NCBI RefSeq assembly: GCF_005049285.1
Contig: NZ_SOSC01000003.1
Span: forward strand, 1 to 64,000
DNA from: Halorientalis salina
GTDB lineage: Archaea; Halobacteriota; Halobacteria; Halobacteriales; Haloarculaceae
Length of the DNA: 64,000 bases
Direction of reading: 5' to 3'
A program made the translations under genes and the position numbers. This document shows, one piece after another, positions 1 to 64,000 of this stretch. Each line of letters starts with the position of its first letter. Position 1 is the first letter of the stretch. The notes below the pieces were generated by a model. It searched no databases. It was not told where the DNA came from and saw only the letters and a list, made by a program, of their open reading frames with translations.

Positions 1-1392
<1,392 letters not shown>

Positions 1393-1400
1393 TCGATGCG

Positions 1401-1424
1401 GAACCGAGCCCGAAGGCTCAGTTC
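1401..1424 (-). other. cUUCGg-capped hairpin just upstream of 23S
   Basis: On the RNA strand GAACUGAGCC and GGCUCGGUUC pair as a 10-bp helix (one U-G wobble) closed by a UUCG loop on a C-G pair. It lies about 10 nt upstream of the 23S 5' end, where the 23S precursor processing stem would be expected. The matching 3' side of such a stem is outside the window, so its processing role is an inference. Confidence 0.6.
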
Positions 1425-1600
1425 CATAGTCGGACACACGTTCCACGATGAAACGGGTCCAGTTGACGTCTGGATTGCACGTACACACGGTCGTCATCGT
1501 TCACACGCGGCGGTATTGCGTGCGACATCGTACCCTTCCCAACCACGCTTTCGCGGGATGGTGCATCGGTTAGTGCAGACGGTCAATCCGTCCGCGGTAG

Positions 1601-1664
1601 TGACCGACCCGGAATCGAACCGGGGATACTGCCGAAGCAGTGCTCTGCCACTGAGCTATCGGTC
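1601..1664 (-). ncRNA. tRNA-like element in the 16S-23S spacer, without an anticodon loop
   Basis: This sits where haloarchaea normally encode tRNA-Ala. The RNA strand has a tRNA acceptor helix (GACCGA with UCGGUC), U8-A9, a canonical D arm (GCUC AGUGGCA GAGC) and a canonical T arm (CCCGG UUCGAUU CCGGG, B-box-like). The anticodon arm is only ACUGC-UUCG-GCAGU (1628-1641): a short stem closed by a UUCG tetraloop in place of the 7-nt loop. The element is about 64 nt instead of about 73 and has no anticodon. No CCA is encoded. The position before G1 (C at 1665) and the 3' A do not pair. It is clearly tRNA-derived but cannot decode. It may be a decayed tRNA-Ala or a structural RNA kept for precursor processing. 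Confidence 0.75.
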
Positions 1665-1682
1665 GCCCCTCGCGAGAGGGGA

Positions 1683-1699
1683 GTGAACCCTGACAGTTC
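1683..1699 (-). repeat. 3' arm of the 16S precursor processing stem
   Basis: On the RNA strand this reads GAACUGUCAGGGUUCAC. It pairs over 17 positions (one G-U) with GUGAGCCCUGACAGUUC encoded at 3353-3369, on the other side of 16S. Archaeal pre-16S is released from such a stem by the splicing endonuclease at a bulge-helix-bulge. I did not define the exact bulges. Confidence 0.85.
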
Positions 1700-1703
1700 A
1701 GCG

Positions 1704-1750
1704 GCCAGCCAATACGGCTGGCAGTCACCGTGTGCCTGTCCGAAGACAGG
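1704..1750 (-). other. two spacer hairpins downstream of 16S
   Basis: Two simple helices lie between 16S and the processing arm. One is GCCAGCC/GGCUGGC with a 5-nt loop (1704-1722). The other is CCUGUC-UUCG-GACAGG (1735-1750), again a cUUCGg tetraloop. They are part of the transcribed spacer, and no separate gene is seen here. Confidence 0.6.
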
Positions 1751-1787
1751 ACTTGTGGGCTGGAGTGTGAGTCCAGTCCCGGTCGTT

Positions 1788-3260
<1,473 letters not shown>

Positions 3261-3352
3261 GGTTCCCCAATCATGGGGGGCTGGCGGAGACACGCTATGT
3301 CTCTGTCCGTCATTCGGCGACAGTCCGTCGAACGAATCGACAGAACATCACC

Positions 3353-3369
3353 GAACTGTCAGGGCTCAC
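3353..3369 (-). repeat. 5' arm of the 16S precursor processing stem
   Basis: The RNA strand reads GUGAGCCCUGACAGUUC and pairs with the arm at 1683-1699, enclosing the entire 16S. It lies about 93 nt upstream of the mature 16S 5' end in the operon leader. Confidence 0.85.
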
Positions 3370-4075
3370 ATCAGAGTCCATCTGTACGGCAGCGCCGCAG
3401 GGGTGGAATCCTCATCTTTCGAGGCGCTGCAGAGCAGCCCCTCTGTCACGTCGTCATCATCGACGAGCCGACCTCGTCTAGAGTGTCGAAAACGGAGACG
3501 GCCTGAGGCCGCCATCCGCCTTCTGCCGCGTACATTACCTCCGATGAGGGTGATACGTAAATACCCGTCGATAGAGCCTCCAGTATGCGAAACGAAACCA
3601 CGGCACGGCGGCATATTTCTACCACGTGGTATATATGATACATAGCCGAGAGTACGTCCACTGGAACCAGTGGTCCTGTTTCATCCAGCGGTGAGAACAC
3701 TGCTTTGCCCACGTATGAACAGGTTCGGCGGGGCGTCTCGGCTGTCCACAGGGCCCTCACTCGCGGGCGCGAGCGTGCAATGAAAAAATAATAGAAAGTA
3801 ATTTCCCAGGGATGTAGTCTCGAATGCCGGAGCTCCTGGACCGGCTCGGTCGGCAATACCGTTCGATTCCCCCCATCGACGAGTGATATCGTAGTGCGGG
3901 CGATCCGAGTCCCCTCGAGCCGATCAAATACGTCGAGACGGGAGGCGGAGCTTCGATCGAGCAGCCAGTCCACGAGCACCCTCTGACTCCGGAGTGCCAC
4001 GCAACGGCACGATTGATCGCTGGCCAGATCTCGATTCGCTACGGTGGCCCAGGAGATTTCGTATAGCGGTATTCG
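3370..4075 (-). promoter_or_regulatory. rRNA operon promoter/leader region
   Basis: About 700 nt without a credible gene, upstream of 16S. Haloarchaeal rRNA operons usually carry several tandem promoters. Minus-strand TATA-like candidates are GGTATTTACGTATC preceded by TCGAC (plus 3551-3572), CATATATACC (3628-3641), and an AT-rich stretch read as TCTATTATTTTTTC (3782-3803). The first best resembles known haloarchaeal rRNA promoters. A 264-codon minus-strand frame covers most of this region (3446-4240) but looks like random arginine/serine-rich sequence and is not called. Confidence 0.5.
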
Positions 4076-4137
4076 ATATATTGTGAGTCGTGATGGACGC
4101 GTCGGGCTTTTACGCAGCGACCGAGTACGGACGGCTA

Positions 4138-5043
4138 ATGGTCCAGAACGTCGCGCCGCTAATGACCGAACTCGAACCCGAGGACTTCTATCTGCTCTCG
4201 GGGATCGAGCAGGGGATGCGGTTTTCCGAGTGGGTGGCAACGGAGAAGATTCCCGAGTTCTCGCGGCTCACTCCGGAGAACGTCGACTACCGGCTGGACC
4301 GCTGTGAGGACCGCGGGCTGATCGAACGCAAGACCATCCAGTACCAGGGGTTCAAACTCACCTTCGAGGGGTACGACGCCCTGGCTCTGCACGCGCTTAT
4401 CGAGCGCGACACCATCGAAGCCTTCGGCGCACCCCTGGGCGTGGGCAAGGAAAGCGACGTCTTCGAGGTGAAATCGTACAAACCGCTCGCACTGAAGTTC
4501 CACCGGGAAGGCTACACGAACTTCCGGGAGGTCATGAAAGAACGCGAGTACACGTCGGACAAGGATCACGTCTCCTGGCAGTACACCGCCCGCAAAGCCG
4601 CCGAGCGGGAGTACGACGCCCTGGAGGCACTGTACCCTGACGTGAGCGTGCCTCGCCCCATCGACCAGAACCGTCACGCCATCGTCATGGAGAAGATCGA
4701 CGGGACGGAGCTGTGTCGGACCAAACTCGAAGACGAGCAGGTCGTCCCGATCCTCGATCTGATTCTCGTCGAGTTACAGACCGCCTACGACGAGGGGTAC
4801 GTGCACGCGGACATGAGCGAGTACAACGTCTTCGTCAACACCGAGGGAGCCACGATCTTCGACTGGCCCCAGGCCGTCCCGACGGAACACGAGAACAGCG
4901 ACGAGTTGCTGGCCCGCGACGTCGAGAACCTGGTTGGGTACTTCCGACGCAAATACCCGCACGAGATTCCCGAGATCGACACCGACGTAGTGGCCCGGAC
5001 GATCGCCGACGGCGAGTTCGAGTCCGTCGAGACAACGCCATAG
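4138..5043 (+). CDS. rio2: RIO2-type atypical serine/threonine protein kinase
   Basis: About 301 aa. The protein opens with the Rio2 winged-helix domain (LEPEDFYLLSGIEQGMRF region). The RIO kinase core follows, with the nucleotide loop GVGKESDVF, the catalytic loop HADMSEYN and the metal motif DWPQ. RIO2 acts in the last steps of small-subunit ribosome maturation, which fits its place directly upstream of the rRNA operon, divergently transcribed. An in-frame start exists at 4090, but the family begins at the MVQNVAPLMTELEPED start, so 4138 is used. A TATA-like TCGATATATT lies at about 4073-4082, implying a short 5' leader. Function is well supported; the start is moderately sure. Confidence 0.93.
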   Translation: MVQNVAPLMTELEPEDFYLLSGIEQGMRFSEWVATEKIPEFSRLTPENVDYRLDRCEDRGLIERKTIQYQGFKLTFEGYDALALHALIERDTIEAFGAPLGVGKESDVFEVKSYKPLALKFHREGYTNFREVMKEREYTSDKDHVSWQYTARKAAEREYDALEALYPDVSVPRPIDQNRHAIVMEKIDGTELCRTKLEDEQVVPILDLILVELQTAYDEGYVHADMSEYNVFVNTEGATIFDWPQAVPTEHENSDELLARDVENLVGYFRRKYPHEIPEIDTDVVARTIADGEFESVETTP

Positions 5044-5305
5044 CCGGATGCGAAAGCTGCCGTCGACCGGCACGTGAGTGGCCTGAAACGGGTGTCGTAC
5101 TTCGATCAGGGCCGGTGTCCAGTTTTTATTGGCCATTTTCCAGTACCCGTCGGTCCCGACAGCGGAAGCGGCCCAGAACGGCCCCGACTGACGGCAACGA
5201 ACGGCGTGATAAATCACATATCGCTATATCAAATTGGCATCGGTGGAGACGAACCAGCAGCTCACGGGTGGTTCACGGACGCCAGCGTCAGGGGGCGAAA
5301 CGTCG

Positions 5306-5581
5306 TCAGTCGTCGCCGAACGTCAGGGACGCCAGGATCAACAGCATCCCACAGGAAACGATGAGGGCCTGGACGAGTGCGGCAGACAGCAGCGACGTAT
5401 CGAAGGCGCGATAGATGAGTCCCTCACAGATAGCGCCGACACCGATGAACACGAACCCGGCCGAGACGTAGAGCATCGGCGGACTGTCGCTGCGGCGGTA
5501 GCCGTGGTACGCCAGTGACGCGATGACCAGGCTCAACACGAGCGTAATCAGTTTGACGAGAAGGATCGGCGGACCGATCAT
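5306..5581 (-). CDS. small membrane protein of the DUF7521 type
   Basis: 91 aa with three predicted membrane segments (about residues 6-24, 38-56, 68-86) and a short acidic tail. It overlaps the preceding winged-helix gene by 4 nt (ATGA), so the two are translated as a coupled pair. In haloarchaea small membrane proteins of this kind are often paired with an HTH regulator. The DUF7521 assignment is from memory of that pattern. No biochemical role is known or visible. Confidence 0.75.
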   Translation of the reverse strand: MIGPPILLVKLITLVLSLVIASLAYHGYRRSDSPPMLYVSAGFVFIGVGAICEGLIYRAFDTSLLSAALVQALIVSCGMLLILASLTFGDD

Positions 5582-5931
5582 GTGGAGTCCCGGAGGTTCG
5601 ACCAGAGTGCGGTGAAGTTGTCGGCGAGGTCGTCCCGTGTCGTGAGCGACAGTTCGAGTTCGCCGTCAGTGATCTCGACGTGTAGCTCTTCGAGTGTCGT
5701 CTCGAACTTGCGGCGGTGGGACCCGTCCGCGTCCACTGTCGAATACTCTTCGAGGAGGTTGTGCTCCTGGAGCGTCGAGACGCGTCGGTAGATCGTCGCG
5801 AGCGACGAGTCGCAGACGTCACTGAGGTCTTTCGCCGTCCGTGGCTGTGTATCGGCTGCGACCAGAATCTGCCGCGAGTAGTCGTCGGCCAGGAGGTCGA
5901 AAATAGTCGTGGCGTCCGCACCCCGTCCCAT
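5578..5931 (-). CDS. winged-helix (ArsR-like) transcriptional regulator
   Basis: About 117 aa. A winged helix spans roughly residues 8-75 (IFDLLADDYSRQILVA, then a recognition-helix part SSLATIYRRVSTLQEHNLL). A basic/acidic wing and a C-terminal region with ELELSLTTRDDLADNFTALW follow. Coupled by a 4-nt overlap to the downstream membrane protein, suggesting it senses or controls a membrane state. The frame is open up to a GTG at 6000. A TATA-like GTATTAAATG on this strand (6021-6030) lies 26 nt from that GTG, so a longer leaderless form is possible. ATG 5931 was preferred because the winged-helix domain starts there. Confidence 0.85.
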   Translation of the reverse strand: MGRGADATTIFDLLADDYSRQILVAADTQPRTAKDLSDVCDSSLATIYRRVSTLQEHNLLEEYSTVDADGSHRRKFETTLEELHVEITDGELELSLTTRDDLADNFTALWSNLRDST

Positions 5932-6081
5932 AGAACCCTCTAGGGGAGTTGCCCTCAAAGGTTCGACGGTTCGTCCCCCGATCCAGGTTGCCGCCGTCAC
6001 GAGTGGCCACCATTATTGTTCATTTAATACAACACTGCAAAGAGCCACCGCGCTTTATTCGACGGGGGTGCTGGTGCAGAT

Positions 6082-6513
6082 ATGGCTCTCTCCCGAAAAC
6101 GGGTCGCCAAGTCGGTCGGCGTCGGCGCTGGCTCGATCGTCCTCTTCGGCGTCGTCACCGGGTTGATTCCGAATCCGCTGTACATCCGCGACGTGCCACG
6201 GACGGCGGTCGACTACCTGTTTCTCGGCCTCACCGCCGGTTTCCTCGCCCTCTATACGTTGCAGCGAACGCCGGGCGGGCACGACGACGGGGCTGCGACG
6301 GCGAGTACCGTCGTCGGCTTTCTCGCGTTCGGCTGTCCGACCTGTAACGCCATCCTACTCGCGCTGTTTAGCAACTCCGCGCTGATGACGTACTTCGATC
6401 CACTCCGCCCCCTGCTAGGCGTGGTAAGCGTCGCACTCTTCGTCCGACTGCTGTACGTGCGCTCCCAGCGCGAGTGCGAGACCTGTGCCGACACCGCGAC
6501 GGCGACCGAGTGA
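6082..6513 (+). CDS. membrane protein with a CPTC motif
   Basis: 143 aa with four predicted membrane segments. The third carries GCPTC (C85-x-x-C88) followed by a hydrophobic stretch LLALF and a proline-containing loop. The C-terminus has a second Cys pair (CETCAD). The same arrangement, GC-x-TC then LxxLF, occurs in the protein at 6865-7413. Such paired cysteines in a membrane helix suggest thiol-disulfide exchange or metal handling. I cannot assign a named family. A TATA-like CTTTATTC (6053-6059) lies 26 nt upstream, so it is probably leaderless. The next gene starts 1 nt after its stop. Confidence 0.82.
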   Translation: MALSRKRVAKSVGVGAGSIVLFGVVTGLIPNPLYIRDVPRTAVDYLFLGLTAGFLALYTLQRTPGGHDDGAATASTVVGFLAFGCPTCNAILLALFSNSALMTYFDPLRPLLGVVSVALFVRLLYVRSQRECETCADTATATE

Positions 6514-6514
6514 A

Positions 6515-6829
6515 ATGACGGGGAACGATTCCACACCGACTGGGGAAGTAACCGAACACGCCGAGACCGACGACGCCGACGATGCGGATACCGGATCGGA
6601 CGGGGCCACTCGCTGGTCGCTGGTCGGTCTCGGTGGGCTGGCGAGCCTCTGTTGTCTCGTCGTGTCACCGGCCGGGGCCGCCGCTGCAGGAGCGACAACC
6701 GCGGGGACGGCGACGGCAGCCGCCGGCGGCGGACTCGTGCGTGTGCTCGTCGCGGCGCTGACGGTCGGCGTCGTCGGCGTGTGGCTCCGGTATCGCGCCG
6801 GGTCGTGTTCGTGCGCCAGTGAGAAATGA
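6515..6829 (+). CDS. small Cys-containing membrane protein (MerT-like CC motif)
   Basis: 104 aa. An acidic, disordered N-terminus (about residues 1-35) precedes two membrane segments. The first contains LASLCCLV followed by an Ala/Gly-rich stretch, and the C-terminus ends with CSCAS. A CC pair in the first membrane helix and a terminal CxC recall small mercury/metal transport proteins such as MerT, but overall similarity is not shown. Its ATG lies 1 nt after the stop of the CPTC protein, so the two form an operon. The frame extends 10 codons upstream inside that gene; the shorter start is chosen. Confidence 0.75.
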   Translation: MTGNDSTPTGEVTEHAETDDADDADTGSDGATRWSLVGLGGLASLCCLVVSPAGAAAAGATTAGTATAAAGGGLVRVLVAALTVGVVGVWLRYRAGSCSCASEK

Positions 6830-6864
6830 GCCCGACCGGTCACTGCGATCCCGGAAGCGGCAAG

Positions 6865-7413
6865 TCACGACGGGTCCGTAGTCGATCCGACCGCGCAGTG
6901 GCGCGGGTCACCGACGCGGGAGAGGTACCCCACGAGGAGGACGAGGCCGGCGAGTCGAAGCAGGTTCCCCTGGAACGGCAACATCGCGAGCGCACCGACG
7001 AATCCGAACAGACCGATCAGACCCGCGCCGCAGGTCGCACAGCCGGACGCGAGGAGTCCAGGGAGCAGCGCCGAGAGGCCGCGAGCGCTGGAGAGCCCGA
7101 CCACGCGGAGCCGCCCGAGGGCGATGGTGAGCGCGACACCGGTCACGGCGGCGTAGACCACAGTCAGTCCCAGCCCGAGCGCCCCGACGGTCTCGTATGT
7201 GTTCGCAGTGAGCGCGAGGACCGCGTCGTCGAGGAAGCCCGGACCAGCACCGAGCATCTGCATCGAGTAGGTCGGGAACGTGCTCAAGATGAGCAAGCAG
7301 TAGGTCGCGACGGCGAAGGCGGCGGTCGCGAGCGTGCGTCGGGTGGACGTGAACGGATACGCGAGCGCCGCGATGAACCGGCCGCCGTGCGTGTCGGGAG
7401 CGGCCCCACTCAT
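6865..7413 (-). CDS. membrane protein with a CATC motif, partner of the DsbA-like gene
   Basis: 182 aa with about five predicted membrane segments. The fourth contains GCATC (C125-x-x-C128) followed by GLIGLFGFVGALAML. This closely parallels the CPTC segment of the protein at 6082-6513. The start ATG overlaps the stop of the upstream DsbA-like gene (ATGA at 7410-7413), so the two are translationally coupled. This suggests that the exported thioredoxin-fold protein and this membrane protein exchange electrons, in the way DsbA and DsbB do, although the fold need not be the same. Function is an inference. Confidence 0.82.
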   Translation of the reverse strand: MSGAAPDTHGGRFIAALAYPFTSTRRTLATAAFAVATYCLLILSTFPTYSMQMLGAGPGFLDDAVLALTANTYETVGALGLGLTVVYAAVTGVALTIALGRLRVVGLSSARGLSALLPGLLASGCATCGAGLIGLFGFVGALAMLPFQGNLLRLAGLVLLVGYLSRVGDPRHCAVGSTTDPS

Positions 7414-8165
7414 GCGTTCTGAATCTTCGAGATGGCCTCGTCGAACTGGTCGTAGGGCTGTGCACCGACGATTTTGCCGGCCTTCTCGGATTCGCGGTTG
7501 AACAGCACGAACGCCGGTGACCCGCGGATGCCAAACTCCTGGGCCGTGGCGACGTCGTCGTCGATGGCCGATTCGATCTCGGCACCGCGGTCGTCCATGC
7601 ACGTCTCGACGGCGTCGGCGTCGACGCCGTCGACGCCCCGCGTGATTTCGAGGAGGTTCTCCCGGGCGAGCCAGCCGGAGTTTTTCTCCCCCTGTTCGTC
7701 GAACAGCTTCGAGTGCCAGGCCCAGTAGCGGCCCGGCCGGTCATCGCGCACCTGCCGCCAGACACACCGGTCCATGACGGCCGCCGTCATCGACCCCTCG
7801 GTGAGATAGGGATACTCGATGAAGACGACGCGGACGTCCCCCGACCGGACGTGCTCGTCGATGAGTTTCGGGAACGCGTTCGCCTCGAAGCGGCGACAGA
7901 ACGGGCACTGGTAATCGCTCCAGTAGTACATATCGATCCCCGCCGACCGGTTCCCCATGATGGGGTGGCCCGAGAGGTCGATCCCGACGGCGGTCGTTTC
8001 CGAACTGCTGTGAAAGGGCAACTCCGCGGATTTCGACGGCGTCGATTCGGCCGACGGCGACGAGTCGAGCCGTGACGCGCCGAAAACGACGCCGCCGCCC
8101 GCGGCGAGGGTTCCGACGCCACCCAGCAGGGCCCTGCGTGTCGTCGGGGAGCCTGGAAAATCCAT
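7410..8165 (-). CDS. exported DsbA-family thioredoxin-fold protein
   Basis: 251 aa. The N-terminus has a twin-arginine (TRRALLGG) followed by a hydrophobic segment, indicating Tat export. A Ser/Pro-rich linker follows, then a DsbA-type thioredoxin fold with active site CPFC (C87-C90) and a cis-proline region GIRGSPAFVLF. Family members form or isomerise disulfides outside the cytoplasm. It is coupled to a membrane protein with its own CxxC motif, and two more Cys-motif membrane proteins lie convergently beyond. A TATA-like box (plus 8188-8194) lies 26 nt from the ATG, so the transcript is probably leaderless. Confidence 0.9.
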   Translation of the reverse strand: MDFPGSPTTRRALLGGVGTLAAGGGVVFGASRLDSSPSAESTPSKSAELPFHSSSETTAVGIDLSGHPIMGNRSAGIDMYYWSDYQCPFCRRFEANAFPKLIDEHVRSGDVRVVFIEYPYLTEGSMTAAVMDRCVWRQVRDDRPGRYWAWHSKLFDEQGEKNSGWLARENLLEITRGVDGVDADAVETCMDDRGAEIESAIDDDVATAQEFGIRGSPAFVLFNRESEKAGKIVGAQPYDQFDEAISKIQNA

Positions 8166-8372
8166 ACGGCAGGGTCATAGCGTGAGCCATAAAATGCATC
8201 CGGCGATTTGCTGGCTCTGCAAATTCACTCGTCACGAGCAGGAGACGAGAATCGGCGAGGGACCGCTGCAGGTCCTCGACTGGGACTGATCGGCACACCG
8301 GTTGTCGTGGCAAACGAGGCCGATCAGGGGTATTCGAGTTCGAAGCGCTTAACCGGGGAACGGCGAAAGTAG

Positions 8373-8532
8373 TCCGTAACTCGCTGGTCGACGGGCACCA
8401 GCGGGCACCTGTCGCCGCCAGCGTGGCGGGATCACAGGTCGGGATGTGACCGTCGAGGTCTCTGACCTCGGGCAGGCGGCCGTCGGAGACGGTCGCCGGA
8501 GGGTTGAACCACGCAACGCCCGTGGTGACAAC
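8373..8532 (+). promoter_or_regulatory. structured 5' leader of the L15e gene
   Basis: Between a TATA-like CGCTTAACC (8346-8354) and the L15e ATG lie about 160 nt with three consecutive helices. These are ACCTGT/ACAGGT (8407-8412 with 8434-8439) enclosing CCGCCA/TGGCGG, then GAGGTC/GACCTC (8455-8460 with 8464-8469), then a 10-bp GGCGGCCGTC/GACGGTCGCC (8475-8484 with 8488-8497). GACCGTC at 8448-8454 can instead pair with GACGGTC at 8488-8494, which would dissolve the third helix. A long structured leader is unusual beside so many leaderless genes. A control role is inferred. Confidence 0.45.
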
Positions 8533-9123
8533 ATGACACGAAGCTTCTATTCGCACATCCGAGAGGCATGGGCGGACCCGGACGACGGCAAACTCGCCGA
8601 ACTCCAGTGGCAGCGACAGCAGGACTGGCGCGACCAGGGTGCACTCGAACGCGTCGAGCACCCCACTCGCCTCGACAAGGCCCGTTCGCTGGGCTACAAG
8701 GCGAAACAGGGCGTCGTCGTCGTCCGCGCGAGCATCCGCAAGGGCGGCGCACGCAAAGAGCGGTTCACGGCCGGCCGGCGCTCGAAGCGCCAGGGCGTGA
8801 CCCGGATCACCCGCCGGAAGAACCTCCAGCGGGTCGCCGAGGAGCGCACCACCCGGAAGTACCGCAACCTGCGCGTGCTCAACTCCTACCCAGTCGGTCA
8901 GGACGGCCGGCAGAAGTGGTTCGAAGTCATCCTCATCGACCCGAACCACCCCGCCATCGAGAACGACGACGACCTCAACTGGATCTGTGACGACTCCCAC
9001 CGCGGACGGGCCTACCGTGGCCTGACCAGCGCGGGGCAGTCCAACCGTGGTCTCGACGGGAAGGGCAAAGGCACCGAGCACACCCGCCCGAGCGTCCACG
9101 GCGGCCAGGGTCGCGGCAAATAA
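8533..9123 (+). CDS. rpl15e: 50S ribosomal protein L15e
   Basis: 196 aa, very basic in the core. The start MTRSFYSHIREAW, the central ARSLGYKAKQGVVVVRASIR and the C-terminal KGKGTEHTRPSVHGGQGRGK are diagnostic of archaeal/eukaryotic L15e, a core protein of the large subunit that binds 23S rRNA. The frame extends 29 codons further upstream, but the ATG at 8533 matches the family start. It is preceded by a hairpin-rich leader and followed by a terminator hairpin with a T-run. Confidence 0.97.
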   Translation: MTRSFYSHIREAWADPDDGKLAELQWQRQQDWRDQGALERVEHPTRLDKARSLGYKAKQGVVVVRASIRKGGARKERFTAGRRSKRQGVTRITRRKNLQRVAEERTTRKYRNLRVLNSYPVGQDGRQKWFEVILIDPNHPAIENDDDLNWICDDSHRGRAYRGLTSAGQSNRGLDGKGKGTEHTRPSVHGGQGRGK

Positions 9124-9140
9124 GGGACTCGCACAAATAC

Positions 9141-9177
9141 TGCTGGCGAAGCCGAAGGCTGAGCCAGCAGCCTTTTT
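9141..9177 (+). terminator. transcription terminator after L15e
   Basis: TGCTGGC (9141-9147) pairs with GCCAGCA (9163-9169), with an inner AGCC/GGCT helix (9150-9160), followed by a T5 run (9173-9177). It lies 17 nt after the L15e stop. Confidence 0.7.
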
Positions 9178-9185
9178 AGCGTAGA

Positions 9186-9229
9186 TTTTTTGGCCGAGTG
9201 GTGTGCGCAGCACACCCGAGGCGAAAAAA
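9186..9229. repeat. T6...A6-flanked inverted repeat
   Basis: A 44-nt near-symmetrical element: T6 at 9186-9191 and A6 at 9224-9229 enclose GGTGTGC-GCA-GCACACC. On either strand it gives a hairpin ending in a U-run, so it could stop transcription from both sides. It separates L15e from the aldehyde dehydrogenase gene. Confidence 0.5.
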
Positions 9230-9273
9230 GGTACACCGACAGCTACAGATATTAGCCCGCCGAACTGTCGGGC

Positions 9274-10833
9274 ATGGCAAACACCGGCGAGACGCGTCGC
9301 GAGACCGACGAGTTCGAACGGCTACGCGAACGGGTCACGCTCGCCGACGACGACCGCGAGGCGATCTCGGTCGTCGCGCCGTTCACGGGTGAACAGGTGG
9401 GGACGATTCCGGCCGGCACCGAGGCCGACGTCGCGGACGCCGTCGAACGCGCTCGGGCGGCCGGGGAACGATGGGCCGAGCGCTCGCCCGAGCAGCGGGC
9501 GGCCGTCTTCGAGGCGTTCCACGAGCTGGTGCTCGACCGCCAGGCCGAGTTGCTCGACGTGATCCAGACCGAGACTGGAAAGTCCCGCCTCCACGCCTTC
9601 GAGGAGATCCTGGACGTGGCGTCGACGGCTCAGTACTACGCCGAGCGCGGCCCCGGACTGCTGGCGCCCAGTCGCCGCGAGGGTGCGATCCCGCTGGCGA
9701 CGCGGGCGGAGGAACACCACCATCCGGTCGGCGTCGTCGGCATCATCAGCCCGTGGAACTACCCCCTCGCACTCAGCATCTCCGACGCCATCCCCGCGCT
9801 CCTCGCGGGCAACGGCGTCGTGTTCAAACCCGACGAGCACACCTCCTTCATCGCGCTCAAGGCGCTGGAACTGCTGGTGGAAGCCGGTCTCCCCGAGGGG
9901 CTCTGTCAGATCGTCACCGGTCGCGGGGACGAGGTCGGGCCACCGCTGATCGACCGCGTGGACTACCTCACCTTCACGGGGAGCACCGAAACCGGCCGGG
10001 CGGTGGCCGAGCAGGCGGGGCGGAACCTCATCGACTGCTCGCTGGAACTGGGCGGGAAGAACCCGATGCTGATTCTGGACGATGCTGACATCGATCAGGC
10101 GGTCCGGGGAGCCGTCAACGGCTCCTTTACGAACGCCGGGCAACTCTGTCTGGCGGCCGAGCGGATCTACGTCCACGAGACGGTCGCCGAGGCCTTCACC
10201 GAGCGGTTCGTCGCCGCGACCGAGGACCTCTCCCTGGGCGTCGGCGACGACTGGGACATCGACGTGGGGTCGCTCGTCTCCGCCGACCACCTGGCGAAGG
10301 TGGAGGCCCACGTCGAGGACGCCCGCGAGGCCGGGGCGACGGTGCTCGCCGGCGGGGAGGCCCGGCCCGACGTGGGGCCGTACGTCTACGAGCCGACCGT
10401 CCTGACGGACGTGCCCGAGTCGGCCGACTGCTGCCGGGAGGAGACGTTCGGCCCAGTGGTTTCGATCTACGAGGTGTCCTCGACCGAGGAAGCCATCGAG
10501 AAGGCCAACGACACCGAGTACGGGCTGAACGCGAGCGTGTTCACGGGGGACGGCGAGCGGGGCCGCGCGGTCGCCCGACGGATCGAGGCCGGGACGGTGG
10601 GCGTCAACGACGCGTACGCGGCCAGCTACGGGTCCATCGACGCGCCGATGGGCGGACGGAAACAGTCCGGCGTCGGCCGCCGCCACGGGAGCGGCGGCCT
10701 GCTGAAGTACACCGAATCCCAGACGATCGCCGAGCAGCGGACCGGCCCCATGGCTCCCCCGGCATCGCTCCCGAACGACTGGTACGCCCGGCTCATGACC
10801 GGCTTCCTGCGCGTGCTGAAGCGACTGCCCTGA
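9274..10833 (+). CDS. NAD(P)-dependent aldehyde dehydrogenase (succinate-semialdehyde type)
   Basis: 519 aa, full length for the family. Landmarks are IISPWNYPLALS (cofactor domain), FTGSTETG, the general-base segment LELGGKNP and the catalytic cysteine segment NAGQLCLAAERI. The C-terminus has FGPVVSIYEV and the terminal GGRKQSGVGRRHG. These proteins oxidise an aldehyde to a carboxylate in the cytoplasm. Overall form resembles succinate-semialdehyde dehydrogenases (GabD-like), but the substrate cannot be read from sequence. It stands alone with no GABA or polyamine genes next to it. A C-terminal extension of about 35 residues ends in a hydrophobic/basic helix. Confidence 0.92.
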   Translation: MANTGETRRETDEFERLRERVTLADDDREAISVVAPFTGEQVGTIPAGTEADVADAVERARAAGERWAERSPEQRAAVFEAFHELVLDRQAELLDVIQTETGKSRLHAFEEILDVASTAQYYAERGPGLLAPSRREGAIPLATRAEEHHHPVGVVGIISPWNYPLALSISDAIPALLAGNGVVFKPDEHTSFIALKALELLVEAGLPEGLCQIVTGRGDEVGPPLIDRVDYLTFTGSTETGRAVAEQAGRNLIDCSLELGGKNPMLILDDADIDQAVRGAVNGSFTNAGQLCLAAERIYVHETVAEAFTERFVAATEDLSLGVGDDWDIDVGSLVSADHLAKVEAHVEDAREAGATVLAGGEARPDVGPYVYEPTVLTDVPESADCCREETFGPVVSIYEVSSTEEAIEKANDTEYGLNASVFTGDGERGRAVARRIEAGTVGVNDAYAASYGSIDAPMGGRKQSGVGRRHGSGGLLKYTESQTIAEQRTGPMAPPASLPNDWYARLMTGFLRVLKRLP

Positions 10834-10950
10834 ACGGGGTCGCCGCGTAGCGGAGAGTCCGTGCTATAATTTATCACACTGGAGGTCGTACTGTTGGTAT
10901 TCGTCCGAGCGTGTCGGCGACGTGTCGGGAACCTCGGGCGGGAGCCAACG

Positions 10951-11091
10951 ATGAAGATAGCATGTGAGAACTGCGGGCGGAAAGTCACAGTCAACCGGGA
11001 GGGACAGGAGTCGCGAGCGCCGATGAAGTACTGTCGGCGATGCGGTGAGGAGTTGCCGCCCGAAGAGGAGTGGGAAGCGATCAGTCAGTAG
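10951..11091 (+). CDS. small zinc-ribbon protein
   Basis: 46 aa. Two CxxC pairs (CENC and CRRC) separated by 23 residues form a likely single zinc ribbon, followed by an acidic tail. Small proteins of this kind are common in haloarchaea and generally uncharacterised. The ORF is open 19 codons further upstream. The ATG at 10951 is chosen because the first Cys pair follows directly. Confidence 0.65.
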   Translation: MKIACENCGRKVTVNREGQESRAPMKYCRRCGEELPPEEEWEAISQ

Positions 11092-11195
11092 CGTCCCCGG
11101 CGGTCGGCGTCGGAGATGTGCGGTGGCACGAGCGGTGACCACGTCGCATGGACGTGGGACGTATGGGTTTTCAGTGTCCCCGGCGGAGCGTACGC

Positions 11196-12275
11196 ATGGT
11201 GGGTCTTGCCACGGTTACTCGGACTGGAAAGCAAATCGCCGCCGAGTTCTCCGCGAAGAACGTGACGCTCCTGGCGGCGGGCATCGCCTACAACGCGTTC
11301 GTCTCGCTGGTCCCGCTCCTCTTGCTCGTCCTGTTCGTCACGACAGTCGTCGGCGGGAACCTCGAATCCCGAATCGTCGAAACCGCGGAGGGGTCGCTGC
11401 CGACGCCGATCGCCGACGTGATTACGAGCGTGTTCCAGGGCGAGGGCGGCGTCGCGGGCGCGTCGCTCGTCGGGTTCGTCGTCTTGCTCTGGGGGACGTT
11501 GAAGATCTTCCGCGGGCTCGACACCGCGTTCTCGGAGATCTACGAGACAGAGGCCCAGAACTCCTTTCTCGACCAGTTGGTCGACGGGCTGGTCGTGCTG
11601 GTGGCGTTGCTCGTCGCGCTCGTCGCGACAGTCGGAGCCACTGCCGCGGTCGCCGCGCTGGCGGACGTGATCCCGGCCGTCAGCTACCTGACGCCGGTCG
11701 TCCTCCTCGTCGGGCTGGTCGCCGCGTTCCTCCCGATGTACTACCGGTTCCCGGACGCGGATCTGGAGTGGCGACAGGTCCTGCCTGGCACGGTGTTCGC
11801 CGCGGTCGGCTGGGTGGCGTTACAGTCGCTGTTTCAGGTGTATCTCTCCTTTTCCGGCGGCGGGACGGGGAGTTTCTTCGGCGGCGTCCTCGTCGTCATC
11901 ACGTGGCTGTACTTCTCCGGGCTGGTCCTGTTGCTCGGCGCGGTCATCAACGCGGTCCTGGGCGGTCACGCCTCGGGCAAGGCCGGCGGTATCGGCCAGG
12001 GTGCGACCGGCTACCAGACGAACCGGGAGGAGACGCTCGACCGCGACGAGATCGCCGAGTACCTCACGGAACTCCGGGCGGAACTGACCAGTCGCGACGC
12101 GGGGACGGAGCCGTTCGCCAGTTCCGACCCCGGGGACCGGCACCTCGGCCCGGACGGCCGCGTCAAACTGATCGAACAGACAACGCGGAACGGTGACAGC
12201 GAGGAGTGGGCCGTCTCCGTCCGCTGGGAGAGCGACGACAGCTCGTCCGACCGGTCAGAGGGAGTCGAGAGCTGA
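11196..12275 (+). CDS. YihY/BrkB-family inner-membrane protein
   Basis: 359 aa from the ATG at 11196. It has about six membrane segments, starting with the family segment LLAAGIAYNAFVSLVPLLLLVL. Family hallmarks include WGTLKIFRGLDTAFSEIYETE and a final segment with VVITWLYFSGLVLLLGAVINAVLGG. A hydrophilic acidic C-terminal tail of about 95 residues follows. BrkB/YihY proteins have no agreed function; the old name tRNA-processing RNase BN is a misassignment. A 16-codon longer start is possible but lacks family support. Confidence 0.88.
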   Translation: MVGLATVTRTGKQIAAEFSAKNVTLLAAGIAYNAFVSLVPLLLLVLFVTTVVGGNLESRIVETAEGSLPTPIADVITSVFQGEGGVAGASLVGFVVLLWGTLKIFRGLDTAFSEIYETEAQNSFLDQLVDGLVVLVALLVALVATVGATAAVAALADVIPAVSYLTPVVLLVGLVAAFLPMYYRFPDADLEWRQVLPGTVFAAVGWVALQSLFQVYLSFSGGGTGSFFGGVLVVITWLYFSGLVLLLGAVINAVLGGHASGKAGGIGQGATGYQTNREETLDRDEIAEYLTELRAELTSRDAGTEPFASSDPGDRHLGPDGRVKLIEQTTRNGDSEEWAVSVRWESDDSSSDRSEGVES

Positions 12276-12305
12276 GGCAGGAGCCGTCGCCCGGCGACGG
12301 CCAGA

Positions 12306-13349
12306 TCACCGCCAGACGCCCTGTTCGCGGTCCATCAAGGTGACGACGGCGACGTGCGGAAGCGTCAACGCGGCGATGAGCACCAGGTACAGCGCGACCA
12401 GCCCCAGCAGGTCCCCGGGCTGGCGCGGCACGACCAGCCAGAGCCCGCCGAGCAGCGCCAGCGCCGCGAGTGTCAGCGGCGTCGCCTCGACGGCGAAGCG
12501 GCCGAGCGCCGAGCCGAACCGGCCGGACCGGACCGTATCCCGCGTCCGCTCGTCGAGCACGACGAGGCGGGCGATGTGTCGCAGCGAGTGCCAGACGCAG
12601 AAGTAGACGCCGACCGCCAGCAGGGGCGGGACGACGAGGAAGTAGGCGGCGAGCAACAGGGTCTCGCCGGCGTCGACCGCCCAGGCCGAGCGGTCCTCGG
12701 TCCGGACGTATCCCAGTGTGAGATAGCCGGCGACGAGCAGACCGAACCCGACGCCGAGGGCGAGTCGCGTCTCGACCCGAAACAGCCACGCCAGTCCCGC
12801 GACCGATCCGACCTCGAAGGGGGAGACGAGCGCGCGGGCGACCCGGCGATACCAGCCGGGGAAAGAGAGCAGGGGCACGAGCATCGGCAGGCCGCCGCGA
12901 ACGGCGACGGCGAGCCAGCGCCGGTATCTGTCGTCGAGATAATCGACCCGGGAGACGGTTCGCAACGCGTACAGGTCGCCCTGCCCCCAGTGGAACCAGG
13001 TCAACAGGATGAAACTCACGAAGGCAAATTCAGGGGCGAGAAACCAGAGCGCGGCGTAGGCAACTCCGAGAACGAGATAGAGCAGGCCGACCGCGGCCAT
13101 CGCGCGCCAGGTCGCCGGCTGTCCACGCACACGCGGAGCCGCCAGGTGGTCGACGGCACCGTGGGGGAGCCCCAGAACGACGACGCTGGCGACGAGGGGG
13201 ACGAGCTGCACCCGGAGCGGGACGGTGAGGCCGACGAGGAACGGGACGACGAGCGCACCGGTCAGCAGCCAGGCGGGCCAGCAGACCGCCCTGGTGAGCG
13301 TGGCGCGTGCGCGGACCGCGAGGTCGACACCGGGGACGGATTCAGACAC
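12306..13349 (-). CDS. blh: Brp/Blh-family beta-carotene 15,15'-dioxygenase
   Basis: 347 aa integral membrane protein with the conserved histidine segments of the family: LGLPHGAVDH, FHWGQGD, VWHSLRH and LTLPHVAVV. Blh cleaves beta-carotene to two retinal molecules, the chromophore of bacteriorhodopsin. Its ATG is only 3 nt after the stop of the lycopene cyclase gene, and opsin lies upstream, so one operon makes both protein and chromophore. It converges on the BrkB-like gene with a 30-nt gap. Confidence 0.95.
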   Translation of the reverse strand: MSESVPGVDLAVRARATLTRAVCWPAWLLTGALVVPFLVGLTVPLRVQLVPLVASVVVLGLPHGAVDHLAAPRVRGQPATWRAMAAVGLLYLVLGVAYAALWFLAPEFAFVSFILLTWFHWGQGDLYALRTVSRVDYLDDRYRRWLAVAVRGGLPMLVPLLSFPGWYRRVARALVSPFEVGSVAGLAWLFRVETRLALGVGFGLLVAGYLTLGYVRTEDRSAWAVDAGETLLLAAYFLVVPPLLAVGVYFCVWHSLRHIARLVVLDERTRDTVRSGRFGSALGRFAVEATPLTLAALALLGGLWLVVPRQPGDLLGLVALYLVLIAALTLPHVAVVTLMDREQGVWR

Positions 13350-13352
13350 TGG

Positions 13353-14111
13353 TCACACCCCGACGGACTCGCGGAGGTCGGCGTACATGGTCTGGACCTG
13401 GGGCCAGCGGTCGGTCACCCACCAGAACAGGAGCAGACCCTGGACGAGGAAGAGGTTGGTGAGGAAGAAAAAGAGCAGTTCCTCGATCGGGAGTCCGAGG
13501 AGTTCGATACCGGTCATGAACGCCTCGTCGAAGGTCCAGATACCCAGTTCGATGGCGATCCGATCGGCGATCCAGAGGTAGGCGCTGGGGACGAGCACGC
13601 CGACGGCGAGCGTGCGACGCAGATCCCAGAGCACCGGCCAGCCAAAGCCCCACTGGATGGCCAGAACGGGGGCGGCCCACACGAGGAGGGTTCCGAGGTA
13701 GTAGGTCGAGTCCGCGAACAGCCACAGGCCGAGGCCGGCGACGAGGCCGCCGCCGAGCAGTCCGAGGGCGCGCTGTCCGAGGCCGATACCGAACGGCCGC
13801 TCGGCGCGGGTCGGGAGCCGACACAGCCAGAGGCCGGTCAGCAGCGGCTGGAGGACGAAAAAGAGGTACTCCTCGACCGGCGCGTACCAGATCCGCGCGA
13901 GGACGGTGCCTTCACCGTAGGACCAGACGCCGGTCGCGATGAGGTGGTTGTCCCAGGGGGTCGTGTAGACGACGGCGATGGCGACGAGCAGGCCGAGACC
14001 GGCGGGGGCGGCGTACCGTCGGCCGGGCGTCGGAAACGGCGTCGTCAGCGCCAGCGCAACCAGTGGTGGGAGGACGAACACCAGATGGAACTGTACGTAG
14101 GTGAGCGTCAC
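13353..14111 (-). CDS. crtY: lycopene beta-cyclase (CrtYcd fused type)
   Basis: About 252 aa with seven or so membrane segments. It contains two repeats of the CrtYc/CrtYd domain, each with a P-E-E motif region: APVEEYLFFVLQPLL and LPIEELLFFFLTNLF. This is the heterodimeric cyclase type fused into one chain, as in other haloarchaea. It converts lycopene to beta-carotene, the substrate of the next gene. The frame is open up to 14246. I chose the GTG at 14111 (VTLTYVQFHLVF) because the family begins there. GTG 14174 and the 14246 start are alternatives. Confidence 0.92.
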   Translation of the reverse strand: MTLTYVQFHLVFVLPPLVALALTTPFPTPGRRYAAPAGLGLLVAIAVVYTTPWDNHLIATGVWSYGEGTVLARIWYAPVEEYLFFVLQPLLTGLWLCRLPTRAERPFGIGLGQRALGLLGGGLVAGLGLWLFADSTYYLGTLLVWAAPVLAIQWGFGWPVLWDLRRTLAVGVLVPSAYLWIADRIAIELGIWTFDEAFMTGIELLGLPIEELLFFFLTNLFLVQGLLLFWWVTDRWPQVQTMYADLRESVGV

Positions 14112-14304
14112 CAGCGGTGTGGTGGCGAACACGGCGATCACCACGCTCCCGACTGCCGGAACCCTATTCGCCACAGATCGGTTCCTGCACTCGACATACG
14201 ACGGCGTTCGGGGGGGACTGTCATGTCGTTTGTGTCGACCTGTCACTCACTGGGACGGTCTCGGCCCGGAAACGGGGCCGGAGCCGCCAGCGAAGCGACG
14301 CGAG

Positions 14305-15063
14305 TCAGTCGGTCGTGGTCGTAGCAGCCTCCGGGGTTTCGACGCGGGAGGCTTCGAGCGTGCCGCGGCTCCGCAACAACAGGAAGCCGAAGCCGACCTT
14401 CGCAGTCACGTCGAGCACCATGAACGCGGCCGTCTCCCAGTACAGCGGGACGAGCGCCAGTCCCTCGGTACCGATGAGCCAGACGATGGGATAGGCCGTC
14501 CACAGCAGGATCGTCAGGTTCCGGAGCGTGCCGAACAGGTCCCCGACGTCCCCCGGCTGTGTCGCCGCCTGCGCGGAGAGGCGACTCACCAGCACGTACA
14601 GCAAGACGAGGAAGAACGCGGAGCTGATCCCCCACCAGGTGATCCGCATGGCCTGACTCGTCGTGATGATCGTCGCGATGAACCCCGTGACGATCATCCC
14701 CACGTCGAGCCCGATGAGCGTCCCGATCGTGTTCCGATTCGCACCCGCCAGCAGGGCCAGATCGAGCAGTAGGAGCGGCGTCGTGAACAGCCAGTCGGCG
14801 TATCGCGCCCAGTAGATGTCGAGCGCCGCCTCCTGCCACGGGACCGCGAGCTCTACCAGCCCGAACCCCATCGCCATCGAGAAATACGACAGCGCGGCGA
14901 TGACCGGGATGAAGATTGTCACGATGAAAAAGGCCTGCCGCTCCGGGTCGTCCTCGCGCCACCCCATCCCGATAAACGCCAGCGCCCCGAGTGCCATTAG
15001 TGCCGTACCGATCCACAGCCAGACGCTTTCCGTTCCTGGTTGGACCATAGTCCATCGAGACAT
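14305..15063 (-). CDS. bop: bacteriorhodopsin, light-driven proton pump
   Basis: 252 aa, seven membrane helices. Helix C reads ARYADWLFTTPLLLLDLALL and so holds the proton acceptor and donor aspartates in the DTD pattern of proton pumps (D85, T89, D96 in Halobacterium numbering). Helix G reads FMVLDVTAKVGFG with the retinal lysine and the counter-ion Asp. The release-group glutamates are present (GTEG and WETA). It is therefore a proton pump, not a halorhodopsin or sensory rhodopsin. It heads an operon with crtY and blh. An internal ATG at 15048 (MVQPGTES) is also a plausible start. Confidence 0.96.
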   Translation of the reverse strand: MSRWTMVQPGTESVWLWIGTALMALGALAFIGMGWREDDPERQAFFIVTIFIPVIAALSYFSMAMGFGLVELAVPWQEAALDIYWARYADWLFTTPLLLLDLALLAGANRNTIGTLIGLDVGMIVTGFIATIITTSQAMRITWWGISSAFFLVLLYVLVSRLSAQAATQPGDVGDLFGTLRNLTILLWTAYPIVWLIGTEGLALVPLYWETAAFMVLDVTAKVGFGFLLLRSRGTLEASRVETPEAATTTTD

Positions 15064-15092
15064 AGGATGGGAACCACATAACTGTCATTGGA

Positions 15093-15131
15093 CGAAAATA
15101 TTAATAACGCGATCGAGTGGTCTAGTCGGTT
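15093..15131 (-). promoter_or_regulatory. bop promoter with possible upstream activating site
   Basis: On the minus strand a TATA-like TTATTAATATTTTC (plus 15093-15106) lies about 37 nt upstream of the first ATG. Directly upstream is ACCGACTAGACC (plus 15119-15130), which resembles the ACC-n-ACTAG core of the upstream activating sequence bound by Bat at bop-regulon promoters of Halobacterium. Spacing to the TATA box is similar to that case. No bat gene is in the window. Confidence 0.45.
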
Positions 15132-15314
15132 TCACAGTTCTTATTCCGGAATTACTAGTGCCAGCATCAGTCCACTTTACGGACACATTACCGACAGAGG
15201 CGGGGCCAATTCGACCGATGAGTCGGCATGGCAGAATCAAGTTTACGCGACCGTGTGCGATGAACGCAATACACAACTACGGGTACGTCTCGGGGCGTGG
15301 TCAGTTCAAACGTC

Positions 15315-15776
15315 ATGTCCACACAGACAGACACAGTTTTCGAACGGGGAGTACAGCTCGCGGCCTGGCAGGCAGGTGTCGTCGGTGGCCTGCTCGGAGC
15401 CGCCGTCATGGCCGTCCTGATGGCAGCGATGAGTTCGCCGGTGCTAACGATGGCGATTCCCGCGCTCTACGGGTTCTCCGGGGGTATCGCCGGCGTCACC
15501 ATCCACCTCGCACACGGCGCGGTGCTGGGCGTCGCGTTCGCGGCCGTCGTTCAGTCCGGCTTCGTGGGCCGACCCTCACCAGGTCGAGTGCTCGGCGCGG
15601 GTATCCTGTGGGGCGTTCTCGTCTGGGTGGCGCTCGCAGCGCTCGTCATGCCGGTCTGGCTCGCGACCGTCGGGTTCGCCGGCGCGCCGCCGTTCCCGAA
15701 CTTCGCGGTGCCGAGCCTCCTGTGGCACGCCGTCTACGGTGCCGTCCTCGGTGGCGTGTACGCCATCACGCGCTGA
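15315..15776 (+). CDS. conserved haloarchaeal membrane protein
   Basis: 153 aa with four predicted membrane segments rich in Gly/Ala, starting with AGVVGGLLGAAVMAVLM. It has a histidine in a membrane segment (VTIHLAHGAVLG) and a WHAVYGAVLGGVYA ending. I do not recognise a characterised family. It is divergently transcribed from bop. The start is ATG 15315; an in-frame GTG/ATG at 15297 adds six residues. Confidence 0.75.
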   Translation: MSTQTDTVFERGVQLAAWQAGVVGGLLGAAVMAVLMAAMSSPVLTMAIPALYGFSGGIAGVTIHLAHGAVLGVAFAAVVQSGFVGRPSPGRVLGAGILWGVLVWVALAALVMPVWLATVGFAGAPPFPNFAVPSLLWHAVYGAVLGGVYAITR

Positions 15777-15855
15777 TCAGTCGGGACCACGGCACCCCTT
15801 CCGCCGACGACTCGCCAACAAAGGGGCTTTACCCTCGACTCGTCTGGTACCGTGC

Positions 15856-17037
15856 ATGAAGCCGCCGGGGGCCGAGACCGTCGTGGTCCGCTACGGAGAC
15901 ATGAGCACGAAGAGCAGTCGGGTCCGCCGGGACATGGAGCGCCAGCTCGTCGAGAACATCGACGCCTTGCTCATCGACCGCGGGATCCCGGGCGATGTCG
16001 AACGCCACTCGACGCGACCGCTGGTCAGGACGACCACAGACGCAGTCGAGGACGCAGCAGCGACAGCGGCCGACGCCTTCGGCGTCGTCTCGACCAGTCC
16101 CGCACGCTCGCTCCCGTCCGAAAAGGGGCCAATCCTGGACGCACTGGCCGAAACCGCTCGGGCCTGCTACGACGGGGGGAGTTTCGCCGTCGACGCCCGG
16201 CGGTCCGGAACGGACTACCCGTTCACCAGCGTCGACATCGAGGAGGCCGGCGGCCAGGCCGTCTGGGAAGCGGTCGAAGACGACTTCGAGCCCGAGGTCG
16301 ACCTGGAAGACCCGGACATCACGTTCAGCGTCGAGATCCGCGAGGACGAGGCGTTCCTCTTTTTCGAGGCGGTCGATGGCCCGGGCGGAATGCCCCTGGG
16401 GAGCCAGCGAGCGGTCGTCGCCCTGGTGAGCGGCGGCATCGACTCACCGGTCGCGGCCTACGAGATCATGCGGACGGGGTGCCCGATCCTGCCAGTGTAC
16501 GTCGACCTCGGCGAGTACGGCGGCCCCGACCACCGGGCGCGCGCAGCCGAAACGGTCCGAACCCTCCAGCAGTACGCCCCCAACTTCGAGATGCCGCTCC
16601 GCGTCGTGCCGGGCGGCGACACCGTCTCGCGACTGGCCGCGGACCTCGGTACGGGACGTATGCTCGTCTTCCGTCGGTTCTGCCTGCTCGTCGCCGAGGA
16701 GATCGCCCTGGACGCGGACGCCCGGGGTATCGTCACCGGCGAGTCCATCGGCCAGAAGTCGAGCCAGACGGCCCAGAACATCAGCGTCACCAGCCCCGTC
16801 ACGGACCTGCCGGTCTACCGGCCGCTCCTGACGACGGACAAGAACGTCATCACCGAACGCGCAAAGGAGATCGGGACCTTCCACGACTCGACGATTCCCG
16901 CCGGCTGTAACCGCTTTGCCCCCGCACAGGCAGAGACGAACGCCCATCTCGACCGTCTCCGCAGGATCGAACCCGACGACCTCCGCGAACGCGCCCGCGA
17001 CGCCGTCGCCGACGCCGAACTCGTCGACGTCGCGTGA
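15856..17037 (+). CDS. thiI: tRNA sulfurtransferase ThiI (4-thiouridine synthase)
   Basis: 393 aa. The N-terminal ferredoxin-like/THUMP part carries VVRYGDMSTKS and FSVEIRED, and is followed by a PP-loop ATPase with VALVSGGIDSPVAAYE. A conserved cysteine lies near the end (PAGCNRFAP). ThiI adenylates U8 of tRNA and transfers sulfur to give s4U. Archaeal forms lack the C-terminal rhodanese domain, as here. The frame extends 39 codons upstream of the ATG but without family similarity. No partner sulfur donor is adjacent. Confidence 0.94.
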   Translation: MKPPGAETVVVRYGDMSTKSSRVRRDMERQLVENIDALLIDRGIPGDVERHSTRPLVRTTTDAVEDAAATAADAFGVVSTSPARSLPSEKGPILDALAETARACYDGGSFAVDARRSGTDYPFTSVDIEEAGGQAVWEAVEDDFEPEVDLEDPDITFSVEIREDEAFLFFEAVDGPGGMPLGSQRAVVALVSGGIDSPVAAYEIMRTGCPILPVYVDLGEYGGPDHRARAAETVRTLQQYAPNFEMPLRVVPGGDTVSRLAADLGTGRMLVFRRFCLLVAEEIALDADARGIVTGESIGQKSSQTAQNISVTSPVTDLPVYRPLLTTDKNVITERAKEIGTFHDSTIPAGCNRFAPAQAETNAHLDRLRRIEPDDLRERARDAVADAELVDVA

Positions 17038-17112
17038 ACCGGGCCACCAGCCACCGATCGACCCGTCGACCGTGCCCGACGTTTTTGTCCGAAGACCGGA
17101 GCAGGTGCACGT

Positions 17113-17673
17113 GTGACCGACGTGGGACACAGAGCACTCGTCGCCTACGAACGCGACCGCGACCGCTACGACCTGCATTACTCACACTGGGGGGCACACG
17201 ACTGGCGACTCGCGACCGCCATCAGGCCCGATCAGCCCTTCGGCCGGCCCGAGAGCGAACACCGTGGCGAGACAACGGCCGTCGATCCGGCGCCGCTCGC
17301 GACCGACTGTTCGTTCGACGCCGTCCTCGACGAACACCTCGATTTCCAGGGGTACGAGGCGTTCGTTTCCGTCTCCGAGTCCTTCGAGGTGACATCGTGG
17401 CTGGTCTGCTGGTTCGGCCTCCCGGGCGTCGACAGCGACCGACCACGTGACGGCGCTATCGTGTCGGTCGACACCGGGGCTGTCAGGCTCGACGGCGAAC
17501 GGCTCCGAAGCAGGTTCGCCGGCGCGAAAGAGACAGTCGGGGCAATGGTCGACCGCGGGGACATCGACCCGGAGACGGCCCGTGCGTCCCTGGCAAGGGC
17601 GGTCGAGTCGTGGGGCGGGAACGACCGGCCAGTCCATCTCGGGCCAACGACCCGGGCCGCCCTCGGCCGGTGA
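17113..17673 (+). CDS. haloarchaeal DUF6735-type protein
   Basis: 186 aa, GTG start. It opens with ALVAYERDRDRYDLHYSHWGAHDWRLA, the mark of a haloarchaeal family listed as DUF6735, and is acidic and soluble. The function is unknown. It sits 75 nt after thiI and 63 nt before nucS on the same strand, so the three may be co-transcribed. Confidence 0.8.
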   Translation: MTDVGHRALVAYERDRDRYDLHYSHWGAHDWRLATAIRPDQPFGRPESEHRGETTAVDPAPLATDCSFDAVLDEHLDFQGYEAFVSVSESFEVTSWLVCWFGLPGVDSDRPRDGAIVSVDTGAVRLDGERLRSRFAGAKETVGAMVDRGDIDPETARASLARAVESWGGNDRPVHLGPTTRAALGR

Positions 17674-17736
17674 GCCAGCGGTCGGGCAGGCCGGTCCCGA
17701 CGGGCTTATTCCGCCCGGGGGCGCTACGTCCGGCCA

Positions 17737-18492
17737 GTGACAGCGAACGACGGCCACCAGGGAGAGGCCGGCCAACCGGTCGACCACGTCGCCAGTCCGA
17801 CGCCGGCCCAGGCGAGAGACCGAGTGGCCAATGCCTTCGAGCGAAACGATCTCGTGACGGTGTTCGGCCGGTGTACCGTCGAGTACGAGGGGCGGGCGTC
17901 CAGCCACCTCGGCCCGGGCGATCGGCTGGTCGTCTGCAAACCCGACGGAACGACGCTCGTCCACACCGACGAGGGCCACCAGCCGGTCAACTGGCAACCC
18001 CCTGGCTGTACCCAGGCGGCCAGACTCACCGACGGCCAGTTCGAGCTGTACAGCCGGCGGTCGACCCCGGAAGAGGAACTCCTCGTCGCCTTCGAGGAGG
18101 TACTCCAGGTGACCGGGTACAACCTCACCGACGAGCGCGACCTTTCCCTCGTGGGTACCGAAGAGGACCTCCGTGATCGGATCCTGGCCGAGCCCTCCCT
18201 GCTCGAAGCGGGGTTCACACCGCTGGCGACGGAGCGTGAGACCAGCGCTGGTGCAGTGGACATCTTCGGCGAGGACGCCGACGGACGGCGGGTGGTCGTC
18301 GAGCTAAAACGCCGGCGCGTCGGTCCGGACGCTGTCGGCCAGTTGACGCGCTACGTCGACGCGCTGAGTCGCGACCTCCACGCCGACGCGGCGGTCCGTG
18401 GCATCCTCGTTGCACCCTCGGTCACCGACCGGGCGCGAGAGCTACTCGCCGAAAAGGGCCTCGAGTTCGTCGCGCTGGAGCCCGACGTATGA
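17737..18492 (+). CDS. nucS: mismatch/branched-DNA endonuclease NucS (EndoMS)
   Basis: 251 aa, GTG start. The N-terminal DNA-binding domain has CTVEYEGRASSHLGPGDRLVVCKPDGT-type sequence and the W-Q-P-PG loop. The C-terminal nuclease domain has VDIFGEDADGRRVVVELKRR, with catalytic D175, E189 and K191 of the D-ExK type. NucS/EndoMS dimers cut both strands around certain mismatches and act with the PCNA clamp. No clear PIP box is seen at the C-terminus. It lies in the same 21-kb region as two mutS genes and mutL, a rival repair system. Confidence 0.94.
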   Translation: MTANDGHQGEAGQPVDHVASPTPAQARDRVANAFERNDLVTVFGRCTVEYEGRASSHLGPGDRLVVCKPDGTTLVHTDEGHQPVNWQPPGCTQAARLTDGQFELYSRRSTPEEELLVAFEEVLQVTGYNLTDERDLSLVGTEEDLRDRILAEPSLLEAGFTPLATERETSAGAVDIFGEDADGRRVVVELKRRRVGPDAVGQLTRYVDALSRDLHADAAVRGILVAPSVTDRARELLAEKGLEFVALEPDV

Positions 18493-18500
18493 GAGACGGC

Positions 18501-18695
18501 TCACCGCATGGCGCGACAGTCGACGAAGCAGTCGATATCGGCGGAGATCCAGCTCGACATCCGCGTGATCCCCTCAGAGTCCCCTGGATAGATAGTACAC
18601 TGATCCGGCCGCTCGTCGTACTCGACGACGACCGAGACGAGTTCGCACTCGTCCGCACCTGTGCCAGACCGATCAGCCGTAAGATGTTCGCTCAT
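18501..18695 (-). CDS. small DUF7511-type protein
   Basis: 64 aa, acidic. Sequence such as SVVVEYDERPDQCTIYP, then MSSWISADIDCFVDCRAMR, matches a small haloarchaeal family of unknown function (DUF7511). It is convergent with nucS, 8 nt apart. The frame runs on to a TTG at 18740. A TATA-like GTATAACTA near 18768-18776 would give a leader of about 50 nt to the chosen ATG. Confidence 0.75.
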   Translation of the reverse strand: MSEHLTADRSGTGADECELVSVVVEYDERPDQCTIYPGDSEGITRMSSWISADIDCFVDCRAMR

Positions 18696-18921
18696 GTGTC
18701 GTTCCCAATCCCGTGTGCCGGAGGACCCGTCGACCTCCAACGAGTGGAGCCGAGAACGGTATCGGCTTAGTTATACGCTCGATACCGAGAATCCAGTCCG
18801 CGTAACACGTCATTACGCCGGTTTCAGGCGCCGTCATCGGTGACCGGTCGATCGCCCGGACTGTCTCCCACACCGAGAACACTGGTTAGATCCGTCGAGC
18901 GCGTCGCTAGCGTGAGTCACA

Positions 18922-19136
18922 ATGCACCAATCGAAAGACGAGATTCCGGTCCGGATCGACACGCCCGACGCGACGGCACGACAACAGACTGACTTCGGTG
19001 GGGCGGCCGAATACGGTACGCTCCGTGCCGAACACTTCACGCTCACCGCGGTACGGACATCACGTCGTTACTCGAAGGGCTCGACGGGGCATGCGCCACG
19101 AAACCGTCCGGAAGCGAACGCGAGCGGCGGGTTCGC
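18922..19136 (+). pseudogene. frameshifted, truncated gene remnant (cupin-like N-terminus)
   Basis: From ATG 18922 the frame reads MHQSKDEIPVRIDTPDATAR...EHFTLTA, a natural-looking acidic N-terminus. At about 19048-19052 continuity moves to the -1 frame, which reads GTDITSLLEGLDGAC, as if one G of a GGG had been lost. The second frame then runs into the 3' end of the convergent mutS without the rest of a protein. The combined sequence resembles the start of small haloarchaeal cupin-fold proteins, whose barrel would follow but is missing. Family identity is from memory and uncertain; the frame break and truncation are visible. Confidence 0.45.
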
Positions 19137-21824
19137 TCACTCTTCGAGCTCGGCCTGGAGTTCCTGCAGGAGCGTCAGCGCCTCCATCGGCGTCGTCGTC
19201 GCGAGGTTCTGCTCGCGGATCGTTACGGCGAGGTCGGCGTCGGGTTCGTCGCCGTTCGTCGCGTCTCCCGCCGGCGCGTCCTCGTTCGTTTTCGCCCCCG
19301 GCCGGTGACCGTTCGTCGCGTTTATTCCTTCGTAGGTATCACTCGAATCCCCGGCGTCGAGCAGTTCCCGAGAGCGTTCGACGACGGCGTCGGGCACGCC
19401 GGCTTCGCTGGCGACCTCGACGCCGTAAGAGGCCGCAGCCGGACCGGGGCGGACATCGTGGTCGAAGCTCACCTCAGTCTCTCGCTGATCCGCCGCGAAG
19501 TGCAGGTTGAACACGCCCGCCAGCGCGTCGGCGGCGTCGGTGAGTTCGTGGTGGTGGGTCGCAAAGAGGGTGCGCGAACCGAGTTCGTCGTGGACGTACT
19601 CGGTGACGGCGCGGGCGATGGCGAGGCCGTCAGTGGTGCTCGTGCCGCGGCCGACCTCGTCGAGCAAGACGAGCGAGCGGTCGGTCGCGTCCGCGAGGAT
19701 GTCGGCGAGTTCGGTCATCTCGACCATGAACGTCGACTTCCCGCCGGCGATGTCGTCGCTGGCCCCGACGCGGGTGAACACCCGATCGACCAGCGACAGT
19801 TCGGCGTCGGCGGCGGGGACGAAGCTGCCGGCCTGGGCCATGAGCTGGATCAGCGCGACCTGGCGCATGTACGTCGACTTCCCGCTCATGTTCGGGCCGG
19901 TGATGACCGCGAAGAAGTCGTCGGCGTCCAGGTGAGTGTCGTTGGGCACGAACGACGCCTGGGTGCGCTCGACGACGGGGTGGCGACCGCCGTCGATGCG
20001 GGTGACCTTCGACTCGTCGGTGAACGCCGGGCGAGCGTAGTCGTACTTGGCGGCGACGGTCGCCAGCGACACGAGCACGTCCAGTTCCGCCAGCGTCTCG
20101 GCCAGCGCCTGGACTCGCTCGGACTCGGCGGCGACGGTCTCTCGGACCTCCCTGAACAGGCGGTATTCGAGGTCGTCGGCCCGCTGTTCGGCCTGGATGA
20201 TCTCGTCTTCCCGGGCCTTCAGTTCGGGCGTGTAGAACCGTTCGGAGTTTTTCAGGGTCTGCCGGCGGGTGTAGTCGTCGGGCACCGCATCGAGGTTGGC
20301 GTTGGTCACCTCGATGTAGTAGCCGTGGACGGAGTTCTGGCCGACCTTCAGCGAGTCGATGCCCGTCCGCTCGCGCTCCTGGGCTTCCAGCGAGTCGATC
20401 CAGGCTTTCCCGGAGCGTTCGGTCTCCCGTAGCTCGTCGAGTTCCGCGCTGTACCCCTCGGCGATGACGCCACCCTCGGTGATCTCGATGGGTGGTTCCG
20501 CCCGTATCGCTCGGCCGATCAGGTCCCTAACTTCGGCGAGGTCGTCGAGGTCGTCCCGGAGCGCCCGGAGTTTCCCGCAGTCGCAGTCGGCCATCGCCTC
20601 GGCAATGTCAGGAACCACGTCGAGGGTCGCCTTCAGCGATCGGAGGTCCCGGGCGTTGGCCCGACCCCGCGAGACCCGGGAGATGAGGCGCTCGATGTCG
20701 TAGACGTCCCGCAGTCGGTCGTGGAGTCGTTCGCGCGTGCGCACGTGGCCGGCGAGTTCGCCGACGGCGTCGTGGCGGGCCTCGATGCGGTCGCGCTCGA
20801 TCAGCGGGCGACGCAGCCAGTCTTTGAGTTCGCGGCTGCCGAGCGCACAGGCCGTTTCGTCGAGCACCTCGACGAGGGTCGCGCCGGCCCGGCCGTGGAC
20901 CGCGCGGCGCTCGAACAGTTCGAGGCTCTCCAGTGCGACGGCGTCCAGCAGCATGTACTCGCGAGGATCGTACCGCGTGAGGTGGTTGAGGTAGTCGAGC
21001 CGGCCGCGCTCACCCTCGCCCTCGCTCTCGCCACCCCGCGTGTACTCGGCGTAATCCAGCAGCGCCCCGCAGGCCCGGATTTCGGCGTCGGTCGCCAGCA
21101 GGCCCTCGGGCGACCCGAAGTACGATTCGACCAGTTCGCGGGCCGGTTCGACGGCGAAGACTGACTGGTCGTGGGGCGTGACCATGCAGTCGTCGGCGAA
21201 CGGCTCCGTGGGAGCGTCCGGACCGACGACCGCCTCGGCGGGACCGAACCGACCGAGTTCGTCCGCGACGGCCGACTGGCGGTCGGTACTGGTCGCGTAG
21301 AAATCGCCCGTCGACACGTCGAGCAGTGCCAGTCCGTACGTCTCGCCGTCGTCGGACTCCGGCCGACTGGTCGAGGGACTTCGTCCCTCGCTAGCAAGAC
21401 AGGCGACGAAGTTGTTGTCGTCGGTCCGCAGGAGTTCGTCTTCGGTGAGCGTCCCTGGCGTGACGACCCGGGTGACCGCGCGGTCGACGACGCCCGAGGC
21501 CTCCTCGGGTTCCTGTACCTGGTCGGCGACGGCCACCCGGTAACCGGCGTCCAGCAGCGTCTCGATGTAGCTCTCGGCGTTGTCGATGGGGATGCCAGCC
21601 ATCGGGTACTGGCCGGTCGAGTCCTCGCGTTTGGTGAGCGTGATCTCACAGAGCCGGGAGACGCGTTCGGCGGCGTCGCAGAAGGCCTCGTAGAAATCGC
21701 CCACCTGGAAGAGGACGAGCGAGTCGTCGTAGGCGTCACACAGCTCGAAATACTGGCGCATCATCGGCGTCAACTCGTCGGCCCGGTCGGCCATCTTCTC
21801 GGGTGCGCCAAGCGCCGCGTCCAT
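19137..21824 (-). CDS. mutS: DNA mismatch repair ATPase MutS (first copy)
   Basis: 895 aa, full-length MutS1. Domain I has the mismatch-wedging GDFYEAF motif (Phe-x-Glu). The ABC ATPase has Walker [13 protein letters not shown], the signature region [10 protein letters not shown], Walker [10 protein letters not shown] and ATHHHEL. A disordered acidic stretch (about residues 805-855) precedes the last helix ([14 protein letters not shown]), where MutS dimer contacts lie. The ORF extends 55 codons upstream, but the ATG at 21824 fits the family. A perfect 8-bp inverted repeat (21372-21390) lies within a Ser/Pro-rich loop. A second MutS is encoded at 29982. Confidence 0.95.
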
Positions 21825-21953
21825 AGACGAGGGGCAATACGCCCGGCGGCATATGCCCTCCGAATGGTGGTGTCGCGGCTCCCGTCTCGGGACCGTGGTC
21901 CCGGCGCGCACGACTGAGGCGGACTTTTCCGTTCGGAGCCCCTGGTGAGGGCC

Positions 21954-22598
21954 ATGAGCACACCCGACCGACCGGAAACGAGCCAGCAACTCGTCGTCTA
22001 CTCGGATTACGTCTGCCCGTTCTGTTATCTCGGGAAGGCGTCACTGGACCAGTACCGCACGAACCGCGAGGAACCCCTCGACGTAGAATGGCGACAGTTC
22101 GACCTGCGCGGGTACAAGCGCCGCCCGGACGGCTCTATCGACCACGAAGTCGACGACGGGAAAGACGAGAGCTACTTCGAGCAGGCCAGGGAGAACGTTC
22201 AGCAGCTCAAAGCACAGTACGACGTGGAGATGGAACTCGACCTCTCGATGGACGTCGACTCGTGGAACGCACAGCAGGCCGCGCTGTTCGTCCAGGCTGA
22301 ACTGGACGGGGACGCCTTCGCCCGGTTCCACGACGCCGTCTTCGACGCGATGTGGCAGGAGGGGCGGGACATCGGCGATCCGGACGTGCTGGAATCGATC
22401 GCCGAGTCGGTCGACGTCGACGGCGCGTCGATCCGCGCCGCCGTCGAGAGCGAGGAGTGGGAGAGCCAACTCCGCGAACAGTTCGCCGCCTCTCAGGAGA
22501 CGGGGATCACCGGCGTTCCGACGTTCGTCTACGGCGAGCACGCGGCCAGGGGCGCCGTTCCGCCCGAGCAGCTCCAGCGACTGGTCGAGGGCGTCTGA
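21954..22598 (+). CDS. DsbA-family oxidoreductase, FrnE-like
   Basis: 214 aa cytoplasmic thioredoxin-fold protein with active site CPFC in [15 protein letters not shown], a helical insertion, and GVPTFVYG with the cis-proline. The VCPFCYLG form is typical of the FrnE/2-hydroxychromene-2-carboxylate isomerase-like branch, which acts in thiol redox and stress protection. No signal peptide. It is divergent from mutS, with a rhodanese-MBL sulfur protein next on the same strand. Confidence 0.88.
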
Positions 22599-22714
22599 GT
22601 TCCCGGTGATCGGCCGGCCGGGGCAAGTTCGGACGCGTCGTGCGGACCACCTGCTTGCGGCTTTCTCCACCGGGAGCGAACCACGAAGCAGGTCGACGTT
22701 GAACTGCCGGCGGG

Positions 22715-23863
22715 ATGATCGACCAACTCACGGCCGAGCAACTCGCACAAAAACTCGACACCGACGACTCGTTCACCCTCTTCGACACCCGGCCGGAAGA
22801 CAGCTACGAGGCCTGGCACATCCAGGGAGCCGAGAACGTGCCCTTCGGCCCGGGCGAGGAACTAACCGACGACGAGGCCGACGACATCCGGCGGAAGACG
22901 AACGGCCAGTCGATCGTCACCATCTGCGGGAAAGGACTGACCTCGACCGGGTTCGGGTTCGAACTCGAACGGCACGGCTTCGAGGACGTCGCCGTCGTCA
23001 AGGGTGGCATGGAAGACTGGAGCGGCGTGTACGAGGTGGTCCCCATCGAGACCGACAGCGAGAACCTCGTCGTCGTCCAGTTACAGCGCCGGGCGAAGGG
23101 CTGTCTGGGGTACGTAATCGGCTCGGCCGCGACCGGCGAGGCGGCCGTCGTCGACGCGACCAGACACGCCGACCAGTTCGAGATCGTCGCGGCCGAGGCG
23201 GGGCTAACCATCGAACACGTTCTCGACACGCACGTCCACGCGGACCACATCTCCGGCGGTCGGGAACTCGCGGACACGCTCGACGTCCCCTACCACCTGG
23301 GCGAGGCAGCGGCCGAGCGTGACGTGGCCTACGAGTACGAACCGGTCGCCGACGGGGACACCATCGAACTCGGCGACGTGGAACTGACAGCCCTGCACAC
23401 CCCCGGCCACACCTCGGAGATCGTGACCTATCTCGTCGACGACGAGGTGCTGCTGTCGGCCGACACGCTGTTCGTCGAATCGGTCGGACGCACGGAACTC
23501 CAGTTCGGCGACGCCGAGGCGGCGACGGGCGCGGAACTGCTGTACGAGTCGCTGCACGATACCATCCTCGAACTCCCCGAGGAGACGCGGATTCTCCCGG
23601 GTCACGTCTCAGTCACGACCGACGGTCGCTACGAGGTGGCGTCACCGGGCGAACCCATCGCCGCACGGCTCGGCGACCTCCGGTCCGATCTCGACCTGCT
23701 CGGCCTCGACAGGGAGACGTTCGTCGCCCGACTCACGGACCAGACACCGGAAAAGCCGCCGAACTACGAGCGGGTGATCGCTATCAACACGGGACGCGAA
23801 GCGCCCGCGGACGAGACCGAGGCGACGGAACTCGAACTCGGGCCGAACAACTGCGCTGCCTGA
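22715..23863 (+). CDS. rhodanese-metallo-beta-lactamase fusion (persulfide-handling hydrolase), copy 1
   Basis: 382 aa. An N-terminal rhodanese domain (about 1-110) has the active-site loop ICGKGLTS. A metallo-beta-lactamase domain follows with THVHADH, TPGHTSE, SADTLF and PGHVS metal motifs. The MBL part resembles persulfide dioxygenases (ETHE1-like) and glyoxalase II. The domain order, rhodanese first, is the reverse of bacterial PDO-rhodanese fusions. It ends in ELGPNNCAA, a tail shared with the paralogue at 48256-49434. Probable role: sulfane-sulfur or persulfide metabolism in the cytoplasm. Confidence 0.9.
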   Translation: MIDQLTAEQLAQKLDTDDSFTLFDTRPEDSYEAWHIQGAENVPFGPGEELTDDEADDIRRKTNGQSIVTICGKGLTSTGFGFELERHGFEDVAVVKGGMEDWSGVYEVVPIETDSENLVVVQLQRRAKGCLGYVIGSAATGEAAVVDATRHADQFEIVAAEAGLTIEHVLDTHVHADHISGGRELADTLDVPYHLGEAAAERDVAYEYEPVADGDTIELGDVELTALHTPGHTSEIVTYLVDDEVLLSADTLFVESVGRTELQFGDAEAATGAELLYESLHDTILELPEETRILPGHVSVTTDGRYEVASPGEPIAARLGDLRSDLDLLGLDRETFVARLTDQTPEKPPNYERVIAINTGREAPADETEATELELGPNNCAA

Positions 23864-23870
23864 GAAGCGA

Positions 23871-24092
23871 TCAGGTCGCCGAGTTCGGCTCCCTGGCCCG
23901 GCGGAGTTTCCGCTCGACGTCGCGGAGTTTGGCTCTCGCCCCGAGTGCGCCGAGGGCGAAACAAGCCAGCGACACCCCCAGCCCAGCCAGCCCATGCTCC
24001 TTGGTTTTTAGCCACGGTACGACCGTCACCGTCGAGACGAACCCTGCCAGAATCAACCAGCCGTTCGCCCGCTTCAGTAGGTCGAAACTCAT
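23871..24092 (-). CDS. small two-helix membrane protein
   Basis: 73 aa. Two hydrophobic segments (about residues 10-28 and 35-52) are followed by a basic tail (RAKLRDVERKLRRAREPN). The stop is 8 nt from the convergent rhodanese-MBL gene. No family recognised. The frame is open far upstream, but ATG 24092 is the natural start. Confidence 0.6.
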   Translation of the reverse strand: MSFDLLKRANGWLILAGFVSTVTVVPWLKTKEHGLAGLGVSLACFALGALGARAKLRDVERKLRRAREPNSAT

Positions 24093-24222
24093 GAATGCGC
24101 TCGTGTCAGCAAGACAGTCGTTGCTTCGCCGCCACCCGGTATAAATCCTGCTCCAGCACCATGAAAGAAAGATCCGGGTGGAGGCGGCACCGCTAAGTGC
24201 CACTCGACGGTACCACTCGTTC

Positions 24223-25254
24223 ATGGCCGAACTGGGCAAGGTCGACCGGGACTTCTTCGACGAGTACATCTATCCCCATCTGGGAGCCGACCGCGACGAC
24301 GTGACCCTCGGCCCCCAGCACGGCGTCGACTTCGGAGCGATCGAGGTCGGGGACAGCGCGGTCGTGATGGCGACCGATCCCGTCTTCATCATGCCATCGC
24401 TGGGTTTCGAGCGGGCGGCCTGGTTCGCCTTCCACATTCTGATGAGCGACGTGGCCGTCTCGGGCCTGCCGCCGACGCACCTCTCGGTCGATTTCAACCT
24501 CCCGCCCGAGATCACCGACGAGGCCTTCGAGACCGTCTGGCAGACCTTCGACGCGGAGGCCCGGAACCTGGGCGTCTCGGTCGTGACGGGGCACACCGCC
24601 CGGTACGCCGGGTGTAACTACCCGATGGTCGGCGGGGCGACGCCCATCGCCGTCGGCGACCCCGACGAGGTGGTCCGCCCGGACGGCGCACGGGTCGGCG
24701 ACCGCGTCGTCGTCACCAAGGGACCAGCCATCGAGGCGACCGGTCTGCTCTCGATCCAGTACGAACCACTCATGGAGACCGACCTCGATCCCGAAACCAT
24801 CGGGGACGCCAAAGACCGCTTTTTCGACATGAGTCCGGTCAAGGACGCGCTCACCGCGGCCGCCGCGGGGCCGGTGACGGCGATGCACGACGCCACGGAG
24901 TGTGGCATCTACGGCGGGCTCTTCGAGATGGGCCGGGCCGCGGGCGTCAGGATCGCCATCGAGCGAGAGCGGGTCCCGGTCCAGCCCGGCGTGATCGAGG
25001 CCTGCGACTTTTTCGGGATCGACCCGTGGATTGCCATCAGCGAGGGGACGCTCCTGTTGACCGTCGACCCGTCGGGCGTCGACGACGTGCTCGGGGCGCT
25101 CGCCGACGAGGGGATTCCGGCGGCCGATGCCGGCGAAGTCCGCGAGGGCTCGGGACTGGTCGTCGACGGCGAGAAGACCGAGCACCCGGGGACCGACCCC
25201 TTCTGGGCGGCGATGGAGGAGTACGGCGAAAAGCTGGCGGACGCGGGTGAGTGA
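24223..25254 (+). CDS. AIR-synthase-related (HypE/PurM fold) protein
   Basis: 343 aa. The N-terminal AIRS half has VVMATDPVF and the histidine segment VVTGHTARYAGC, and the C-terminal half has TAMHDATECGIYGGLFEM and AISEGTLLLTV. The fold binds ATP and performs phosphate activation, as in HypE, PurM and ThiL. There are no hydrogenase maturation genes around it, so a HypE role is unlikely and the substrate is unknown. The start at 24223 (MAELGKVDRDFFDEYI) is family-like; 15 upstream codons are excluded. Confidence 0.85.
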   Translation: MAELGKVDRDFFDEYIYPHLGADRDDVTLGPQHGVDFGAIEVGDSAVVMATDPVFIMPSLGFERAAWFAFHILMSDVAVSGLPPTHLSVDFNLPPEITDEAFETVWQTFDAEARNLGVSVVTGHTARYAGCNYPMVGGATPIAVGDPDEVVRPDGARVGDRVVVTKGPAIEATGLLSIQYEPLMETDLDPETIGDAKDRFFDMSPVKDALTAAAAGPVTAMHDATECGIYGGLFEMGRAAGVRIAIERERVPVQPGVIEACDFFGIDPWIAISEGTLLLTVDPSGVDDVLGALADEGIPAADAGEVREGSGLVVDGEKTEHPGTDPFWAAMEEYGEKLADAGE

Positions 25255-25308
25255 TCCCCGACGCGTCGGGCGGCGTGGCGAGCAGTCACTCGTCGTCGGA
25301 TCGTGCGA

Positions 25309-25461
25309 TCAGCGCCAGTCCTGTATCTCGGAAACCGTGTCGGACTGGAACCACGAGGTCGGATCGCCTCGGTCGTAGATGACGAGATCACCGTCGGCGG
25401 TCTCGAAACTCGCGAACGATCCCTGCTGTTCGGGGGCTGCATCGACTCTCTGTTCTTCCAT
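25309..25461 (-). CDS. 50-aa DUF7331-type protein
   Basis: A 50-aa acidic protein with MEEQRVDAAPEQQG, then FETADGDLVIYDRGDPTSWF and QSDTVSEIQDWR before the stop. The YDR-x-P-x-x-W-x-QSD core matches small haloarchaeal proteins annotated as DUF7331, of unknown function. Too short for usual ORF cut-offs. It is divergently placed from thiDN, with about 200 bp of AT-richer DNA between them. Confidence 0.7.
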   Translation of the reverse strand: MEEQRVDAAPEQQGSFASFETADGDLVIYDRGDPTSWFQSDTVSEIQDWR

Positions 25462-25664
25462 GATCTGTCGTGTGCGTCGCGGCTACCGGGGCCGTGACGC
25501 TGTTACCTGTATGAGAAAGATTCACAAACATAAGCATTGTGTTGAATGTTGTATTGAGTGGCAGTACCATATTAGGGAGTTTAAGGACCGGCAGTAGAGC
25601 GGCGACTGCAGTAAAACCGAGTGGTACCACCAGCGACTTACCGGCGGGCCGCGCAGATTCGGAC
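25462..25664. promoter_or_regulatory. divergent AT-rich intergenic region upstream of thiDN
   Basis: About 200 bp, noticeably AT-richer than its surroundings. A TATA-like AGTTTAAGG (25577-25585) points toward thiDN with about 55 nt of leader. I looked for the conserved helices of a TPP riboswitch and did not see them. Control is therefore more likely by a protein. Confidence 0.35.
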
Positions 25665-27026
25665 ATGACCAGACGACCAGTCCCCGACCGACCGCCGGTC
25701 GCGCTGACCATCGCCGGCAGCGACTCCGGCGGCGGTGCGGGCGTCCAGGCCGACGTCAAGACGATGGAGGCCTGCGGCGCGTTCGGTACTAACGCTATCA
25801 CGAGCGTCACGGCTCAGAACACCCGAGGCGTCGAGAGCACACATCACCTGCCCACGTCGGAAATCAGGGCACAGATCGAGGCCGTCCTCGACGACTTCGA
25901 CGTGCGGGCGGTCAAGACCGGCATGCTCGCGACGGGCGAGATCGTCGACCTCGTCTGCGAGTACGCGGACCGGCTCCCGGCGCTCGTGGTCGACCCGGTG
26001 ATGGTCGCGGCGTCGGGCGACCGATTGCTCGACCCGGCGGCAGAAGACGCCTACGAGGACCTCGTCGCCGAGGCGACGCTGGTGACGCCCAACGCCGACG
26101 AGGCGGCGGTCCTGACCGGCATCGACCCGGACGACGAGGACGACTGCCGCGCGGCGGGCGAGGCGCTCGTCGAGACGGGTGCCGACGGGGCACTCGTCAA
26201 GGGCGGCCACGTCCCCGGCGACGAGGTGGTCGACGTGCTCGTCACCGACGACACCGTCGAGACGTTCCGGCACCCGCGCGTCGACACCGAGGCGACCCAC
26301 GGGTCGGGCTGTACGCTCTCCAGTGCCATCGCCGCCAGATTGGCGGCCGGCGAGGCCCTCCCGGAGGCCGTCGGGGCAGGCGTCGACCTGCTGTCCCGGG
26401 CCGTCCGCTACCCCCTCGACGTGGGCGAGGGACCGGGCAGCGTCCATCACCTGGTCGAGGTGCGCAACGACGCGGCCAGGAACGCGACCGCAGAAGCCGT
26501 CGCGGGCGTCGTCGAGCAGTTCGTCGACTGGGACGTGACCCGCCTGGTCCCGGAGGTCGGGATGAACGTCGTCGGCGCGACGCCCTACGCGGAGACCCCG
26601 GGCGAGACTGTTGCCGTCGAGGGCAGAATCGCGAAGACGCTGTCGGGCGTCGCGCCGAACCGGGGCGTCAGGTTCGGCGCGTCGAGTCACGTCGCGCGGT
26701 TCCTGCTCGCGACGCGGGAGTTCGACGGCGACCTGCGCTTTGCGGTCAACTGCCGGTTCGACGACGGGGTCGAAGCGGCCCTGGGTGCACTCGACGGCCC
26801 GGTCGCCGAGTACGACCGGAGCGCCGAACCCGACGCGGTGAAAGCCGAGGAAGGATCGACGATGCAGTGGGGCGCACGGCAGGCGTTCGAGACGGCCGAA
26901 GGACGGCCCGTCGCCGTCATCGACCGGGGCGAAGTCGGGAAGGAAGCCATCGTGAAGCTGCTCGCGACCGACGCTGGGGCCCTCGTCGAGCGGGTGTGGA
27001 CCGTCCTGGAAGAACTCGAACGCTGA
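25665..27026 (+). CDS. thiDN: bifunctional HMP(-P) kinase / thiamine-phosphate synthase (ThiD-ThiN)
   Basis: 453 aa. The ThiD half (about 1-260) has the ribokinase-like IAGSDSGGGAGVQADVKTM and the anion-hole segment ATHGSGCTLSSAIAA. The ThiN half (about 290-453) has VGMNVVGATPYAET and KTLSGVAPNRGVRFGASSHVARFLL. ThiD phosphorylates hydroxymethylpyrimidine twice. ThiN, the archaeal replacement for ThiE, joins it to the thiazole. ATG 25665 follows a 42-codon open stretch without similarity. The same chromosomal region holds thiI, although that gene serves tRNA thiolation in archaea. Confidence 0.94.
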   Translation: MTRRPVPDRPPVALTIAGSDSGGGAGVQADVKTMEACGAFGTNAITSVTAQNTRGVESTHHLPTSEIRAQIEAVLDDFDVRAVKTGMLATGEIVDLVCEYADRLPALVVDPVMVAASGDRLLDPAAEDAYEDLVAEATLVTPNADEAAVLTGIDPDDEDDCRAAGEALVETGADGALVKGGHVPGDEVVDVLVTDDTVETFRHPRVDTEATHGSGCTLSSAIAARLAAGEALPEAVGAGVDLLSRAVRYPLDVGEGPGSVHHLVEVRNDAARNATAEAVAGVVEQFVDWDVTRLVPEVGMNVVGATPYAETPGETVAVEGRIAKTLSGVAPNRGVRFGASSHVARFLLATREFDGDLRFAVNCRFDDGVEAALGALDGPVAEYDRSAEPDAVKAEEGSTMQWGARQAFETAEGRPVAVIDRGEVGKEAIVKLLATDAGALVERVWTVLEELER

Positions 27027-27030
27027 GCGG

Positions 27031-28281
27031 TCAGAGCGCGACGACGACCAGGCCGGAGAGCGCCGCGACGCCAAGGACGGCGGTGACGCGCTTTGCGAGG
27101 CGCCGGGTGCCGAGGACCCAGGTCAGGCCCGCCTTCACGAGGGTGTTGGCGACCGCGGCGATGACGATGCCGGTCGTCGCCACCTCCGACGAGACGGCGC
27201 CCTCGGCCGCGAGTTTGCTGAGGGTGAGCGTCATGGCGTCGACGTCGGCCAGTCCGGAGAGGAAGGCCGTCGCGTAGATGCCCTGAGCGCCGAAAAAGTC
27301 GTTGGCGTACTCCGAAATCAGGAGGACACCGGCGAACAGCGCGCCGAAAAACAGCGCCGGTCGGAGGCGGAAGGGGTTGGACATCTCGGCCTCGACTCCC
27401 CCGCGGTTCTCGGCGCGCCAGTAGACGACGACGGCGGCCACCGCGGCGACCGCGGTCATCACGAGCATCGGGACCGCGGCGGCGGGGAGCAGGGCGGGGT
27501 TGACGACGGCGATCTCGACGAGCGCCCGGGGGAACATGACGGTCGCGGCGATAACTGCAGCGACGCCGGCGACGCCGTAGAGGCCCGGGTTCTCGGCAGT
27601 GCGTTCGGCCATCGACACCGTGGTCGCCGTCGAGGAGACGAACCCGCCGAGGACCCCCGTCAGGAGGATCCCGCGCTCGGTGCCCACGGCGAGCGTCAGG
27701 AGGTAGGCCCCGAAGCCCAGCCCGGAGACGAACACGACCATCAGCCAGATGAACCGGGGGTTGAGACCGCCGATGGCGGCCAGGTCCCGGTCCGGGAGCA
27801 CCGGCAGGACGACGAGCGTCACCAGGACGAACTTCGACGCCGCGCGCCGCTCGCGCTCCTCGACCCGATCGGCCACCGAGTGGATGGCGTCTTTCGCCGA
27901 GAGCAGGACCGTCACCACGCCACCCACGACGACGGCGACCAGGAGCCCCTGCTCGGAGTGGGTCGTCAGCGCGCCCAGGAGGACCGTCACGAGTGCCGCC
28001 ATCACCGTCGTCAGTCCGATATCACTCGCGGTGACGGCTTTCGCCACGTAGGCCGCGGTCAGCGGGACGACCAGCACCGCGACCGCGACGGCGAGCAGGT
28101 CGGGAAAAAACGCCTGGACGAGCGCGCCGTACAGCGCGACCAACGGGAACGTCCGGCTCCCGGCGAAGATGCCCGCGGACTCGCTCTGCTCGCGTTCCAA
28201 CCCGATCAGACCCCCAACACCGAGCGCGGCGAGCAGGCTGACCATCAGCGGCAGCGTCGACCCCGAACCCAACTCGAACAT
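27031..28281 (-). CDS. MgtC/SapB-DUF4010 family membrane protein
   Basis: 416 aa with about 12 membrane segments. The N-terminal MgtC/SapB domain has LLAALGVGGLIGLEREQ and AGSRTFPLVALYGAL. The C-terminal DUF4010 half has GFVSSTATTVSMAERT and AQGIYATAFLSGLADVDAMTLTLS. The family is found in bacteria and archaea, and its transport or signalling function is not settled. It converges on thiDN with a 4-nt gap. A longer start (28296) adds five residues. Confidence 0.88.
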   Translation of the reverse strand: MFELGSGSTLPLMVSLLAALGVGGLIGLEREQSESAGIFAGSRTFPLVALYGALVQAFFPDLLAVAVAVLVVPLTAAYVAKAVTASDIGLTTVMAALVTVLLGALTTHSEQGLLVAVVVGGVVTVLLSAKDAIHSVADRVEERERRAASKFVLVTLVVLPVLPDRDLAAIGGLNPRFIWLMVVFVSGLGFGAYLLTLAVGTERGILLTGVLGGFVSSTATTVSMAERTAENPGLYGVAGVAAVIAATVMFPRALVEIAVVNPALLPAAAVPMLVMTAVAAVAAVVVYWRAENRGGVEAEMSNPFRLRPALFFGALFAGVLLISEYANDFFGAQGIYATAFLSGLADVDAMTLTLSKLAAEGAVSSEVATTGIVIAAVANTLVKAGLTWVLGTRRLAKRVTAVLGVAALSGLVVVAL

Positions 28282-28348
28282 CTCTCGACCGACCACTCGA
28301 AGCCCGGAGTGGTCAATGTTCGGGGTCGACCGACGAGGTCACAGCGGG

Positions 28349-29845
28349 TTAGCGCTGTGGCAGGCGGATCTGCGACTCGCTCGGATTGACGGTCACACCG
28401 TCGGAGTCCCGCGAGTTCAGATAGAAGGGATTGGAGACGCTGACCCGGAGCCCGAGTTCGTCACCGGCCGAGACGAATCGCTGGAGCGTCGGATAGGACA
28501 CGCGGACGCGGTTGGTCCCGGAATCGCCGATACGATAGGCCTCACCCACGTCGTTGATGTTCTCGCCGTCGTGCTGGAGGTTGAAAAACAGGCGCGCCTC
28601 CGGGCCGTGGACGTCGACGGAGAGGTCGAGTTCGGGCGTCCCGACGATCTCGCTGTCCTCCTCGACGGTCCAGGTGTAGGTGACGTCGGTGTCGTGCCAC
28701 CAGCTCCACTGCTCGATCGTGGCGTCGCCGTCCTCGCTTGCCGACGCGAGATCGTAGGGACGCATCGAGACGCCGTCCGGCGGCCACGACGAGGCGGTGC
28801 GCCACTCCTCGCGCTGTTTGAGGTACGTCGAGGTCTGTGGCACGTCCGCGTCCGCGCCGCGCACGTGACGATCCATCCAGCGCACGCCGAGGTCGTTCAT
28901 GCGCTCGCGGGCGTCGAGCGGCACCGCGATCTCCTCGACGGCGTGGCCGCCCTCGTAGAAGGCCAGCCGGGTGTCGACCCCGGCGTCCTGCAACTGCCGG
29001 TAGGTCCGCAGGGCCTCGTTGGGCTTGAACAGCGTGTCGTCCCAGCCCTGGACGAGGAAGGCTGGGGTGTCGAAATCGTTCTTGTAAGCGACCGACCGAT
29101 CCCTGAACGCCTGGACGGCGTCGTCCGGAATCTCGTTGTTCCACGTCGCGTCCTCGTACCACTCGTAGAGGTCATCGGTGACCTGTGACTCGGAGTCGCC
29201 GTCGACGGTCCCGATCGTTCCCAGACCCAGCAGGATCGTCAGCCAGCCGCTCTTGATGACGCCGTTGGGTGCCAGCGAGTACGTGAGGTCGTTCCACGTG
29301 ATGCGGGGGACGATGGCGTCGATCCGGTCGTCGGCCGCCGCAGCCTGGAACTGGATACCACCGGCGTAGGAGACGCCGTCCATCCCGACCTTCGGGTTCC
29401 CGGTGCCTTCGAGGGCTACTTCGTCGCGGCCGGCCAGCCAGTCGACCAGCGCGACTGCGTCCCTGGTCTCTTTCGGTCCGTCGAGACCGACGGTACCGTC
29501 GGAACTGCCGAAGCCCCGCGAGTCGTAGGTCAGCACGGTGTAGCCGTTTTTCGCGTAGTTGAGCGCTTTCGGTGCCGTGAGTGGCGACTGCCTGAACGCG
29601 CCCCAGCCGTGGGTCATCAGGACGGCCGGATGCGGACCGCTGTCGTTGGGCACGTACAGCGTCGCTTCCAGTTCGGTGCCGTCCCAGGAACTGATCGTGT
29701 GGTCGGTCGTCGAGACGCCGAAACCCGACCGGGAACCCGAGGCCGTCCCGACGCCGAGCGACAGGCCCGCGACGGCTACCCCCGCCGACCGCAGTAGTTC
29801 ACGTCTGTCGATACCCCCGCCTCGTCCGTTGGAATCGTGTGTCAT
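28349..29845 (-). CDS. Tat-exported alpha/beta hydrolase (CocE/S15 X-Pro peptidase-like)
   Basis: 498 aa. The N-terminus has DRRELLRSAGVAVAGLSLG, a twin-arginine signal. The hydrolase domain starts with ATLYVPNDSGPHPAVLMTHGWG and holds the nucleophile elbow GVSYAG. A catalytic Asp region (QGWDDTLF) and a His region (YEGGHAVEE) follow. The C-terminal beta-sandwich resembles the X-Pro dipeptidyl-peptidase C domain (LDLSVDVHGPEARLFFNL). It probably acts outside the membrane on ester or peptide substrates. Confidence 0.9.
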   Translation of the reverse strand: MTHDSNGRGGGIDRRELLRSAGVAVAGLSLGVGTASGSRSGFGVSTTDHTISSWDGTELEATLYVPNDSGPHPAVLMTHGWGAFRQSPLTAPKALNYAKNGYTVLTYDSRGFGSSDGTVGLDGPKETRDAVALVDWLAGRDEVALEGTGNPKVGMDGVSYAGGIQFQAAAADDRIDAIVPRITWNDLTYSLAPNGVIKSGWLTILLGLGTIGTVDGDSESQVTDDLYEWYEDATWNNEIPDDAVQAFRDRSVAYKNDFDTPAFLVQGWDDTLFKPNEALRTYRQLQDAGVDTRLAFYEGGHAVEEIAVPLDARERMNDLGVRWMDRHVRGADADVPQTSTYLKQREEWRTASSWPPDGVSMRPYDLASASEDGDATIEQWSWWHDTDVTYTWTVEEDSEIVGTPELDLSVDVHGPEARLFFNLQHDGENINDVGEAYRIGDSGTNRVRVSYPTLQRFVSAGDELGLRVSVSNPFYLNSRDSDGVTVNPSESQIRLPQR

Positions 29846-29981
29846 GATACTCCCCCAACGGATGCGAATTCCCTACCAGAACGGGTATTTTAACTGCCCC
29901 ATATCCACGGAAATATAAATATGCCACCGCCGCCGGGGCGGACCCGTAGCGTTTTACCCGGTGTCGCACACACCGGGGAGT

Positions 29982-32663
29982 ATGACAGAGGCGACGGGCA
30001 TCGTCGGCGAGTTCCTCTCGCTCAAGGCGGAGACGGACGCGGACCTGCTGGCGATGCAATGTGGGGACTTCTACGAGTTCTTCGATTCGGACGCCGAGAC
30101 GGTCGCCGAGGAGCTGGATCTCACGGTCTCGAAGAAGTCGAGTCACGGCTCGTCGTACCCGATGGCGGGCGTCCCGATCGACGACCTGACGCCGTACCTG
30201 AAGGCGCTGGTCGAACGCGGATATCGCGTCGCCGTTGCCGACCAGTACGAGACCGACGACGGCCACGCACGCGAGATCGAGCGCATCGTCACGCCCGGAA
30301 CGTTCGTCGAAACGGGGGGCGACGACGCCCAGTACCTCGCGGCCGTGGTCCGCGAGGGGTCGGGAGACGACGAGTCCTACGGCGTCGCCTTCGCCGACGT
30401 GACGACGGGGCAGTTCCTCGTGTCGAGTCTGGCGGGGACCGACGCAACGGCCGAACTCGTGACGGAACTGTACAAGTTCGACCCCGTAGAGATACTCCCG
30501 GGCCCGGACGTGCGGACCGACGACGCCCTGCTCGACCGGATTCGCGAGCGGACGGACGCGACGCTGACGCTGCACGCGGCCAACGACTTCGCGCCGGGGC
30601 GGGCGCGTCACACCGTCCGCGAGCAGTTCGGCGACGAAACGGTCGATTCCGTGGGCATCGCCGACGACGAGGGTGCGATCCGGGCGGCCGGTGCAGTGCT
30701 CTCCTACGTCGAGGAGACCGGTCAGGGCGCGCTGGCGGCCGTGACCCGCCTCCAGGGGTACGGGTCGGGCGACCACGTGGACCTGGACGCGACCACCCAG
30801 CGCAACCTCGAACTGACCGAGACGATGCAGGGCGGCACCGAGGGGTCGCTGTTTTCGACCATCGACCACACGGTCACGAGTGCGGGCGGTCGCCTCCTCA
30901 AGGAGTGGCTCCAGCGACCCCGCCGGTCGCGGACGGAGCTACAGCGTCGCCAGTCGGCGGTCGCCGCCCTCGCCGAGGCGGCGATGGCCCGCGAGGAACT
31001 CCGCGAGACACTCGACGGTGGCTACGACCTCGAACGCCTCGCCAGCCGGGCGGCCTCCGGCAGCGCCGACGCGGGCGACCTCCTCCGGGTCGCAGGGACC
31101 CTCTCCTTGCTCCCCCAGGCTGCCGACCTCGTCGCCGAAACGCCGCGACTGGCCGACTCCCCGCTCGCGTCGGTGATCGAGCGACCGGATCAGGAAGTCG
31201 CGGCCGAACTCGCCGCGGAACTCGACGAGGCGCTGGTCGAGGAGCCGCCCTCGACGGTCACCCAGGGTGGCCTGTTCCGAATGGGGTACGACGAGGAATT
31301 GGACGAGATCATCGAGCGACACGAGGACGCAAAGGAGTGGATCGCGACGCTGGACGACCGCGAGAAGGGGAAGTACGGGATCACGCACCTCCAGGTCGAC
31401 CGCAACAAGACGGACGGCTACTACATCCAGGTCGGCAAGAGCGAGACCGACGCGGTGCCGGAGGACTACGAGCCCATCAAGACGCTCAAGAACTCCGAGC
31501 GGTACACGATCCCCGAGCTAGAGGAGAAAGAACGGGAGATACTGCGTCTCGAAGAGCAGCGCGGCGACCTGGAGTACGAACTGTTCGAGGCCCTCCGCGA
31601 GCGCGTGGCCGAGCGTGCGGAACTACTCCAGGACGTGGGGCGGGCGCTGGCCGAACTTGACGCACTGGCGAGTTTAGCGACCCACGCCGTCCGCAACGAC
31701 TGGACCCGGCCGGAGCTGGCCGACTCGCGCGAGCTCGACGTTCGCCAGGGTCGCCACCCGGTCGTCGAGCAGACCACGGAGTTCGTCCCCAACGACCTCC
31801 GGATGGACGAGGAGCGGCGCTTCCTGATCGTCACCGGCCCGAACATGAGCGGGAAGTCGACGTACATGCGCCAGGCGGCGCTCATTACGTTACTTGCCCA
31901 GGTGGGCAGTTTCGTCCCGGCGTCGTCGGCACGGGTCGGCCTGGTCGACGGCATCTACACGCGCGTCGGCGCACTCGACGAGTTGGCGCAGGGACGCTCG
32001 ACGTTCATGGTCGAGATGCAGGAACTCTCGAACATCCTCCACTCGGCGAGCGACGAGTCGCTCGTGATTCTGGACGAGGTGGGCCGGGGGACCGCGACGT
32101 ACGACGGCATCTCCATCGCGTGGGCGGCCACGGAGTACATTCACAACAACATCGACGCGCGGACGCTCTTTGCGACCCACTACCACGAGTTGACCGCGCT
32201 GGGCGACCACCTCGATCGAGTGGCCAACGTCCACGTGGCGGCGGACGAGACAGACGGCGACGTGACCTTCCTGCGGACGGTGCGTGACGGCCCCACGGAC
32301 AGGTCCTACGGGATTCACGTCGCCGACCTAGCGGGGGTCCCCGACCCCGTCGTCGACCGCTCGCGGACGGTCCTGGAGCGACTCCGCGAGGAGAAGGCCA
32401 TCGAAGCGAAAGGGGGCGGCAGCAGCGAACCCGTCCAGGCCGTCTTCGATCTCGACAGCGGGAGTTTCCAGCAGGCGGCCAGCGCGGACGGCGGCGCCGC
32501 TCGGCAGGAACGACAGGCAAAGCACGCCGAGGCGGGCGAGCCGGAGCTGGACCCCGAGACGGAAGCCGTCCTGGATGCACTGGAAAGTCTCGACGTGAAC
32601 GAGACGCCGCCGGTCGAGTTGATGGCGACAGTCCAGGAGTGGCAGGAGCGCTTGGACGAGTAA
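29982..32663 (+). CDS. mutS: DNA mismatch repair ATPase MutS (second copy)
   Basis: 893 aa. Domain I has MQCGDFYEFF (the Phe-x-Glu mismatch motif), and the ATPase has [44 protein letters not shown] and ATHYHEL. The C-terminus ends in PVELMATVQEWQERLDE after a disordered acidic/Gln-rich linker. It is as complete as the first copy but diverged along its length, so the two are old paralogues rather than a recent duplication. A TATA-like GTTTTAC (29951-29957) lies 28 nt from the ATG: leaderless. Seven further upstream codons are open. Confidence 0.95.
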   Translation: MTEATGIVGEFLSLKAETDADLLAMQCGDFYEFFDSDAETVAEELDLTVSKKSSHGSSYPMAGVPIDDLTPYLKALVERGYRVAVADQYETDDGHAREIERIVTPGTFVETGGDDAQYLAAVVREGSGDDESYGVAFADVTTGQFLVSSLAGTDATAELVTELYKFDPVEILPGPDVRTDDALLDRIRERTDATLTLHAANDFAPGRARHTVREQFGDETVDSVGIADDEGAIRAAGAVLSYVEETGQGALAAVTRLQGYGSGDHVDLDATTQRNLELTETMQGGTEGSLFSTIDHTVTSAGGRLLKEWLQRPRRSRTELQRRQSAVAALAEAAMAREELRETLDGGYDLERLASRAASGSADAGDLLRVAGTLSLLPQAADLVAETPRLADSPLASVIERPDQEVAAELAAELDEALVEEPPSTVTQGGLFRMGYDEELDEIIERHEDAKEWIATLDDREKGKYGITHLQVDRNKTDGYYIQVGKSETDAVPEDYEPIKTLKNSERYTIPELEEKEREILRLEEQRGDLEYELFEALRERVAERAELLQDVGRALAELDALASLATHAVRNDWTRPELADSRELDVRQGRHPVVEQTTEFVPNDLRMDEERRFLIVTGPNMSGKSTYMRQAALITLLAQVGSFVPASSARVGLVDGIYTRVGALDELAQGRSTFMVEMQELSNILHSASDESLVILDEVGRGTATYDGISIAWAATEYIHNNIDARTLFATHYHELTALGDHLDRVANVHVAADETDGDVTFLRTVRDGPTDRSYGIHVADLAGVPDPVVDRSRTVLERLREEKAIEAKGGGSSEPVQAVFDLDSGSFQQAASADGGAARQERQAKHAEAGEPELDPETEAVLDALESLDVNETPPVELMATVQEWQERLDE

Positions 32664-32689
32664 CGGAACGGGGAACGGAGGAAGAGCGG

Positions 32690-34063
32690 TTATTGCGAGA
32701 TGGGCTGCGGTTCCGCTTCGGTGTCGTCCTCGCGGGGGAAGTGGCCGATGGTCTCCTCGCGGAACGCCGCCTCGTCGAACTCGTAGTCGTCGTCGAGGAA
32801 GTCGACGAGGGTGTGCGTGTCCCGCATGGCGTTTTTCAGGCTGGTCGACGCGCCCGGCGACGGCGTGATGTTGAAGATGATGTCGTCGCCGACGATCTTG
32901 GCCTCGCCCATGTCGAGGGATTTGGCCGACGTGTCGACGATCTGCGGTCGAACGCCGCCGTAGCCCTTCGCGCGCTCGATGTCTTCGAGTTCCGCGCTCG
33001 GGACGACCTTCTGGACGTGCGGCAGGAACGCCTTCCGGCCGACAGATGGGAGGTCGTAGACGAGGTTCCGGAGGACGTACGGCAGAAGGATGCGGTCCGA
33101 GAGGATGTTCGCGTAGCTGAGCATCGCCGCGGCGTTCAGTCCGAACACGTCGAGGAAGTCACGGACCGTCGAGATGCGCCCGCGTTCGAGCGTCGGGACG
33201 AGTTTGGCGGTCGGGCCGAAGCGCGTGATCGAGTCGTCGTGGACGTCGGCGTCGCCGTGGACGGCCGCGAAGGGGAGCTTCTTCATCTGGAGCGTGTACA
33301 CCTTGCCGTTCAGGAAGTCGTCGGCGAGGAAGAAGCTGCCCGCGATCGGGAGCAGGACCTTGTCCTGCCCGTAGCCCATGTTCTTGGCGATCTGGAGGCT
33401 GTGGGAGCCGGCCGCGACGACGGTCGTGTCGCAGTCGAACTTCCCGGCCGTCGTATCGAGGGTGTAGCCGTTGGCGGTCTCGGTGATGTCCTCGACTTCG
33501 GTCCCGGTGTAGACGTCCACGTTCGGTTCCTCGGTGGCCTGCTCGACGAACGATTTGGAGGTCTCGCCGTAGTCGACGACGTACCCGTCGGGCGTCTGGA
33601 GCGCCAGCAGGTCCTTCGAGGGGTCGCGGCCCTCGACGACCTTCGGCTCCAGTTCAGCGATCTCCTCGCGTTCGATGGCCCGGAGTTTCGGGTAGAGGTC
33701 CCCGAATCCTTCCTCGTGGTATCGTGCTTCGAGTTGCTCGACTTCCTCGTCGCCGACCGCGAGCACCATCTTGCTGCGTTTGGAGTGCATCTCCCGGTCG
33801 GGGTCGGCGTTCTCGAGGTAGCCCGCGAGCATTTCGGCCCCTTCCTTCACTTTCTCGGCCTTTTCGAGGGTGTAGTTGGTCTCGATGTCCCCGAAGTGCA
33901 GGGTCTGTGAGTTGTTCGTGTGATCGGAGTTGATCGCCGCGATCTCCGACTCCTTCTCGACGAGCGCGATCGAGTCGATGTCGGTGAACTTCGCGGTCGT
34001 GTACAGGAGCGACGCACCGCTGATGCCACCCCCGACGATGACGAGGTCGTATGTTCCAGACAT
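32690..34063 (-). CDS. mqo: FAD-dependent malate:quinone oxidoreductase-like protein
   Basis: 457 aa. An N-terminal Rossmann FAD fold (DLVIVGGGISGASLLY) is followed by NSQTLHFGDIETNYTLEKA and RSKMVLAVG, typical of malate:quinone oxidoreductases. Later come VVAAGSHSLQIAK and SITRFGPTAKLVPTLERG. Mqo oxidises malate to oxaloacetate and passes electrons to the quinone pool on the cytoplasmic face of the membrane. Other FAD oxidoreductases are possible but less likely. It converges on the second mutS. Start ATG 34063 puts the FAD motif directly at the N-terminus. Confidence 0.85.
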   Translation of the reverse strand: MSGTYDLVIVGGGISGASLLYTTAKFTDIDSIALVEKESEIAAINSDHTNNSQTLHFGDIETNYTLEKAEKVKEGAEMLAGYLENADPDREMHSKRSKMVLAVGDEEVEQLEARYHEEGFGDLYPKLRAIEREEIAELEPKVVEGRDPSKDLLALQTPDGYVVDYGETSKSFVEQATEEPNVDVYTGTEVEDITETANGYTLDTTAGKFDCDTTVVAAGSHSLQIAKNMGYGQDKVLLPIAGSFFLADDFLNGKVYTLQMKKLPFAAVHGDADVHDDSITRFGPTAKLVPTLERGRISTVRDFLDVFGLNAAAMLSYANILSDRILLPYVLRNLVYDLPSVGRKAFLPHVQKVVPSAELEDIERAKGYGGVRPQIVDTSAKSLDMGEAKIVGDDIIFNITPSPGASTSLKNAMRDTHTLVDFLDDDYEFDEAAFREETIGHFPREDDTEAEPQPISQ

Positions 34064-34279
34064 GGTGTGGTAGTGAGTACGTCTCACCCTCAGGACTTCT
34101 CTCGTTTAATTCATGCTTTTTCGTCACGGTGGAGTTCGACGATCGTTGAGCACGGCATCGATGATAGTAGACAGCGCGTGGGGAATTCGGCAGTATCGAC
34201 ACGGTCCGCGCCCTCGACGGATGGCACGGCGGACATCTTCGAGGGAGAATATAAACGGCTCGCGGTGCCAGAAGCCGAC

Positions 34280-34744
34280 ATGGAATCGATAACGCTCTCG
34301 CGGACGCTGTCCGCGCCGCCCGACGCGGTCCGGGAACTGATCGACGACCTCGAACCGTTCATGCGCGCGGCCGGGTTCAGCACGGTCGAGGTCAGCGAGG
34401 CGTCGACCGACGCCTCGGGAAGCCGGACGGAGTCCGGCGACGAGGGTGACCGCATGACCATCGGCAAGGGCTTCGCCATGGCGAGCATCGAACTCGATCT
34501 CGACCTCGTCGACGACCCGGAGACGGTCCTGGCCTACGAGCAACACGAGGGGATCTTCGAGGAGATGTGGACCGGCTACTACCTGGAGGAAACCGACGAG
34601 GGAAGCGAGCTCACGGTGACCACTGAGTTCGCACTGGACGTCGCCGGCGTGGGCGCGATCCTGGACGCGACGGTCATCAAACGCCAGCGCACGAAGGAAC
34701 TGACCGGCCAGTTCGACTACCTGGAGTCGGAACTCGACGGCTAG
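34280..34744 (+). CDS. SRPBCC (START-like) domain protein
   Basis: 154 aa. It begins ITLSRTLSAPPDAVRELIDDLEPFM, the usual opening of haloarchaeal polyketide-cyclase/START-like proteins. It ends with IKRQRTKELTGQFDYLE, the long C-terminal helix that closes the cavity. It should bind a hydrophobic ligand, which is unknown. A TATA-like AATATAAAC (34248-34256) lies 28 nt before the ATG, a clear leaderless start. Its last 4 nt overlap the convergent SDR gene. Confidence 0.85.
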   Translation: MESITLSRTLSAPPDAVRELIDDLEPFMRAAGFSTVEVSEASTDASGSRTESGDEGDRMTIGKGFAMASIELDLDLVDDPETVLAYEQHEGIFEEMWTGYYLEETDEGSELTVTTEFALDVAGVGAILDATVIKRQRTKELTGQFDYLESELDG

Positions 34745-35544
34745 TTCTGCAGCCCGAGGTCGTGTTCCATCGAGTTACCGGGGCGGGGGACGCCCTTGGC
34801 GGTCACGGTCTCGCCGGTCATGAACGCCGCGGCGGGAGACACGAGGAACTGGACCAGGTCGGCGATGTCCTCGCCGTGACCGATGCGGCGGTCGACCTGC
34901 TCGCGCGGGGGCATGTCCTCGCTGTCGATGCCCAGCGTCTCGGCGACGCCGGGGGTCTGGACGAGGCCGGGCGCGACGCAGTTGACCCGGATGCCGTCGT
35001 CGGCCCACTCGGTCGCGACGGTCTCGGTCAGTCGGATGATCCCCGCCTTGGCCGTGCCGTAGTGGCTCTCCCCCGGCGCGGGGTGCTGGCCGTTGACGCT
35101 GGCCATGTTGACGATCCGCCCGCCGCCGTTCTCCCGCATGACCTCGCCGGCAGCCTGCATGCCGTGGACCGTTCCCATGACGTTGAGTTCGAGGATGGCC
35201 TCGAACCCGTTGGCCGAGATGTCCTCGAAGGGCGCGACGAACTCCCCGCCGGCGTTGTTGACGAGGATGTCGAGGCCGCCGAACTCCTCGACCGTTTCCT
35301 CGACGAACTCCTCGACGGCCTCCCGGTCGCGGACGTTGCATTCGACGGCGAGGGCCTCGCCCTCGGCCTCGTCGCTGTCGTTGATCGCCTCGGCGACCGG
35401 GCCGACGCGGTCCATCTCCCGCGAACAGATGGCGACGTTCGCGCCGCCCGCCGCGAGTGTCTCCGCGATCGATTTGCCGATTCCCTGGCTCGCACCGGTG
35501 ACGATGGCGGTCTCGCCCGCCACGCCGAAGTCAGGTGTGTGCAT
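34741..35544 (-). CDS. short-chain dehydrogenase/reductase
   Basis: 267 aa classical SDR: cofactor motif TGASQGIGKSI, NNAG, catalytic Ser-Tyr-Lys in ASVNGQHPAPGESHYGTAKAG, and a C-terminal ALVQFLVSPAAAFMTGETV-like segment (DLVQFLVSPAAAF). It reduces or oxidises an unknown alcohol/ketone with NAD(P). A GTG two codons upstream (35550) is an alternative start. Confidence 0.92.
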   Translation of the reverse strand: MHTPDFGVAGETAIVTGASQGIGKSIAETLAAGGANVAICSREMDRVGPVAEAINDSDEAEGEALAVECNVRDREAVEEFVEETVEEFGGLDILVNNAGGEFVAPFEDISANGFEAILELNVMGTVHGMQAAGEVMRENGGGRIVNMASVNGQHPAPGESHYGTAKAGIIRLTETVATEWADDGIRVNCVAPGLVQTPGVAETLGIDSEDMPPREQVDRRIGHGEDIADLVQFLVSPAAAFMTGETVTAKGVPRPGNSMEHDLGLQN

Positions 35545-35644
35545 CGACACGAAGGGCGGACGCGAGGGTCATGATTCTACCGGTGGGTACAGGAGTTCGG
35601 GGCTCATCAGCGGCTTTTTGGCTCGCGGGTTCGACGCTCGTCGA

Positions 35645-36853
35645 GTGAGCGACCGAACGGTGACCTGGCGGTCGTACGGGCTGGTCGTCGCCGGCGCGCT
35701 GAGTTACACCTGTCTGCTGTTCGTCTGGTTCTCGCTACCCGCGTATCTCTCGACGATCATCGCCGAGGTGGGACTCTCCGGAACCGAAGCGGGGCTGCTG
35801 GCCGGCGCGGTCCCGCTGACGTACATCCCCCTGGCGCTGTTTTCGGGGCTGGCCGTCGACCGCATCGGACCAGCCAGGAGTCTGGCCGCGGGCCTGATAG
35901 TGTTCGGCCTCGCTCAGATCGCGCGGAGCGTCGCCCGGGGGTTCCCGGGGTTGCTGGCGACCACGCTCCTGATCGGCGTCGGCGCGACCGCCATCACCTT
36001 CGGCCTGCCCAAACTCGTCTCCGTGCTCTTCCCGCCCGACCGGACCGGGCTACCGTCGTCCCTGTACCTCGTCGGCTCCTCGGCGGGGACGGCGGCGGCC
36101 TTCGGCCTCGGTCGGCCGATCATCGGCCCCGCGCTTGGGGGCTGGCGACCGCTCTTTCTCTGGAGCGGCGTCGTTACTCTTGGCTACGCCGCGGTCTGGC
36201 TGGCCATCATCCGGCTGTCGGGATTGCCCGGCGGGGCGACCGGGGACGAGTCGGCGTTCACGCCGGGCTCGCTCGGACGGGACATCCGGGCCGTGCTCGG
36301 CCACCGCGAACTCCGACTGGTGGTGCTCGTCGGCGTGACCTACCTGCTGATCATCCACGGCCTCCAGGGGTGGCTCCCGACCGTGCTGGAGTCCCGGGGC
36401 CTCTCGGCCGCGCGGGCGGGCCAGACCACCACGCTGCTCGTCGGGGCCAACGTCGTCGGCATTCTCGTGGTGCCCGGCCTCGCCGACCGGTTCGACGCCC
36501 GCCGGAGCGCCATCGCCGGTAGCGGACTGGTCGCCGGGCTCGGCGTCGTCGGGATCATCACCGGCGGAGCGACGCCGCTGGCGGCGGCCGGCATCGTCGC
36601 CGCGGGCCTGGGCGTCGGGGGCCTCTCGCCGCTGGTGCGAGCGATCCCGCCGAGCCTCGACGGCATCGGGGAGCGACTGACGGGGGCGGCCGTCGGCCTC
36701 GTCTTCGCCGTCGGCGAGGTCGGGGGGTTCCTCGGCCCGGTCGTGATCGGGACGCTCCACGACGCGACCGGCTCGTACGTCCCGGGGCTGGCCGTGCTTG
36801 CAGGCGGTGGCCTCGTCGCGATGGCCGCCGGCGTCGCGATGCGGGCGGCCTGA
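35645..36853 (+). CDS. MFS transporter
   Basis: 402 aa with 12 membrane segments. Between helices 2 and 3 lies the MFS motif LAVDRIGPARSLAAG, and the second half has its counterpart GLADRFDARRSAIAG. It resembles the CynX/nitrate-like branch (GWLPTVLESRGLSAARAG), but the substrate is not assignable. GTG 35645 is taken as the start; the frame is open much further upstream only because it lies antisense to the SDR gene. Confidence 0.88.
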   Translation: MSDRTVTWRSYGLVVAGALSYTCLLFVWFSLPAYLSTIIAEVGLSGTEAGLLAGAVPLTYIPLALFSGLAVDRIGPARSLAAGLIVFGLAQIARSVARGFPGLLATTLLIGVGATAITFGLPKLVSVLFPPDRTGLPSSLYLVGSSAGTAAAFGLGRPIIGPALGGWRPLFLWSGVVTLGYAAVWLAIIRLSGLPGGATGDESAFTPGSLGRDIRAVLGHRELRLVVLVGVTYLLIIHGLQGWLPTVLESRGLSAARAGQTTTLLVGANVVGILVVPGLADRFDARRSAIAGSGLVAGLGVVGIITGGATPLAAAGIVAAGLGVGGLSPLVRAIPPSLDGIGERLTGAAVGLVFAVGEVGGFLGPVVIGTLHDATGSYVPGLAVLAGGGLVAMAAGVAMRAA

Positions 36854-36867
36854 CCGCGGGGCTCCAG

Positions 36868-36883
36868 CAGTATACTCATACTG
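36868..36883. repeat. perfect palindrome between the MFS gene and mutL
   Basis: CAGTAT-ACTC-ATACTG: a 6-bp inverted repeat with a 4-bp spacer, 133 nt upstream of the mutL start and 15 nt after the MFS stop. It lies in the only AT-rich patch of the area and could be an operator for a dimeric regulator or a weak terminator. No second perfect copy was seen. Confidence 0.35.
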
Positions 36884-37015
36884 TCGGACAGAAATTTTCA
36901 CAATCGATGTCTGTCGAGCGGGCAGTAATCTGCGATATTTCAGCCCGAGCGTCGATCCGGTGTTTACGTGCTTCTGTCCGGCAGTATCAAGTGGCCGAGT
37001 CCCCTCGTCGTCGGC

Positions 37016-39202
37016 ATGCACGAGGACGGGGAGATACGGGAACTCGACCCGAAGACGGTCGAGCGCATCGCGGCCGGCGAGGTGGTCGAGCGCCCGGCCT
37101 CCGTGGTGAAGGAACTCGTCGAGAACAGCCTCGACGCCGACGCCAGCCGCGTCGAAGTCGCCGTCGAGGCCGGCGGCAAGGACGGCATCCGCGTGACCGA
37201 CGACGGACTCGGCATGTCCGAATCCGAGGTCCGCCGCGCCGTCGAGAAACACACCACCTCGAAGATTCGCGACATCGAGGATCTGGAATCGGGCGTCGCC
37301 ACGCTGGGCTTTCGCGGAGAGGCGCTCCACGCCATCGGCGCGGTGTCGCGGCTGACCATCAAGACGCGCCCCCGGGGCGGCGACGAGGGCACCGAACTCC
37401 GCGTCGAGGGCGGCGACGTGACCGAGGTCCGGCCCGCGGGTTGTCCGGAGGGGACGACCATCGAGATCGAGGACCTCTTCTACAACGTCCCGGCGCGGCG
37501 GAAGTACCTCAAACAGGACGGGACGGAGTTCGCCCACGTCAACGACGTGGTGACCAGCTACGCGCTGGCCAACCCCGAGGTGCGGGTGTCGCTCACCCAC
37601 GACGGCCGGGAGACGTTCGCCACCACGGGACGAAACGACCTCCAGAGCACCGTGATGTCCGTCTACGGTCGGGAAGTCGCCAAAGGAATGGTCGAAGTCG
37701 ATCCCGACGGACCAAACGAGGCCGGCGAAGACGATGCCGCCCTGCCGGAGGGCCCGCTCGACGGCGTGTCCGGGCTGGTCAGCCACCCCGAAACGACCCG
37801 GGCGAGCAACGACTACGTGACGACGTACGTCAACGGCCGGTACGTCCGATCGGGAACCGTCAGGGACGCAATCGTCGACGCCTACGGCAACCAGTTGGCT
37901 CCCGACCGCTACCCCTTCGCCGTCCTCTTTCTGGACCTGCCCGGCGACACCGTCGACGTGAACGTCCATCCCCGGAAGATGGAGGTCCGCTTCGCCGACA
38001 GCGAGGGCGTCCGCGAGCAGGTGGAGACGGCCGTCGAGAACGCCCTGCTTCGGGAGGGAATCGTTCGCTCGTCGGCGCCGCGGGGTCGATCCGCGCCGGA
38101 CCAGGCCGAGATCGTCCCGGAGCGCGAGGGAGAGACCGCCGACGGCGATCAGCCGGCAGAGACATCCGAAGCGGAGACGCCCCAGGGAGAGACAGCAGAG
38201 GCCGACGTAGTCACGGACGACGGCGACGACCCCTCACCACCGGACCCGCCGACGAGACGGGGTGACCCCATCGGGCCGAACGATATCCGGGAGTCAGGCG
38301 GTGCTGCGGGGGACGGTTCGGTCGGTGACGAGACCGGGGCCGCGGACGCTCGACGGGAAACCGGGGGCAGTACCGAGGGCGAGAGTCGCTCGGCGGCCGA
38401 CGGCACGGCCACCGGTCCCGAGAAAACCGAAGAACCGACGACCGGCCAGCGAACGACCGACCAGCAGGCCGAGACGGCGACGGGTTCGCCGGACGCGGGA
38501 CCGCACGATCACAGCGGACGCTTCCGGCCGGGGACCGAACAGACCCGCCTCGGCTCGGGCGACCCGGTCGAGGCGGCCGGCGAGCGCGCGGCGTTCGACC
38601 GGTTGCCGTCGATGCGCGTGCTCGGACAGGCCCACGAGACGTACATCGTCGCCGAGACGCCCGACGGCGTGGTGCTGATCGACCAGCACGCGGCCGACGA
38701 GCGGGTCAACTACGAGCGGTTGCGCGAGCGCTTCGCCGGCGAGACGGCGACCCAGGCGCTGGCGGACCCGGTCGAACTCTCGCTGACCGCCCGGGAAGCC
38801 GAACTGTTCGCCGAGTACGAGGACGCGCTCGCTCGCCTTGGCTTCCGGGCCGAACGGGTCGACGACCGCACCGTCGAGGTTCGGACGATGCCGGAACTGG
38901 TCGCCGAGGCCGCCGGCCCGGAACTCGTCCGGGAGGTGCTGTCGGCCTTCGTGACGGGCGAGGCGGCGGCCGCAGAGACGGTCGACGCCGTCGCGGACGA
39001 ACTCGTCTCGGACCTGGCGTGTTACCCCTCGATCACGGGCAACACGTCACTGACCGAGGGATCGGTGCTGGCCTTGCTGGAGGCGCTGGACGACTGCGAG
39101 AACCCCTGGGCCTGTCCCCACGGGCGACCGGTGCTCATCGAACTCGACAGCGAGGAGATCGAAGACCGGTTCGAGCGGGACTATCCCGGCCACGGCGGGT
39201 GA
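37016..39202 (+). CDS. mutL: DNA mismatch repair protein MutL (endonuclease type)
   Basis: 728 aa. The N-terminal GHKL ATPase has VERIAAGEVVERPASVVKEL, DDGLGM and GFRGEAL. The middle linker (about residues 355-515) is long, acidic and low-complexity. The C-terminal nuclease domain has DQHAADERVNYE (D556 onward), an exact DQHA-x2-E-x4-E motif, plus ACPHGRP near the end. It should therefore nick DNA itself, as expected in organisms without MutH. It lies 4.4 kb from the second mutS. The start at 37016 leads directly into the ATPase domain; 16 open upstream codons are excluded. Confidence 0.95.
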   Translation: MHEDGEIRELDPKTVERIAAGEVVERPASVVKELVENSLDADASRVEVAVEAGGKDGIRVTDDGLGMSESEVRRAVEKHTTSKIRDIEDLESGVATLGFRGEALHAIGAVSRLTIKTRPRGGDEGTELRVEGGDVTEVRPAGCPEGTTIEIEDLFYNVPARRKYLKQDGTEFAHVNDVVTSYALANPEVRVSLTHDGRETFATTGRNDLQSTVMSVYGREVAKGMVEVDPDGPNEAGEDDAALPEGPLDGVSGLVSHPETTRASNDYVTTYVNGRYVRSGTVRDAIVDAYGNQLAPDRYPFAVLFLDLPGDTVDVNVHPRKMEVRFADSEGVREQVETAVENALLREGIVRSSAPRGRSAPDQAEIVPEREGETADGDQPAETSEAETPQGETAEADVVTDDGDDPSPPDPPTRRGDPIGPNDIRESGGAAGDGSVGDETGAADARRETGGSTEGESRSAADGTATGPEKTEEPTTGQRTTDQQAETATGSPDAGPHDHSGRFRPGTEQTRLGSGDPVEAAGERAAFDRLPSMRVLGQAHETYIVAETPDGVVLIDQHAADERVNYERLRERFAGETATQALADPVELSLTAREAELFAEYEDALARLGFRAERVDDRTVEVRTMPELVAEAAGPELVREVLSAFVTGEAAAAETVDAVADELVSDLACYPSITGNTSLTEGSVLALLEALDDCENPWACPHGRPVLIELDSEEIEDRFERDYPGHGG

Positions 39203-39287
39203 GGGGGTGCTCGGCGACAGAACCAGTCGGTGCGATTTTGCCTACGTGTGTACCACAGTTTCACAGACCACGAGCGGAGACGAGTTG

Positions 39288-39701
39288 TCACGTGGCAATA
39301 AGAACGATAGCGACCGCGCCGAACCCGATACCGAGGGCCTTCTTCACCGTTATTCCCTCACCGAGAACGACGACACCGAGGAGCGCACCGCCGACGAGAA
39401 ACATCCCGAAGATCGGCACGACGACGCTGACAGGGCCAGTCGAGAGCGCGCGAAAGTAGCCGACGACGGCACCAGCGAGACAGACGCCGGCCGCAACTGC
39501 GAACCCCACGGACCGACTCGTCACCGACGGGACCGACCACTCGCCGAACAGTGCCGCGACGGTCGTCGCACCGACAGCCAGTGTGAGAACCGCGATCGGC
39601 ATCACGGTGAACGTGGGCAGGCCACGCATCGCTATTTTCATAAACAGGAACGCGAACGAGTAACAGACCATCGCCACCAGAGCCCACACCACGTAGTTCA
39701 C
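39288..39701 (-). CDS. EamA/DMT-type half transporter
   Basis: 137 aa with five membrane segments and one EamA repeat (ALVAMVCYSFAFLFMKIAMRG at the start, ending GVVVLGEGITVKKALGIGFGAVAIVLIAT). Single-repeat members work as dimers. A GTG start (VNYVVWALVAM) is chosen because membrane helix 1 follows. GTG 39707 and a longer frame to 39764 are alternatives. A minus-strand TATA-like TTTTTTATAC lies at about 39781-39790. Confidence 0.8.
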   Translation of the reverse strand: MNYVVWALVAMVCYSFAFLFMKIAMRGLPTFTVMPIAVLTLAVGATTVAALFGEWSVPSVTSRSVGFAVAAGVCLAGAVVGYFRALSTGPVSVVVPIFGMFLVGGALLGVVVLGEGITVKKALGIGFGAVAIVLIAT

Positions 39702-39926
39702 AGGCACTCTCCCTCCGAATCCGTCACGACAGGTCGACCTCGTCCGTGTGTCATAAATCCACATAGCGTATCCGAGTAGTCGTATAAAAAACCCGTGTTC
39801 CCCGGGTGTCAGCCGAACTAGACGGCAGCGTTCGATGGTTTACGATGCGAACACTGCGTAGCAGCGCGACCGAGCGGAAAAAGTGACACCCCACCAACTA
39901 AGCCCTCGGCATCCGATGTGTGCGGT

Positions 39927-40898
39927 ATGACAGAACTGGTGACGTTCGGGGAGGCGGCGCTGCGGTTGTCGCCGCCGGCCGACGCGCGCCTGGAGACGGC
40001 AGACCAGTTGGACGTGTGGACGACGGGTGCGGCGAGCAACGTCGCGGTCGCGGCGAGCCGGCTCGGGACCGACAGCGTCTGGACCTCGAAACTCGCGGAC
40101 ACGCCGCTGGGTCGGCGGACCGTCTCGGACCTGCGCGGGCACGGCATCACGACCGACGTGACGTGGGTCGACGCGAGCGGGGCCAGACAGGGGCTCACCT
40201 TCTTCGAGGCGGGGAGCACGCCGCGGGACAGTTACGTGCGGAACGACCGGCAGGGGACGCCGATCGAGACCGCCGAACCGGGCGAGTTGCCGATGGACGC
40301 GGTCCAGAACGCCGGGGCGGTGTTCGTCAGCGGCGAGACGGTCGCGCTCTCGCAAACGGTCGCGGAGACGGCACAGGCGGTCTTGCGTGCCGCCGGCGGA
40401 ACGTCGGTTCTCGGACTGGATTACCGCCCGGACCTGTGGACGGTCGAAGAGGCGCGCGAGACGCTGACGGCGCTGTTCCCCGCGGTCGACGTGTTAGTCA
40501 CGAACGAGGCGCACGCGGGGACGGTCCTGGGAAAGACCGGGGACGCCCCGCAGATGGCGCATCAGATCGCCTCGGAGTACGACTTCCAGACCGTCGTCGT
40601 CACCCGGAGCGAACAGGGAGCGCTGGTCTGGCACGACGCGACCATCCACGAGAGCGACACTGTCGAGACGACGGCCGTCGAAGCGACGGGGGAGCACGAC
40701 GCCTTCACCGGTGGCTTCCTCAGCCGCCGGGTAGCTGGTGCGTCCATCAGTGACGCCCTGGCCTACGGCGTCGCGACAGCGGCGCTGACTCGGACGATCG
40801 CCGGGCCGGTCCCGACAGTCACGCCCGACGAAGTCGAACGTATCGTCGAGGACCTCGGTGGTGGCAGTCCCGGGGGTTCCGGCGGGACGCGTCGATAG
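39927..40898 (+). CDS. kdgK: 2-keto-3-deoxygluconate (KDG) kinase, PfkB family
   Basis: 323 aa sugar kinase. The N-terminal PfkB part has FGEAALRLSPP and TTGAASNVAVAASRLG, and the C-terminal active site EHDAFTGGFL holds the catalytic Asp. It fits the haloarchaeal KDG kinase of the semi-phosphorylative Entner-Doudoroff pathway, converting KDG (and often KDGal) to the 6-phosphate with ATP. A TATA-like AACTAAGC is about 28 nt upstream of the ATG. Confidence 0.85.
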   Translation: MTELVTFGEAALRLSPPADARLETADQLDVWTTGAASNVAVAASRLGTDSVWTSKLADTPLGRRTVSDLRGHGITTDVTWVDASGARQGLTFFEAGSTPRDSYVRNDRQGTPIETAEPGELPMDAVQNAGAVFVSGETVALSQTVAETAQAVLRAAGGTSVLGLDYRPDLWTVEEARETLTALFPAVDVLVTNEAHAGTVLGKTGDAPQMAHQIASEYDFQTVVVTRSEQGALVWHDATIHESDTVETTAVEATGEHDAFTGGFLSRRVAGASISDALAYGVATAALTRTIAGPVPTVTPDEVERIVEDLGGGSPGGSGGTRR

Positions 40899-40998
40899 CG
40901 GCTGTCACCGGCCCGGAGCAGCGGCCAGCAAACTATTTTCGCCCGGAACGTACCGTGAGGCCGATAGAGGTTTATGACAGCCATCCGACGGTGTGGGT

Positions 40999-42201
40999 AT
41001 GACGCGCACGACCGTGTTACTCCTCACGGCAGTCGTCCTGCTGTCGGGCATCCCCATGTCCGCGACCGCAGCGACGTCACAGGAAGTGACACTAACAGTC
41101 TCGGTGGTCGACAGGAACGGGAACCCCGTCGACGACGCGACGGTTCGGGCCACCTGGGACGGCGGGAACGCGACCGAAGAAACGAGTTCGAACGGGAAGA
41201 CGTTCGTCGACGCCCCGCCGGGAGCAGACGTCGAAATCGACGTGACACACGACGAGTACATCCGGAACACGAACTACGTCGTCGAGAGCGCGAGCGCCGA
41301 AGACGTCGAGATCACCGTCGCCGAGCGGGGCACGGCGACAGTCGAAGTGACCGACGCGGACGGGAACCCGGTCTCGAACGCCTGGGTGCGCCTCTGGCAG
41401 GACGGGAACCGGGTCGTCAGCGAGCGGACCGGTGACGACGGCGTCCACCGGACGAAAGCCATCGAACAGGGCGAGTACAACCTGTTCGTCTTCAAGGAGG
41501 GGTACCGCAGGAACGACACCGAACTCACGGTCGACGGTGACGTAAGCCAGGAGCTCGGCATCGAGAGCGATTCGGTCACGGTGACGTTCCAGGTCAACGA
41601 CCATCACTTCGGCACCCCGAAACCGGTCCAGGGTGCAACCGTCTCCATCGCGGAGACGGAGTTCAGTCAGTCGACGCTCCAGAGCGGGGAAGCGACGACC
41701 AGCGTGCCCGTCAACGACGAGTACGAGGTGACGGTGACGAAAGACGGATACAACGAGACGATGCGGACGCTCGACGTCGACGAGGAGTCGACGAGCATGG
41801 ACCTCAGCATCCGGCGAACGGCCGCCATCAGCATCGACTCGCTGGCCGACCGGGTCGTCGTGGGTGAGAACGTGAGCATCGACGTCACCGACGAGTACGG
41901 CACGCCGGTCGCGAACGCGTCGGTCACCGTCGACGGCCAGAGCGTCGGCGAGACGGACGAGAACGGAGAGCTCAGGTTCTCCATCGATAGCGAGGGCGAG
42001 CACGCCGTCGAGGTGACGGCCGACGGCCTCCAGGACACCGCGACCATCGACGGCATCGATCCGTCCAACGAGTCCGGCAACGGAAGCGAGACGGCGACGA
42101 GCAACACGACGACCGGGAGCAGCGGTGACGGTCCCGGATTCACGCCGGCGCTGGCGCTGCTTGGCGCACTGCTGGCCGTCGCCCTCATGTCGCGACGGTA
42201 A
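40999..42201 (+). CDS. PGF-CTERM surface protein with Ig-like (carboxypeptidase-regulatory) repeats
   Basis: 400 aa. A Sec signal peptide (about 1-26, VLLLTAVVLLSGIPMSATA) is followed by four beta-sandwich units with recurring V-D-x-x-G-N-P-V-x-x-A/T-V patterns (VVDRNGNPVDDATV, VTDADGNPVSNAWV, VTDEYGTPVANASV). A Ser/Thr/Asn-rich spacer and a C-terminal GDGPGFTPALALLGALLAVALMSRR segment complete it. PGF-CTERM tails are cut and lipid-attached by archaeosortase A, which is not in this window. Several N-x-S/T sites suggest glycosylation. A TATA-like AGGTTTATG (40969-40976) lies 27 nt before the ATG. Confidence 0.88.
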   Translation: MTRTTVLLLTAVVLLSGIPMSATAATSQEVTLTVSVVDRNGNPVDDATVRATWDGGNATEETSSNGKTFVDAPPGADVEIDVTHDEYIRNTNYVVESASAEDVEITVAERGTATVEVTDADGNPVSNAWVRLWQDGNRVVSERTGDDGVHRTKAIEQGEYNLFVFKEGYRRNDTELTVDGDVSQELGIESDSVTVTFQVNDHHFGTPKPVQGATVSIAETEFSQSTLQSGEATTSVPVNDEYEVTVTKDGYNETMRTLDVDEESTSMDLSIRRTAAISIDSLADRVVVGENVSIDVTDEYGTPVANASVTVDGQSVGETDENGELRFSIDSEGEHAVEVTADGLQDTATIDGIDPSNESGNGSETATSNTTTGSSGDGPGFTPALALLGALLAVALMSRR

Positions 42202-42297
42202 CTCCCCTGTTTTCGCCGCTCGGAGTCCCCTGTGAAACAGAGACCGCGGAGCCGTCGGAAGCCCGATTTAACACGAACGCCGACCAACCGACTACCC

Positions 42298-43668
42298 ATG
42301 ACGGACGCCGAGGCGGGCGCGAACGTCGAGTCTGACGAGAGACCGAGTGCGCTGGCGACGGTCCGGCAGTTCTTCGCGCTCGAACGCGACGTGCTCGTCC
42401 TCTCCGCCGCGATGTTCGCCTTCAGCCTCGGCTTCCAGATGACCAGTCGGTACCTGCCCCGCTACATGAGCCTGCTCGGGGCCGGCGGCATCGCAATCGG
42501 CCTGTACGGGAGCGTCGGCAACCTCATCAGCGCGGTATACCCCTATCCCGGCGGCGCGCTCTCGGATCGGGTCGGCTCGCGCGCTGCGCTGACGGCCTTC
42601 GGCCTGGCCTCGACCGTCGGCTTCCTCGTCTGGCTGGCCGCCCCGCTGTTCGGGACGGTCACGCTCGGCCCCGCAAGTCTCGGCCCGCTGGATGTGGAGG
42701 CCGTCGTCCTCCCGATCGGGGTGTTCCTCGGCCTCTTTCTCGCACAGACCTGGAAGTCCTTCGGGCTTGGAGCGACCTTCGCCATCGTCAAGCAGAGCGT
42801 CCCCCCCGAGCAGCTGGCGACGGGCTTCGCCAGCACCGAGACCGTGCGCCGGACGGCGTTCCTCGTCGGGCCGTTGCTGGCGGCGGCGCTCATCGCGACT
42901 TACGGGTTCGACCTGGGCTTTCGGGCCGTGCTCGCGGTCGCCGCCGCGTTCGGGCTGGTCGCGACAGTCGTCCAGCACCGCCTCTACGACGCGAGCGGCG
43001 ACACGCTGGGCAAGTCCTTCGAGGGTCTCTCGCAGGTCCGCGACGACCTGCGGGCGATGCCCGAGGCGTTGCCGCCGCTGTTGCTCGGCGATACACTCGT
43101 CCGCTTCGCCAACGGCATGGTGTACGTCTTCTTCGTCATCGTCGTCACGGAGTTCCTCGCGGTGAGCGTCACACTCCCCGTCGTCGGCTATCTCTCGCCC
43201 GACGCCCTGTTCGGGGTCCTGCTGGCCGTCGAGATGGTCGTCGCGCTGGTGAGCATGGTCCCCGTCGCTCGGGTGGCCGACCGCGTCGGCCTCAAACCCG
43301 TGGTCGCGCTCGGCTTCGCGGTGTACGCGATCTTTCCCGTCTTGCTCATCAACGCGCCGGCGAACCCCTGGATCGTGGGTCTGCTCTTCGCGTTCTCGGG
43401 GCTGCGCTTCGCCGGATTGCCGGCGCACAAGGCGCTCATCGTCGGCCCTGCCGAGCAAAACACGGGCGGGCGCGTCACCGGCGCGTACTACCTCGTTCGC
43501 AACACCGTCACCATCCCGAGCGCGCTCGTCGGGGGCTGGCTCTACGACGCCTACTCGCCGGAACTGGCCTTCGGGCTGGCGACGGTCGTCGGACTGGTCG
43601 GGACTGGACTCTTCCTGGTGTTCGGCCGTGGGTTCAGCGCCGGGGACGTGAACGGCGAGACGACGTAG
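42298..43668 (+). CDS. MFS transporter
   Basis: 456 aa with 12 membrane segments. It has YPYPGGALSDRVGSRAALTAFG between helices 2 and 3, and VARVADRVGLKPVVALGFA in the second half. The cytoplasmic N-terminus (about 35 residues) is acidic. Substrate unknown. TATA-like GATTTAAC is about 30 nt upstream (42265-42272). The first ATG with a good promoter distance was chosen; 22 further codons are open. Confidence 0.88.
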   Translation: MTDAEAGANVESDERPSALATVRQFFALERDVLVLSAAMFAFSLGFQMTSRYLPRYMSLLGAGGIAIGLYGSVGNLISAVYPYPGGALSDRVGSRAALTAFGLASTVGFLVWLAAPLFGTVTLGPASLGPLDVEAVVLPIGVFLGLFLAQTWKSFGLGATFAIVKQSVPPEQLATGFASTETVRRTAFLVGPLLAAALIATYGFDLGFRAVLAVAAAFGLVATVVQHRLYDASGDTLGKSFEGLSQVRDDLRAMPEALPPLLLGDTLVRFANGMVYVFFVIVVTEFLAVSVTLPVVGYLSPDALFGVLLAVEMVVALVSMVPVARVADRVGLKPVVALGFAVYAIFPVLLINAPANPWIVGLLFAFSGLRFAGLPAHKALIVGPAEQNTGGRVTGAYYLVRNTVTIPSALVGGWLYDAYSPELAFGLATVVGLVGTGLFLVFGRGFSAGDVNGETT

Positions 43669-43712
43669 GAGACGGGCAGTCAGCGACGGGCTCTCAAACT
43701 GTGGTCCCGCGA

Positions 43713-44036
43713 TCAGGAGTCCGGACCCTCACTGGCGGACTGACCCTCCGTGGAGTCGGCCATCCGGAGCTGTTTCACGAGATTGAGGTGCATCAGATGG
43801 AGATGCATGCCGATGCCGAACAGTAAGAGTCCCATACCGACGAAGATCAGCGGGAGCAGGATGGCGTCGACGGCGCTCGGAACGCTGTCGAGGTTGGCGG
43901 GCAATCGCCCGACGACAGCGAGGAGGAAGGCACCGACGATGACTCCGAACCCGAGTTTGACGATGCGGGAGTAGCGTCCCACCTTCGAGATACGGACCTC
44001 GATGTTCGCAGTGCTGGGGGAATCGTCAGCAGCCAT
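43713..44036 (-). CDS. small two-helix membrane protein
   Basis: 107 aa. Two membrane segments (about 30-46 and 56-77), the second followed by the histidine-rich stretch GIGMHLHLMHLNLVKQL, and an acidic C-terminus. No family recognised. It lies downstream of the DUF7344-type regulator on the same strand, about 110 nt away, so co-transcription is possible. Confidence 0.65.
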   Translation of the reverse strand: MAADDSPSTANIEVRISKVGRYSRIVKLGFGVIVGAFLLAVVGRLPANLDSVPSAVDAILLPLIFVGMGLLLFGIGMHLHLMHLNLVKQLRMADSTEGQSASEGPDS

Positions 44037-44145
44037 GGGAAGACCAACGCCACTGACGTACTTACGTCCGTTTCCGGACTGCCAGCCGACAGGTGTGGCT
44101 ACTGACGGGGTGATAGCATCAATGCCTACTCCGATACCTGGCCAT

Positions 44146-44517
44146 TCACTGCTTGACGAACTGCACGTCGTCCAACAGTCGTTCCAGTTGTGCGGATTCT
44201 GTCGTGAGCGTGACCGTTCTGCGACCGGCATCGTATTCGACGATGCCAGCATCGTGTAGTTTTGGAAGGTGTGAATGATGCAGCGAGATTCTGATCCGGT
44301 CGATCAGTGACTGTGGTGGCTCACAGGTCGTCGATTCCAGCGGTCTGCAAGCCACCCTGCGCGACAACTCGTCGAGAGACACGTCACGCTCGCAATCCAG
44401 AAGCGTCAGTACGGCCTGCCGACGACGGTCAGGGGCCAGTAGTGTGAGCAAAGTCTCGAGGTCTACAGATTCCGACCGGACACAGGAACCAGCAGCGTCA
44501 GCCCGCGAACACGTCAT
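44146..44517 (-). CDS. DUF7344-type winged-helix regulator
   Basis: 123 aa. It begins with a Cys/Ser-rich head, then LETLLTLLAPDRRRQAVLTLLDCERDVSLDELSRRV, and ends in ISLHHSHLPKLHDAGIVEYDAGRRTVTL. This is the winged-helix pattern of haloarchaeal DUF7344 regulators. Target unknown; the nearest candidates are the small membrane protein downstream and its own promoter. Confidence 0.82.
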   Translation of the reverse strand: MTCSRADAAGSCVRSESVDLETLLTLLAPDRRRQAVLTLLDCERDVSLDELSRRVACRPLESTTCEPPQSLIDRIRISLHHSHLPKLHDAGIVEYDAGRRTVTLTTESAQLERLLDDVQFVKQ

Positions 44518-44663
44518 GATGCGTGGTCGCCTCCTGCCAAACGCGTTCCCATCATCGTTCGAACACGGCCGTCCATGTGACTCGTCGTAGGCTCAGATCC
44601 CAAATCAGGCTACCCGTTGCACAGTGTGCACACCGTGAACAGCCACGAGAAAGGGACGGACGC

Positions 44664-45467
44664 CTACACTTCATCCACGAGTCTCGCGTCGGATCTGTAC
44701 TCCGCGAACGTGTGTTCGGCCCACTCGAACACCTGCGGGGACTTCGTCGACAGGAGTGCACGTGGTTTGCCATCCTCGCTGACGCCGATCTGGACCTCGT
44801 CGTCGAGAATCCCCAGATAGTACGGGATCGCTGTTTCGGTGACGAAGAGACTGAACGTGTCGGCGGCCATCTCGTCCTCGAAGTAGTCGCGGAACTCCGG
44901 GTCCGAACGGAACACGTCAAGGACCGGTTCCGAGACGACCATCCGCAGTGGAACGCCCGCATCGGTGGTGCGCTCGTGTCCAGCTTTCATCGCACGGACA
45001 CCGGTCTCCGGGAGCAGGGTGCGAATGTCGTCCGCCTGTTGAATCGCCCGAGTGTGTTCGTGAACCATCTTCAGCGGGTTGCCCGGGTCCGGCGTCGTAA
45101 CCTCGAACCCGACCTGGCGGGGATCGAAGTCGAACGTCGTCGTATCGATCGATCCCAGAACGGGACCGAGTCGCGTCGCTTCCTCGACCGTCTCGAGGAG
45201 CGCCGCGAAGTCTTCAGCGACCCACTCGCCAGCCGTCGTGATCGCGTAGTCGCTGTTCGAGCTGGTAATCCACCCGCGATCTGCGAGCGCGGACAGATTC
45301 CGTTGGATTGTCGTCCGTGACGCGTCGAATCGCTCGTGCAGTTCGTCTTTCGAGAGTTCCTGCTCCCGCGCAAGGACCGTCAGGAGGCGAATCCGCGTTT
45401 TCGACCGAGCCAGGAACTCGACCGCCGCGACCGAATCACCGTCCATCTCCGTGTCCATGTCGTGCAT
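44664..45467 (-). CDS. helix-turn-helix regulator with FilR1-like sensor domain
   Basis: 267 aa. The N-terminal winged helix (about 15-80) has FLARSKTRIRLLTVLAREQELSKDELHERFDASRTTIQRNLSAL. A C-terminal alpha/beta domain of about 150 residues has GVPLRMVVSEPVLDVF and YLGILDDEVQIGVSEDGKPRALL. The two-domain form is common among haloarchaeal transcriptional regulators, with the second domain probably a ligand sensor. It is isolated, and its ligand and targets cannot be inferred. The ATG at 45467 is preferred to one six codons upstream. Confidence 0.85.
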   Translation of the reverse strand: MHDMDTEMDGDSVAAVEFLARSKTRIRLLTVLAREQELSKDELHERFDASRTTIQRNLSALADRGWITSSNSDYAITTAGEWVAEDFAALLETVEEATRLGPVLGSIDTTTFDFDPRQVGFEVTTPDPGNPLKMVHEHTRAIQQADDIRTLLPETGVRAMKAGHERTTDAGVPLRMVVSEPVLDVFRSDPEFRDYFEDEMAADTFSLFVTETAIPYYLGILDDEVQIGVSEDGKPRALLSTKSPQVFEWAEHTFAEYRSDARLVDEV

Positions 45468-45641
45468 AGTGGGCAGCGGCTGCACTTATACCAACCGTTG
45501 AACACGTCAGTACGGCATGAAACCGGGCGATGATTACGAACGAGCGAACGGACGAGACGGACCACGACTACTGACGGTGATTCTGGAGACCCAGAGTGAT
45601 GAGACAGTTGTCCGTACCCCGAGTACGACCGGGATCGCGGC

Positions 45642-46415
45642 TTACCCGCCGCCGGCCGTCCGGAACCCACCGTCGACGACCAGCCCGTGGCCGGTGACCC
45701 AGGAGGATTCCTCGGACGCGAGGAACAGAATCGCGTCGGCGATCTCCTCGGCTTCGCCCAGGCGCTTGAGCGGATACCCTTCCTCCATCTTCTCGCGAGC
45801 GGCCTCGGGGTCGTCGTAGCTGGCGAGCATCTGCTGGACCATCGGCGTGTCGGTAAAGCCAGGACACACCGTGTTCGCGCGGACCCCGTAGGGGCCGGCC
45901 TCGGCCGCGATGGCTCGCGTGAAGTTCAGGACCGCGCCCTTCGTCAGCGAGTAGGCAGCCTGTTTCGGGAGTCCGAAGATCGACGCCAGCGAGCCGACGT
46001 TGACGATCGCCCCGTGGCCCTGCTCTTTCATGATCGGCAGCGCGGCGTGGCACCCGTTCCAGACGCCCTTGATGTTCACGTCGATGACGAAATCCCGCAT
46101 CGCGTCGTCGACGTCTTCCATGCTCTGGGGCGGGTGGCCGGTCCCAGCGTTGTTGATGACGACGTCGAGGCCGTGCTCCTCGGCCGTGGCCTCGACCATC
46201 GCGTCGAACTCGTCGGCCTCGGTCACGTCCAGCCGGTGGGACTCGGCCCCGCCGGTGTCGAGGTCCTCGATCTGCTCGACGGTCTCCTCGGCACCGCTCT
46301 CGTCGATATCGGTGACGATGACGTAGGCACCCTCCTCCGCACATCGGATGCTGGTCGCGCGACCGATCCCCGACCCCGCGCCCGTGATGAACACTGTCTT
46401 GTCTTCCAGTCGCAT
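45642..46415 (-). CDS. short-chain dehydrogenase/reductase
   Basis: 257 aa classical SDR: TGAGSGIGRATS cofactor motif, NNAGTGHPP, catalytic NVGSLASIFGLPKQAAYSLTKGAV (Ser, Tyr, Lys), and a C-terminal SSWVTGHGLVVDGGF. It belongs to the glucose/3-oxoacyl-ACP reductase-like SDRs; the substrate is unknown. The ATG at 46415 is 27 nt from a TATA-like TTTATT (plus 46440-46445), so it is leaderless. Upstream are two 11-bp direct repeats that may bind a regulator. Confidence 0.92.
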   Translation of the reverse strand: MRLEDKTVFITGAGSGIGRATSIRCAEEGAYVIVTDIDESGAEETVEQIEDLDTGGAESHRLDVTEADEFDAMVEATAEEHGLDVVINNAGTGHPPQSMEDVDDAMRDFVIDVNIKGVWNGCHAALPIMKEQGHGAIVNVGSLASIFGLPKQAAYSLTKGAVLNFTRAIAAEAGPYGVRANTVCPGFTDTPMVQQMLASYDDPEAAREKMEEGYPLKRLGEAEEIADAILFLASEESSWVTGHGLVVDGGFRTAGGG

Positions 46416-46439
46416 GGGAAGACCGTGACACGCCAGCAC

Positions 46440-46490
46440 AATAAATCTACCAGTATTAGCTAGATCAGTGCTATACTTTCCAGAATTAGC
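46440..46490 (-). promoter_or_regulatory. SDR promoter with two 11-bp direct repeats
   Basis: A minus-strand TATA-like TTTATT sits at plus 46440-46445. Upstream of it CCAGTATTAGC (46450-46460) and CCAGAATTAGC (46480-46490) differ at one base and start exactly 30 bp apart, about three helical turns. They lie in an AT-rich patch between the SDR start and the end of the PGF-CTERM gene. A cooperative activator or repressor site is a reasonable guess. Confidence 0.5.
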
Positions 46491-46507
46491 AAAGCTAGCC
46501 CCAGGTG

Positions 46508-48136
46508 CTACCGACGTTGACGTCGCTGTCGGGAGCACAGGAGCGCGACCGCCAGGACGGCGAGGGTCGCGACTACCGGAGTGAAGCCGGGGCCGTCCCC
46601 AGTTGTCGTTCCGGTCGTCGGTGCAGTCGTGGTGTTCGATTCGGTCGTCGCGGTCGAAGTATTCGGTGTGACTGTCGCCGTCGCGGTCGGTTCCAGTGTC
46701 GTGGTCTCGTTGTGCGAGTCCACCGTCACCGAAGCCCGATTCCGGACGAGCGATCCGTTCAGCGTCGCCGGCCTGTCGGTCGTCACGAGGGCCGACTGCC
46801 GAACGTCCGAGTCGGATACCGGGAAGTCGAACGTCTCATTCCCGTTCGTGTCCAGATGGGGAACCGCGACCAGCGTCCGGTTCTCGTCGAGGGGAGCATC
46901 GAGGCGGATCGTCACGTCCTCGTGTTCGCCGGGCACCAGGTACTCGCTGACGCCCAGTATGTGCTCGGAGGCCAGACTGCGATTGATTTGCGTCAGTCCA
47001 CAGCCCCTGGATTCCTTCGTAGTCGCGATATCGTCCGCGACCGACGCCGGATAGAGCGCGACGAAGCCACCCTTCCCCGAGCCGATGGTCGTGCGTTCGA
47101 CCACGACGGCACTCCCGTTGGACTGCTGGTCGTCGACCCATACCGACGTGAGACCGACCGGCCCGCCGTCGTGGCCGAAAACCCCCTCAGTGATGTCGGG
47201 CTGGACGCCGGAAACGGTCACGTCGACGGACTCGTTGGAGGGGTACGGTTCGGAGGTATCGAGCGTCGTCGCGAAGGTCCCATCGGGGTCGACGACGGCC
47301 GTGGTTTCGAGCGGGCGGTACTCGGCCGACGCGACCATTCGAATCGCGAGTTCCGTCCCGGGTGCGACCGAGGTCCGGCCGGCGAGTCGGTGACACGGTG
47401 CATTGACGCCGAAGACCAGTCGGTCGCCGTGGACTGGCTCCTCGAATTCGAGCGTCCGCTCGACGACGCCCCACTCCGTGCTGGCGCCAAGACCCGGATC
47501 GTCGAGGACGAGCGTCGCGTTGAACACGTCCCCTCGGTCCGCAGTCATCTCGGGGTCGGATTCACGCTCGAACACGGCGCGCTCGGTCGCCACGAAGAGG
47601 TACAGTGTCCCGTTGCGTTCGTCCGGGACGACGCGCAGCGCGTCCGCGGCCGCAGTTCCGGAGCGGTTCATTCGTTTCGCGTGGAAGGACGCCGTCGGAT
47701 TCGTCTGGACCATCGTGAACTCGGAGCCGTTCGAGTCGGTCACGAGATCCGCGAACGCTCCGGTTGCGGTCTGATTCCCTTCGCGTGCGTGGCGGACCGT
47801 CTCGACGGCACCCGGAGACTCCAGGGCGAGGACGAGGACGTCCTGATCAGCTATCACCGGGCCATCGAGATACCGCGTCGATCGGGTCCGCGTCCGCGTC
47901 AGCGTCCCGTTCTCCATCGCCGCGTGAACGTCGCGCGACGTGTCGAACGAGTCGAACTGCGCCGCCGGCGCGACCCAGGCAGTCATCTCGACGGACTCGT
48001 TCGCCGATTCGTTTGCCGATTGATTCACCGTGTCCGGAGCGGTGGCACCGCCCGTCGGGACGAACAACCCGACGGCGAGAGCGACCAATACCCCCAGCAG
48101 TGCGAGCCGACGGATAGCAGCGCGTGTCCAAGTCAT
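46508..48136 (-). CDS. PGF-CTERM surface protein
   Basis: 542 aa. Signal peptide (about 1-32), many N-x-S/T sites, DUF7282-like/BGTF-type beta domains (repeated L-D-x-P/DGTF patterns such as VLDDPGLGAST, VVDPDGTFATTL, RLDAPLDENRTLVAVPHLDTNGNETFDF), a Thr-rich spacer (about 480-515), and the tail GDGPGFTPVVATLAVLAVALL plus Arg residues. It is anchored outside the cell by archaeosortase A. Function beyond cell-surface location is unknown. The promoter is probably a minus-strand ACATTTATCA near 48217-48226. Confidence 0.85.
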   Translation of the reverse strand: MTWTRAAIRRLALLGVLVALAVGLFVPTGGATAPDTVNQSANESANESVEMTAWVAPAAQFDSFDTSRDVHAAMENGTLTRTRTRSTRYLDGPVIADQDVLVLALESPGAVETVRHAREGNQTATGAFADLVTDSNGSEFTMVQTNPTASFHAKRMNRSGTAAADALRVVPDERNGTLYLFVATERAVFERESDPEMTADRGDVFNATLVLDDPGLGASTEWGVVERTLEFEEPVHGDRLVFGVNAPCHRLAGRTSVAPGTELAIRMVASAEYRPLETTAVVDPDGTFATTLDTSEPYPSNESVDVTVSGVQPDITEGVFGHDGGPVGLTSVWVDDQQSNGSAVVVERTTIGSGKGGFVALYPASVADDIATTKESRGCGLTQINRSLASEHILGVSEYLVPGEHEDVTIRLDAPLDENRTLVAVPHLDTNGNETFDFPVSDSDVRQSALVTTDRPATLNGSLVRNRASVTVDSHNETTTLEPTATATVTPNTSTATTESNTTTAPTTGTTTGDGPGFTPVVATLAVLAVALLCSRQRRQRR

Positions 48137-48255
48137 GGATTCAGGGCGACGGCCGATGTCCGCTGTAGTGGAACCGCCGGACAGCGACCGTTAACAGGCA
48201 AAGGAATTGTTGGCCCTGATAAATGTCTTCTGCAGCGACTCGAAAAGGAGCAGGG

Positions 48256-49434
48256 TCAGTCGGCCAACGAGGGGCTGGCCGCGCAGTTGTTCGGCCCGAG
48301 TTCGAGTTCGAAGGCGTCCTCGTCGGCGAGGTCCTCGCGACCGAGGTTCGCGGCGATGATGCGCTCGAAGTTCGCGGGGCGGGGCGGTATGTCCCGGAGG
48401 ATGCGCGCGCGGAACTCGGCGTTGCTCATGTCGTAGACCGGCAGGCGCTCGCGCAACTCGCCCAGCCGTGCGGTGTAGGTTCCGTCGTCGGCCGGCTGCA
48501 CGCCCTCGCTGTAGTGGCCGGGGGCCACGACCGTCTCGTCGGGCAGGTCGGCGGTGCGGTCGGTCAGCGATTCGTAGAGTTGGCCGGCCAGCATCTCCGC
48601 GCCGTTGTCGCCCTGCTGCAGATCGGGTCTGGCGACGCTCTCGACGAAGAGGCTGTCGCCCGACAGGAGTACGTCACCGACCCGGAAGGCGGTCATCCCG
48701 GTCGTATGGCCCGGGAGGTGGAACACGTCGAGGGTCGCGTCCCCGACGGTCAGTTCCTCGCCGTGGATGACCGTCTCCACGTCGTAGGTCACGCCGCGCT
48801 GGACGGACATCCGGGGCATCACCGCAGTCGCACCGGTCGCCCCGGCAAGGTCACGAAGGCCGCTCACGTGGTCGGCGTGGACGTGCGTGTCCACGACCGT
48901 CGTGATCTCGGCGTCCCGTTCTGCGGCGTCCTCGATATATCGGTCCACAAAGGCACGCAGCGGGTCGACCACCAGGGCCTCGCCGTCCGAGACGACCATG
49001 TAGCCCAGACAGCCGCTCGCCGGGCGCTGGTACTGGACGACGGTCGGGTCGGCGTCCGTGATCTCGCGGGCGCGATAGACGCGCGCCCAGCCCTCCATCC
49101 CCTCGGCGAGGTTGTGGGCCTCGATGCCGGCCTCCGTGAGCATCTCGGCGACGGCGGCGCTGGCCTCGCCCCGGCCACAGACCACGGTGATCGGTCCCTC
49201 GCCGTCGATATCGCTGGCGAGGTCGGCCACCGAGTCCCGGACGTCGGCCTGGATCCAGTTCATGTGGGGAATCAGCGTCGCCTCGACGGAGGGGCCGTCG
49301 ACGTGCCAGGTCTCGAACTCGTCGCGGTTGCGCACGTCGAGCAGGCGGACGGACTCCCCGGCGGCCAGGCGGTCGGCGAGGCCGGCCGGCGAGAGCGCGT
49401 CCGCCCCGGTCCCGGAATCAGGATCGTCGCTCAT
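48256..49434 (-). CDS. rhodanese-metallo-beta-lactamase fusion, copy 2
   Basis: 392 aa with the same architecture as the protein at 22715-23863. The N-terminal rhodanese domain has the loop VVCGRGEAS. The MBL domain has THVHADHVSG, LPGHTTGM, SGDSLF and PGHYSEG. The C-terminal ELGPNNCAA motif is followed here by six more residues. Probable persulfide dioxygenase/sulfurtransferase-like function. It is leaderless from a TATA-like GCTTTATTC (plus 49459-49467), 29 nt from the ATG. The frame is open 43 codons upstream but runs through the promoter. Confidence 0.9.
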   Translation of the reverse strand: MSDDPDSGTGADALSPAGLADRLAAGESVRLLDVRNRDEFETWHVDGPSVEATLIPHMNWIQADVRDSVADLASDIDGEGPITVVCGRGEASAAVAEMLTEAGIEAHNLAEGMEGWARVYRAREITDADPTVVQYQRPASGCLGYMVVSDGEALVVDPLRAFVDRYIEDAAERDAEITTVVDTHVHADHVSGLRDLAGATGATAVMPRMSVQRGVTYDVETVIHGEELTVGDATLDVFHLPGHTTGMTAFRVGDVLLSGDSLFVESVARPDLQQGDNGAEMLAGQLYESLTDRTADLPDETVVAPGHYSEGVQPADDGTYTARLGELRERLPVYDMSNAEFRARILRDIPPRPANFERIIAANLGREDLADEDAFELELGPNNCAASPSLAD

Positions 49435-49524
49435 GGACGCCGGTAGGACCGGCGGGCGAATAAAGCGTCCGCCGGGGCCATCGCCACGGCAACCGATATA
49501 CCCGCCGCGTCCCAAGCGGACCCC
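49435..49524. promoter_or_regulatory. compact divergent promoter
   Basis: A 90-bp region serves two leaderless genes. A minus-strand TATA-like box at 49459-49467 lies 29 nt from the ATG at 49434. A plus-strand GATATA at 49495-49500 lies 27 nt from the ATG at 49525. A GCCGGTAGGACCGGC inverted repeat (about 49440-49454) lies between the minus-strand TATA box and its start codon. Confidence 0.55.
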
Positions 49525-50145
49525 ATGAACGGCCAGACACTCGTCGAGCGCGTGCGAGAGCAAAAACGGACTGAACTGGACCGCCTCGCCTCGGACAAGG
49601 CACTCATCGCGGCGACCGAGGCGACGCTCGAAGCGAGCGCCGTCCTCGGGATCATCGCCGAGAGCGAGCGAGCGGTGGGTACGCTGTACGCCGAGTGGGG
49701 CGAGCAGACGGCGATCGAGGACGCGATGGCGACGTTCACGACAGCGGCCGACACGGCGAGGGGCAACGCCGACCGACTCGCCGCGGACCTCGACGACGAG
49801 GCGACCGGCGCGCCGATCACGACGACAGTGGCGTTCGATGAGACCGTCGAGGCGGTCGCGGGCGGTCTCATCGGGCAGTCGCTCGTCCTCGACGGCACGC
49901 TGCTCCAGGGCATCAACTTCTTCGTCAACGAGGGGGCGGAGCGACAGGCCGACGTCCTCCGGGACGTTCGGACGGACGTCAACAACCGCATCAACGACGG
50001 CGCAGTCCTCCTCACCTCGCTCTGTGAGACCGACGAGGACTGGGGGCGCGCCGAGACCGCTATCGCGGACGTGGTCGAAGCCGCCTACGGCGAGTACGTC
50101 GAGCGATTGGGCGAGATGGGGATCGACCCGAAGCCGGTCTGTTGA
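49525..50145 (+). CDS. conserved haloarchaeal helical protein, function unknown
   Basis: 206 aa, acidic and predicted almost entirely helical, with repeated Ala/Glu-rich helices (ERVREQKRTELDRLASDKAL, ESERAVGTLYAEWGEQ). A more hydrophobic middle reads GGLIGQSLVLDGTLLQGINFFVNE. The pattern is suggestive of a ferritin-like or four-helix bundle protein, but metal-binding ExxH pairs are not evident. No function is assigned. Confidence 0.75.
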   Translation: MNGQTLVERVREQKRTELDRLASDKALIAATEATLEASAVLGIIAESERAVGTLYAEWGEQTAIEDAMATFTTAADTARGNADRLAADLDDEATGAPITTTVAFDETVEAVAGGLIGQSLVLDGTLLQGINFFVNEGAERQADVLRDVRTDVNNRINDGAVLLTSLCETDEDWGRAETAIADVVEAAYGEYVERLGEMGIDPKPVC

Positions 50146-50154
50146 GGCGCGTGG

Positions 50155-50595
50155 CTACGGCTGGGACCCTTCGGGCGGTCGCTCCTGGAACTCGGAGACC
50201 GCCTCGCGGAACTCGTCGGGGATCCGGGTCGGCTCGCCAGTCTCGTCGTCGACGGCGACGTGAGTGACGGTGCCTTCGGCGAGGAGTTCGCCGTCGTCGG
50301 CGCGGAAGGCGGCATACTCGGAGGTCATGCTGGACTCGCCGATGGTCGCGACGCGAAAGCCGTGTTCGAGTTCGTCCTGGAAGGTCGCCTGGCCGCGGTA
50401 GTCGAGGTCGACGTTGACGACGTGGATGTCCCACCCGGCGTCGGCGATGGCCTCGTAGTCGTAGCCGATCTCGCGGAAGAACGCCGAGACGGTCTCGTCC
50501 TGGAAGGTGACGTAGTTGCCGTAGAACACGACGCCCTGTTGGTCGGTCTCCTCGAAGCGAACGCGGTTCTCCCAGACGACTGGCAGTTCGTCCAT
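50155..50595 (-). CDS. acyl-CoA thioesterase (hotdog, YbgC/4HBT-like)
   Basis: 146 aa. It opens with VRFEETDQQGVVFYGNYVTFQDE, the 4-hydroxybenzoyl-CoA thioesterase/YbgC active-site segment with the catalytic Asp, followed by the long hotdog helix and beta strands. It hydrolyses an acyl-CoA of unknown chain. It converges on the helical protein gene with a 9-nt gap and is followed upstream by two further minus-strand genes. Confidence 0.9.
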   Translation of the reverse strand: MDELPVVWENRVRFEETDQQGVVFYGNYVTFQDETVSAFFREIGYDYEAIADAGWDIHVVNVDLDYRGQATFQDELEHGFRVATIGESSMTSEYAAFRADDGELLAEGTVTHVAVDDETGEPTRIPDEFREAVSEFQERPPEGSQP

Positions 50596-50636
50596 GCCGG
50601 GAAGGCGCGGGCAGGGGAGTTAACCGTTCGTGTCGC

Positions 50637-50987
50637 TCACCGCTCCTCGATGGTGTCGAGGACCCGCCCTGAGAACTCCGTCTCGGTGATCTCCCCGGCG
50701 GCCAGTTCGTGGAACCACTCGGCCTCGGCGTGCCACGAGCCCAGTTGCTCGCCGTCCAGGTCGGTCACGACGCCCCGGACGTCGACGGGCTCCCAGCCCT
50801 CTTCGCGGAAGTCCCGGAGCACGTTCACGACCCGGCCGATGTCGCGGTGTGGCACTCCGTCGGTCGCGTGGACCGTCTCGTATGTAATCTCGACGGCGGC
50901 CTCGTCCCGGTCCAGGGCCGTGACGTAGATGCCGTGGCTCATCAGCCGGTTCTCGATGCGCTCGTACTGGTCGTCCGGGACGGACAT
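50637..50987 (-). CDS. conserved haloarchaeal protein, function unknown
   Basis: 116 aa, acidic alpha/beta protein beginning YERIENRLMSHGIYVTALDRDEAAVEITYETVHA, with a central VVNVLRDFREEGWEPVDVRG and a WHAEAEWFHELAAGE segment. It has the look of a conserved small haloarchaeal domain family, but I cannot assign it with confidence. It lies 41 nt upstream of the thioesterase on the same strand and is probably co-transcribed. Confidence 0.75.
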   Translation of the reverse strand: MSVPDDQYERIENRLMSHGIYVTALDRDEAAVEITYETVHATDGVPHRDIGRVVNVLRDFREEGWEPVDVRGVVTDLDGEQLGSWHAEAEWFHELAAGEITETEFSGRVLDTIEER

Positions 50988-51030
50988 GGAACGCAATAGA
51001 ATCGGCGACCGTTTGTGTCTTATGTACTGT

Positions 51031-51645
51031 TCACTCGGGACGCGGACAGTCGTACTCGTCGCGGATGGTGTTTGCGAGCAGGCCGTCTTTCTCCAGGGTG
51101 AGGTACACCACGAGGAACTGCGTCGACTCGGGGCGGATGACGAACACCTCGAAGGGTGGCTCCTCGTCCCCGTCGCCCAGTTTGTCGATCATCGGTTCCA
51201 GGGTCATCCGGCCGTCCTTGAACTCGGCGAAGATGTCCTTCTCGTCGCCCTGTTTGGCGAACGTGTAGATGACGCCGTTGGCCTCGCTGTCGGTGCCGTA
51301 GGTGACGTTCGAGTAAATGGGCATCCCCTCGCGTTTCCCCTGCTCGAAGGTCTCTTTGGCCTGCTCGAAGATGTCCGGGACGCCGTCGACGAACTCGAAG
51401 AGCGTGCGGGTCTCGATGTCCAGTTCGGCGAAGGACGGGTCCCCTTCGCCGCTCCAGGCCAGGGTCGCGTCGACGAGATAGCCCGGCTCGAGCTCCTGGA
51501 CCGTCGACTGAAGCGGTTCGTAGTACCCCGACCTCTGTACGTAGATCGGTTCTTCGTCGCCCTTCTCGACGAGGAGGAGCTCCTCACCCTCACCCCCGCG
51601 GTCGCTCTCGAACACCCGGTAGGTCCCGGACTCTGTCGCTGCCAT
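51031..51645 (-). CDS. DUF6663-type haloarchaeal protein
   Basis: 204 aa. Features are YRVFESDRGGEGEELLLVE, VQELEPGYLVDATLAW, TLFEFVDGVPDIFEQAKETF and a C-terminal LVVYLTLEKDGLLANTIRDEYDCP, matching a haloarchaeal family listed as DUF6663. Soluble, acidic, unknown function. ATG 51645 is chosen; an upstream start adds three residues. Confidence 0.8.
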   Translation of the reverse strand: MAATESGTYRVFESDRGGEGEELLLVEKGDEEPIYVQRSGYYEPLQSTVQELEPGYLVDATLAWSGEGDPSFAELDIETRTLFEFVDGVPDIFEQAKETFEQGKREGMPIYSNVTYGTDSEANGVIYTFAKQGDEKDIFAEFKDGRMTLEPMIDKLGDGDEEPPFEVFVIRPESTQFLVVYLTLEKDGLLANTIRDEYDCPRPE

Positions 51646-51714
51646 GCCCGACACGTAGACGGGCGGTACCTAAAGCCCCGTGGATACGACAGCCGTCGCG
51701 GAGCGTGCGCCCGG

Positions 51715-53445
51715 TCAGTACTCGCCCCAGGGAGAGTCGACGGCGTCGGGTTTCTGGAGTCGAACGGAGAAGACGGCTCCGCGCGGCGTATTGTCGGCCA
51801 CCCAGACGTCGCCGCCGTAGCTTTCGACGAGCGTGTCCACGAGATACAGACCGACGCCGGTCCCCGGACTCTCGAGCCCTTTCTCACCGCGACCGAAGAC
51901 CCGCTCCTTGTGCTCGTCGGGAACGCCAGGCCCGTCGTCAGCGACGTCGACGACCACGTCGTCCTCGTGTTCGGTCACGGATATCGTCACCGCCGGGCAC
52001 TCGGTGTCGGTATGGCGGACGGCGTTGGTCAACAGGTTCCGGAACACCGTCCCGAGCATCTCGTCGGCCTGGACCGTCACCGTCGGGAGTTCCGCCGGCG
52101 AGTGCACGGTGACTGCCCCGTCCATTCCGCGGATGGAGTCGAGTTCGCGCCCCAACACCGGCGCGAGTTGGATCGGTTTGACCGTCTCGTCGTCGTCGAG
52201 CATCGTCTGCATCAGGTCCCGGATGATTTCGGTGAGTTCGACGACGTGTTCGCCGTGCGTCACCAGGCTGTCGAATCGCTCACGGGCGGTCTCGTCCTCG
52301 ATCTCCTCGGCGATCGAGGGGGCGTACCCGAGGACGACGCTCATGTCGTTGCGGATGTCGTGCCGGACGATCCGGTTGAGCAGTTCGAGTTTCCGGGTTT
52401 TGGCTTCGAGTTCCTGCTTGCGCTCTTGCTGTGCGGTGACCTCCCTGAAGACGAGGACCCAGCCGTCGAGTCGCCGATGCCGTTCGAGGGGCTGGGACCG
52501 GACGCTGTAGAACAGTCGCGACCCATCAGCCGCGTCGACGGCGACGACGTCGTTCGCTTCGGCCTCGAGGTCGATGCCGAGTGACGAGACGTCGAACGGA
52601 TCGGACTCGCCATGCAGGTCCAGTATCTCACGGCCGCTCCGGTTCGTGTGAACGATCCCGTGTGCCGAGTCGAGGACCAGTACCCCGTCGGGCGAGTCCG
52701 CCATCGCCGTCGTGTAAGCGATCGGCGGCAGGTCCAGCAGTCGGTACCTGAATATCGCGAGGCCGAGCGTGATCGACGTGACGGCGGCCGAACTCGGGAT
52801 CAGGTTCACCCCATCGGGATCGAACGGCGGGACCGCTGCGCCGGAGAGGAACTCGAAGAGTATCGGTGCCGCGACGCCGAGACCCAGCAGGACCGCTTGC
52901 GAGTGGTACGTCCGCCCGAGGCGAGCGGCCTCGGTGCCGATGAGTCCGAGCGCGAGCGCGGCGAGCACTGCGCTGTACCCGTACTGCAACAGCAGATGGG
53001 CAGGGCCGGTGTCGACCCGGAGCACGGTGAGCCCGTCGACCTCGACGAACCGTGTCGCCTCGATGGCGAGATCAGCGGGATTGGTGAACAGAAGCACCCA
53101 GTAGGCGACCGGGGCGAGAAACAGGCCCGCGACGACCGAGGGGCGAAGCCACTGCCTGCGGTCGGTGTACGCGAGCGCGAACAGGAGAGCCAGCGCACCG
53201 AGCGGCGAGACGCCGAAGTACAGCAGCCTGTACGTGAGGAGTTTGATCGTCGGGTCGGTGCTCAGCAGTTTGAGGGTCGAGAAGCCGGACCAGAGGACGA
53301 GCCCCACGTTCACGGCGAGGAAGACGACGGTCGTGTCGTCCCGGCCGTGTCTGGCGATGTATCGGACAGTGTACCCACCGAGCGCGGCGGAAACGACCGT
53401 GGCAAACACGAGCGGGTAGGCATAGACCGTGAATTGCCACGACAC
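51715..53445 (-). CDS. 7TM-PAS sensor histidine kinase
   Basis: 576 aa, GTG start. The N-terminal membrane domain of seven helices (about 1-220) is the HisKA-7TM type. It is followed by a PAS domain (AMADSPDGVLVLDSAHGIVHTNR), a coiled coil (QQERKQELEAKTRKLELLN), the phospho-acceptor segment VRHDIRND, and an ATPase domain with NLLTNAVRH, DDGPGVP and GTGVGLYLVD. It is an orphan kinase; no response regulator lies beside it. A TATA-like box (plus 53470-53478) lies about 29 nt from the GTG. Confidence 0.93.
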   Translation of the reverse strand: MSWQFTVYAYPLVFATVVSAALGGYTVRYIARHGRDDTTVVFLAVNVGLVLWSGFSTLKLLSTDPTIKLLTYRLLYFGVSPLGALALLFALAYTDRRQWLRPSVVAGLFLAPVAYWVLLFTNPADLAIEATRFVEVDGLTVLRVDTGPAHLLLQYGYSAVLAALALGLIGTEAARLGRTYHSQAVLLGLGVAAPILFEFLSGAAVPPFDPDGVNLIPSSAAVTSITLGLAIFRYRLLDLPPIAYTTAMADSPDGVLVLDSAHGIVHTNRSGREILDLHGESDPFDVSSLGIDLEAEANDVVAVDAADGSRLFYSVRSQPLERHRRLDGWVLVFREVTAQQERKQELEAKTRKLELLNRIVRHDIRNDMSVVLGYAPSIAEEIEDETARERFDSLVTHGEHVVELTEIIRDLMQTMLDDDETVKPIQLAPVLGRELDSIRGMDGAVTVHSPAELPTVTVQADEMLGTVFRNLLTNAVRHTDTECPAVTISVTEHEDDVVVDVADDGPGVPDEHKERVFGRGEKGLESPGTGVGLYLVDTLVESYGGDVWVADNTPRGAVFSVRLQKPDAVDSPWGEY

Positions 53446-53577
53446 GATAGCATGGGTACAGATGGGGACGATAAATACGCATGGGTTGGTGACCCCCGAA
53501 GGCCCCCGTCACGTCGGCGCGCCCCCAGCAGATTCATGCCCCGAGCGCCCGGACGTGCATACGACCGAGCTCCGACA

Positions 53578-54510
53578 ATGTCACTTGACAACGCACCCGA
53601 CGTGGTCAGTTTGCTCCCCTCGGCGACCGAGATCGTCTACGCGCTCGGGGCCGAGCCCGTCGGCGTCTCCCACGAGTGCGACTATCCGCCCGAGGCCGCC
53701 GAGAAACCGGCCGTCAACCGCTCGCGAGTCGACGCCGAGGCCGCCAGCAAAGAGATCAACGAACAGGTCGCCGAAGCCGAGGACGACGACGGCGTCTACG
53801 AGATCGACACGGAGACGCTCGCAACGTTGGACCCCGATCTGGTCGTCTCCCAGGGCATCTGTGACGTCTGTGCCGTCGACGAGGTGCTCGTCGAGGACGC
53901 CATCGAGCGGACGGGCATCGACGCCGCCGTGCTGACGACCGACCCCCATAGTCTCGACGACGTGTTCGCCGACATCCGTCGCATCGGGGACGCGATCGGA
54001 CACACCGACCAGGCTGCGTCCCTCGTCGCCGACCTGCGAGAGCGGGTCACGGCCGTCGAGCGGACCGTCGAGGACCGCGTCGACCAGCGGCCCCGTGTCG
54101 CCGTGCTCGACTGGCTCGACCCCGTGATGGTCGCGGGCCACTGGATCCCCGAGATGGTCGAACTGGCCGGCGGGCAGTACGGCCTGGCCGCTCCGGGCGA
54201 CCGGTCAGAACCCCGCGAGTGGGCCGAGATCCGCGAATACGACCCTGAGGTGCTCGTCGCCGCACCCTGTGGCTTCGAACTCGACCAGACCGTCGAGAAC
54301 CTCGCCGACCTGACCGACCGCCCGGGCTGGGCGGACCTGACGGCCGTCCGGGAGGGACGGGCCTACGCGCTCGACGGCCACCACTACGTCAACCGGCCGG
54401 GGCCGCGGCTGGTCGAGACCCTGGAGTACCTGGCGGCGCTGATCCACCCCGACCTGTTCGAGGCACCGCCGACCGACACTGCCCGGCCGCTGGCCGAACT
54501 CGTCGCGTAG
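53578..54510 (+). CDS. cobalamin/corrinoid-binding protein (BtuF-like)
   Basis: 310 aa helical-backbone-metal-receptor-type substrate-binding fold. Landmarks are VVSLLPSATEIVYALGAEPVGVSHECDYP and DPDLVVSQGICDVCAVDE, then PRVAVLDWLDPVMVAGHWIPEMVELAGG. The family includes BtuF proteins of vitamin B12 uptake. No signal peptide is present, and no BtuCD genes are adjacent, so it may be a cytoplasmic corrinoid-handling variant. The JAMM gene starts immediately after its stop codon. Confidence 0.87.
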   Translation: MSLDNAPDVVSLLPSATEIVYALGAEPVGVSHECDYPPEAAEKPAVNRSRVDAEAASKEINEQVAEAEDDDGVYEIDTETLATLDPDLVVSQGICDVCAVDEVLVEDAIERTGIDAAVLTTDPHSLDDVFADIRRIGDAIGHTDQAASLVADLRERVTAVERTVEDRVDQRPRVAVLDWLDPVMVAGHWIPEMVELAGGQYGLAAPGDRSEPREWAEIREYDPEVLVAAPCGFELDQTVENLADLTDRPGWADLTAVREGRAYALDGHHYVNRPGPRLVETLEYLAALIHPDLFEAPPTDTARPLAELVA

Positions 54511-54921
54511 ATGCTGGTCCTGTCCCAGTCAGTCTACGACGAGGTCGTCGACCACGCCCGCGAGGGGAGCCCCGACGAGGCGTGCGGGATTCTTGGCGGG
54601 GAGTTCGACGCCGAAGAGAGCACTGCCGTCCGGAGCCACCCGACCGAAAACGCGGCCAGCGACCCCCGAACCGAGTACGCCGTCGACCCCGAGGAGCAGT
54701 TCGCGGTCATGAATCGCATCGAGGACGACGGTCGGGAGGTCGTCGGGTTCTACCACTCGCATCCGTCGGGACCATCGGAACCGAGTCCGACGGACCGGGC
54801 GCGGGCGACCTGGGAGGGGTACAGCTACGTTATCGTCGTCCTCGACGGAACCGCCCCCTACGTCGGGTCCTGGCGCTGGACGGGCGAGCGGTTCAGACAG
54901 GAGATCGTCGCCGTACAGTGA
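54511..54921 (+). CDS. JAMM/MPN+ metalloprotease, desampylase-like
   Basis: 136 aa single-domain MPN+ protein. It has glutamate E23 (PDEACGILGG) and the zinc motif H82-S-H84-x10-D95 in YHSHPSGPSEPSPTD. This matches HvJAMM1 of Haloferax, which removes ubiquitin-like SAMPs from proteins and processes SAMPs for sulfur transfer. Its ATG follows directly on the stop of the corrinoid-binding gene. UbaA, the E1-like activating enzyme for SAMPs, is encoded 2.1 kb downstream on the opposite strand, so both arms of the SAMP cycle are near each other. Confidence 0.92.
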   Translation: MLVLSQSVYDEVVDHAREGSPDEACGILGGEFDAEESTAVRSHPTENAASDPRTEYAVDPEEQFAVMNRIEDDGREVVGFYHSHPSGPSEPSPTDRARATWEGYSYVIVVLDGTAPYVGSWRWTGERFRQEIVAVQ

Positions 54922-54933
54922 GAACGGCCCGCA

Positions 54934-55311
54934 TCAGGCCAGCATCGAGAAGCCGACGTAGAAGTTCGAGAAGACGACGGCAGTCCCCAGCGCGAGGACG
55001 CCGAACATCCAGGCCCGCCAGAGCGGGACCCCCGTGACGGTGTCCCGGAACTCGATGAGCGTGATGCCGACGACCGCGGCGACGGCCCCCTTCAACACCA
55101 GCAGAAGCAGCGGCTCGTGGAGCAACACCGTCCGCGCGATGGGGTTGGCCTCCAGTGCGAGATTGCCCGAGATCGAGAACGCCAGCAGCGTCGAGGCCGC
55201 GTCCCCGAGACCCCAGACGAACATCTGGGCGAAGACCAACTCGGCGTAGCCCAGCCGCTGAGCCCCGAAGAACCCGTTCCCGAACTCGATTCCGGCTCGT
55301 GAGGTCGACAT
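54934..55311 (-). CDS. membrane protein, DUF5658-like
   Basis: 125 aa with three or four membrane segments. It begins IEFGNGFFGAQRLGYAELVFAQMFVWGLGDAASTLLAF and has LEANPIARTVL, a pattern of small haloarchaeal membrane proteins resembling DUF5658. A TATA-like TTTATAC (plus 55353-55359) lies 21 nt from a possible ATG at 55335 and 45 nt from the ATG at 55311. Either could be used. Function unknown. Confidence 0.7.
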   Translation of the reverse strand: MSTSRAGIEFGNGFFGAQRLGYAELVFAQMFVWGLGDAASTLLAFSISGNLALEANPIARTVLLHEPLLLLVLKGAVAAVVGITLIEFRDTVTGVPLWRAWMFGVLALGTAVVFSNFYVGFSMLA

Positions 55312-55466
55312 AGCGCGAAGATCCCTGTTACCCATCGATTGGCGAATTCCCGGTATAAAGTTACGCGTCGTAATATCACGAATGAAAACAGGAGTGGCGA
55401 GGAGGCGATCGGCGGCGGAGAGGGGCCCGTCAACGTAAAGTCCGAACACACGGAAGGGAGTGGTAG

Positions 55467-57032
55467 ATGGGAGCACTGGCAGACCGATCGGTCGGCCGGG
55501 TGAACGGGGTCGAGTTCGCGGTGTTCGTCTCCGGCGTCGCGAGCATGGGCCTGGAGATCCTCGCGGGTCGAATGGTGGCCCCGCAGTTCGGCAGCAGCAT
55601 CTACACGTGGGGGAGCATCATCGGCGTCTTCCTCGCGGCGCTCTCGCTGGGCTATCACTACGGCGGGAAACGGGCCGCAGAGCGGGCGACGACGGAACGG
55701 CTCGTCTGGTTGCTGCTGGGGACGGCGGCGTACGTCGCGGTCCTGATCTTCGCGAGCGACCTGTTACTCTCGGCGGCGACGGCCGTTCCCCTCCCGAGCC
55801 GGTTCGCGTCGCTGCCCGCGGTGACGCTGCTCTTCGGCCCGCCGACGTACCTGCTCGGGTTCATCAGCCCCTACGCCGCGGAACTCTCGCCGACCGACGC
55901 CGTCGGGCAGGCCTCCGGCCGGGTCTACGCGGTCGGCACGGTCGGGAGCATCCTCGGCGCGTTCGGGACGACGTTCCTGCTCATTCCGTCGCTCAGCATC
56001 GAACAGATCGGCTTCGTCTTCGGCCTGTTGCTCGTCGGAACGGCGGTGAGCCTCCTGGTGCCGGCGATGCCCCGGGAGCCCCTGTACGCCTGTGCCGGCG
56101 TCACGCTGTTGCTCGTCGGTGCGTTCGGGAGCGGCTTCGTCGGCGTCTCGACCGGCGGCAACGTCGTCTACCAGACCCAGACGCCCTACCAGGAACTCGA
56201 AGTCGCCGACGCGGGCGGCACCCGGACGCTGTTCCTGGACGGCCAGCGCCACAGCGCCATGGACAAGTCCGACCCGACCCGCCACGTCTTCGAGTACACC
56301 CGGTATTTCCACCTGCCTTACCTCTACGCCGAGGACCCCGACGATATCGACCGCGTCCTGTTCGTCGGCGGCGGCGGCTTCACCGGCCCCAAACGGTTCG
56401 CCGAGGAGTACGACGCGACCGTCGACGTCGTCGAGATCGATCCCGAAGTCATCCGCGTCTCGAAGGAGTACTTCGAGGTCGAGGAGTCCGACCAGTTGCG
56501 TATCCACAACGCCGACGGCCGCAAGTACCTCCGCGAGACCAACCGGACCTACGACCTCATCGTGCTGGACGCCTACAAGAAGGACAAGGTCCCGTTCCAC
56601 CTGACCACCGAGGAGTTCATGCGGCTGGCCGACAGCCGCCTGAGCGAGGACGGGATCCTCTTCGCGAACCTCATCTCAGCCCCGAGCGGCCCCGCCTCGG
56701 AGTTCTACCGGGCCGAATACAAGACGATGGAACAGGTGTTCCCACAGGTGTACAGCTACCCGACCGTCGGCGGCGCGGTCGTCCAGAACGTCGAAGTCAT
56801 CGCGACCAAGAGTCCGGACCGGGTCACGCAGGCCCAGCTCCGCGAGCGCAACCGCACGCGGGACATCGGCATCGACCTGGGTGCGGAGATCGAAAACTAC
56901 CGCCACGAGGAAAAAACCGGGGACGTGCCGGTGCTCCGGGACGACCGCGCACCGGTCGACAGCCTGCTGGACCCGATGGCCGGCCAGCAGTACGTGATTC
57001 AGGAGACGAACGGGACGAACGTGACTGGGTAG
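55467..57032 (+). CDS. membrane-anchored spermidine-synthase-like protein
   Basis: 521 aa. The N-terminal half (about 15-235) has seven to eight membrane segments (VASMGLEILAGRMVAPQFGSS at the start). The C-terminal half is a SAM-dependent methyltransferase/aminopropyltransferase fold with VLFVGGGGF, VVEIDPEVIRVSKEYF and HNADGRKYLRE. The loop that in true spermidine synthases holds the catalytic Asp (DSSDP-like) is LDAYKKDKVPFH here, so polyamine synthesis is doubtful. These fused proteins are widespread and uncharacterised. The C-terminus has several N-x-T sites. Confidence 0.88.
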   Translation: MGALADRSVGRVNGVEFAVFVSGVASMGLEILAGRMVAPQFGSSIYTWGSIIGVFLAALSLGYHYGGKRAAERATTERLVWLLLGTAAYVAVLIFASDLLLSAATAVPLPSRFASLPAVTLLFGPPTYLLGFISPYAAELSPTDAVGQASGRVYAVGTVGSILGAFGTTFLLIPSLSIEQIGFVFGLLLVGTAVSLLVPAMPREPLYACAGVTLLLVGAFGSGFVGVSTGGNVVYQTQTPYQELEVADAGGTRTLFLDGQRHSAMDKSDPTRHVFEYTRYFHLPYLYAEDPDDIDRVLFVGGGGFTGPKRFAEEYDATVDVVEIDPEVIRVSKEYFEVEESDQLRIHNADGRKYLRETNRTYDLIVLDAYKKDKVPFHLTTEEFMRLADSRLSEDGILFANLISAPSGPASEFYRAEYKTMEQVFPQVYSYPTVGGAVVQNVEVIATKSPDRVTQAQLRERNRTRDIGIDLGAEIENYRHEEKTGDVPVLRDDRAPVDSLLDPMAGQQYVIQETNGTNVTG

Positions 57033-57036
57033 GGAG

Positions 57037-57879
57037 TTACTCCGCGCCGATGGCGCAGGTTTCGACGTATTCGACCTCCGCGACTGAGGAGACCGCGGGC
57101 TCGTCGCCACAGACCGGACAGTCCGGGTTGGGCTGGATGGGGACTTCCTCGAAGCTCATGTCCATGGCGTCGTAGAAGAGGAGCCGACCGTCGAGGAGTT
57201 CGCTCTCCGGCAGGAGGTCGGCCTCCCGCAGAATCCACTTGACGACCTCGGTGGCCTGGATGCAGCCCACAGTACCAGGAAGCACGCCCAGCACCCCGGC
57301 CTCCGAACAGTCGGGGACGGTGCCCGCCGGCGGTGCCTCGGGGAACATACACCGATAGCACGGCGAGTCCTCGTCCTGGGCGAAGGTGGTGACCTGGCCC
57401 TCGAAGCGGTAGATCGCGCCGTGGGAGAACGGCTGGCCCGCGAGCGTGCAGGCGTCGTTGACGAGGTACCGCGTCGGGAAGTTGTCGCTGGCGTCGACGA
57501 CGAAGTCGTAGTCGTCGATGAGGTCGCCGATGTTCTCGGCCGTGATTCGGGTCTGGTGGCGGTCGACGGTGCAGTCGGGGTTGAGGTCGGTCACGTACTC
57601 GGCGGCGCTGTCGACCTTCGGGCGGCCCACGTCGGCGTCGGCGTGGACGACCTGCCGCTGGAGGTTGCTCCGTTCGACCTCGTCGTCGTCGGCGATGCCG
57701 AGGCGGCCGACGCCCGCGGCCGCGAGGTACTGGATGATCGGCGAGCCGAGCCCGCCGGCCCCGACGACCAGGACGCTCGCGTCGAGCAGCGCCTTCTGGC
57801 CGTCTGGGCCGACGTCGTCCATGATGATGTGCCGTGAGAACCGGTCGAGTTGCTCCGGTCCGAGATTGAGCCCGCTCAT
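57037..57879 (-). CDS. ubaA: E1-like SAMP-activating enzyme UbaA (ThiF/MoeB family)
   Basis: 280 aa. It starts with QLDRFSRHIIMDDVGPDGQ, then the nucleotide loop VVGAGGLGSPIIQYLAAAGVG, RSNLQRQ, and DASDNFPTRYLVNDA. The zinc cysteines CYRC and CPVC are present, and the catalytic-Cys segment reads PDCSEAGVLGVLPGTVG. In haloarchaea a single UbaA activates SAMPs for protein conjugation, tRNA thiolation and molybdopterin synthesis. The JAMM desampylase lies nearby, and ThiI is in the same window. Confidence 0.93.
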   Translation of the reverse strand: MSGLNLGPEQLDRFSRHIIMDDVGPDGQKALLDASVLVVGAGGLGSPIIQYLAAAGVGRLGIADDDEVERSNLQRQVVHADADVGRPKVDSAAEYVTDLNPDCTVDRHQTRITAENIGDLIDDYDFVVDASDNFPTRYLVNDACTLAGQPFSHGAIYRFEGQVTTFAQDEDSPCYRCMFPEAPPAGTVPDCSEAGVLGVLPGTVGCIQATEVVKWILREADLLPESELLDGRLLFYDAMDMSFEEVPIQPNPDCPVCGDEPAVSSVAEVEYVETCAIGAE

Positions 57880-57939
57880 ACCCCTCGTAGGGAGGGGGGT
57901 CGAATAAACGGACGGGTGCTGTGCGCCGGCCTGGCCGTC

Positions 57940-59445
57940 CTACAGTTCGTAGAGGTCGCCGAACTTCTCGGTGGCGTAGTCGATGAAGTAGTCGGCGGTG
58001 AACGACTCGCCCGTGGCCTCGCGGATCAGGTCGTCGGTCGTGTACCGGCAGCCGTGGCGGTGGACGTTCTCTGTGAGCCAGTCGTGCAGGCCGTCGAAGT
58101 CCCCCTCCTCGACATCACCTTCCAGATCATCGAGGTCGTCCTCGGCGGCGGCGAACAGTTGGGCGGCCAGCACGCTTCCGAGCGAGTACGTCGGGAAGTA
58201 GCCGAAGTTGCCATGCGTCCAGTGGATGTCCTGCAGACAGCCCTCGGCATCGCTGTCGGGTCGAACCCCGAGATACTCCTCCATCTTGTCGTTCCAGACC
58301 TGCGGGACCTCCGAGACCTCTAAGTCGCCACTGATCAGATCGCGCTCGATCTCGAACCGGAGGATGATGTGCATGTGGTAGGTCAGCTCGTCGGCCTCGA
58401 CGCGAATGAGGTTGTCCGGGTAGATCCGGTTGGCCGCCTCGTAGAACTCGCGGGGCGCGGCGTCGACGCCGAGATGGTCGTCGACCCGGGTGGCGAAGAG
58501 GTCCCAGAACGGCAGGGATCGGCCGACGTGGTTCTCCCAGAGCCGTGACTGGGACTCGTGGACCGAGAGGTCACGGGACTGGCCCAGAGGGCTCCCGTAT
58601 TCGTCCTGGGGCAGCCCCAGGGTGTAGGTCGCGTGGCCGAACTCGTGGATGGTCGAGCCCAGCGCGTCCAGCGGGTCGTCGGGCTTGAACCGCGTGGTGA
58701 CGCGGGCATCGAACTGGGTCCCCATCGAGAACGGGTGCGGTGCCGTGTCGAGCCGGCCCCGGTCCCAGTCGTAGCCCAGCGTGTCCAGTGCCTCCCGGAC
58801 CAGTTCCTCCTGGGCGTCCTCGTCGTACGTGCCTTCGAAGGGATCGGCAAGCTCGGCGTCGCTGTCGGCGATCTCGTCGATGAGCGGGACCAGTTCCTCG
58901 CGGAGGCGTTCGAGGACCCGTTCGGCGGTGTCGAGGCCGAGATACGGCTCGTACTCCTCGAACAGCACCTCGTAGGGGTCCCGGTCGGGGTCGATGTGCT
59001 CGGCGTACTCGCGTTTCAGCTCGACGATCTTCTCCAGGGTGGGCGCAAACGCCTCGAAATCGTCGTCCCCCTTGGCTTGCTTCCAGGTCGGGAGGGCGTT
59101 CGAGGTGGTCTCGGAGATCTCCTCGACGAGGTCGCCCGGGACCCGGGTCGCGCGCTCGTGGTCGCGTCGGACCTCCCTGAGGACCGCCTGCTGGTCGTCG
59201 TCGAGGTCGGCCGCATCGAGCGTGTCGAGGTAGTCGGCCAGGTCCGACGAGGTGAGCATGTCGTGGTGGACGGTCGAGAGCGCGGCAGTCTGCTGGGACC
59301 GGGCGGGCGTGCCCGCGTCGGGCATCATCACCTGCTGGTCCCAGTTCAGGATGCCTGCGGCGTTGCCCACGTTGGTCATCCGCCTGACGTGCTCGGTGAA
59401 CTGCTCGTATGTCTCGGCGGTTTCGGCGGCAGCGTGTTCACTCAT
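57940..59445 (-). CDS. carboxypeptidase M32 (Taq carboxypeptidase family)
   Basis: 501 aa, acidic and mostly helical. The zinc motif HEFGH sits in LGSTIHEFGHATYTLGLPQDEYGSPLG. Other M32 marks are ILNWDQQVMMPDAG near the N-terminus, HESQSRLWENHVGRS, and GYFPTYSLGSVLAAQLFAAAE. It removes C-terminal residues from peptides in the cytoplasm. ATG 59445 is chosen; 49 upstream codons are open but unrelated to the family. Confidence 0.94.
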   Translation of the reverse strand: MSEHAAAETAETYEQFTEHVRRMTNVGNAAGILNWDQQVMMPDAGTPARSQQTAALSTVHHDMLTSSDLADYLDTLDAADLDDDQQAVLREVRRDHERATRVPGDLVEEISETTSNALPTWKQAKGDDDFEAFAPTLEKIVELKREYAEHIDPDRDPYEVLFEEYEPYLGLDTAERVLERLREELVPLIDEIADSDAELADPFEGTYDEDAQEELVREALDTLGYDWDRGRLDTAPHPFSMGTQFDARVTTRFKPDDPLDALGSTIHEFGHATYTLGLPQDEYGSPLGQSRDLSVHESQSRLWENHVGRSLPFWDLFATRVDDHLGVDAAPREFYEAANRIYPDNLIRVEADELTYHMHIILRFEIERDLISGDLEVSEVPQVWNDKMEEYLGVRPDSDAEGCLQDIHWTHGNFGYFPTYSLGSVLAAQLFAAAEDDLDDLEGDVEEGDFDGLHDWLTENVHRHGCRYTTDDLIREATGESFTADYFIDYATEKFGDLYEL

Positions 59446-59721
59446 CGTCGGATTGTCGGGGTCCAGCGTAAAAAAGGACCGCGCCGCGCGGTGACTCCCC
59501 GGCAGCAGCAGTACTATCTTTGATAACAGTGGGGAAAGACATATGATAAAACTACGCTGATCTACTGAGAGGTTCGCGGGGAACATCGTCATGTACGGAA
59601 CGTCGATTTCAGCGGTATCGAGTCCGTTCGGCGCTGTCGGTCGGGCAGTCCCGACGCGGTCGCTGTACCGTTACAACCGTCGAGGTATCGCCGAGGGAGG
59701 GAGGTCCACGACTACGCACCG
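59446..59721. other. 276-bp intergenic region, no gene seen
   Basis: Separates the divergent M32 carboxypeptidase and CheC genes. AT-rich islands (near 59515-59560, with ATATGATAAAACTACG) can supply the minus-strand promoter. No protein or RNA gene is evident. Confidence 0.4.
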
Positions 59722-61248
59722 ATGGACGTAGACATCGACTCACTGGAGACGCTGAACCTCCTCACCCGAGAGGGTGCCCAGGAGGCCAGCGACGCGCTGG
59801 AACAGATGGTCGACACGCCGACGGTCATCGACATCACGAAGCTGATGGTCGCGGACCGGGCGGACATCACCGCCGACATCCAGGGCGGCACCACGGAGGG
59901 CGTGAGCTTCGAGATCGACGGGAAACTCTCCGGGACGCTCCTCTTTACGTTCGACGAGGACTGTATCGAGACGGTTACGGAGTTACTCGTCGGGGCGGGC
60001 GCGAGCGAGTCCATGGCCCAGAGTAGCGTCACGGAACTGGCAAACATCATGATGGGCGGGTTCATGACCGGGTGGGGCGACCACCTGGAGACGGGTCTGG
60101 ACGCCTCGCCGCCGACGTACCTCGAAGCCCCCGAACTCGACGCCTTCGAGGTCGAGTCGCTGGGGCCGGACACCAACAGCGTCCTCGCGTTCGGCAGCAC
60201 CGTCACCTGGCGCGACAACACGGTCGGCGTCGACATCTATCTCATCCCGGATCGGGAGTCCATCGAGACGGTGCTGGAGGCCGAACAGGAGCCCGAAGAA
60301 ACGGGGGCCGCGGAGAGCGGCGGCGACGCGGAGAACGCGGGCGGCTTCGGCTTCAATCAGGGCAGCGGCGAGTCGGACGGACCGTTCGCGGCCGACGACG
60401 GCGACGACGGCCCATTCGGAAGCGGCGGCGATACTGACGAAGAGGCCACCGAGGCAGACAGTCCCTTCGGCGGAGGTGGCGACGAAGGCGAGAGTCCCTT
60501 CGGCGTTCCTGACGACGATGACGACGACGGACCCTTCGGCGATGACGGCGAAAGCGGGGACTTCGGGGCCGGCGACGACGACTTCGGCTTCGGGATGGAG
60601 GACGACGGGGCCGATTCGGTCTCGCTGGACAAGCTCTCGGTGTTTTCCGATCTGACGAAGGAGGGGACAGAAGCGGCGGCCGAGCGCGTCACGACGATGA
60701 CCGGCATCGAGACGACCACCGAAATCGCCGGCATCACCTTCACGCCCATCGAGGACATCCCCGAGAACTTAGAAGACGGCGACTACGTCGGCACCACCGG
60801 CGAGTTCGAGGGGACGCCGAGCGGCTACCTGGTCATCATGTTCGACGAGCGCTCGGCGAAGAACATCGCCGAGGCGATGATGCCGGTCGACCCCGGCGAG
60901 GAGGACGGGCTGACGGAGATGCACGAGAGCGCCATCGAGGAACTGGGCAACATCATGACCAGCGGCTTCATCGACGGCTGGGCGAACGTCCTGCAGACGA
61001 GCGTCGACCACACCCCGCCGGAGTTCGCCGAGGAGATGGAAGCGGCGTTCATGGAGATCCTCACCGACCAGCTCGGCCAGTTCCAGACCCACGCCTTCAG
61101 CATCGAATCGGCGATGCACACCGACGAACTCGATTTCAACTGCAAGATCCACGCCCTCCCCAACGAGGCTGAACTGGAGAAGGCGCTGGATTCGCTGATG
61201 GTCGAGCGCCGCGACGAGACCGACGTCGACCCCGACGACCTGTTCTGA
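59722..61248 (+). CDS. cheC: tandem CheC-domain chemotaxis protein with PFG-rich linker
   Basis: 508 aa. Two CheC-like domains (about 5-190 and 300-500) each contain one intact phosphatase motif: SSVTELANI with a proline 22 residues on, and SAIEELGNI with the same spacing. The first motif of each domain (LLTREGAQEASDAL and FSDLTKEGTEAAAE) has lost the E-x2-N residues. The linker (about 195-295) is a Gly/Asp-rich chain with repeated D/E-x-PFG and FGFG units. CheC dephosphorylates CheY-P in chemotaxis and archaellum control. No other che gene is in the window. Confidence 0.88.
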   Translation: MDVDIDSLETLNLLTREGAQEASDALEQMVDTPTVIDITKLMVADRADITADIQGGTTEGVSFEIDGKLSGTLLFTFDEDCIETVTELLVGAGASESMAQSSVTELANIMMGGFMTGWGDHLETGLDASPPTYLEAPELDAFEVESLGPDTNSVLAFGSTVTWRDNTVGVDIYLIPDRESIETVLEAEQEPEETGAAESGGDAENAGGFGFNQGSGESDGPFAADDGDDGPFGSGGDTDEEATEADSPFGGGGDEGESPFGVPDDDDDDGPFGDDGESGDFGAGDDDFGFGMEDDGADSVSLDKLSVFSDLTKEGTEAAAERVTTMTGIETTTEIAGITFTPIEDIPENLEDGDYVGTTGEFEGTPSGYLVIMFDERSAKNIAEAMMPVDPGEEDGLTEMHESAIEELGNIMTSGFIDGWANVLQTSVDHTPPEFAEEMEAAFMEILTDQLGQFQTHAFSIESAMHTDELDFNCKIHALPNEAELEKALDSLMVERRDETDVDPDDLF

Positions 61249-61284
61249 TCGGCGGTCCCGTCGGCACGACCGGAAACACCGTTT

Positions 61285-61824
61285 CTAGGCGGTCGCTTCG
61301 ACCCACACCGGGATCGTTTCGGTCGTCGTCCGTGCCTGCAGTGACACGGTCGCGGTCACCGACCGGGGCGCGGCTGCCACGATCGACTCGAACGCCGTTC
61401 CGGGAGTCGCGTCCGTCGTTCCGTCGTCGTCGACCATCGGCATCACCCGAACGGTCAGTTCGAGCGATTCCTCGGGCGGTCCGTGCACGAGCATCAGGCC
61501 GGTCTCGGTTCGGGATACGACCCGCTCGCGGACGCGGCCGGCACCGAGCGTGAGACACTGCAGCCGAGCCCACCGTCGGAACGGCATCGGGTCCGCGTCC
61601 GTCCCGTTCCGCCGGACCGCGTCCGAGGCGTCGAGATACGCGTACCGATCGTCGAACGTCTCCGAAACCGAAATTGCGTCGGCAGCGCCGCGTTCCCGGC
61701 GAGACCGAAACACCCGCGTCTCGGAGCCAGGGGTCCTATCAGCGGTCCCGGCACAGCCGGCGAGCACGCCGCTCCCGACAACGAGCGCACCGGTCCGGAG
61801 GAAGCGGCGACGGGAGCAGTCCAT
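61285..61824 (-). CDS. Tat-exported lipoprotein, function unknown
   Basis: 179 aa. The signal reads CSRRRFLRTGALVVGSGVLAGC: a twin-arginine motif with a lipobox cysteine at residue 24, so the mature protein is lipid-anchored outside the cell. The rest is beta-rich (SVTATVSLQARTTTETIPVWVEA) with no recognised domain. It converges on the cheC gene. Confidence 0.82.
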   Translation of the reverse strand: MDCSRRRFLRTGALVVGSGVLAGCAGTADRTPGSETRVFRSRRERGAADAISVSETFDDRYAYLDASDAVRRNGTDADPMPFRRWARLQCLTLGAGRVRERVVSRTETGLMLVHGPPEESLELTVRVMPMVDDDGTTDATPGTAFESIVAAAPRSVTATVSLQARTTTETIPVWVEATA

Positions 61825-61861
61825 TCGCGTGTCGGTACGGACTCGACGACCGTCCGTGTTC

Positions 61862-62962
61862 TCATTCGCCGAACGACTCGGCGACCTGCCGGTAGATCTC
61901 GTAACACCGCTCGATGACGGCCAGCGACGCGCTCTCCGTCGAAGTGTGTGCCTCGCCCGGCTCGGCTACGCCACAGACGACACACTCCGTTCCCGCCTGG
62001 GAGAGCCACCCGGCATCGGTGGCGTGGGGCTTGACGACGTGTTCGGGTTGGCTATCCTGTGCCGCGGTCGCCGCGTCGAGGACTGCGTCGGCGAAGTCGG
62101 GGTCGCCACAGGCCATCGGCGGCAGGTCCTGGTCGACGGTCCACTCGACGCCCTCGATGGCTTCGACGCGCTCCAGGTCGGCCCGCTCGCCCGGGACCGT
62201 CCGCTCGTCGACGGTCACCGAACACCGTTCGGGAATCACGTTCCACGCGCTCCCGCCCTCGATCTCGGTGACGGCGACGCTCCCCGCGAGGACGTGGCCC
62301 AGGACCGTGGTTTCGGGAAAGTCGAGGTCCCGAACCGCGTCGACGGCGTCCGTGGCGCGGTAGATCGCGTTCTCGCCCTGCTCGACCTCGCTGGCGTGGG
62401 CCGCCTCGCCGCGAGCCGTGATGGTACTCCCTCGCCTGCCCTTGTGGGCAACAGCTACGTCGGTGACGCCCTTGCCCGAGTACCCAGTCGACCCCTCGCC
62501 GACGATGGCGTAGTCCGGCGCGAACCCGTCGTCGATCGCATGGCGTGCGCCGACGCCGCCGACCTCCTCGCCGACGAAGGAGGCGAAGACGAGTTCGCCG
62601 GTCGGCTCAGCCGCCCGAAACGCACACATCGCGGCCGCGACAGCCCCCTTCATGTCCGCCGTCCCGCGGCCATAGAGGCGGCCATCCCGTTCCTCGAGGA
62701 CGTAGCCGCCGTCCTCGGTCACCTGTGAGTCGTCCGGCGGTACCACGTCGTGGTGCCCCACGAGCGCGAGTGAGGGCTCTCCTGTTCCCTTGTGGGCAAT
62801 GACATTGCCGCCCCGGGCCTCGTCGGCCCCGGCGTCGTCCCGGGTGACCTCGGCATCGGTGTGCTCGCGAAGCCACTGCTCGATGAAATCCCCGACCGCG
62901 ACCTCGGATTCGTGGCTGGGGATCGAGACGAGTTCGCGCGTCAGTTCGCGGACGTCGGTCAT
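61862..62962 (-). CDS. M20-family metallopeptidase/deacylase (ArgE/DapE-like)
   Basis: 366 aa. Metal-binding segments are GHHDVVPP, YGRGTADMKG and the catalytic ASFVGEEVGGVG. The dimerisation domain starts near VAHKGRRGSTITARGEAAHAS. It is close to succinyl-diaminopimelate desuccinylase/acetylornithine deacetylase-like proteins. Since no lysine or arginine biosynthesis genes are adjacent, the substrate is open. It starts with MTDVRELTRELVSIPS, where SIPS is the usual N-terminal motif. Confidence 0.9.
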   Translation of the reverse strand: MTDVRELTRELVSIPSHESEVAVGDFIEQWLREHTDAEVTRDDAGADEARGGNVIAHKGTGEPSLALVGHHDVVPPDDSQVTEDGGYVLEERDGRLYGRGTADMKGAVAAAMCAFRAAEPTGELVFASFVGEEVGGVGARHAIDDGFAPDYAIVGEGSTGYSGKGVTDVAVAHKGRRGSTITARGEAAHASEVEQGENAIYRATDAVDAVRDLDFPETTVLGHVLAGSVAVTEIEGGSAWNVIPERCSVTVDERTVPGERADLERVEAIEGVEWTVDQDLPPMACGDPDFADAVLDAATAAQDSQPEHVVKPHATDAGWLSQAGTECVVCGVAEPGEAHTSTESASLAVIERCYEIYRQVAESFGE

Positions 62963-63165
62963 GCCTGTCGGAAGGACGCGACGGCTTGAGAAGGTGGTGG
63001 GTCAGACAGACCGCTATCGAACGGCCCCCATCGACCGCACGCAGGTCGTGTGGGTGTTCCGGAAGGTCGTACCGAATATCGAGTCCGCGCCTGGGGACCC
63101 ATTCGTGTTCGTCGTGAAACTGGATCTATCACCACCGTCTCAGACAGATCTGACTCGAGACCGAG

Positions 63166-64000
63166 TTACCACTGGGGAGCGCCGCTATCTTCGCCGTTCT
63201 GTACTGCGGCTTCTGCCTCCGAGATTTCCTGCTCCAGTGTTTGTGTCGTCGTGTCGATCGGTGCGAGCCCGAACTCGTACATCCGGCCAGAGCCGGTGTC
63301 CTCGTCACGGAACTCGTACATGATGTTGTCGTCGACGACGGCGTACACCTCGCGCGAGTTGTCGTGGATGACGCGTTTTTCTGAGTCGATCGCGATGTCG
63401 ACGAGATCGAGCAACGTCTCGATTGGCACACGAACGTACGACCCCGTATCGGGTATTTTCCCCCGGGAGATCCACTCCGCGTAGCGAACGCCTTCGTAGT
63501 GGTGCTGAAACGCCTCGAAATCCCCGATCTGCCGGCGGGTCAGCAAGACGGAAATCGCCCCGACGATGGCGACCACGCCGATACCGGCGTAGCCGACGGT
63601 GTTGCCTGGAACAGACAGGCCAGTCCCAGGGACGACGACAGTCGCCCCGGACACGGGAACCGTCTGGGTTACTGCCGTGGCGTGGCGCTGCTGGTCCGTC
63701 TGTGGGGTGTCGAGCTCGTATGCGCGATCCGTGATGGTGAGGGGTGTACTCGCGTTCGTGCGCCCAGTGTGGCTCCCTGTATCGTAGGTCGCGTCGACGT
63801 GGACGCGTGCCTGTACCTGTCCGACGTCACCGGTCGCGGCGTCGATTTCGGCCAGTCGCTCACGGGCAAGTCGCCAGACGTCGAGCGTGACGCTCGTCCG
63901 GGCCTCTCCCTCGGTTACCTGCTGTGTCTCCGCGGCCAGCGTCGTCTGGTTCCGCCAGAACACCGCTCCGTTCCGCGTCGCAGTCAGTTCGAGGACGACC
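63166..64000 (-). CDS. DUF5305-type membrane protein, partial (5' end outside the window)
   Basis: The frame is open to the window edge, so the N-terminus is missing. The visible 278 residues contain an exoplasmic beta-rich part (FWRNQTTLAAETQ, VQARVHVDATYDTGSHTG, TQTVPVSGATVVVPGTGLSV), then one membrane segment (VGYAGIGVVAIVGAISVLL). An acidic cytoplasmic domain follows with YEGVRYAEWISRGKIP and RVPIETLLDLVDIAIDSEKRVI. The layout is that of haloarchaeal DUF5305 proteins, sometimes found with signal peptidase genes. Function unknown. Confidence 0.8.
   Translation of the reverse strand, partial: VVLELTATRNGAVFWRNQTTLAAETQQVTEGEARTSVTLDVWRLARERLAEIDAATGDVGQVQARVHVDATYDTGSHTGRTNASTPLTITDRAYELDTPQTDQQRHATAVTQTVPVSGATVVVPGTGLSVPGNTVGYAGIGVVAIVGAISVLLTRRQIGDFEAFQHHYEGVRYAEWISRGKIPDTGSYVRVPIETLLDLVDIAIDSEKRVIHDNSREVYAVVDDNIMYEFRDEDTGSGRMYEFGLAPIDTTTQTLEQEISEAEAAVQNGEDSGAPQW

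Follow-up and report, generated by a model that had tools for sequence, protein, structure and literature searches.

A group of cysteine-bearing genes in the window, that is, in the whole stretch of 64,000 nucleotides of Halorientalis salina DNA that was analysed, encodes three proteins, named here A, B and D, which form one unit with conserved membrane and cytosolic thiols; this conclusion is well supported. Judged by profile comparison, A and B belong to an undescribed membrane-protein family of haloarchaea and soil bacteria that is a remote relative of MerT, a mercury importer. The module to which they belong probably moves a thiophilic cargo or electrons across the membrane by Cys-to-Cys exchange. 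Searches of the open-licence PMC literature turned up no account of A, B or the module.

The frames of A, S, B and D were present in the window sequence at the coordinates given in Table 1, and a codon-model gene caller selected the identical frames and added two others directly upstream of this set. Along the locus, U and H are read on the reverse strand, A and S on the forward strand, and B and D again on the reverse strand. S starts 1 nt past the stop of A, D and B overlap by 4 nt, and the A-S and D-B pairs converge across a gap of 35 nt. The four Cys-motif genes, their convergence and the D/B overlap, all reported in an earlier note on this DNA, were thereby confirmed. The composition of the loci was followed in a set of 60 fetched loci and the window, in which the A loci (n = 53) contained B in 36 cases, S in 31, and H and U together in 27. 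Because H and U recur with A in this way, the module consists of six genes (U, H, A, S, B and D) and not of four. The source genome holds a single copy of window A.

Table 1. Module genes and their cysteine motifs (nucleotide positions in the window; residue numbers refer to the encoded proteins).
Feature	Position	Strand	Description
U	5306-5581	-	DUF7521 membrane protein, 4-nt overlap with H
H	5578-5931	-	small predicted regulator of ArsR/HTH_20 type, divergent from A
A	6082-6513	+	143 aa, 4-TM membrane protein
A membrane pair C85/C88	6334-6336, 6343-6345	+	in GCPTCN, residues 84-89
A predicted cytosolic-tail pair C132/C135	6475-6477, 6484-6486	+	C132-x-x-C135
S	6515-6829	+	104 aa, small membrane protein, MerF-like layout
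S CC, C46/C47	6650-6655		in first TM
S CSC, C98 and C100			residues 98-100, near C-terminus
B	6865-7413	-	182 aa, distant paralogue of A
B C125 and C128	7039-7041, 7030-7032		GCATC, residues 124-128
B C173	6895-6897		C-terminal
D	7410-8165	-	251 aa, RR signal, predicted Tat-type exported DsbA-like thioredoxin fold (Thioredoxin_4/DSBA)
D CPFC, C87 and C90	7905-7907, 7896-7898	-	residues 87-90

When the proteins were compared with curated families, D exceeded the cut-offs of Thioredoxin_4/DSBA (PF13462/PF01323; 66 and 41.7 bits, CxxC present), U matched DUF7521 and H a small HTH family. A, B and S matched no Pfam or NCBIfam family. Alignment of the A and B profiles by hhalign gave a Prob of 92.7 over 132 columns, as against at most 3.8 for reversed or column-shuffled A; in this alignment CPxCN pairs with GCxSC, and the Cys region of the A tail with C173 of B. 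These values show that the GCxTC motif noticed earlier in both proteins, which is more generally a GCxxC motif, reflects real homology and that A and B are distant paralogues.

The Cys pairs to which the earlier note had drawn attention are conserved in the homologues. C85 and C88 are invariant in 66/66 aligned A proteins, all with the motif [GA]CPxCN, and C125 and C128 (GCxxC) in 37/37 B proteins, of which at least 90% also keep C173. Furthermore, CC is found in 15/15 S proteins, whose C-terminal end is Cys-rich and variable, and CPFC or CPYC in 41/41 members of D. The second pair of A is a CxxC in the tail, with none in loop 2-3, in 54/66 proteins and lies in loop 2-3, with no tail Cys, in 11/66; in the last protein the loop holds one Cys and the tail none. 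Bacterial A proteins mostly carry one tail Cys. The mean number of K+R in A is 2.2 at the N-terminus, 2.1 in loop 2-3 and 2.6 in the tail, on the inside, as against 2.0 and 1.0 outside, and the difference is clearer in B (3.4, 2.2 and 2.4 inside against 0.8 and 0.0 outside). Given the Cys positions and these positive-inside counts, the second A pair would thus lie at either of two sites, both of them on the cytosolic side. A and B have a common layout, in which the CxxC opens the third membrane segment and is followed by an outside turn (FDPLRP / LPFxGxLLR), then by the final helix and by one or two thiols on the cytosolic side.

The structure models of A and B are weak, with mean pLDDT values of 69 and 73. 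In the AlphaFold2 model of A, helices span residues 5-26, 42-61 and 109-129, and the third is broken at CPxC (69-83 and 86-96). With both weak models, Foldseek gave no match at E 0.001 or better and VIA-align no usable fold match, the best Z (5.8) being that of B with a designed helical protein; searching the PDB with profiles of A, B and S gave no meaningful match either. Selenocysteine or recoding in A was considered and rejected: the internal TGA codons of many matches are ordinary stops after the terminal CxxC, which the match overran.

Against a MerT profile built from five plasmid sequences, the joint A profile gave a Prob of 90.3, bacterial A 93.5 and haloarchaeal A 69.3, for a similarity that is remote and spans two helices of each protein. 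Controls gave at most 0.5 for eight other membrane families, 0.7 for DUF7521, 0.2 for reversed A and at most 0.5 for five column shuffles. The CPxCN region of A falls on the CC region of MerT, and FDPLRP on LEPYRP. Pfam MerT (PF02411) was hit by 3/31 A members at E values up to 1, the best being 0.024, which is under the Pfam cut-off, and window A did not match it. By profile comparison, A is a distant relative of MerT. B reached a Prob of 0.3 with MerT directly, so that its tie to MerT runs only via A; S reached 25.6 with MerT and 5.8 with one MerF sequence; its layout fits that of MerF, a two-helix protein with two Cys pairs. With the other module and neighbour families A gave at most 1.2, except for B and for S (23.1). 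A kinship of A with MerC, MerE or MerF was discarded (Prob at most 1.1).

In the MerT scheme, the route runs from Cys33/36 of MerP to Cys24/25 in the first helix of MerT and then to Cys76/82 at the cytosolic face (PMC5715351). Like MerT, A has a Cys pair in a membrane helix, an outside [ED]PxRP turn, a helix and then cytosolic Cys, which in 65 of the 66 haloarchaeal A proteins form a pair as in MerT, be it in the tail or in the loop. The exported CxxC partner D recalls the MerT-MerP couple, and S, as a small CC membrane protein, resembles MerF in layout. Unlike MerT, A has CPxC in the place of CC and two extra N-terminal helices, and it lacks the third MerT helix according to its weak model. 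The partner folds differ as well, D being a DsbA-like thioredoxin fold and MerP an HMA fold. Of the suggestion that the locus is a Mer-like unit, the MerT-like build of A is thus retained by profile and is well supported, whereas no mer gene (MerP, MerA, MerR) was recognised among the nine window proteins scanned.

Single-sequence searches of 242 haloarchaeal genomes found A in 66, B in 62 and both in 49, all of these counts being lower bounds, and showed that the genes do not occur independently across genomes (Fisher p 1e-24, kinship ignored). Counted by genus, 37 of 74 have A, 37 have B and 30 have the two together (p 1.3e-7). In 43 places A has B within 5 kb, in tandem B->A order in 35, convergent as in the window in 6 and divergent in 2; the A-B neighbourhood is therefore kept although gene order varies. 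D lies within the fetched stretch in 42/44 B loci and in 0/17 A loci without B, so that D goes with B, and A, S, H and U are the other half. Overlaps of 4 nt occur in 17/25 same-strand D-B pairs and in 17/28 B-A pairs. The distance matrices correlate with r 0.85 for A and B (34 loci) and 0.90 for B and D (41 loci), values reached by 0/999 permutations. The view that these genes are one functional unit, put forward in the earlier note, is supported by co-occurrence, by adjacency in three orientations, by the overlaps and by these correlations. As shared ancestry and joint transfer alone can yield such correlations, they support a travelling unit and not contact between the proteins. At five loci (L096-L100), H, U, A and S are accompanied by SCO1, TlpA and CcdA, with B and D absent, as if TlpA were standing in for D.

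The genes around the module were compared, by means of profiles of recurring neighbours, with 40 control regions taken from the genomes that carry the loci. Genes of the sulfur type (TusA, DUF302, DsrE, YeeE, SQR, PDO/rhodanese, DUF1641, CoADR and TauE, where SQR, CoADR and PDO are labels that we assigned to generic Pfam hits) numbered two or more at 22/60 loci and at none of the controls. At least one of CcdA, TlpA, SCO1, Trx and TrxR was present at 33/60 loci against 2/40 controls, and at least one of SCO1, multicopper oxidase and DUF2243 at 19/60 against 0/40. The p-values of these contexts (2e-6, 7e-8 and 2e-5) are inflated because recurrence near A or B was itself the criterion for choosing the families and because the loci are related. 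YeeE-type genes occur near 8/60 loci. Both the sulfur and the copper kind are found at 8 loci, and 27/60 lack a copper gene and show fewer than two sulfur genes. No diagnostic neighbour is seen in the window or in the loci most closely related to it (L061-L064), of which L061 has an M20 peptidase. CcdA adjoins B-D in five haloarchaeal loci (L065, L066, L067, L113 and L114). This neighbour family was labelled CcdA although it gives no Pfam hit at 1e-4, on account of its Cys-Pro motifs and of annotated CcdA proteins that match its profile at 2e-7 and 4e-7; a search with PF02683 misses several of its genes. The source genome has a CcdA match on another contig (C21:127217-127756), unlinked to the module. 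The wider neighbourhoods, on the whole, lean to sulfane sulfur and copper.

Outside the haloarchaea, tblastn with window A returned 89 plasmid records, including 23 from Rhodococcus and 15 from Streptomyces; among the 40 matches listed, bacterial A is a 'hypothetical protein' wherever it is annotated. With the family profile, E values between 6.5e-27 and 1.2e-33 were obtained for the first five bacterial records, and 9e-38 for a Nitriliruptoria genome. The profile matched 19/246 Actinomycetota genomes, and B matched 0/246 in a search run without a positive control. In the 14 bacterial records that were opened for gene context, A has a D-type thioredoxin protein and CcdA as neighbours in Arthrobacter (L193), Streptomyces (L196), Rhodococcus PR4 (L289), Pseudonocardia (L290) and Microbacterium (L292). 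The D-type proteins of these five loci are matches to the profile of haloarchaeal D, with values from 2e-38 to 5e-25. DsbD and DsbA stand beside A in Azospirillum (L194), DsbA lies within 4 kb of it in Tabrizicola and Gemmobacter (L197 and L294), a rhodanese is near it in Rubrobacter (L195), and DsrE, DUF302, TauE, MBL or YeeE are near it in several bacterial loci. The A locus of Rhodococcus oxybenzonivorans has a metal P-type ATPase. The D, CcdA and sulfur-type set is absent at the Mycolicibacterium, Thermomicrobium, Sinorhizobium and Streptomyces F2 loci (in F2, DUF302 is about 3 kb away), and only 9 of 19 further Actinomycetota loci have a rhodanese/PDO, D, CcdA or Trx-type match. The SUL and CYT modules of Arthrobacter plasmids contain a CsoR-type regulator, rhodaneses, TauE, DUF302 and a sulfur dioxygenase near CcdA, DsbA-family and DsrE genes, which is the same gene company as that of bacterial A; in the 'Sulfur Metabolism' section of that paper, two CcdA proteins are listed and no protein of the A type is named (PMC6305408). 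Compared with these modules, haloarchaea add B, S, H and U.

Comparison thus establishes the module, its homologies, the conserved Cys, the A-B paralogy and the gene context; transport, its direction, the cargo and the partners are proposed on this basis. Since A, B and D form a unit with conserved thiols and A has a MerT-like build, we infer that A and B act as a transmembrane thiol relay of the MerT kind, in which D is the outside partner and sulfane sulfur the most likely cargo, a reading that we prefer, but tentatively. In such a relay, Tat-exported D would be the outside thiol partner, in the role that MerP has towards MerT. D would hand a thiophilic cargo, for which sulfane sulfur (S0 as persulfide) is the most likely candidate, to the membrane Cys pair of either B or A; the cargo would then pass to the cytosolic Cys and would be taken over by acceptors of the thioredoxin, rhodanese or TusA type. 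The CcdA protein, which adjoins in many loci and is unlinked in the source genome, would keep D reduced; because this electron donor is the usual redox neighbour of D, D is probably held reduced and not oxidised. S, with its CC and its C-terminal Cys cluster, may serve as an accessory carrier; H, which is read divergently from A, is the likely regulator. The frequency of the neighbours makes sulfane sulfur the first-choice cargo and copper the second.

A more specific proposal, that this MerT-related, cross-domain and often plasmid-borne family imports sulfane sulfur and not metal, by a route distinct from YeeE/TsuA, is doubtful. Such import would proceed from a DsbA-like carrier, which passes a persulfide to the membrane CxxC, to the cytosolic thiol pair and finally to sulfurtransferases. 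YeeE/TsuA and SoxT are membrane proteins that import sulfur (PMC11073785, PMC11582611), and this role would be shared by A, which is unrelated to YeeE by profile (Prob 0.3-0.4).

The tight pairing of B with D makes an outward electron conduit a serious rival to the relay, although on balance an unlikely one. B (and A) would then be minimal CcdA/DsbD-like proteins passing electrons, and no cargo, from thioredoxin via the cytosolic Cys and the membrane CxxC to D, and reduced D would go on to reduce extracytoplasmic thiols. The membrane pair and the cytosolic thiol are the needed parts, B and D often overlap, thioredoxin genes are near 25/60 loci against 1/40 controls, and CcdA is not nearby in many loci, the window included. 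An exported protein beside a membrane Cys protein, often with CcdA and in a copper or sulfur context, is also reminiscent of CcdA/DsbD-type proteins with a thioredoxin-fold partner, as in SoxV-SoxW. However, A and B are much smaller and do not resemble CcdA by profile (Prob 0.4 and 0.5), and B has only one cytosolic Cys; where CcdA already stands beside B-D or bacterial A-D, the job would be done twice. ScsB-ScsC likewise couples a DsbD-like protein to a thioredoxin-fold partner (PMC5524982), and ScsC-type proteins are among the PDB relatives of D; with respect to Scs (suppressor of copper sensitivity), no DsbD-type gene was seen among the window neighbours scanned. D would be ScsC-like if the MerT/MerF-like set handled soft metal, carrying Cu(I), or Hg(II), towards targets in the cytosol or in respiration, or away from them. 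This reading, with copper as the most likely metal, is consistent with the MerT homology of A, with the copper-type neighbours and the SCO1-TlpA-CcdA loci, and with the copper-binding four-helix proteins, the heavy-metal P-type ATPase with HMA protein, or DUF305 near A (L195, L288, L293 and L295). We consider it rather unlikely: sulfur neighbours are at least equally frequent, a DsbA-like D would be an unusual metal chaperone, no MerP/HMA protein was seen among the window neighbours scanned, and the source genome has no MerT family match, as is also the case for the control genomes.

As one of its two readings, the earlier note had suggested a redox relay in which A and B accept electrons from D and replace DsbB/VKOR. 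The unit with conserved thiols agrees in part with a relay, but such an oxidative pathway finds no support in homology or distribution and is quite improbable. The closest solved protein to D is BdbD, a small membrane CxxC protein serving a DsbA-like protein would resemble VKOR/DsbB in role, and the source genome has no VKOR match, a property that it shares with 201/242 haloarchaeal genomes. Against 18 haloarchaeal VKOR sequences, A and B gave Prob values of at most 2.5 and 0.2, in columns outside the Cys motif. Nor is the distribution complementary: VKOR is enriched in A genomes (23/66 against 18/176 others), most haloarchaea without VKOR also have neither A nor B, and it is CcdA that turns up repeatedly as the redox membrane protein next to D. 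Finally, the genes may have merely hitch-hiked on the same plasmids and islands as sulfur and metal genes, with unrelated jobs. The distribution of A is patchy (66/242), many copies are plasmid-borne, and the loci without diagnostic neighbours are in line with this; adjacency in three orientations with 4-nt overlaps, the A-B paralogy, the strict B-D pairing and the A-D-CcdA set in bacteria make it very improbable.

With the preferred thiol relay, two groups of 'hypothetical proteins' from plasmids of haloarchaea and actinobacteria acquire an anatomy that can be tested, and one of the groups is tied to MerT. The relay also opens a line of inquiry into the passage of sulfane sulfur or soft metals through the membranes of organisms for which no importer is known. 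For the relay model, the tail/loop swap of the cytosolic Cys pair of A is a natural experiment.

In six loci where H, a small HTH regulator, is divergent from A, a membrane protein with a GCxxC motif, several elements are kept in the intergenic stretch: CAAAG and a GGTTC block, located upstream of H, and an AT-rich block upstream of A. These conserved elements are a possible operator and promoter.

Window features at the rRNA genes and between H and A
Feature	Position	Strand
23S rRNA gene, 5' part	1-1397	-
16S rRNA gene	1788-3260	-
Stretch between divergent H and A	5932-6081	

No tRNA genes were found by ARAGORN, either in the 16S-23S spacer or elsewhere in the window.

The window D (7410-8165), a DsbA-like exported protein, hits an NCBIfam model for thioredoxin-like (seleno)lipoproteins of the Rcas_1661 type with an E value of 2e-26, but falls short of that model's cut-off. 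Two kinds of CcdA, a redox membrane protein, were observed near the module: the longer adjoins B, the paralogue of A (L065-L067, L113, L114), and the short one adjoins SCO1 and TlpA (L092-L094, L096).

In one A subfamily (L105, L106, L108-L112), the cytosolic Cys pair is located in loop 2-3 and the tail has no pair; B, D, H, the small CC membrane protein S and the DUF7521 membrane protein U are all missing nearby, and L108, L109 and L112 have a different conserved neighbourhood in common. Four genomes (G080, G227, G213, G166) each contain two A genes, at separate places. At L083, an intact A adjoins a truncated, apparently decayed B copy (7131-7529 of that locus), in which arginines stand in place of the GCxxC cysteines.
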